The notes under the pieces: generated by a model
Seen by the model: only the letters and a program-made list of their open reading frames with translations
What the model was told of the DNA's origin: nothing
Database searches by the model: none
In this document: one piece after another, positions 1 through 22,904 of the stretch
How the letters are laid out: every line of letters begins with the position of its first letter
How positions within the stretch are numbered: position 1 is the first letter of the stretch
IMG/VR virus record: IMGVR_UViG_3300027114_000023
Span: 1 to 22,904 of that record
DNA: 22,904 nt
Source of the DNA: a virus
Reading direction: 5' to 3' (one strand)
Translations under genes and position numbers: made by a program

Positions 1-104
1 GGCTTACTAAAGATGAGGTTAATTCTTGGGAATTACCAGAAAAGCCTACTGTGTTTGAATTTGCTCAGTTTGTAGAAGCCAAACTAAAGGAGAAGAACAC
101 ATGA
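1..104 (+). CDS. C-terminal end of an unidentified gene (truncated by window edge)
   Basis: An open frame runs from the left edge (first full codon at base 3) to TGA at 102-104 and encodes the last 33 residues of a protein, ending EAKLKEKNT. The tail is charged and helix-prone, with FEFAQFVEAKLKEK near its end. The stop overlaps the next start as ATGA at 101-104, the junction style used throughout this window, which supports the frame being real. Too little is present to assign a function. Confidence 0.6.
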   Translation, partial: LTKDEVNSWELPEKPTVFEFAQFVEAKLKEKNT

Positions 105-388
105 AGCTAGGACCATGTCAGATGCATGGCTTACCAGAGCTAATCACTGATGCTGAGCTCATAGCCATTGCTAAGGACCAACAGACCTACTTGAATACCT
201 TTGCTGATGGTCCTATACTACGCTTTGGAAGGGCCCTAGAAGCTGTTATAAGCCTTCGCTACGAGGAGCAGATAGCTGAGCTAGAGCGAGAGGTAAGGAT
301 GGTACGTGAACGTGTTAAACGACTTGAACAGGAGAACTCATGGCTGGAAGAAACAAACGTAAGAGTGATGCAGACAACGAATCACTAA
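101..388 (+). CDS. Small coiled-coil phage protein, unknown function
   Basis: This 95-residue protein is not assigned to a family with a known role. Residues 1-50 look like a small helical region (LITDAELIAIAKDQQ, then LRFGRALEAVISLRYEEQ). Residues 55-88 form a strong predicted coiled coil rich in E, R, L and V, so it may oligomerise or bind a partner. The ATG is preceded by AAAGGAG seven bases upstream, a good ribosome site, and overlaps the previous stop as ATGA. Its 3' end overlaps the next gene by 49 bases. It lies at the head of the early small-gene cluster before the replication genes, where phages often keep host-takeover or accessory proteins, but that role is only positional inference. 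Confidence 0.75.
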   Translation: MKLGPCQMHGLPELITDAELIAIAKDQQTYLNTFADGPILRFGRALEAVISLRYEEQIAELEREVRMVRERVKRLEQENSWLEETNVRVMQTTNH

Positions 389-522
389 TGGAGCTGGTCC
401 CTAAAGAAACCCTACAGATTGTAAGTATTACTTGCGATAACAAGGGTAGTGTGATGGGCCTAGGTAACAATGGTAAGTTGTATAAATACAACAGTGACAA
501 TAGGGAATGGGTGATGCTATGA
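340..522 (+). CDS. Small early protein with a single beta-propeller-like repeat, unknown function
   Basis: This is a 60-residue protein with a basic N-terminus (residues 2-8, AGRNKRK). Residues 26-59 read like one blade of a WD/kelch-type propeller: IVSITCDNKGSVMGLGNNGK, then LYKYN and a final W. Single-blade small proteins of this type are familiar in T7-like phages, from memory, without a known function. The start is well supported by AGGAG at 329-333 with a good spacer, even though it overlaps the upstream gene by 49 bases. Its stop overlaps the start of the next gene as ATGA at 519-522, implying translational coupling. Confidence 0.75.
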   Translation: MAGRNKRKSDADNESLMELVPKETLQIVSITCDNKGSVMGLGNNGKLYKYNSDNREWVML

Positions 523-710
523 GATGTTTGTCTTGTGACTGTATCCTTACAGACTATGAAGCTACACGAAAGTCAGCACACACTGACCAGTACATTGACC
601 TGTGCAATAGGTGTTTCTCCTACGTTGACGATGACCTAGATGTGGTGGATCGTCCTGACCTGGAGCACGAAGATGCTGAATCAGATGTTGACAACGATGA
701 ACTTCTGTGA
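519..710 (+). CDS. Small zinc-ribbon-like protein with acidic tail
   Basis: The protein has 63 residues from the ATG at 519, which overlaps the previous stop as ATGA. An in-frame ATG at 507 would add four residues. The pairs CLSC plus a third Cys at residues 3-8, and CNRC near residue 32, make a two-knuckle zinc-ribbon pattern around DYEATRKS. I recognise this arrangement from small early proteins of T7-like phages, but I know of no established function. Residues 38-63 are very acidic (repeated D and E), which might mimic nucleic acid or bind basic proteins. Its last codons carry the -35 element of the promoter that drives the replication genes, and its TGA stop abuts the -10 box. Confidence 0.8.
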   Translation: MRCLSCDCILTDYEATRKSAHTDQYIDLCNRCFSYVDDDLDVVDRPDLEHEDAESDVDNDELL

Positions 711-716
711 TAGAAT
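688..716 (+). promoter_or_regulatory. Sigma70-type promoter P1 for the primase-helicase operon
   Basis: The -35 element is TTGACA (688-693, perfect). The spacer is 17 bases, and the -10 is TAGAAT (711-716, one mismatch to TATAAT) preceded by TGA, giving an extended -10 TGn. The TGA is the stop codon of the preceding gene. Expected transcription start is about base 722-724, inside the palindrome TCTATATAGA. It would drive the genes from 795 onward using host RNA polymerase. Confidence 0.75.
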
Positions 717-794
717 CTCTATATAGATACTATGAAGTTTACTAAGTATTCTTTATATTATAATTATAATTACTATTAAGAAAGGAACTATGAA
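711..794 (+). other. AT-rich leader with start-site palindrome and a 15-codon Tyr-rich mini-ORF
   Basis: This non-coding gap follows P1. It holds the 10-bp perfect palindrome TCTATATAGA (718-727), which spans the expected transcription start and so could be an operator. A mini-ORF at 732-779 (ATG to TAA) would encode a peptide in which 7 of 15 residues are tyrosine. No good ribosome site precedes that ATG and the tract is very AT-rich, so the peptide may be chance. The AAAGGA at 781-786 serves the next gene. Confidence 0.4.
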
Positions 795-983
795 GTGGAA
801 GACTATGAGCAGCAAGCCTACGAGGAAGGACGTTATTGGTTTTGTCTGAATGATGTGGTTGACTACATGGAGATTGTTGGTCAAGACAAAGTGTTTGCTG
901 ACTTGTCTGATCTTTTCAACCAGCGTCAGAAGTTTGATACCAAGTACAAATCTAAAATTAACCTTGATGATATACCTTTCTAG
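795..983 (+). CDS. Small acidic protein upstream of primase-helicase, unknown function
   Basis: This 62-residue protein probably starts at GTG 795, eight bases after AGGA (783-786). The nearby ATG at 790 is in another frame and closes after 19 codons. The sequence is acidic and aromatic at the start (EDYEQQAYEEGRYWFCLNDV) and helical in the middle (DKVFADLSDLFNQRQ). I recognise no domain. It is the first gene after promoter P1 and ends eight bases before the helicase start, so it is co-transcribed with the replication core and may be an accessory factor for it. It has no signal peptide or membrane segment. Confidence 0.65.
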   Translation: MEDYEQQAYEEGRYWFCLNDVVDYMEIVGQDKVFADLSDLFNQRQKFDTKYKSKINLDDIPF

Positions 984-991
984 GAATATAA

Positions 992-2614
992 ATGGCTGAG
1001 CAACTGAAGTCACATCAACCTTGTCCTGATTGTGGATCGTCTGACGCACTGGCTGTCTACGAGTGGGGCACTAAATGCTACTCATGTGGTAAGTCTAGGG
1101 TTAACCCTGAGGAGCAGAACACAATTGGCAAAGGCGATAAACGGCTCTCTGAGGGCCTCAAACAGAGGATGACTATGCACACCCTTACCTTGGTACAACC
1201 AGCGTCTCTGGAGTACCATTCCGTGCCTTCCAGGGGCATCACCAGGGATACCTGCCTGGACTATGGTGTAGGTTCCCATAACAATCACTACTATTTCCCT
1301 TACTACAATGGGCCAGATGAGCTCGTAGCGTACAAGAAAAGAGGGACAGAACAGAAGCAGTTCAGCATCGAGGGTACGTGGAAGGATGCCAAGCTGTTTG
1401 GTCAGCAGTTGTTCACCAAGGGAGGGAAGTATGTCACGATTGTGGAAGGCGAGTTCGATGCTCTCGCAGCGTATCAGATGTTGGGTAGTAGATATCCTGT
1501 GGTTTCTATTAGGAATGGAGCGGGCTCTGCTCTCGCTGATTGCAAGGCGAATTATGAGTGGCTCGACTCATTTGAGAATGTGGTCATTTGCTTTGACTCT
1601 GACGAACGAGGTAGATCTGCTGCTGCTCAGGTGGCTGAGTTGTTTGGAACCAAGGCACGAGTATTTAAGCACAGTCAAACCTTCAAAGATGCGTGTGACT
1701 ATCTCTCCGCACAAGAATCAAAAGGATTCGTAGACCAGTGGTGGAAGGCTGAGCAGTATGTGCCTGATGGTATCCTGCCTGGGTCCACACTGTGGGAGCT
1801 AGTCAACCAGCCAGTAGAGAAGGCTGAGGTGATGTACCCATTCAATGGTATGAATGACCTGACCTATGGCATTCGTACTGGTGAGCTAATCACTGTGACT
1901 GCAGGCTCAGGGCTGGGCAAGAGTCAGTTCCTTCGAGAGATTGTGTACCATGTGCTCAAGAACAGTGACGCTAACATTGGCCTGATGTTTCTTGAAGAGT
2001 CTGTTAAGAAGACTGCGCGCAGCTTGATGTCGCTATCTATTAACAAGCCACTCCACCTACCAGATGCTGAGGTATCAGATGACGATCTTCGACTGGCCTT
2101 TGATGATACTCTTGGGACTGATAGGCTTTATCTGTTTGACCACTTTGGCAGCACTGGCGTTGATAATATTATTAGTCGGGTTCGCTTCATGGCTAAGGCA
2201 CTTAACTGCAAGTTCATCTTCTTGGATCACGTCTCGATTGTGGTGTCCAGCCAAGAGAATGGTGACGAGCGTAAGGCGTTGGATGAGATCATGACCAAGC
2301 TTCGCATGATCGTAGCAGAGACTGGTGTGTGCCTGTTCGCAGTGTCCCACCTCAAGCGTCCTGATACCAAGGGCCACGAGGAGGGTGCAGCTACCAGCTT
2401 GTCGCAGCTACGTGGGTCAGGGTCTATTGGGCAGTTGTCTGATCTGGTCATTGGCCTGGAGCGTAATGGTCAGGCTGAGGATTTGCAAGAACGCCACACC
2501 ACCAGGGTTCGTGTGCTTAAGAATCGATTCAGTGGCTTGACAGGACCAGCATGTTCGTTGTATTATGATAAGACTACTGGACGAATGACTGAGACCTTTA
2601 CTGATGAGCTATAG
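992..2614 (+). CDS. T7 gp4-like bifunctional DNA primase-helicase
   Basis: This 540-residue protein unwinds the replication fork and makes RNA primers, like T7 gp4 (566 residues). Domains in order: an N-terminal zinc finger with Cys11, Cys14, Cys29 and Cys32; a TOPRIM-type primase core with VEGE at 151-154 (Glu152) and FDSDERG with Asp202 and Asp204; a linker; then a RecA-like replicative helicase with Walker A GSGLGKS at 305-311 and Walker B KFIFLDH with Asp412. All key residues expected of a working enzyme are visible. The start has AGGA six bases upstream. The gene overlaps the DNA polymerase start by 11 bases, so the two fork enzymes are translationally coupled. A partner single-stranded DNA-binding protein lies downstream. 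Confidence 0.95.
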   Translation: MAEQLKSHQPCPDCGSSDALAVYEWGTKCYSCGKSRVNPEEQNTIGKGDKRLSEGLKQRMTMHTLTLVQPASLEYHSVPSRGITRDTCLDYGVGSHNNHYYFPYYNGPDELVAYKKRGTEQKQFSIEGTWKDAKLFGQQLFTKGGKYVTIVEGEFDALAAYQMLGSRYPVVSIRNGAGSALADCKANYEWLDSFENVVICFDSDERGRSAAAQVAELFGTKARVFKHSQTFKDACDYLSAQESKGFVDQWWKAEQYVPDGILPGSTLWELVNQPVEKAEVMYPFNGMNDLTYGIRTGELITVTAGSGLGKSQFLREIVYHVLKNSDANIGLMFLEESVKKTARSLMSLSINKPLHLPDAEVSDDDLRLAFDDTLGTDRLYLFDHFGSTGVDNIISRVRFMAKALNCKFIFLDHVSIVVSSQENGDERKALDEIMTKLRMIVAETGVCLFAVSHLKRPDTKGHEEGAATSLSQLRGSGSIGQLSDLVIGLERNGQAEDLQERHTTRVRVLKNRFSGLTGPACSLYYDKTTGRMTETFTDEL

Positions 2615-4268
2615 AACTATCATCCTTGACATCGAGACAAACACAAAGCATGACACCATCTGGTGCTGTGTTACCAAAGACATTGGAGCTAAGGAAGTAA
2701 ACGTATGGACGGAACCAAAAAAGTTGAGCGAGTATCTAAGACCAAGCGACAAACTCGTTGGACACAATCTCATTTCGTTCGACTTACCGATCTTGAATCG
2801 GCTGTGGAACTTGAAGACTCACTCGAACCCAGTAGCAGATACATTGGTGATGTCGAGACTACTGGATCCGCAGATCGAGGGAGGACACAGCCTAAGCGCA
2901 TGGGGAAAGAGACTCAGCAACCATAAGGAAGACTTCACTGACTTCGATGGTGGCCTGACGCAGGAGATGATTGACTACTGTATCCAGGACGTGCATGTTA
3001 CTGACATGCTGTATCAGAAACTAAGCAGGGACCTACAAGATTGGGGAGAATCAGTTGAGCTCGAACACGAAGTTGCGAGTATTATCAGAGATCAAGAACA
3101 GCATGGATTCCTGCTGGATAGAACCAGAGCTATGTGTCTCATTACCGAATGGAAGACGAGGCTATCTGAGATCGAGGAGAATCTCCAAGCTGTCTTTCCG
3201 CCTATTGTCACTGAGCGTTATTCGGACAAAACAGGAAAGCGACTCAAGGATGATGTGGAGTCCTTCAACCCAGGCTCTCGTCAACAGATTGCTAAGAGGC
3301 TAATCTCCCTTGGGTGGAAGCCTACTAAGTTTACAGATAAGGGACAGGTGATCGTAGATGAAACAGTCCTTGCAGGAGTTGATATTCCAGAGGCTAAGCT
3401 TATCGCAGAATACCTACTCATTCAGAAGAGGGTATCTCAGGTTAGCTCCTGGCTTGATTGTGTTCAGCAAGATGGGCGTGTTCACGGTAAGGTGTTCACC
3501 AATGGAGCAGTCACTGGACGAATGACACACAACAGCCCTAATATGGCTCAGGTGCCTTCCTCTGGATCTCCATGGGGTAAGGACTGCAGAGACTGTTGGA
3601 TCGTACCAGAGGGCTATAAACTGGTTGGCATTGACGCTTCAGGGCTGGAGCTTCGTATGCTGGCACACTACATGAAGGATGATGATTATGCAAAAGCAGT
3701 GGTTGATGGTAGGAAAGAAGACGGTACTGACATTCATACCAAGAACCAAGTTGCCGCAGGACTTAAGACAAGGGATCAAGCGAAGACTTTCATTTACGCA
3801 TTTCTCTACGGAGCAGGCCCAGCGAAGATCGGAACAGTTGTTGGTGGTGGGGAGAAAGAAGGCAGGCAACTCATCAAGGCTTTTCTTGATAACACTCCCG
3901 CGCTCGAAGCACTTAGAGCAAAAGTGTCGAGGCATGCTGAGAAGGGCTGGCTTACAGGTCTCGATGGTAGGCACCTGCAAATACGTTCCGCACACGCTGC
4001 ACTCAACACACTCCTACAGGGGGCTGGTGCGATTGTAATGAAGAAGGCTCTCGTGCTCCTGGATCGTAAGATCAAGGCCATGAAACTCAGAGCACACTTC
4101 GTAGCTAACGTGCATGACGAGTGGCAGATCGAGGTGGTTGAGGAGGACGCAGAGATGGTAGCAGCAATGGGCATTCAGAGTATTCGTCAAGCTGGTGAGA
4201 AGTTTAAATTGAATTGTCCTCTTGACGGGGAAGCAAACATAGGTTATACATGGGGAGATACGCATTGA
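2604..4268 (+). CDS. Family A DNA polymerase (T7 gp5-like) with 3'-5' exonuclease
   Basis: This 554-residue replicative polymerase carries a full proofreading domain: LDIET with Asp9 and Glu11, HNLISFD with Asp60, and YCIQD with Tyr125 and Asp129. Polymerase motif A is DASGLELR (Asp344, Glu349), motif B is RDQAKTFIYAFLYG (Arg390, Lys394, Tyr398), and motif C is VHDE (His504, Asp505). Tyr398 is at the position of E. coli Pol I residue 762 and matches the Tyr526 of T7 polymerase. The protein is about 150 residues shorter than T7 gp5 (704), so the thioredoxin-binding insertion may be absent; that is inference from length only. It sits directly behind the primase-helicase with an 11-base overlap. 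Confidence 0.95.
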   Translation: MSYRTIILDIETNTKHDTIWCCVTKDIGAKEVNVWTEPKKLSEYLRPSDKLVGHNLISFDLPILNRLWNLKTHSNPVADTLVMSRLLDPQIEGGHSLSAWGKRLSNHKEDFTDFDGGLTQEMIDYCIQDVHVTDMLYQKLSRDLQDWGESVELEHEVASIIRDQEQHGFLLDRTRAMCLITEWKTRLSEIEENLQAVFPPIVTERYSDKTGKRLKDDVESFNPGSRQQIAKRLISLGWKPTKFTDKGQVIVDETVLAGVDIPEAKLIAEYLLIQKRVSQVSSWLDCVQQDGRVHGKVFTNGAVTGRMTHNSPNMAQVPSSGSPWGKDCRDCWIVPEGYKLVGIDASGLELRMLAHYMKDDDYAKAVVDGRKEDGTDIHTKNQVAAGLKTRDQAKTFIYAFLYGAGPAKIGTVVGGGEKEGRQLIKAFLDNTPALEALRAKVSRHAEKGWLTGLDGRHLQIRSAHAALNTLLQGAGAIVMKKALVLLDRKIKAMKLRAHFVANVHDEWQIEVVEEDAEMVAAMGIQSIRQAGEKFKLNCPLDGEANIGYTWGDTH

Positions 4269-4483
4269 GCTTGACACCAGATCAGATGAAGGTATGGACA
4301 GACATGATCGACTGGCTAGTACAGCAGGATGGATTTGTAATCATCGGGACCAAGGATAACGAGGTGAATGCCAAGTCATCTGTTGAGCTTGATGAAGCAT
4401 TGGAGCTAGTGGGCATGGTCTATGACATGCTTCATAACTCCCTGGAGAGTGGGGCTCCAGAGGGATTGCAAACCCTACAATAG
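4250..4483 (+). CDS. Small acidic protein between DNA polymerase and SSB, unknown function
   Basis: This 77-residue protein is not recognised. It is acidic and mainly helical, with a hydrophobic core stretch (DMIDWLVQQDGFVIIGT) and a second helix (ELDEALELVGMVYDMLHNSL). The ATG at 4250 overlaps the polymerase gene by 19 bases and has only a weak AGG upstream. A later in-frame ATG at codon 13 is an alternative. Its last codons contain the -35 element of promoter P2. Position suggests a replication accessory role, but nothing in the sequence shows one. Confidence 0.6.
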   Translation: MGRYALSLTPDQMKVWTDMIDWLVQQDGFVIIGTKDNEVNAKSSVELDEALELVGMVYDMLHNSLESGAPEGLQTLQ

Positions 4484-4494
4484 TGTGGTATAAT
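4466..4494 (+). promoter_or_regulatory. Sigma70-type promoter P2 for the SSB/nuclease genes
   Basis: The -35 is TTGCAA (4466-4471, 4 of 6 matches), the spacer 17 bases, and the -10 TATAAT (4489-4494, perfect) with TGG in front, an extended -10. The block AGTGTGGTATAATAT at 4482-4496 is identical to the one at the minus-strand virion promoter (22413-22399). The -10 lies in the palindrome ATAATATTAT (4490-4499). It would drive the SSB gene at 4529 and those after it. Confidence 0.75.
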
Positions 4495-4528
4495 ATTATC
4501 TTAACTTAACTTGTTCAGGAGAACAAAT

Positions 4529-4927
4529 ATGGAATTGAAACCTCTTAAGATTGAAGCTGACATCATGTGGGCTTTCCTTGATACACCTAACCAGATGTCT
4601 GGTAAGTATCAAGTGGATCTCTGCAACCTGTCTGACAAGGCCATCCGTGCCCTGGAGGATATTGGTGTGAATGTTCGCAACAAAGAAGGCAAAGGTTTCT
4701 TCGTAACAGCGAAGTCGAAGAACTATCCTATCCCTGCAGTGACGAAAGAAGGTAACACGATCACTGCTAAGGTAGGTAATGGCTCTCGTGGTGTTGCGTT
4801 GGTCAAGCCTTACGCCTATAAAGCCAGTGGTAAGTCTGGCGTAGCAGTAGGTATTAATAAACTCATTGTCACTGATCTCGTAGCTTACGAGGGTGGTGAG
4901 AGTGAATCAACCGATGACGCACTATAA
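4529..4927 (+). CDS. T7 gp2.5-like single-stranded DNA-binding protein
   Basis: This 132-residue protein probably coats single-stranded DNA during replication. The core WAFLDTPNQMSGKYQVDLCN followed by LSDKAIRALEDIG and GKGFFVTAKSKN resembles the OB-fold proteins of T7-like phages related to gp2.5. The C-terminus is acidic (EGGESESTDDAL), the tail that recruits replication partners in such proteins, but it ends in Leu rather than the terminal Phe known in T7 gp2.5. At 132 residues it is also much shorter than gp2.5 (232). I chose ATG 4529 because AGGAG lies seven bases upstream. The frame is open back to a TTG at 4511, but that would place the ribosome site inside the gene. It is the first gene after promoter P2. 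Confidence 0.85.
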   Translation: MELKPLKIEADIMWAFLDTPNQMSGKYQVDLCNLSDKAIRALEDIGVNVRNKEGKGFFVTAKSKNYPIPAVTKEGNTITAKVGNGSRGVALVKPYAYKASGKSGVAVGINKLIVTDLVAYEGGESESTDDAL

Positions 4928-4936
4928 GGAGCTATC

Positions 4937-5167
4937 ATGACTGTCAAAACTAAAAAGCCTGTGGTATCAGCATCTGTCAAACAGAATCGTGCAGTGTACG
5001 AAGTCGAGGTACCTGATGGTGGTAACATCTGGCCTGACACTTTCCAGTTCTCTGTCTACCCTGATGGCAGTGTCATGCTGAACGATGATACCTTTAACAC
5101 TACCAAGGTAGCAGCGACTGCACTTCGTCAGATGGCTGACTTCCTCGACAAGTTCAAGGCCAAGTAA
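4937..5167 (+). CDS. Small phage protein downstream of SSB, unknown function
   Basis: This is a 76-residue protein with a basic N-terminus (TVKTKKPVVSASVKQNR) and a beta-rich middle (AVYEVEVP, FQFSVYPDGSVMLND). A C-terminal helix (KVAATALRQMADFLDKFKAK) follows. I recognise no family. The start has AAGGAG seven bases upstream, and the stop overlaps the exonuclease start as TAATG. Tight coupling between the SSB and exonuclease genes suggests a DNA-metabolism setting, but the function is unknown. Confidence 0.75.
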   Translation: MTVKTKKPVVSASVKQNRAVYEVEVPDGGNIWPDTFQFSVYPDGSVMLNDDTFNTTKVAATALRQMADFLDKFKAK

Positions 5168-5859
5168 TGCTTGCTATTCTAGATGGTGATATCTTTGTGT
5201 ATCGAATTGGATTCGCTTCTGAGGGTGAGAGCAAAGGTATTGCCATATCTAGGATGGCCTCGTTCGTTGAGGACCTGATCATGATGCCTGAGATAGGAGA
5301 CTACCAGGGCTACATTACAGGTTCAGGTAACTATCGTTTTGAGATAGCCAAGGAAGCCCCTTACAAGGGCAACAGGACTGCTGCTAAGCCTGAGCACTAC
5401 GAGCTCCTTCGGGAATACCTTGTCAGTGCGTGGGGATTCGAGCTGGTGGAAGGTCAAGAAGCTGACGATGCTATAGGGATTAAAGCCTATACAATGGACA
5501 TTGAGGATTACATGATCTATAGCATTGACAAAGACCTTGACATGATTCGTGGTTGGCATTATAATTTCAACAAGGATGACAAGTACTTTGTTGACGAGGG
5601 TGACACACTACGCACATTCTACAAGCAGGTACTCACAGGTGATCGAGTAGATAACATTCCTGGTCTTAAAGGCATTGGACCTAAGAAAGCTGATAAGATC
5701 CTTGGTGATGCTCTTACAGAGAGCGAGATGTTTAAGGCAGTACTCGAGGCGTATGACAATGACATTGAACGAATGACGGAGATGGCACAGCTACTATGGA
5801 TAAGACGAAAGGAAAACGAGATGTGGCAACCCCCAAGCTTGTCTACCTCGAATGGGTAG
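5167..5859 (+). CDS. 5'-3' exonuclease (T7 gp6 / FEN-type 5' nuclease)
   Basis: This 230-residue nuclease would remove RNA primers and help degrade host DNA, as T7 gp6 does. Visible hallmarks are ILDGD at residues 4-8 (metal-binding Asp), EGQEADDAIG (acidic cluster), YSIDKDLDMI, and GDRVDNIPGLKGIGPKKADK, the helix-hairpin-helix DNA-binding segment typical of the family. It is shorter than T7 gp6 (300 residues), but all core motifs are present. The start is TAATG-coupled to the previous gene with AAGG seven bases upstream. Its 3' end is overlapped by the next gene by 37 to 64 bases depending on that gene's start. A promoter-like sequence lies inside the gene at 5537-5565. Confidence 0.9.
   Translation: MLAILDGDIFVYRIGFASEGESKGIAISRMASFVEDLIMMPEIGDYQGYITGSGNYRFEIAKEAPYKGNRTAAKPEHYELLREYLVSAWGFELVEGQEADDAIGIKAYTMDIEDYMIYSIDKDLDMIRGWHYNFNKDDKYFVDEGDTLRTFYKQVLTGDRVDNIPGLKGIGPKKADKILGDALTESEMFKAVLEAYDNDIERMTEMAQLLWIRRKENEMWQPPSLSTSNG
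5537..5565 (+). promoter_or_regulatory. Promoter-like sequence inside the exonuclease gene
   Basis: TTGACA (5537-5542), a 17-base spacer and TATAAT (5560-5565) match the sigma70 consensus at all 12 positions. It lies within codons for the conserved DKDL and HYN region of the exonuclease, so protein constraint may explain part of the match. If active, it would transcribe the nuclease, phosphoesterase and other genes from about 5572 on. It lacks the TGn extension seen at the other promoters. Confidence 0.4.
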
Positions 5860-6128
5860 ACGCAGTAGCTGATCTAGGATGGGAAGCAAACTGCAAGGCA
5901 GAGCTGCATCATTGCCACACTGTAGGGTTTATTGTGGACGAGACGAAGGACGCTATATGCATAGCAGCGACATGGTCTATCACGATGAGCAATGCACGGA
6001 TGCATATCCCCAAAGCCTGGATCACTAAACGAAAGGCAATCAATCTTGAAACCAAGCAGCGCAAAACAAAAAGGAAGACTGCTTCAGCAATGGACCAGGG
6101 ACCTGATCATCAAGGAGTTCAATCTTAG
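5823..6128 (+). CDS. Small phage protein (KLVYLEWVDA / HTVGFIVDE type), unknown function
   Basis: I place the start at GTG 5823, nine bases after AAAGGA, giving about 101 residues. An upstream in-frame ATG at 5796 would give 110 residues but lacks a ribosome site. The core KLVYLEWVDAVADLGWE, CHTVGFIVDE, AICIAATWS and MHIPKAWI looks like a small all-beta fold I associate with short phage and bacterial proteins that have no known role. After residue 70 the sequence becomes basic and low-complexity (TKQRKTKRKTAS). This stretch is encoded in the region where the next gene's conserved N-terminus lies in another frame, so the tail is overprinted. The gene also overlaps the exonuclease at its 5' end. 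Confidence 0.7.
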   Translation: MATPKLVYLEWVDAVADLGWEANCKAELHHCHTVGFIVDETKDAICIAATWSITMSNARMHIPKAWITKRKAINLETKQRKTKRKTASAMDQGPDHQGVQS

Positions 6129-6417
6129 TGACGAAGATGTCAGATCAATCAGCATGGGCGCGCAAGGGGAAGACATCCTCTTTTCCAAAGCTGCGTCCGA
6201 GCGACTACGAATTTCTATCGAATGCAAAAGCAGGGATCGAATTGCCGTTTACGGCTTCTATGACCAAGCGAGAGAAAACACACCAGCAGCGAGAGAGCCA
6301 GTCGTTGTTATTAAACAGAATCGAAGATGCCCCTTGGTAGTAATTGATGCCGAGTACTTCTTCAAACTATTAAAAGGAGTTGTAACATGCGAGTCAGTGG
6401 AGTCCCCTACGAAGTAG
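6046..6417 (+). CDS. PD-(D/E)XK endonuclease
   Basis: This 123-residue protein has the basic start KPSSAKQKGRLLQQWTRDLI, then SMGAQGEDILFS and ISIECKSRD. Asp43, Glu59 and Lys61 fit the D...ExK catalytic core of PD-(D/E)XK nucleases, with a following VYGFYDQAREN helix and VVVIKQN strand. It probably takes the place of the T7 gp3 endonuclease I (Holliday-junction and host-DNA cleavage), which belongs to the same fold class; the exact substrate is unknown. I chose TTG 6046, with AAAGG nine bases upstream, because this N-terminus fits the family. An in-frame ATG at 5992 would add 18 residues without a family match. It overlaps both neighbours. Confidence 0.8.
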   Translation: MKPSSAKQKGRLLQQWTRDLIIKEFNLSDEDVRSISMGAQGEDILFSKAASERLRISIECKSRDRIAVYGFYDQARENTPAAREPVVVIKQNRRCPLVVIDAEYFFKLLKGVVTCESVESPTK

Positions 6418-6641
6418 ATAATCCTAAAGAATACACAATGGAGTTTGAGTTTACCTTCCGTGGGCAGAAGTGGCCTGAGAATTTTAAAGCTAACGAGCTC
6501 ACGAAGAAGCTAGTGGTCAGTGATTGTACGACATGGGGTGAAATCCATGATGAGTTCCTTGACTTCCTCAGCGCAGCCTATGGCTATAACGTAAAGGATA
6601 TGGTGAAAGATAATGACACGAACACATTTAGTAATTCCTGA
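6387..6641 (+). CDS. Small acidic phage protein, unknown function
   Basis: This is an 84-residue acidic protein. It has a beta-rich start (YTMEFEFTFRGQKWPENFKA), then TTWGEIHDEFLDFLSAAYGYN and an Asn/Asp-rich end. The ATG has AAGGAG seven bases upstream and overlaps the nuclease gene by 31 bases. Its 3' end overlaps the phosphoesterase by 29 bases. I recognise no domain. It belongs to the DNA-metabolism block by position only. Confidence 0.7.
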   Translation: MRVSGVPYEVDNPKEYTMEFEFTFRGQKWPENFKANELTKKLVVSDCTTWGEIHDEFLDFLSAAYGYNVKDMVKDNDTNTFSNS

Positions 6642-7395
6642 TTGTCAGGTTAAAGATGGAGTCGATCTCTCGTATCTTTCCTGGGTTGGTCAATATATTG
6701 TTGACAAGAAGCCAGATGTTATCATCAACATTGGAGACTTCGCTGATATGCCTAGTCTTTCTTCTTATGACGTAGGTAAGAAGAGCTTCGAAGGCAGACG
6801 ATACAAGACTGATATTGAAGTAACCAAGTATGCAATGAACCTGCTGCTTGATCCTATGAGGAAGTACAATGAGCGACAACGAAGAAACAAAGAGAAGCAA
6901 TACAAACCACACATGGTCCTCACCCTCGGAAACCACGAAGACAGAATCAACCGAGCAATTGAAAATGATTCAAAGCTGGATGGAACAATTGGCCTGGGAG
7001 ATCTTGGATACGAAGAGGCTGGTTGGACGGTCTTTGATTACCTTAATCCTGTTATTATTGACGGTGTGGTTTATTGTCATTTCTTTACTTCGGGGGTGAT
7101 GGGCAGGCCAGTGGCTAGTGCTGCAGCTCTGCTGACCAAGCGTCACATGTCTGCTGTCATGGGCCACGTGCAAGGCAGGCAGATTGCCTACGCCAACAGA
7201 GCAGATGGCAAGCAGATTACAGGGCTCTTCTCAGGCTGCTGCTACCTACATGACGAGGACTATCTAGGCCACCAGGGTAACAACTACTGGCGTGGTATCT
7301 GGATGCTGCATGAGGTAGAGGATGGTCAGTTCGATGAGATGCCAGTCAGTTTAAAATACTTGGAGAAGCGATATGGAAGTAAAGCAGATTCTTAA
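6613..7395 (+). CDS. Calcineurin-like metallophosphoesterase
   Basis: This 260-residue protein has the metal-binding signature of the calcineurin-like phosphoesterase family: PDCQ at 9-12 (Asp10), INIGDFAD (Asp42), TLGNHEDR (Asn107, His108), and later a CHFF and a MGHVQGRQ histidine motif. The usual first DxH motif is DxQ here, a form I have seen in phage members. Such proteins hydrolyse phosphodiesters or phosphomonoesters; in phages they could process nucleic acid ends or nucleotides, and the true substrate is unknown. It has no signal peptide, so it is cytoplasmic. It overlaps both neighbours (29 and 23 bases), so it is part of a tightly coupled operon leading to the reductase genes. Confidence 0.85.
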   Translation: MTRTHLVIPDCQVKDGVDLSYLSWVGQYIVDKKPDVIINIGDFADMPSLSSYDVGKKSFEGRRYKTDIEVTKYAMNLLLDPMRKYNERQRRNKEKQYKPHMVLTLGNHEDRINRAIENDSKLDGTIGLGDLGYEEAGWTVFDYLNPVIIDGVVYCHFFTSGVMGRPVASAAALLTKRHMSAVMGHVQGRQIAYANRADGKQITGLFSGCCYLHDEDYLGHQGNNYWRGIWMLHEVEDGQFDEMPVSLKYLEKRYGSKADS

Positions 7396-7648
7396 AGAGC
7401 GTGGTGATAGGTATGGTAAGTACAACAACGTAGCATGGACATCTCAGAAGCTGAAGGAGACAATGCGTGACTCCTACAACTGGCGAGAGATGAAGCTGCA
7501 CTGGACTCAGAAAGAAAGTCTTGATCTTATCTGCAACAAGTTAGCTAGAATCTTAAATGGTGATTCTAACTATAAGGATTCATGGGTAGATATTGCTGGC
7601 TATGCCCAACTTGTCGTAGACCAGCTTGACAAGCAAACCAATTTCTGA
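7373..7648 (+). CDS. Small phage protein resembling DUF6378
   Basis: This 91-residue protein has ILKERGDRYGKYNNVAWTSQ near the start and a conserved-looking helical region, KESLDLICNKLARILNGDSN then DSWVDIAGYAQLVVDQL. That pattern resembles the phage family I know from memory as DUF6378, whose role is unknown; a MazG-like all-alpha nucleotide link is only speculation. The ATG has GGAG seven bases upstream and overlaps the phosphoesterase by 23 bases. Its last codons encode LDKQTNF and carry the -35 element of promoter P3, while its TGA stop directly abuts the -10 box. Confidence 0.75.
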   Translation: MEVKQILKERGDRYGKYNNVAWTSQKLKETMRDSYNWREMKLHWTQKESLDLICNKLARILNGDSNYKDSWVDIAGYAQLVVDQLDKQTNF

Positions 7649-7654
7649 TATAAT
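7626..7654 (+). promoter_or_regulatory. Perfect-consensus sigma70 promoter P3 for the ribonucleotide reductase genes
   Basis: TTGACA (7626-7631), a 17-base spacer and TATAAT (7649-7654) match the consensus at all 12 positions. The preceding TGA (7646-7648) supplies the TGn extended -10 and is also the stop codon of the upstream gene. The first start codon downstream is at 7668, so the leader is only about 7-8 bases with AGG at 7658-7660. It should give strong host-polymerase expression of the dNTP-supply genes. Confidence 0.85.
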
Positions 7655-7667
7655 AATAGGTTCCTCT

Positions 7668-7832
7668 ATGGCATTGACGATACCTGAAATACAGGAGAGG
7701 TTAAAGCGGCTAGACGAGTTCACCTTGATAGAAGAGTTAAACATTAGTTCCGAGGACATAGTAGATCGGTTCTCTGATATCATAGAAGAACAAGCGGATA
7801 GGTTAGAAAAACTAATAGACTGGGAAGATTGA
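7668..7832 (+). CDS. 54-residue protein preceding nrdA, unknown function
   Basis: This is a very acidic helical protein (ALTIPEIQERLKRLDEFTL, then ELNISSEDIVDRFSDIIEEQ and LEKLIDWED). I recall similar short proteins beside reductase genes in marine phages, but no function is known. I chose ATG 7668, with AGG seven bases upstream. The frame is open to a TTG at 7626, but that codon is the -35 element and lies upstream of the transcription start of P3. The TGA is followed at once by the nrdA ATG. Its constant pairing with reductase would fit a regulator or partner of that enzyme, which is inference. Confidence 0.7.
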   Translation: MALTIPEIQERLKRLDEFTLIEELNISSEDIVDRFSDIIEEQADRLEKLIDWED

Positions 7833-9575
7833 ATGGAATATCTGGGAATCAAACTAAGACAACAACAATATGAATACACCGATCAAGCAAGCAAGCTACT
7901 CAAAGACTACTACATGCGAAAGCACGAGGACAGCCCAGACCAAGCCTTCGCTCGAGCAGCCGTTGCCTACAGCTACGGAGACATGGAGCTGGCGCAGCGT
8001 ATCTACGAGTATGCTTCTAAAGGTTGGTTCATGTATGCAAGCCCTGTGCTCAGCAATGCGCCTCTGCCTGGAGAAAAGCCTAAGGGTCTACCGATATCTT
8101 GCTTTCTCGCGTACGTTCCTGATACTCTTACTGGCCTCATTAGTCACACTGCTGAGCTCCGTTGGCTATCAGTACTGGGAGGCGGAGTTGGCGGTCACTG
8201 GTCTGATATTAGGAGTACTAGCGATATTGCTCCTAGTCCTATTCCTTTCCTGAAGACAGTCGATGCAGACATGACTGCCTATCGCCAGGGCAAGACACGA
8301 AAGGGTTCGTATGCAGCATACCTGGATGTTAGTCACCCTGACATCATTGAGTTTCTTAATATCCGTGTACCTACTGGCGGGGATCCTAATCGTAAATGTC
8401 TTAACCTACATAATGCGATCAACATTAGTGACTCGTTTATGCGAGCGGTTATTGAAGATAAGGTCTGGGAGCTGATCGATCCTAATGACAAGACTGTACG
8501 GGACACAATCCCAGCTCGTGAGCTATGGCAGCGTATCCTCGAGACTCGCTTCCGCACTGGCGAGCCTTACCTTAACTTCATCGATGCTGCTAATCGTGAT
8601 ATGAATCCCTTCCAGAAGAGGAAAGGGCTGACGATCAAAGGATCAAACCTGTGTAATGAGATCCACCTAGTGACTGATGATGAGCGCACTGCTGTCTGCT
8701 GCCTGTCTAGCGTGAACCTGGAGTACTTCGATGATTGGAAAGACACCACGATGATCCGTGACCTTATCCGCTTCCTCGATAACGTGCTGCAGTTCTTCAT
8801 TGACCATGCTCCCAGTGAGCTCGAGCGTGCTAAGTTCAGTGCATCTGCTGAGCGCAGCCTAGGCCTTGGTGCAATGGGATTCCATAGCTATCTCCAGAAG
8901 CACAACATTGCCTGGGAATCTCCTATGGCTATCAGTCGTAATATATATATCTTCAAACATATCAAGACGGAGGCTGTAATTGAGACTGAACTTCTTGCCG
9001 AAGAACGTGGTGAGCCCTTTGATCTGGAAGGCTCTGGAGTGCGTAATGCTCACCTGCTTGCTATCGCTCCTAATGCCAATAGCTCTATTATCAGTGGTTG
9101 TTCACCATCTATCGAACCTATTAAGTCGAACGCGTACGTCCATCGTACAAGGGCTGGAGCGCATCTGGTCAAGAATAAGTATCTGGAAAAACTTCTAGAA
9201 GAGAAGGATCAAAATACTGATGCCGTGTGGCAATCTATCATTCTGAACGAGGGATCTATCCAGCACCTAGACTTCCTAGACGAGTACGAGAAAGCTGTGT
9301 TCAAGACTGCGTTTGAGATTGACCAAGCCTGGGTGGTGGACCATGCTGCTGATCGTCAACAGTACATCTGCCAGGGACAATCAGTTAACCTGTTCTTCCC
9401 TGCTGGGGCCAACAAAGGACACGTCAACAGTGTACACATCAGGGCCTGGAATCGCTGCTTGAAGGGCCTGTATTACCTTCGTACTACCGCAGGTGTATCA
9501 GCAGATAAGATCAGTCAGAAGGTTGTTAGGAATGCATTGAAGGACGCAGAAGAGTGCGTTGCTTGTCATGGATAA
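7833..9575 (+). CDS. nrdA: Class I ribonucleotide reductase large subunit (short, no ATP cone)
   Basis: This 580-residue catalytic subunit reduces ribonucleoside diphosphates to deoxy forms for phage DNA synthesis. Active-site residues are visible: Cys90 in PISCFL (equivalent to E. coli Cys225), NLCNE at 272-276 (Asn437, Cys439, Glu441), Cys289 in AVCCLSSVNL (Cys462), and YYLRT with Tyr547 and Tyr548 (Tyr730/731 radical relay). The C-terminus has the redox pair Cys575 and Cys578 that hands electrons from thioredoxin or glutaredoxin. It is about 180 residues shorter than E. coli NrdA and starts where the catalytic domain begins, so the N-terminal ATP cone that senses dATP is missing. It follows the 54-residue gene without a gap and precedes nrdB by 10 bases. 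Confidence 0.95.
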   Translation: MEYLGIKLRQQQYEYTDQASKLLKDYYMRKHEDSPDQAFARAAVAYSYGDMELAQRIYEYASKGWFMYASPVLSNAPLPGEKPKGLPISCFLAYVPDTLTGLISHTAELRWLSVLGGGVGGHWSDIRSTSDIAPSPIPFLKTVDADMTAYRQGKTRKGSYAAYLDVSHPDIIEFLNIRVPTGGDPNRKCLNLHNAINISDSFMRAVIEDKVWELIDPNDKTVRDTIPARELWQRILETRFRTGEPYLNFIDAANRDMNPFQKRKGLTIKGSNLCNEIHLVTDDERTAVCCLSSVNLEYFDDWKDTTMIRDLIRFLDNVLQFFIDHAPSELERAKFSASAERSLGLGAMGFHSYLQKHNIAWESPMAISRNIYIFKHIKTEAVIETELLAEERGEPFDLEGSGVRNAHLLAIAPNANSSIISGCSPSIEPIKSNAYVHRTRAGAHLVKNKYLEKLLEEKDQNTDAVWQSIILNEGSIQHLDFLDEYEKAVFKTAFEIDQAWVVDHAADRQQYICQGQSVNLFFPAGANKGHVNSVHIRAWNRCLKGLYYLRTTAGVSADKISQKVVRNALKDAEECVACHG

Positions 9576-9585
9576 GGAGAAAACT

Positions 9586-10551
9586 ATGAGCGTATTGGCA
9601 CCATCGATTACTTACAAACCATTCCAGTACCCCTGGGCTGTGGAGGCTGCAGTCGAACACGAGAAGATTCACTGGGGTGAGTGGGAAGCTAAGCTGAACG
9701 AAGACGTAGCGCAATGGAAGATTGGAACGATCACGCCTGAAGAGAAGAACCACATCACTTCTATCCTTCGACTGTTCACCCAGTCAGACGTAGCTGTAGG
9801 TACCAACTACATCGAGCAGTTCCTGCCCAAGTTCAAGAACAACGAGATCAGGGCTATGCTGACCAGCTTTGTCAATCGTGAGTTCGTTCACCAGCGTGCC
9901 TATGCTCTGCTCAACGACACACTAGGGCTGGCTGAAGAGGAGTACTCATCGTTCCTGGAGTACGAGGAGATGAGAGACAAGATCGAGTTCATGCAGTCTG
10001 CTGACGTGCACACCCAGCAAGGGCTAGCTAAGGCACTGGCTCAGTCAGCCTGTAATGAGGGCATGAGCCTGTTCTCAGCCTTTGTCATGCTGCTCAACTA
10101 CCAGCGTCAAGGCAAGATGAAGGGCATGTGCGAGATCGTTGAGTGGAGTATCCGTGATGAGTCTAAGCACGTGGAAGGCATGACTCGCCTGTTCCATGAG
10201 TTCCTGAAGGAGCACCCACGGATCGTTACTGACGAGTTCAAGCTTGGCATCTACCAGATGTTCCGTGATGCGGTAGCTCTCGAGGACAAGGTTATTGACC
10301 TAGCCTACAAGGAGAGGAAGGAGATCGAGGGCTTGTCTGCTGCAGAGGTGAAGCAGTACATTAGGTACATTGCTGATCGCAGATTGATTCAGCTAGGACT
10401 GAAGGGCAACTGGAAGGTCAAGGAGAATCCCCTGCCTTGGCTGGACTGGATCGTGAATGGTGACAGCCTGAAGAACTTCTTTGAAGGCGTGGTTACTGAC
10501 TATAACGCTGACGGTATGTCAGGTGACTGGGGCTGGGCTAAGGCCGCTTAA
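9586..10551 (+). CDS. nrdB: Class I ribonucleotide reductase small (radical) subunit
   Basis: This 321-residue di-metal protein makes the tyrosyl radical for NrdA. Ligand and radical residues align with E. coli NrdB: Asp68, Glu99 and His102 in REFVHQRAY, radical Tyr106, Glu158 in NEG, then Glu192 and His195 in DESKH. The radical tyrosine is retained, so it looks like a standard Tyr-dependent enzyme and not a Phe-type variant. I chose ATG 9586, with AAGGAG six bases upstream. The frame extends to TTG 9559 inside nrdA, but that start lacks a ribosome site. It is co-transcribed with nrdA from P3. Confidence 0.95.
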   Translation: MSVLAPSITYKPFQYPWAVEAAVEHEKIHWGEWEAKLNEDVAQWKIGTITPEEKNHITSILRLFTQSDVAVGTNYIEQFLPKFKNNEIRAMLTSFVNREFVHQRAYALLNDTLGLAEEEYSSFLEYEEMRDKIEFMQSADVHTQQGLAKALAQSACNEGMSLFSAFVMLLNYQRQGKMKGMCEIVEWSIRDESKHVEGMTRLFHEFLKEHPRIVTDEFKLGIYQMFRDAVALEDKVIDLAYKERKEIEGLSAAEVKQYIRYIADRRLIQLGLKGNWKVKENPLPWLDWIVNGDSLKNFFEGVVTDYNADGMSGDWGWAKAA

Positions 10552-10561
10552 GGAGAACAGA

Positions 10562-10690
10562 ATGGAAATTGAAATCGGATTGATCAGTGGAGTGTCCCTT
10601 GGTTTTGAATACCAGGAACTAGATAAAGGCTACCTAGTCTTCGACTTGTTTATTATTAGAATCCTACTGAGTCGAGCGACAGAAGAGTAA
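10562..10690 (+). CDS. 42-residue conserved-type protein at the end of the reductase operon
   Basis: This tiny protein has a hydrophobic beginning (MEIEIGLISGVSLGFEY) and a hydrophobic C-terminal half (YLVFDLFIIRILLSR). It starts at an ATG with AGGAG six bases upstream, right after nrdB. I recall short phage proteins with this MEIxIGLxxGxSLGFEY pattern, with no known function. Its two hydrophobic patches could be buried strands or a weak membrane association. It is the last gene before the terminator. Confidence 0.75.
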   Translation: MEIEIGLISGVSLGFEYQELDKGYLVFDLFIIRILLSRATEE

Positions 10691-10710
10691 TCCCAGAGCA
10701 GTACCTTTAC

Positions 10711-10734
10711 AGCCCTCTTCGGAGGGCTTTTTTT
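10711..10734 (+). terminator. Intrinsic terminator with cUUCGg tetraloop at the convergence point
   Basis: A 7-bp stem AGCCCTC / GAGGGCT (10711-10717 and 10722-10728) closes a TTCG tetraloop through a C-G pair, the extra-stable cUUCGg loop, and is followed by a run of T at 10728-10734. It ends plus-strand transcription after the reductase operon. On the minus strand the hairpin is not followed by a U-run, so it is at most a weak stop for virion transcripts. The stop codon of the endolysin gene overlaps the T-run. Confidence 0.85.
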
Positions 10735-11212
10735 ATTCCTTGGAGTAGAGAGCCTTCTCGTCTTCTCTGCGCTTGAGCAGGCCCTTGAGCACCTTGCCGC
10801 CTGCCTTGGCCCACTTCAGAAACTCTTCTGCAGCTCCCTCGTAGTCACCACGATTATGCTTCATACGTAGGCTGGACTTCTGCAAGCTTCCTAGTCCTAC
10901 GTTAAAGCTGAAGCTAACCAGGGCATCGAACTGACCCTGAGTCATCTCTCCAGGGCAAAGCCTGTGTACACCCATCTCAAACCTAGCTAGGTCCTTCCTT
11001 AGGATGTCGTTGATCTCGTCCTGGGATAAGGTCCTGTTCCAGCCAGCAGGTAGTTCCAGGTTAAGGCGGTCTGCAAAAGGGACTCGTGCATGATTAGGAT
11101 CAATAACATGTCCGACACCTATGGTCCACAGACGGGCTGGACAGCGGTAAGCAGTGGCTTTGACACCTTCGTGGTGCTTGATCATCTTGATGCACTCGTC
11201 AGATACCCACAC
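10733..11212 (-). CDS. Endolysin, GH24 (T4 lysozyme-type) muramidase
   Basis: This 159-residue enzyme cleaves the glycan strands of peptidoglycan at the end of infection. The catalytic pattern is Glu15, Cys24 and Thr30 (HHEG, AYRC, WTIGVGH). The spacing is E-8-C-5-T, so it is the Cys variant of the usual E-8-D-5-T triad, which is known in phage lysozymes. Downstream are DALVSFSFNVG, LRMKHNRGDY and GLLKRREDE, the typical GH24 C-terminal motifs. It has no signal or SAR segment, so it needs a holin for release. The start is GTG, overlapping the holin stop as TAGTG, which couples the two lysis genes. Confidence 0.9.
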   Translation of the reverse strand: MWVSDECIKMIKHHEGVKATAYRCPARLWTIGVGHVIDPNHARVPFADRLNLELPAGWNRTLSQDEINDILRKDLARFEMGVHRLCPGEMTQGQFDALVSFSFNVGLGSLQKSSLRMKHNRGDYEGAAEEFLKWAKAGGKVLKGLLKRREDEKALYSKE

Positions 11213-11712
11213 TACTTCTTACCCCACTGTCTACTTCCAAACCAGAAGGAAATGATTCCGCTTAGCAGGGCCATCTCATCTTCGGAGAAAACCACGTCAC
11301 TAGCTTTGATCATGTCATCGACAGACTGCACTTCACCAGACAACATGAACCAGCTAACCAATGCAATATTGATCAGGACTAGTTCAATAACAAAGATGAA
11401 CGTAACAGCAGGACGAACCATACCATTAAGGTTAACCACCCACTCAGACGCACGAGCCATGATAGCCTTGTCATGGTCCAGTGCGGCACCTTGACGCTGA
11501 GCATCAGTCTCCATAGCAATCTGGTCAGTGCGGATCTCTTCGATCTTAGCCTGGGCAAGAAAGCCTTCTTTGGCTAGCTGCAGCTCACGCTCAGTCTGCA
11601 TCTGTGCAAGCTTAAGCTCGTGCTGCTTGTCTGCCTTGTCCTGGAAATACTCTAGAATCTTAGGCAGGCCAGAGGCAAAGAAACCAATTGCTGATGATAT
11701 TAGGCTAAGCAT
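11212..11712 (-). CDS. Holin of the 3-TM (GTA-holin-like) type
   Basis: This is a 166-residue membrane protein. It has a hydrophobic segment at residues 3-20, a long charged coiled-coil-like stretch at about 25-85, a strong membrane segment at 101-123 (PAVTFIFVIELVLINIALVS) and another at about 148-160 (LLSGIISFWFGSRQWGKK). This layout matches the family described as holins of three transmembrane segments for gene-transfer release. It would make the lesions that let the endolysin reach peptidoglycan. AGGAG lies six bases before the ATG and overlaps the upstream stop. It is immediately upstream of the endolysin, with a 1-base overlap. Confidence 0.85.
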   Translation of the reverse strand: MLSLISSAIGFFASGLPKILEYFQDKADKQHELKLAQMQTERELQLAKEGFLAQAKIEEIRTDQIAMETDAQRQGAALDHDKAIMARASEWVVNLNGMVRPAVTFIFVIELVLINIALVSWFMLSGEVQSVDDMIKASDVVFSEDEMALLSGIISFWFGSRQWGKK

Positions 11713-11722
11713 CTACTACTCC

Positions 11723-13792
11723 TTAATCTACAAAATAACCTTCAGTGAACGGATTTATACCACGCTTTAACATTTCTTTAGCAACAATAGCTCGATAGGC
11801 ATTAGGGTCTGTAACCACCTCACGCATGTACATTAGACGTATTCTGCTACGAAGTTCAGACACTATTCCCATATACACTTTAGCCTGCATACGATCAGGC
11901 AATGCCAGGAAGCCAGGGTTGCTGCCTAAGTTCTCAGCAACTTGTCTAGCAACGTCACCCATCCTATTGGACATCTCAACATACTTATCTGCTGGTAGTT
12001 TATAACCATACAGATCCCTGCTAGGAGGGCTGATCCGCAGCTCAGGATTATCTAGTACTCTACGAGTAGCATCGTTGATTACAGGAGAGACAGGCAAACC
12101 AGTTACCAGACCAGAGATAGGCAGGTTCCTCTCTTCGCCTACCACGTTGACAGATGCAGGAAGGGTCTCACGGATTACAGGAATACGAGACTTCAGATTG
12201 TTCACAATCCATGCACGTAGGTCTGGGTCTCTAACTTCACGCACCAGAGGATCTTCCAGTCTAGCAATCGTGTTCAGGATGTTAGGAGTCAAGCCATTGG
12301 TCAAACCAACTAGGAAAGATTCTACTCGATCTGGATCCTGGATAGCCAGCATCATGTCAGCTAAACTCTGAGTGAAGGTCTTGTCAAGGAAAGCTGCTCT
12401 GACCACGTCACCCATGTTCTTAGCAATGCCAGCCACTCCCTTGCCCTCACGAGCTGCTTGTTGGACAGCCTCAAATGACCCCGCCACTAGGCCTAAAACG
12501 GTCTGTACGGGCTCGATACCAGCGTAGCTTATCCACCTCTCACCCACGCCTGGGACGTTCATCTTCATCGAATACTCGGGCTTGCCTTGGGCCTGCCACT
12601 TAGCTCTTTCTGCTGGATCAGAAGGCATACCACCAGTGAACTTGTTGTCTTGCACCATGCCGTAGGCCCAGACTACCATCCCAGTACCAAGGATCTGCTG
12701 ACCAATGAAGTCACGATTCAGATCCTGCTTGAACTTGACCTCACCTTCCAGCTTCATGATACGCTCTTCAAGCTTGGCTGCAGCAGCAGGACTCTTAGCA
12801 TTAGCTAGCTTATTACGTAGGCTACCGATAGCGTCTTGTAGATTGGTAATATCCTTGACACCCTGACGATAACGAGCAAGACCAATACCTGGAATATAAC
12901 CAGCACCAAACTTAGCAATGTTAGTAGGAGTGATAATAAATGGTAGGACAAGGCTCAGCTCAGGGATATCACGAGCAGCTTGAGCCACTGCCTTAGTTCC
13001 TTTGTCGATCAGGCTATCGCCTAGCTTACTACGGAAGGTACCATAACGTGCAAAGTCATCAATCTCTTGAGCCCAGTCAGGAGCTACCTGCCTCAGGGTA
13101 TCGAATAGACGATCATCAGCTCTGGATTGTTTCAGTGCCTCGCGCACGTCATCAATAAACTTGCCTGGGGTGGTGCCACGTTTAGCTAAGAAAGTCCTAA
13201 CACCTTCGTTAGTAGAGGCCTCACGTCCAATACGATTGAGCATTACCTCTAGCTGGGCATGCTCGAACAATGTAGAGTATGCATCGTCAACACCACGCTG
13301 CAGCTTCGAGGGCCAAGCAAGCAGCATGTTAGCTGCCTTGGTAGCAGTGTTCAATTCATTGGGATCTTGTCCAGGCATCTGCAACCAGAAGTCATACTTG
13401 GACCTAGTCTGCCCATCGATCTCTACAGTATGGTCTCTGATACCACGCATGAACCGAGGAAATACTTTCTGGAAGGCGTAGCTGTAGCCCTTCAGAATAT
13501 CCATAGCCTCTCCAGGTCTACCTGAAGCAAGACGAGCTAATGGCAGTTCGATAAACCTAGTGGTGTTACCGATAATGTTCTTAGCAATGGTAGAGATACC
13601 AGACAAATAGTTGTTACGAACCATGCTGGCAAACTGCTGACGAAGGCCAGGGTTCTTCAGAGAGTCAACCATAGCCTCAGAGACAGCCTTAGCAGCCGCC
13701 TCCTTATTCAGAGATGGGTTATTCAGTGTATCGTCTACACCTCGAACTACTGACTTCAGCCACTGGATACAACGTGCGGAGAAATTTATCAT
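11723..13792 (-). CDS. Large internal virion / DNA-ejection protein
   Basis: This 689-residue protein is probably part of the internal core or ejection apparatus, by analogy with the large internal proteins encoded before lysis genes in T7-like phages. Residues 60-95 carry a pattern, NYLSGISTIAKNIIGNTTRF, common in very large phage virion proteins. Other features are predicted amphipathic or membrane-active stretches (LSLVLPFIITPTNIAKFGAG at about 275; IGQQILGTGMVVWAYGMVQ at about 365) and a central helical segment (LRNKLANAKSPAAAAKLEER). I see no transglycosylase catalytic motif. The ATG directly follows the stop of the 214-residue gene with no strong ribosome site, implying translational coupling. 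The exact virion position is inference. Confidence 0.75.
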   Translation of the reverse strand: MINFSARCIQWLKSVVRGVDDTLNNPSLNKEAAAKAVSEAMVDSLKNPGLRQQFASMVRNNYLSGISTIAKNIIGNTTRFIELPLARLASGRPGEAMDILKGYSYAFQKVFPRFMRGIRDHTVEIDGQTRSKYDFWLQMPGQDPNELNTATKAANMLLAWPSKLQRGVDDAYSTLFEHAQLEVMLNRIGREASTNEGVRTFLAKRGTTPGKFIDDVREALKQSRADDRLFDTLRQVAPDWAQEIDDFARYGTFRSKLGDSLIDKGTKAVAQAARDIPELSLVLPFIITPTNIAKFGAGYIPGIGLARYRQGVKDITNLQDAIGSLRNKLANAKSPAAAAKLEERIMKLEGEVKFKQDLNRDFIGQQILGTGMVVWAYGMVQDNKFTGGMPSDPAERAKWQAQGKPEYSMKMNVPGVGERWISYAGIEPVQTVLGLVAGSFEAVQQAAREGKGVAGIAKNMGDVVRAAFLDKTFTQSLADMMLAIQDPDRVESFLVGLTNGLTPNILNTIARLEDPLVREVRDPDLRAWIVNNLKSRIPVIRETLPASVNVVGEERNLPISGLVTGLPVSPVINDATRRVLDNPELRISPPSRDLYGYKLPADKYVEMSNRMGDVARQVAENLGSNPGFLALPDRMQAKVYMGIVSELRSRIRLMYMREVVTDPNAYRAIVAKEMLKRGINPFTEGYFVD

Positions 13793-14437
13793 TTAGCAAG
13801 GTCCATTTGCAATGAAACTAGATATCTTACCACCGTTCTTGAACATCTGATTTAGGTTCTCAAACGATTTAAGAGCAACAGATACAGCATTCTTGTCACC
13901 AGCAATGGCTGCTGCAGAGCTCATGGTCTTGGTTAACTGTGATCCAAGGAAAGCTACCATGTTATCGTCACCAGCCAGGAGAGCTTCGTCAAGCTGCTGC
14001 ATCAGGATAGGCAGGTCTTGCATCTGCTTAGCAAAGATAGGATATACAATCTGTCTCTCTGCGTCAGTCAGCACGTCACCCTTGCGATACTGCTTGGCGA
14101 TGTCATCAGCCACTCGACTGTAAGCCTCATAGTCCTCTGCACCTACCTCAGACAATAGACGCTTAGCCTCTGCCACTGCTGCAGCTTCCTTATCTTCCAG
14201 CGACACACCGATACGAGTAACACTCTGCAGCCTCTGCTTGCCAACCTGAGCCAGCATCTTCAGAGCTTTGGATGATTCATCGTCTAGGTTTTGAGACAAG
14301 ACACCGAGCAACTTGAACTTCTTGTTCGGATCCATCTGACTGATACGAGCAAGCTGGTTCGCCGTGAATGGACGAACACTCTTAGGAGCAAACTTCTTAA
14401 ATAGTCCTATGTTACAGACTGGTTTCTTAGCAGCCAT
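13793..14437 (-). CDS. Internal virion-type protein, part of the split ejection module
   Basis: This 214-residue mostly helical protein has a basic start (AAKKPVCNIGLFKKFAPKS). The rest is helix-rich (LLGVLSQNLDDESSKALKML, EAKRLLSEVGAEDYEAYSRV), and the end region LGSQLTKTMSSAAAIAG then VALKSFENLNQM resembles segments that precede the NNYLSG-type region in large single-chain phage proteins. It overlaps the 510-residue gene by 11 bases and abuts the 689-residue gene with no gap, so the three may act as consecutive pieces of one assembly. AGGAG lies six bases before the ATG. Function is inferred from context. Confidence 0.7.
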   Translation of the reverse strand: MAAKKPVCNIGLFKKFAPKSVRPFTANQLARISQMDPNKKFKLLGVLSQNLDDESSKALKMLAQVGKQRLQSVTRIGVSLEDKEAAAVAEAKRLLSEVGAEDYEAYSRVADDIAKQYRKGDVLTDAERQIVYPIFAKQMQDLPILMQQLDEALLAGDDNMVAFLGSQLTKTMSSAAAIAGDKNAVSVALKSFENLNQMFKNGGKISSFIANGPC

Positions 14438-15959
14438 CTAACTCTCCTGCAAGGGCAGCGTCAATCAGAGTATCAGTATTCTTATGCTTATTAACCAGCA
14501 TGTCTTCCAGACTACGAGCTCTGAATGCTCTACCTTGTTGCTGTTTTGATGCTTGTAATAGTTTCGTATAATCTTTAATCGTGGCTAACATATCCAGGTC
14601 AGAGGCATTAGGATCTAATCTCTTATAGATATCAGCCACACCTTCGGCTTTAGCCTGAGCAATCTTGTCACCAGGGACCATATCGTCAGTCAAAGACTTA
14701 CCAAAATTATACACTATTTTAGTCTGTTCGTCAAGGTGTTTCTCGATAGGATTAACTACGCTATCAAGAGCCTTGGACATACGGAAGGGAATGACATCGA
14801 TTGGTTTCTTACCCTTAGAGGCTGCAAGCTGTGCCTGTTTACCCCTTGCGATTACTTCCTTACGTACCTCAGCACCCAGTTTAGAAATCTGAGAATCAGA
14901 CAGGTTTAGCGAAGTCTTCAGGAACTTTACATATTCATCATGAGACTTAGACTTGGTAGTAGGATTACCTACAATGTACAGAGCCTTGTCTACTTCAGTC
15001 TCAAACTCAAGCTTAGACGTGAAGAACGAAGGCTGTGCACCACGGAGATAGTTAGGAAGCTTGGGCAGGTTATTAACATCGAACTGGTTAACAGCAGCCT
15101 GCACTACATCCTGGCCCTGGGTGTCCAAAGTCTGAGCTACAGGGATCACTGGGTTTAGCTGGGCAGATACTTCCCTGGTAGCAATCCTACCATTCTGCTT
15201 ATTGACCCACTGCCTGCCAAGGAACTCATACTCCATGTTATCTGGACCAAGCTTGATGTCACCCACCTTAGGCATCTCAATCTTAGGACCAGCCTCAACC
15301 ACAGGCGCACCTGGAATATCCACTGTACCGCCACCAGGAAGGTCTACAACGGTCTGAGTAGGCTCCACCCTAGCAGAGGCTGAGGGCACTGTAGCAGCGG
15401 CATCAGCACCCCTTCCAAAGCGTTGTACAACCCCTCCGATGGCACCACCCAGGACAGTACCTAGGCCAGCTCCGATAGCTGCGGATTGTAGTCTACTATC
15501 CTCTTCAGTAAACTCAGGACGTACAGCACCAGAAACGGCACCGCCTAATCCACCTGCAGCAGCCATACCCTTCCAACCTTTGAAGAAGGCACTACCAGGA
15601 AGCAGAGTAGATGGGTTGACAAGACCACCAAGCAATCTACCAGACAAAGTAGACCAGTAGTTCTCAGTCTCTGACTGCCGTGCTAGGTTCTCTTCAAGGA
15701 TACGCTCGTTAGACAGCTCACCACCAAGGAGCTGTTTAGCACCGTCAACCTCAGATAGAATCTCAGCCTTAGCACCAGCAATGAAGGAGTCAAGTTTAGA
15801 CATACCCTGACGATTAAGATACCCAATGATTTCGTCATCAGTGTATCCTTCTTCCCTGGCACCAGCGACATCAAAGCCAGTCTTACCAGCTAAGTAGTCT
15901 GCTATCTCAGTCTTGGAGTAGCCTTCTTTCTGTGCTCCTACTACGTTAAAAGCAGCCAC
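14427..15959 (-). CDS. Internal virion-type protein with tandem N-terminal motif
   Basis: This 510-residue protein starts at GTG with AAGGG about nine bases upstream. Residues 4-23 and 29-48 are two copies of an F-x-V-x-G-A-x-x-E-G-Y-x-x-x-E-I-x-x-Y-L motif, a repeat I associate with large phage virion proteins. Then come a glycine-rich, possibly membrane-interacting segment at about 128-185 (GGLGGAVSGAV, IGAGLGTVLGGAIGGVVQRF), a Val/Pro-rich linker, and a helical C-terminal half rich in K and Q. Glycine-zipper stretches of this kind are found in ejection proteins that insert in the host envelope. It lies between other internal-protein genes, which supports a DNA-ejection role by inference. 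Confidence 0.75.
   Translation of the reverse strand: MAAFNVVGAQKEGYSKTEIADYLAGKTGFDVAGAREEGYTDDEIIGYLNRQGMSKLDSFIAGAKAEILSEVDGAKQLLGGELSNERILEENLARQSETENYWSTLSGRLLGGLVNPSTLLPGSAFFKGWKGMAAAGGLGGAVSGAVRPEFTEEDSRLQSAAIGAGLGTVLGGAIGGVVQRFGRGADAAATVPSASARVEPTQTVVDLPGGGTVDIPGAPVVEAGPKIEMPKVGDIKLGPDNMEYEFLGRQWVNKQNGRIATREVSAQLNPVIPVAQTLDTQGQDVVQAAVNQFDVNNLPKLPNYLRGAQPSFFTSKLEFETEVDKALYIVGNPTTKSKSHDEYVKFLKTSLNLSDSQISKLGAEVRKEVIARGKQAQLAASKGKKPIDVIPFRMSKALDSVVNPIEKHLDEQTKIVYNFGKSLTDDMVPGDKIAQAKAEGVADIYKRLDPNASDLDMLATIKDYTKLLQASKQQQGRAFRARSLEDMLVNKHKNTDTLIDAALAGELDGC
15816..15950 (-). repeat. Two tandem 20-residue motifs coded in the 510-residue virion gene
   Basis: Two coding units at 15891-15950 and 15816-15875 encode FNVVGAQKEGYSKTEIADYL and FDVAGAREEGYTDDEIIGYL. 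They lie 25 residues apart and share F, V, G-A, E-G-Y, E-I and Y-L. This is a protein-level repeat; the nucleotide copies have diverged, so it is old and under selection and not a recent duplication. Confidence 0.8.
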
Positions 15960-15961
15960 AG

Positions 15962-16969
15962 TTAAGCCCTTTCAAAGAAGCTTCTTAACTTATCCGAGTA
16001 GGTCTTTCGTTTACCAGCATTCTTCTCTTGAATCTCTTTTAGAAGGATGGCCTCATACTCAGCAGCATCTACGTCACTACGTACAACCCATCCACTCTCG
16101 CCATCTTCAATTTCTTCATCGGTAGGAAGATTGGACTTTGCCTTAGACTTAGCAGCTGCCTTAGCCTTAGGAGCAGGAGGTTCAACCACGGGCTTAGGTT
16201 CCATTGCTGCACGCTCTGCTTTTCGAAGAGCCTTCTTATTAGCTTCTGATGCAGCCTCGCCTTGAGCAAAGCTAGCGGCAGACGTAGCAGGCGCAATGAC
16301 AGAATCAGAAGCAGCAGGTGCGTTAGCTGGAGGAGTAGGGGCAGCATTAGGATCAAAGCCACTGATAGGTTTCTTCTCACCTTTAGGAGCAGCTTTCTTA
16401 TCGCCATCAGCGGGCTGGTCTTTCTTAGCCCCAGCGGCTAGCAAAGCTGCTAACGAATCTGGTTTAGTAATGACCTCAACCTCACCAGAAGCAACTGGAG
16501 TATCATCCATCTTGTACAGTCTACCAGCCTTCTCGTACAAAGCACCACCACCCTTGAGCTGATAGGTAGAGCTAACTTTCTTACCACCTTCCAGAGTAGC
16601 AGTCATCTTAGAAGCTTCAGCAGCAGCCAATGCAGCAGGCTGAGCATAACCAGCAGCAGCTAGCTGACGAGCAATGCTAGCGTAAGCGTTAGCAGAAGCA
16701 GTGGGATCAGTAGGATCAATACCCTGCAGCCCCTGAGAGATAATGCTGTTGACTTCAGATACCCTACGCAAAGCAGGATCTGATACCTCAAAGAAGCCAC
16801 GTCCCTGGAACAGGTTAGCAATACCACGACCAAGCATAGCACCTGACGTAGCAGCTAATCCTAGCTGAGGGTTCTGGAAGTTCTGATACTTCTGAATCTC
16901 TTGCTGAGCTAACTGACGCTGCAAGTATTCAGGATCATTACCTAATATCTGTTGTGCGCTAAGTCCCAT
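15962..16969 (-). CDS. Internal virion-type protein with Ala/Pro/Lys-rich linker
   Basis: This is a 335-residue protein. The N-terminal part (SAQQILGNDPEYLQRQLAQQ, LAATSGAMLGRGIANLFQGR, AYASIARQLAAAGYAQPAAL) is alanine-rich and helical, as in podovirus internal proteins. A small beta segment follows at about 130-165 (STYQLKGGGALYEKAGRLYK). Residues 180-280 are a low-complexity A, P and K linker, and the end is a charged helical tail. The start has AAGGA six bases upstream, in the sequence that also holds the previous stop. Neighbouring genes of the same type support a core or ejection role; no enzymatic motif is visible. Confidence 0.7.
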   Translation of the reverse strand: MGLSAQQILGNDPEYLQRQLAQQEIQKYQNFQNPQLGLAATSGAMLGRGIANLFQGRGFFEVSDPALRRVSEVNSIISQGLQGIDPTDPTASANAYASIARQLAAAGYAQPAALAAAEASKMTATLEGGKKVSSTYQLKGGGALYEKAGRLYKMDDTPVASGEVEVITKPDSLAALLAAGAKKDQPADGDKKAAPKGEKKPISGFDPNAAPTPPANAPAASDSVIAPATSAASFAQGEAASEANKKALRKAERAAMEPKPVVEPPAPKAKAAAKSKAKSNLPTDEEIEDGESGWVVRSDVDAAEYEAILLKEIQEKNAGKRKTYSDKLRSFFERA

Positions 16970-16978
16970 ATCTAATCC

Positions 16979-18019
16979 TTAGAATAAACCGTAGTCAGAG
17001 AAATTCATACCAGAAGGTACTGATACTCTTCCTTGGAATGGGTTAATATAAGTTCTCATATCAGTAGCAAAAGGAGTTCTAGCAGCAGCTCCGCCACCAC
17101 CACCAAAGCCACCAGCAGCAGCAGACAAGGCAGCTTGCAAGAATGCAGAATTAGCAGCGTTAGCTTGCTGGACACCCTGGTAACGGGTATTAGCAGCCTG
17201 AGACATACCAGCACCAAGCAACTGACCACCAGCAGCAGAGCCTTGAGTAGCTAGACCACCAAGCTGCAGACCAAGATTGTAAGGATCTTGACCAAGCTGC
17301 TCGATACTCTGAACAGTACCAAGGGTAGACTGTAGAGGAGCAAGTGCCTGAGTAGGGATCGCATACTGTTGACCAAGGAGACTAGAACCAGTACCATACA
17401 AACTAGTTCCGAAGCCAATCTGCTGCTGTGCAGCCTGCTCAGCCTGGGCAGCTAGCTGTAGATCCTGAGTCCTACGAGCCTCTGCTAGTGCACGAAGCTC
17501 AGGCTGACCGATGTCACCAACATTAAGACCAGCCCTGCCACGTCCGAATACAGAGCTTGCAAGACGCTGCTCTTCACGTGCGCGGGTAGGCTCCAGGAGT
17601 GCCTGTTGCTGGGCCATATAACGCTGTCTGACAGCCTCTGGAGTCTCTCCCAGGTATTGGGTACCAAGGTTAAAAGCCTGCTGAGCAGCAGCCCCTACAG
17701 GCGCAGCAGCCATCTGAGCCTGCTCTGCAGTGGTAACAGCACCACCAGTCAAGCCCATTAGCCTGTCCTGCAGAGCCTTGAGCTCAGGAGCTACGGTGTA
17801 GCCTCCAGCAGTTACTCGTGGAAGACCAGTGACTGGATCAGTCTCAGTGGTGAACTGTGACGTGCCGAACCTAGAGGTCATCCCAACAGGACGGAAGGCA
17901 GACGCATAAGCAGCTAGACGAGCAGCTTCAGCCTGCTGAGCAGCAGCCCTATCTGCAGCAGCTCTAGTCTGGTCTGCACCAGTAAAGACATCTAGTACGT
18001 TACCAACGATCTTACCCAT
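16979..18019 (-). CDS. Ala/Gln-rich internal virion / DNA-ejection protein
   Basis: This 346-residue protein is rich in Ala, Gln and Gly. It starts GKIVGNVLDVFTGADQTRAA and continues with long Ala/Gln helices (RAAAQQAEAARLAAYASAF; LAEARRTQDLQLAAQAEQAA) and Gly/Ala stretches near the end (QAALSAAAGGFGGGGGAAAR). This composition and position match small internal proteins such as T7 gp14 and P22 ejection proteins, which form the channel through the envelope. The start overlaps the 94-residue gene's stop as TAATG, with AAGGAG seven bases upstream. Homology is by composition and context, so the exact family is uncertain. Confidence 0.75.
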   Translation of the reverse strand: MGKIVGNVLDVFTGADQTRAAADRAAAQQAEAARLAAYASAFRPVGMTSRFGTSQFTTETDPVTGLPRVTAGGYTVAPELKALQDRLMGLTGGAVTTAEQAQMAAAPVGAAAQQAFNLGTQYLGETPEAVRQRYMAQQQALLEPTRAREEQRLASSVFGRGRAGLNVGDIGQPELRALAEARRTQDLQLAAQAEQAAQQQIGFGTSLYGTGSSLLGQQYAIPTQALAPLQSTLGTVQSIEQLGQDPYNLGLQLGGLATQGSAAGGQLLGAGMSQAANTRYQGVQQANAANSAFLQAALSAAAGGFGGGGGAAARTPFATDMRTYINPFQGRVSVPSGMNFSDYGLF

Positions 18020-18303
18020 TATAGACTCCTTGAGTATACTTTGTATACATTTCCATCATTTCCTTTGACAAACTGCAAGAATGTAAAACCTATTGTCTCA
18101 CCAAACTTACCTAACTTCTCATTATCTACTAGTCCGTAGATAGGTACATTAAGTAAGTCTTGCAGTCTATCTAGGTTTCGTACATAGTCCTTCTTTACTT
18201 CGGAGGTCCACTTCCAAACATCAGTGTGTAACCAGAACAAATCGTTTGCGTACTCTAGATACATTATGTACTCAGCACGCTGTACTACTGGCAGCTTACC
18301 CAT
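18019..18303 (-). CDS. 94-residue protein between tail fibre and ejection genes, unknown function
   Basis: This small basic and aromatic protein (VQRAEYIMYLEYANDLFWLH, KKDYVRNLDRLQDLLNVPIY, FGETIGFTFLQFVKGNDGNV) belongs to no family I recognise. It is fused tightly to both neighbours: its ATG overlaps the fibre gene's stop and its TAA overlaps the next ATG. Location in the virion operon suggests a structural or assembly role. Near its end the DNA has GTATAC twice with a 3-base gap, which is coding sequence and not an obvious signal. Confidence 0.7.
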   Translation of the reverse strand: MGKLPVVQRAEYIMYLEYANDLFWLHTDVWKWTSEVKKDYVRNLDRLQDLLNVPIYGLVDNEKLGKFGETIGFTFLQFVKGNDGNVYKVYSRSL

Positions 18304-19031
18304 TAAGCTTTCATAATGTACGCAAGAGCGTAGTATGGAGGCAGGTTAGCGTTGGTACCAGAGGAACCAGTAGACCCAGTAGTCCCGCTTACTGATACAC
18401 TGTGAGTGTGTGACGCATCAAAGTTAATACTGCCCACGTTAGAAGTATCAGTAGAAGCAGGAGAGGCGTTGTCAGTATAGTTACCACCCTTAGAGAAGAC
18501 ACCAGTGGCAACACCACCGTTGTACCAAGTCTCAGAAATCTTCTGCAACGAACCAGTAAGTGAAGCACTGTCTGTAGTAGCTGATGCACTGAATGTGTGC
18601 GTGTGTGCTACAGCAATTGCGTTTGCACTACCACCAGTAGCGGCTACAGCATAAGCAGAACCAGCACCTACAACAAACTTATCACGAAGGTCTGGAGTTC
18701 CATTAGAACCATTACACAGGTACCAGCCACTAGGGATAGAAGCAATGCTACCAGACCACATGATAATACCACCACTAGGGAATGCAGCAGTGGCAGCAGC
18801 AGTAGCAAAGGCAGTGGTAGCAAGCTGAGTCGTGTTAGTACCAGCAGCTGCAGTGGGTGCCGAAGGAGTACCAGTAAAGGTTGGGCTATTGATATCTGCT
18901 TTAGATGAGATAGCAGAAGCTACAGCAGTAAGCTCCGTATCAATCTCAGTACCTTTAACTAGCTTATTACTATCACCACTAGGAAGAGAATCCTTAGCGG
19001 TAAAGTTAGTGGCTTTCGTATAGTTACTCAT
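18303..19031 (-). CDS. Tail fibre / collar-domain receptor-binding protein
   Basis: This 242-residue tail protein probably contacts the host. Residues 1-45 (NYTKATNFTAKDSLPSGDSN and on) resemble the virion-anchoring start of short podovirus fibres. Residues 49-76 hold the common fibre segment SPTFTGTPSAP then GTNTTQLATTAF. Residues 85-123 are the phage tail collar domain, PSGGIIMWSGS then PSGWYLCNG and PDLRDKFVVGAG. HTH triplets at 143-145 and 208-210 could bind metal ions, as in T4-type fibre tips. The end is Gly/Ser/Thr-rich, finishing LPPYYALAYIMKA. AAGGA lies six bases before the ATG. Confidence 0.85.
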   Translation of the reverse strand: MSNYTKATNFTAKDSLPSGDSNKLVKGTEIDTELTAVASAISSKADINSPTFTGTPSAPTAAAGTNTTQLATTAFATAAATAAFPSGGIIMWSGSIASIPSGWYLCNGSNGTPDLRDKFVVGAGSAYAVAATGGSANAIAVAHTHTFSASATTDSASLTGSLQKISETWYNGGVATGVFSKGGNYTDNASPASTDTSNVGSINFDASHTHSVSVSGTTGSTGSSGTNANLPPYYALAYIMKA

Positions 19032-19040
19032 ATCTTATCC

Positions 19041-20660
19041 TTAGATAATAGTCTTACCTAGTTTAACACCTACGTCAATCTTCTGAATTGACAAAGGATT
19101 ACCATTAATATCTGACTCAATGCCAATCTGCATCACAGCACCTGACCCACCTAAGTTAGCAGTGAAACGATCAAGGACAATACCACCAGAGTATTCAGCA
19201 ATGTTATACTCAGCAATACCGTATTCATATGCAGTTGCTGACTCTAGATTGGTAGTCACAGATTGATAGTTGTCGGTATAGTCAAAGCCATACTTAATAG
19301 CAATAGCCTGATTAGAACCACCAATAACAACAAAGCCAGCCTTCTTCAATACCTTAATGCTAGTTGGTTGATCAAAGTCAAAGTAGTTAGTAAAGTAACG
19401 CAGGCGATAGCTAGTACCATTATCATCATGACCAAAGTACTTACCAACATAACCAGCTTTACCAATCAAGAGCTCTTTAGCTACAGTGGTAGTAAAGGCG
19501 TGAGGCTCGATACCAGTCCAGATAGTAGCTCTGGCTGAGCCATCCTGCAGAGGAGCCCTGAGGTCAAAGCAGTAGACAAACTTAGTAGCAGGCAAGGCAA
19601 GCAGGTAGAATGCATCACGATCGTAATACACTGCACGAATCTTGGTGGTGGTCTCTGATGCTACGTTAGCTACCAACTCATCTCGTACGTTCTTAGACAG
19701 GTCACGGAAGGGTAGAGACTTCTCTTGCACCACGCGCTGCAGGCTACGTACGCCAGAGTCAGACAAGAAGATGATATCCGTACCAGTGTTAACGATAGAG
19801 TCCCTAGCTACGCAGCCCACGTTAGGTATGAAGTCAGCTAGCGTGAGCTCAGTGACATCAATCGGGTTAGCGTAGATAGCAATGTTATTACGTCCGAAGA
19901 TGATCAGGAAGCCGTTGTGAGCAGCCATGCCAATGATCTGGTCTGTGTTAGGAAACACTGCATTCAAGGACAAAGAACCTGAGTCACCGCCATCAAACTC
20001 AGAGCCATTAAGAAGCTGGCTGAAGTATACCGTCTGCTTGTCACCTACAATGTCTGCCATCCAGATACGACCATAAGCAGCTAGTACACAATTAGGTTTG
20101 AAGTCAGTAGTAGCATACCCAGGAGGTAAAGAGCCTACATCACCGAGACGCTGAAAACCATAAGTGCCGCTATCATGGTCATGAGGACCGCCACCGCTAA
20201 CAGGTAGCTCATGGTAGACCAGTGTTTCATGGCCTGCTTGAACCAAGTAAGCATGAGGAACAGCATCAACACCGTCACCAAACGGCAGAGAAGCTGCCTG
20301 CCAGTCGTTACCAGAGATTGTATAAGAGACATCACCAGAGTTCGTAGTGTTACGTACAGTCTTAGTTACTAGTGTAGTAGTACCGACAAATAGCTTATTG
20401 TTGCCTCCAGAGATAAGCTTATTACCGTCAGTAGGATCAGCCATCTCAAACAGAAACTCGATGTTATTACTTCCAAGATCCGTGTTAGTAGCATTGACAG
20501 CATCCCATCCCCTACGTGAACCAATACGACCGTACCTATCAATCACACAATTCTGAGCAGTTAGAGCAAAGCCAGAGGACAACTGAATACTAGACTCCTG
20601 AGTATTTAAACCCAAGAAGCCAGGAGCAGCAATCGTAGCAGTAGCTAGAGGTTTAGCCAT
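19041..20660 (-). CDS. Tail nozzle / tail tubular protein B-like
   Basis: This 539-residue beta-rich protein starts KPLATATIAAPGFLGLNTQE and IDRYGRIGSRRGWDAVN, a pattern typical of the tail nozzle (T7 gp12-like / P22 gp10-like) of marine podoviruses. It is full of propeller-like short strands (KLFVGTTTLVT, FLIIFGRNNIAIYA, DIIFLSDSGVRSL). It would form the lower tail tube to which fibres attach. It lies directly after the adaptor gene, the usual order in podoviruses, with the two genes overlapping at TAATG. There is no strong ribosome site, so translational coupling is likely. Confidence 0.8.
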   Translation of the reverse strand: MAKPLATATIAAPGFLGLNTQESSIQLSSGFALTAQNCVIDRYGRIGSRRGWDAVNATNTDLGSNNIEFLFEMADPTDGNKLISGGNNKLFVGTTTLVTKTVRNTTNSGDVSYTISGNDWQAASLPFGDGVDAVPHAYLVQAGHETLVYHELPVSGGGPHDHDSGTYGFQRLGDVGSLPPGYATTDFKPNCVLAAYGRIWMADIVGDKQTVYFSQLLNGSEFDGGDSGSLSLNAVFPNTDQIIGMAAHNGFLIIFGRNNIAIYANPIDVTELTLADFIPNVGCVARDSIVNTGTDIIFLSDSGVRSLQRVVQEKSLPFRDLSKNVRDELVANVASETTTKIRAVYYDRDAFYLLALPATKFVYCFDLRAPLQDGSARATIWTGIEPHAFTTTVAKELLIGKAGYVGKYFGHDDNGTSYRLRYFTNYFDFDQPTSIKVLKKAGFVVIGGSNQAIAIKYGFDYTDNYQSVTTNLESATAYEYGIAEYNIAEYSGGIVLDRFTANLGGSGAVMQIGIESDINGNPLSIQKIDVGVKLGKTII

Positions 20661-21307
20661 TAGTATGGAGTCCAGAGATTCTCGTCAGGATAACGACTAT
20701 TCTCAATAGCGATATGGTCTGCCAATGAGGTCTGGTACAACTGGTAAGCTTCAGCACTGGTCATGCCAGAATCTTCACCGCGCTCAACCAAAGCTTTGGC
20801 ATAAGCCAGGAATATCACTGGCTCTGAAGGTACAGTAATCTTGTCACTGTTAGCAGACAGAGCAGCCTGAGGCTTGATGATGTTAAAGTTAACATTGTAG
20901 ATAGCATCTGGAATAGGATACAGGTCAACCTGAGTATCACCGTTAGCGTCTACACCGTTAAAATTATAGTAAGTAGGGAAGTCTTTCTGAGGAGTCTGGT
21001 TTAAGAACCACTCATCCATAGCCCTGGTAGGAGCATACTCTAGAAAGTTATCCTTCTCTAGGCATAAAACATCCAAGACACGAAACCGTTGACCAGATCC
21101 AGTCATGACATAGTTAAACAAGTCAGGAGCAGTGGTAACAGTTAGGGTCTCTGACAGAGCGTTCCAGTTGTATGCATCCTCTACCTGACGCTTGGCATCG
21201 TTAACAAACTTACTAATAAGCTTGGAGTAAGGAGTGTCAGTAACAGCAGTGACCTCGTTCTCGCGCAAGCGCACCAAGACTTCATTGACTAGATCTAAAT
21301 AGTTCAT
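20660..21307 (-). CDS. Tail adaptor / head-tail connector (T7 gp11-like)
   Basis: This protein has 215 residues from the ATG at 21307, which overlaps the preceding stop as TAATG and sits eight bases after AGGTG. An ATG six bases upstream is too close to the ribosome site. The beginning NYLDLVNEVLVRLRENEV and ISKFVNDAKRQVEDAYNWNA, the later VDLYPIPD, and the helical end (FLAYAKALVERGEDSG) match the tail-adaptor family that docks on the portal. It sits next to the nozzle gene, as in T7 (gp11-gp12) and relatives. No catalytic features are expected. Confidence 0.8.
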   Translation of the reverse strand: MNYLDLVNEVLVRLRENEVTAVTDTPYSKLISKFVNDAKRQVEDAYNWNALSETLTVTTAPDLFNYVMTGSGQRFRVLDVLCLEKDNFLEYAPTRAMDEWFLNQTPQKDFPTYYNFNGVDANGDTQVDLYPIPDAIYNVNFNIIKPQAALSANSDKITVPSEPVIFLAYAKALVERGEDSGMTSAEAYQLYQTSLADHIAIENSRYPDENLWTPY

Positions 21308-21567
21308 TACCATTTCACCTTATCAGCCCAGTAAGCTGCAGACATCTTACCTTTAGCAATGTTAGCAGCATGACGAGCCTTAAAAGACTTCTGTCGTTTA
21401 GTAGGATCTTTGTCCCCAGTTACACCTTGTTGCCCAAAGCGAATAGTCTTGACCTCGTCACCAGACTTAGCCACTACAACATGTGACTTAGTTGGATGGT
21501 TAGGAGTACGCTTAGGCTTGTTATAACCAGATACGCCAGCACGCTCAAGTCTAGAATCCTTTTTCAT
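21307..21567 (-). CDS. 86-residue basic phage protein (TIRFGQQGV / KMSAAYWA type)
   Basis: This highly basic protein starts KKDSRLERAGVSGYNKPKRT. It has a middle strand VKTIRFGQQGVTG and ends FKARHAANIAKGKMSAAYWA. I recall a widespread phage family with these two signature blocks and no known function (possibly the one called DUF6321, from memory). Its start overlaps the upstream 59-residue gene (ATGA). It lies between tiny basic proteins and the tail adaptor gene, in the head-to-tail part of the virion operon, and could be a minor virion or packaging protein; that is inference. Confidence 0.75.
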   Translation of the reverse strand: MKKDSRLERAGVSGYNKPKRTPNHPTKSHVVVAKSGDEVKTIRFGQQGVTGDKDPTKRQKSFKARHAANIAKGKMSAAYWADKVKW

Positions 21568-21743
21568 ATTGCATTTACCTTAACTGGTAGACACACACCG
21601 TCAACAGCACTGTCACCTAAAGCCTTCAAGACATCTTTTACTTTAGCTTCACACTTCTCTTGGCTGTAATAGTTCTCGTCAGCTTTCCAGAATGCACAGT
21701 CACCGCCAACGCAGAAGAAAGCTACCGCGATCCACATAGTCAT
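21564..21743 (-). CDS. 59-residue cysteine-containing protein with hydrophobic N-terminus
   Basis: The gene runs from ATG 21743 to TGA 21564, overlapping the upstream gene by 4 bases (ATGA) and the downstream one in the same way. The protein begins with a short hydrophobic stretch ([20 protein letters not shown]) and has four cysteines at about 11, 16, 31 and 51. That suggests either a signal-type start with two disulphides or a metal site. The rest is a charged helix (EKCEAKVKDVLKALGD). Tight overlap on both sides makes it convincing despite its size. Function is unknown. Confidence 0.7.
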   Translation of the reverse strand: MTMWIAVAFFCVGGDCAFWKADENYYSQEKCEAKVKDVLKALGDSAVDGVCLPVKVNAI

Positions 21744-21883
21744 TTCTTAGCAGTCTTCTTAGCTTGTTTGAAAGCCTTAGCAGTCGGAGCACCCTTGCTA
21801 CCAACCTTCCTCATCTTCTCACCAGAGCCTTCAGCAATACGCTTACGCTTGGCATGGATGTTAGCGTAGAGACCTTGCTTCAT
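21740..21883 (-). CDS. 47-residue lysine-rich phage protein ([16 protein letters not shown] type)
   Basis: This is a tiny, very basic protein (12 Lys and 3 Arg in 47 residues), [20 protein letters not shown] then a [20 protein letters not shown] tail. I recognise the [13 protein letters not shown] and [11 protein letters not shown] pattern from many marine phage genomes, where it is unassigned. Start and stop both overlap neighbours as ATGA. It may bind DNA or a virion component; its charge suggests this, but there is no direct evidence. Confidence 0.75.
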
Positions 21884-22026
21884 TTCATCTTCTTTTTCTT
21901 AGGCTTCGACTTACCAGCAGCACTCAAGGCAATGGCAATAGCCTGCTTCTGAGGCTTGCCTGACTTCATCTCTTTCTTGATATTCTCAGAGATAACTTTC
22001 TGAGAAGAGCCTTTCTTCAATGGCAT
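21880..22026 (-). CDS. 48-residue lysine-rich phage protein ([17 protein letters not shown] type)
   Basis: Starting at ATG 22026, five bases after GGAGG, this protein has about 30 percent Lys and begins [20 protein letters not shown]. It continues with [15 protein letters not shown] and ends in a run of Lys. The KQAIAIALS block is found in short phage and bacterial proteins (DUF6496-like, from memory) of unknown role. The frame extends upstream to 22080, but that start would lack a ribosome site and overlap the previous gene. Its stop overlaps the next start by ATGA. Confidence 0.8.
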
Positions 22027-22027
22027 A

Positions 22028-22375
22028 TCAGCCTCCATGGAATTGAGTAGCTTGATTAGTAAACAGCTCGATTGTAGCAATGTAAGTAATAGACGATGTA
22101 CCAGACTGAGATATCTTAATTTGATCCCCAGCCTCGATAGCTACTACAGCATCGGACAGAAGAACAAACTCACCTACGCCTAGGTTCTTACCACCAATGA
22201 TATAATGAGTAGCATTCTCTGAAGCATCATACCAAGTAACAGTAGGACTATTAGTACCAGCAGTACTGACAATGTACATCAAAGACCATAGACCAGTGTT
22301 CTTCGTAGGCACAGTGAAGATAGTCTCTTCTGCCGTGGTGGTCTTGGTTTTAGCTACGGATATCGTACGTGCCAT
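22028..22375 (-). CDS. 115-residue beta-rich protein, possible minor virion or decoration protein
   Basis: This protein is beta-rich and Thr/Ser/Gly-rich ([71 protein letters not shown]). It resembles small phage capsid-associated or tail-associated beta-sandwich proteins, but I cannot name the family. It is the first gene after the minus-strand promoter, with a leader of about 20 bases and no strong ribosome site, and its end overlaps the ribosome site of the next gene. Direct proximity to a strong promoter suggests high expression, fitting an abundant structural protein; this is inference. Confidence 0.7.
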
Positions 22376-22400
22376 GGTTTATAGTCTCTATAGATGCTAT

Positions 22401-22429
22401 ATTATACCACACTTTTTACTGTTTGTCAA
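22401..22429 (-). promoter_or_regulatory. Perfect-consensus sigma70 promoter P4 for the virion operon
   Basis: On the minus strand, TTGACA (22429-22424), a 17-base spacer and TATAAT (22406-22401) match the consensus at all 12 positions, with TGG giving an extended -10. The block AGTGTGGTATAATAT equals that of promoter P2. The -35 lies in the last codons of the 61-residue membrane protein gene. The expected start is about 22394, next to the palindrome TCTATAGA, so the leader to the ATG at 22375 is about 20 bases. Confidence 0.85.
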
Positions 22430-22601
22430 CTGTTTTCTTACCTAACCAGCCCTGAACAGTGTCTGTTTCCCAGATACGGATAGCTGTCCAGACGATCGTA
22501 AACAGGGCTGCAACGGCTGGTAGCACGTCAGCTAGGGTACCTATTACCGTGACTACAGAAACCCCGTCCAGGGCGTGCTTGGTGCCTTCTGATACGTCCA
22601 T
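22416..22601 (-). CDS. Small membrane protein, T7-holin-like candidate
   Basis: This 61-residue protein starts at ATG 22601 with GGAGG seven bases upstream. The frame continues to 22679, but the longer form has no ribosome site. The sequence DVSEGTKHALDGVSVVTVIG then LADVLPAVAALFTIVWTAIR has one or two hydrophobic membrane segments (about 14-24 and 26-43) and a charged C-terminus ending KKTVDKQ. Its size and layout recall class II holins such as T7 gp17.5. A 3-TM holin is also encoded beside the endolysin, so this may be a second holin, an antiholin or another membrane protein. Confidence 0.65.
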   Translation of the reverse strand: MDVSEGTKHALDGVSVVTVIGTLADVLPAVAALFTIVWTAIRIWETDTVQGWLGKKTVDKQ

Positions 22602-22904
22602 TACAGTGCCTCCGACATTTGCCTTATGATACCGTTGATATAAAGGATAGCTACTATAATAGCTGCCAACCCAAAGCAATAGACCTTGAGCATGAATAAT
22701 TGCTTTCTGTCATGCCCGTCCTCGTTATAGATTCTTTCCCAGTCCTGCTTCATGCGCGCTTCAATCCTGATAATGTCATCTACAGCCTTCTGACCATAGT
22801 TTCTTTTGACTTCATCAAGCATTTCTTGTCGCATATCGTGAATCTCTCTGAATCTTTTCCACTCTTCCACAGCTTCAAAGAAGTGAGTATCAGGTTTTCT
22901 TACT
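22601..22904 (-). CDS. Truncated gene: protein with C-terminal membrane segment
   Basis: The frame is open from the right edge to TAA at 22601-22603, giving at least 100 residues. The reading from the edge is RKPDTHFFEAVEEWKRFREI and on, with no start codon in good context. A GTG at 22870 is possible but lacks a ribosome site, so the start is probably outside. The body is charged and helical (MRQEMLDEVKRNYGQKAVDD, IEARMKQDWERIYNED), then a membrane segment KVYCFGLAAIIVAILYINGI close to the C-terminus. Its stop overlaps the next start (TAATG), pairing it with the small holin-like gene. Role unknown; a lysis or membrane-associated function is possible. Confidence 0.6.
   Translation of the reverse strand, partial: VRKPDTHFFEAVEEWKRFREIHDMRQEMLDEVKRNYGQKAVDDIIRIEARMKQDWERIYNEDGHDRKQLFMLKVYCFGLAAIIVAILYINGIIRQMSEAL

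Follow-up and report, generated by a model that had tools for sequence, protein, structure and literature searches.

Bacterial sigma70 promoters carrying an extended -10 element (TGn) are an established class. Four sites in the phage DNA analysed here, P1 to P4, share the -35 hexamer, the spacing, the TG and the -10 of these promoters, but unlike the generic members of the class they overlap the end of the preceding gene, and their transcription starts are predicted only. Among described systems, the promoter of the E. coli ampC gene overlaps the end of the frd operon (Grundstrom and Jaurin 1982, cited in PMC11838884), and the frd terminator doubles as the ampC attenuator (PMC11838884). P1 to P4 similarly cover a gene end, whereas the attenuating terminator is a feature of frd/ampC. 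Promoters that cover a gene end are a known arrangement, of which P1 to P4 are a new instance. Literature searches for overlap between promoters and stop codons yielded few useful results.

The window, that is, the whole stretch of DNA that was analysed, is an IMG/VR phage record of 22,904 bases, contained in a 58-kb contig (G001) with 100% identity over the stretches compared. Its plus strand encodes a primase-helicase, a family A DNA polymerase, a Gp2.5-like single-stranded DNA-binding protein (SSB), a 5'-3' exonuclease and a ribonucleotide reductase; a terminator-like hairpin at 10711-10728 closes this run of genes, and the lysis and virion genes lie on the minus strand. Against cultured phages, the only nucleotide-level match was 75 bases long. 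Pelagibacter phage HTVC104P has a DNA polymerase with 49% identity to that of the window; this phage was left out of the ortholog test because its gene order around the polymerase differs. A second region of the 58-kb contig (G001:C1:9493-9658) is 72% similar to a structural gene of the window (~18595-18760) and may be a module repeat or the mark of a joined assembly.

Four sites laid over gene ends

P1 lies on the plus strand at 688-716, matches the consensus at 11/12 positions and precedes the genes at 795-983 and 992-2614, the latter encoding the primase-helicase. It consists of a -35 TTGACA (688-693), a 17-nt spacer and TAGAAT (711-716), and the TGA at 708-710 is at once the TGn of the extended -10 and the stop codon of a small ORF at 507-710, which has an internal ATG at 519 and was given as 519-710 in the initial annotation. 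The -35 is read in this ORF as GTT GAC A.., i.e. Val-Asp. P3 (plus strand, 7626-7654; TTGACA-17-TATAAT, 12/12) precedes an ORF at 7668-7832, which encodes a 54-aa product, and the ribonucleotide reductase. It repeats the layout exactly: its TTGACA (7626-7631) is read as CTT GAC AAG, Leu-Asp-Lys, and the TGA at 7646-7648, which abuts TATAAT (7649-7654), is both TGn and the stop of the ORF at 7373-7648. The initial annotation had described P1 and P3 in these terms, and the description holds for both.

The same annotation had also called P4 similar. P4 (minus strand, 22401-22429; TTGACA-17-TATAAT with TGG before the -10, 12/12; preceding the ORF at 22375-22028) does lie over a gene end, that of the ORF at 22601-22416, which closes with VDKQ-stop, but the stop codon, TAA, falls within the spacer (22418-22416) and is not a TGA at TGn. 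A fourth site overlapping a gene end, absent from the earlier finding, is P2 (plus strand, 4466-4494; TTGCAA-17-TATAAT with TGG, 10/12). It precedes the SSB gene at 4511-4927, and its spacer holds the TAG stop (4481-4483) of the ORF at 4250-4483. The 17-nt spacer and a TG one base 5' of the -10 are present at all four sites, and in the whole 58-kb contig P1 to P4 are the only high-scoring sites with TG. The string TGTGGTATAATA recurs at several group promoters, namely P2 (4483-4496), P4 (22411-22399, minus strand), P3 of contig L010 (13406) and a site in G002, and is found at 6136 in L151.

Position of the stop codon in relatives

Homologs of the ORF at 507-710 were found by tblastn in L004, L005, L006, L008, L010 and G002, and P1 orthologs are present in the same six contigs. 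Including the window, the TG is kept in 7/7 sequences, the -35 is TTGACA or TTGACT in 7/7, and the -35 is read in one common frame, as (V/L)-Asp, in all seven contigs. The stop codon, by contrast, moves: counted from the first -10 base, it lies at -3 in the window, -6 in L005 and L006, -12 in L004 and G002, -15 in L010 and 0 in L008, where it is the TAA of TAAACT. The coincidence of TGA with TGn is therefore confined to 1/7 P1 orthologs. P2 with a TTGACA -35 is found in L005, L007, L008, L010, L015, L021 and L022; across relatives its stop lies at -8 or -9 and is TAG, TAA or TGA, and the TG is lost in L005 and L007. In L019 (~2662-2810) the P2 promoter is kept, and the leader before the SSB gene is longer and different from that of the window.

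At P3, only the closest clade (the window, L004, L041 and L045-L048) retains TGA-TATAAT; in the comparison of relatives that the initial annotation had proposed, this junction is therefore not generally conserved at either site. Three unrelated genes end in P3. They encode a DUF6378 protein (TGA, -3), a DUF3310 protein, which in L007 and L022 ends with TAG at the window's stop position (-3) while the TG is lost, and a glycosyltransferase-9-like (GT9-like) protein, which in L008 and L010 stops at the TAA of TATAAT (+2). Whichever of the three precedes, the 54-aa gene (7668-7832 in the window) lies directly 3' of P3. As the upstream genes have been exchanged there, P3 is a likely recombination joint. 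In the window (7649-7670) the ATG of the 54-aa gene is placed 13 bases past the -10, and in L007 (~6894-6904), L008 and L010 (~13429-13439) only 2 bases past it; with the ATG so close, a transcript initiated at P3 in the latter three contigs would carry hardly any leader or begin after the ATG. For P4 the comparison used G002 and G005, with L122-L126 excluded as too close to inform, and in both the upstream gene stops before the -35. Collectively, the alignments indicate that the conserved unit is the promoter with its downstream gene.

Reading frames and a survey of viral sites

With a 17-nt spacer, TTGACA...TGATATAAT contains stops in 2/3 frames. Frame 1 meets the TGA in the -35 and the TAA in the -10, frame 2 meets TGn, a stop when n is A, and frame 3 meets none. 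To cross the -35 and terminate at TGn, an ORF has to be in the one frame that reads nTT GAC Ann, (V/L/I/F)-Asp. The Val-Asp and Leu-Asp codons at the gene ends follow from this, since any gene passing the -35 and ending at TGn must read nTT-GAC-Ann, and their recurrence, considered as a possibly meaningful feature, was rejected as forced by the reading frame. In a neutral simulation of TGA sites, the -35 TGA terminates 33% of the entering ORFs and TGn (n=A) 24%, and 22% read through.

Unrelated IMG/VR viral contigs offer a broader view. Some of their sites are like P1 and P3 in having ORFs that end at the TGA of TGn; unlike P1 and P3, they were sampled across mixed viruses and not as an ortholog series. 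At 19/145 TTGACA-N14-TGATATAAT sites that TGA terminates an ORF of 60 codons or more; ORFs ending at the -35 TGA were counted at 12/145 sites with n=A and 17/138 with n=C, and the only stop hot spots are -22 and -3. At 381 non-redundant viral sites, the three frames contribute about equally to the ORFs that enter the -35 (34/28/38, p=0.47). ORFs in the TGn frame, however, reach that codon more often where it is TGA (17/135) than where it is TGC, TGG or TGT (9/246; Fisher p=0.002), so that stop and promoter retain some dependence on each other. The weak residue may stem from selection that disfavours reading through into the promoter.

Origin of the shared TGA

Could P1 to P4 be coding coincidences without promoter function? 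Such matches do arise, and promoter activity at the four sites is itself something we infer. A plus-strand site at 5537-5565, within the 5'-3' exonuclease gene, matches the consensus at 12/12 positions, a score equal to the best of the four, although without TG; it served as a negative control. It was rejected as a promoter: all relatives encode the identical residues DLDMIRGWHYNF, by other codons, and the hexamers are gone in L004, L005, L007, L010, L015, L021 and L022, so that the amino acids are what is kept and the match is a coding coincidence. P1 to P3 behave in the opposite way: the spacer and the encoded residues vary, and -35, TG and -10 are retained. In the seven P1 sequences, invariant columns make up 10/14 of the motif, 0/14 of the spacer and 4/90 of the upstream region, so that the -35 codons are conserved above their neighbours, as the initial annotation had proposed to check; the corresponding values are 11/14 motif and 4/14 spacer columns at P2, and 14/14 and 4/14 at P3, all motif figures being inflated, somewhat favourably, as some ortholog sites were located by the motif. 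Further, the window contains TTGACA-N15-19-TATAAT three times, one of the three being the rejected site at 5537-5565; 100 dinucleotide shuffles give an expectation of 0.00, and none of them yields three such matches. All four sites directly precede gene groups, and the same genes lie 3' of them in relatives, i.e. the promoter position is conserved. On this evidence coincidence is very improbable, and P1 to P4 are probably genuine sigma70 promoters. The single-subunit phage RNA polymerase domain (PF00940) was not found in G001 or G002, contigs that may be incomplete, as would be expected if the phage uses the host enzyme.

The initial annotation had gone further and suggested that promoters and gene termini co-evolved as a compact module. 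Selection would then hold TGA on TGn and couple the end of translation to the start of transcription, for example by a terminating ribosome that clears or exposes the promoter. The occurrence of the layout at both P1 and P3, its retention at P3 in the closest clade and the commoner use of TGA variants as stops in viruses at large speak for such coupling, the last of these being its best remaining, though weak, support. Against it, the promoter stays while the stop moves: TGA sits at TGn in a single P1 ortholog, P3 is entered by unrelated genes with other stop codons, one of them without the TG, the stops of P2 and P4 lie elsewhere, and the frames entering the -35 are random. A co-evolved module is accordingly very unlikely.

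By far the most probable reading of these comparisons is that P1 to P4 are host-type sigma70 promoters of a compact genome that overlap the ends of preceding genes, with the double use of TGA as a by-product. The near-consensus -35, 17-nt spacer and extended -10 would allow host RNA polymerase to start transcription of the next gene group. With little intergenic space, each promoter would span the 3' end of the preceding gene, which would terminate at the first in-frame stop met within it, supplied by the promoter letters themselves (TGA in TTGACA, TAA in TATAAT, or TGA at TGn when n=A). As letters and frame suffice to supply the stops, the double use would be a matter of arithmetic. For an uncultured phage group, the analysis yields several predicted promoters that are well conserved. 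It also advises caution: the promoter letters alone predict stops within consensus promoters, and such overlaps are by themselves no evidence of coupling.

A more general role is conceivable, if rather unlikely, in which consensus promoters act as stop-codon suppliers, their own TGA or TAA ending any incoming frame where recombination swaps upstream genes; a mild preference for TGA at TGn would have the same cause. One promoter receiving three unrelated genes, as in the P3 series, would be an example of such supply. At the position of P3 in L015, where no promoter is present, the start codon of the downstream gene is overlapped (ATGA) by a gene whose C-terminus resembles that of the DUF3310 gene in L007. 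The gene of L007 ends in the promoter instead, and between the two a promoter may have been gained or lost at the gene end.
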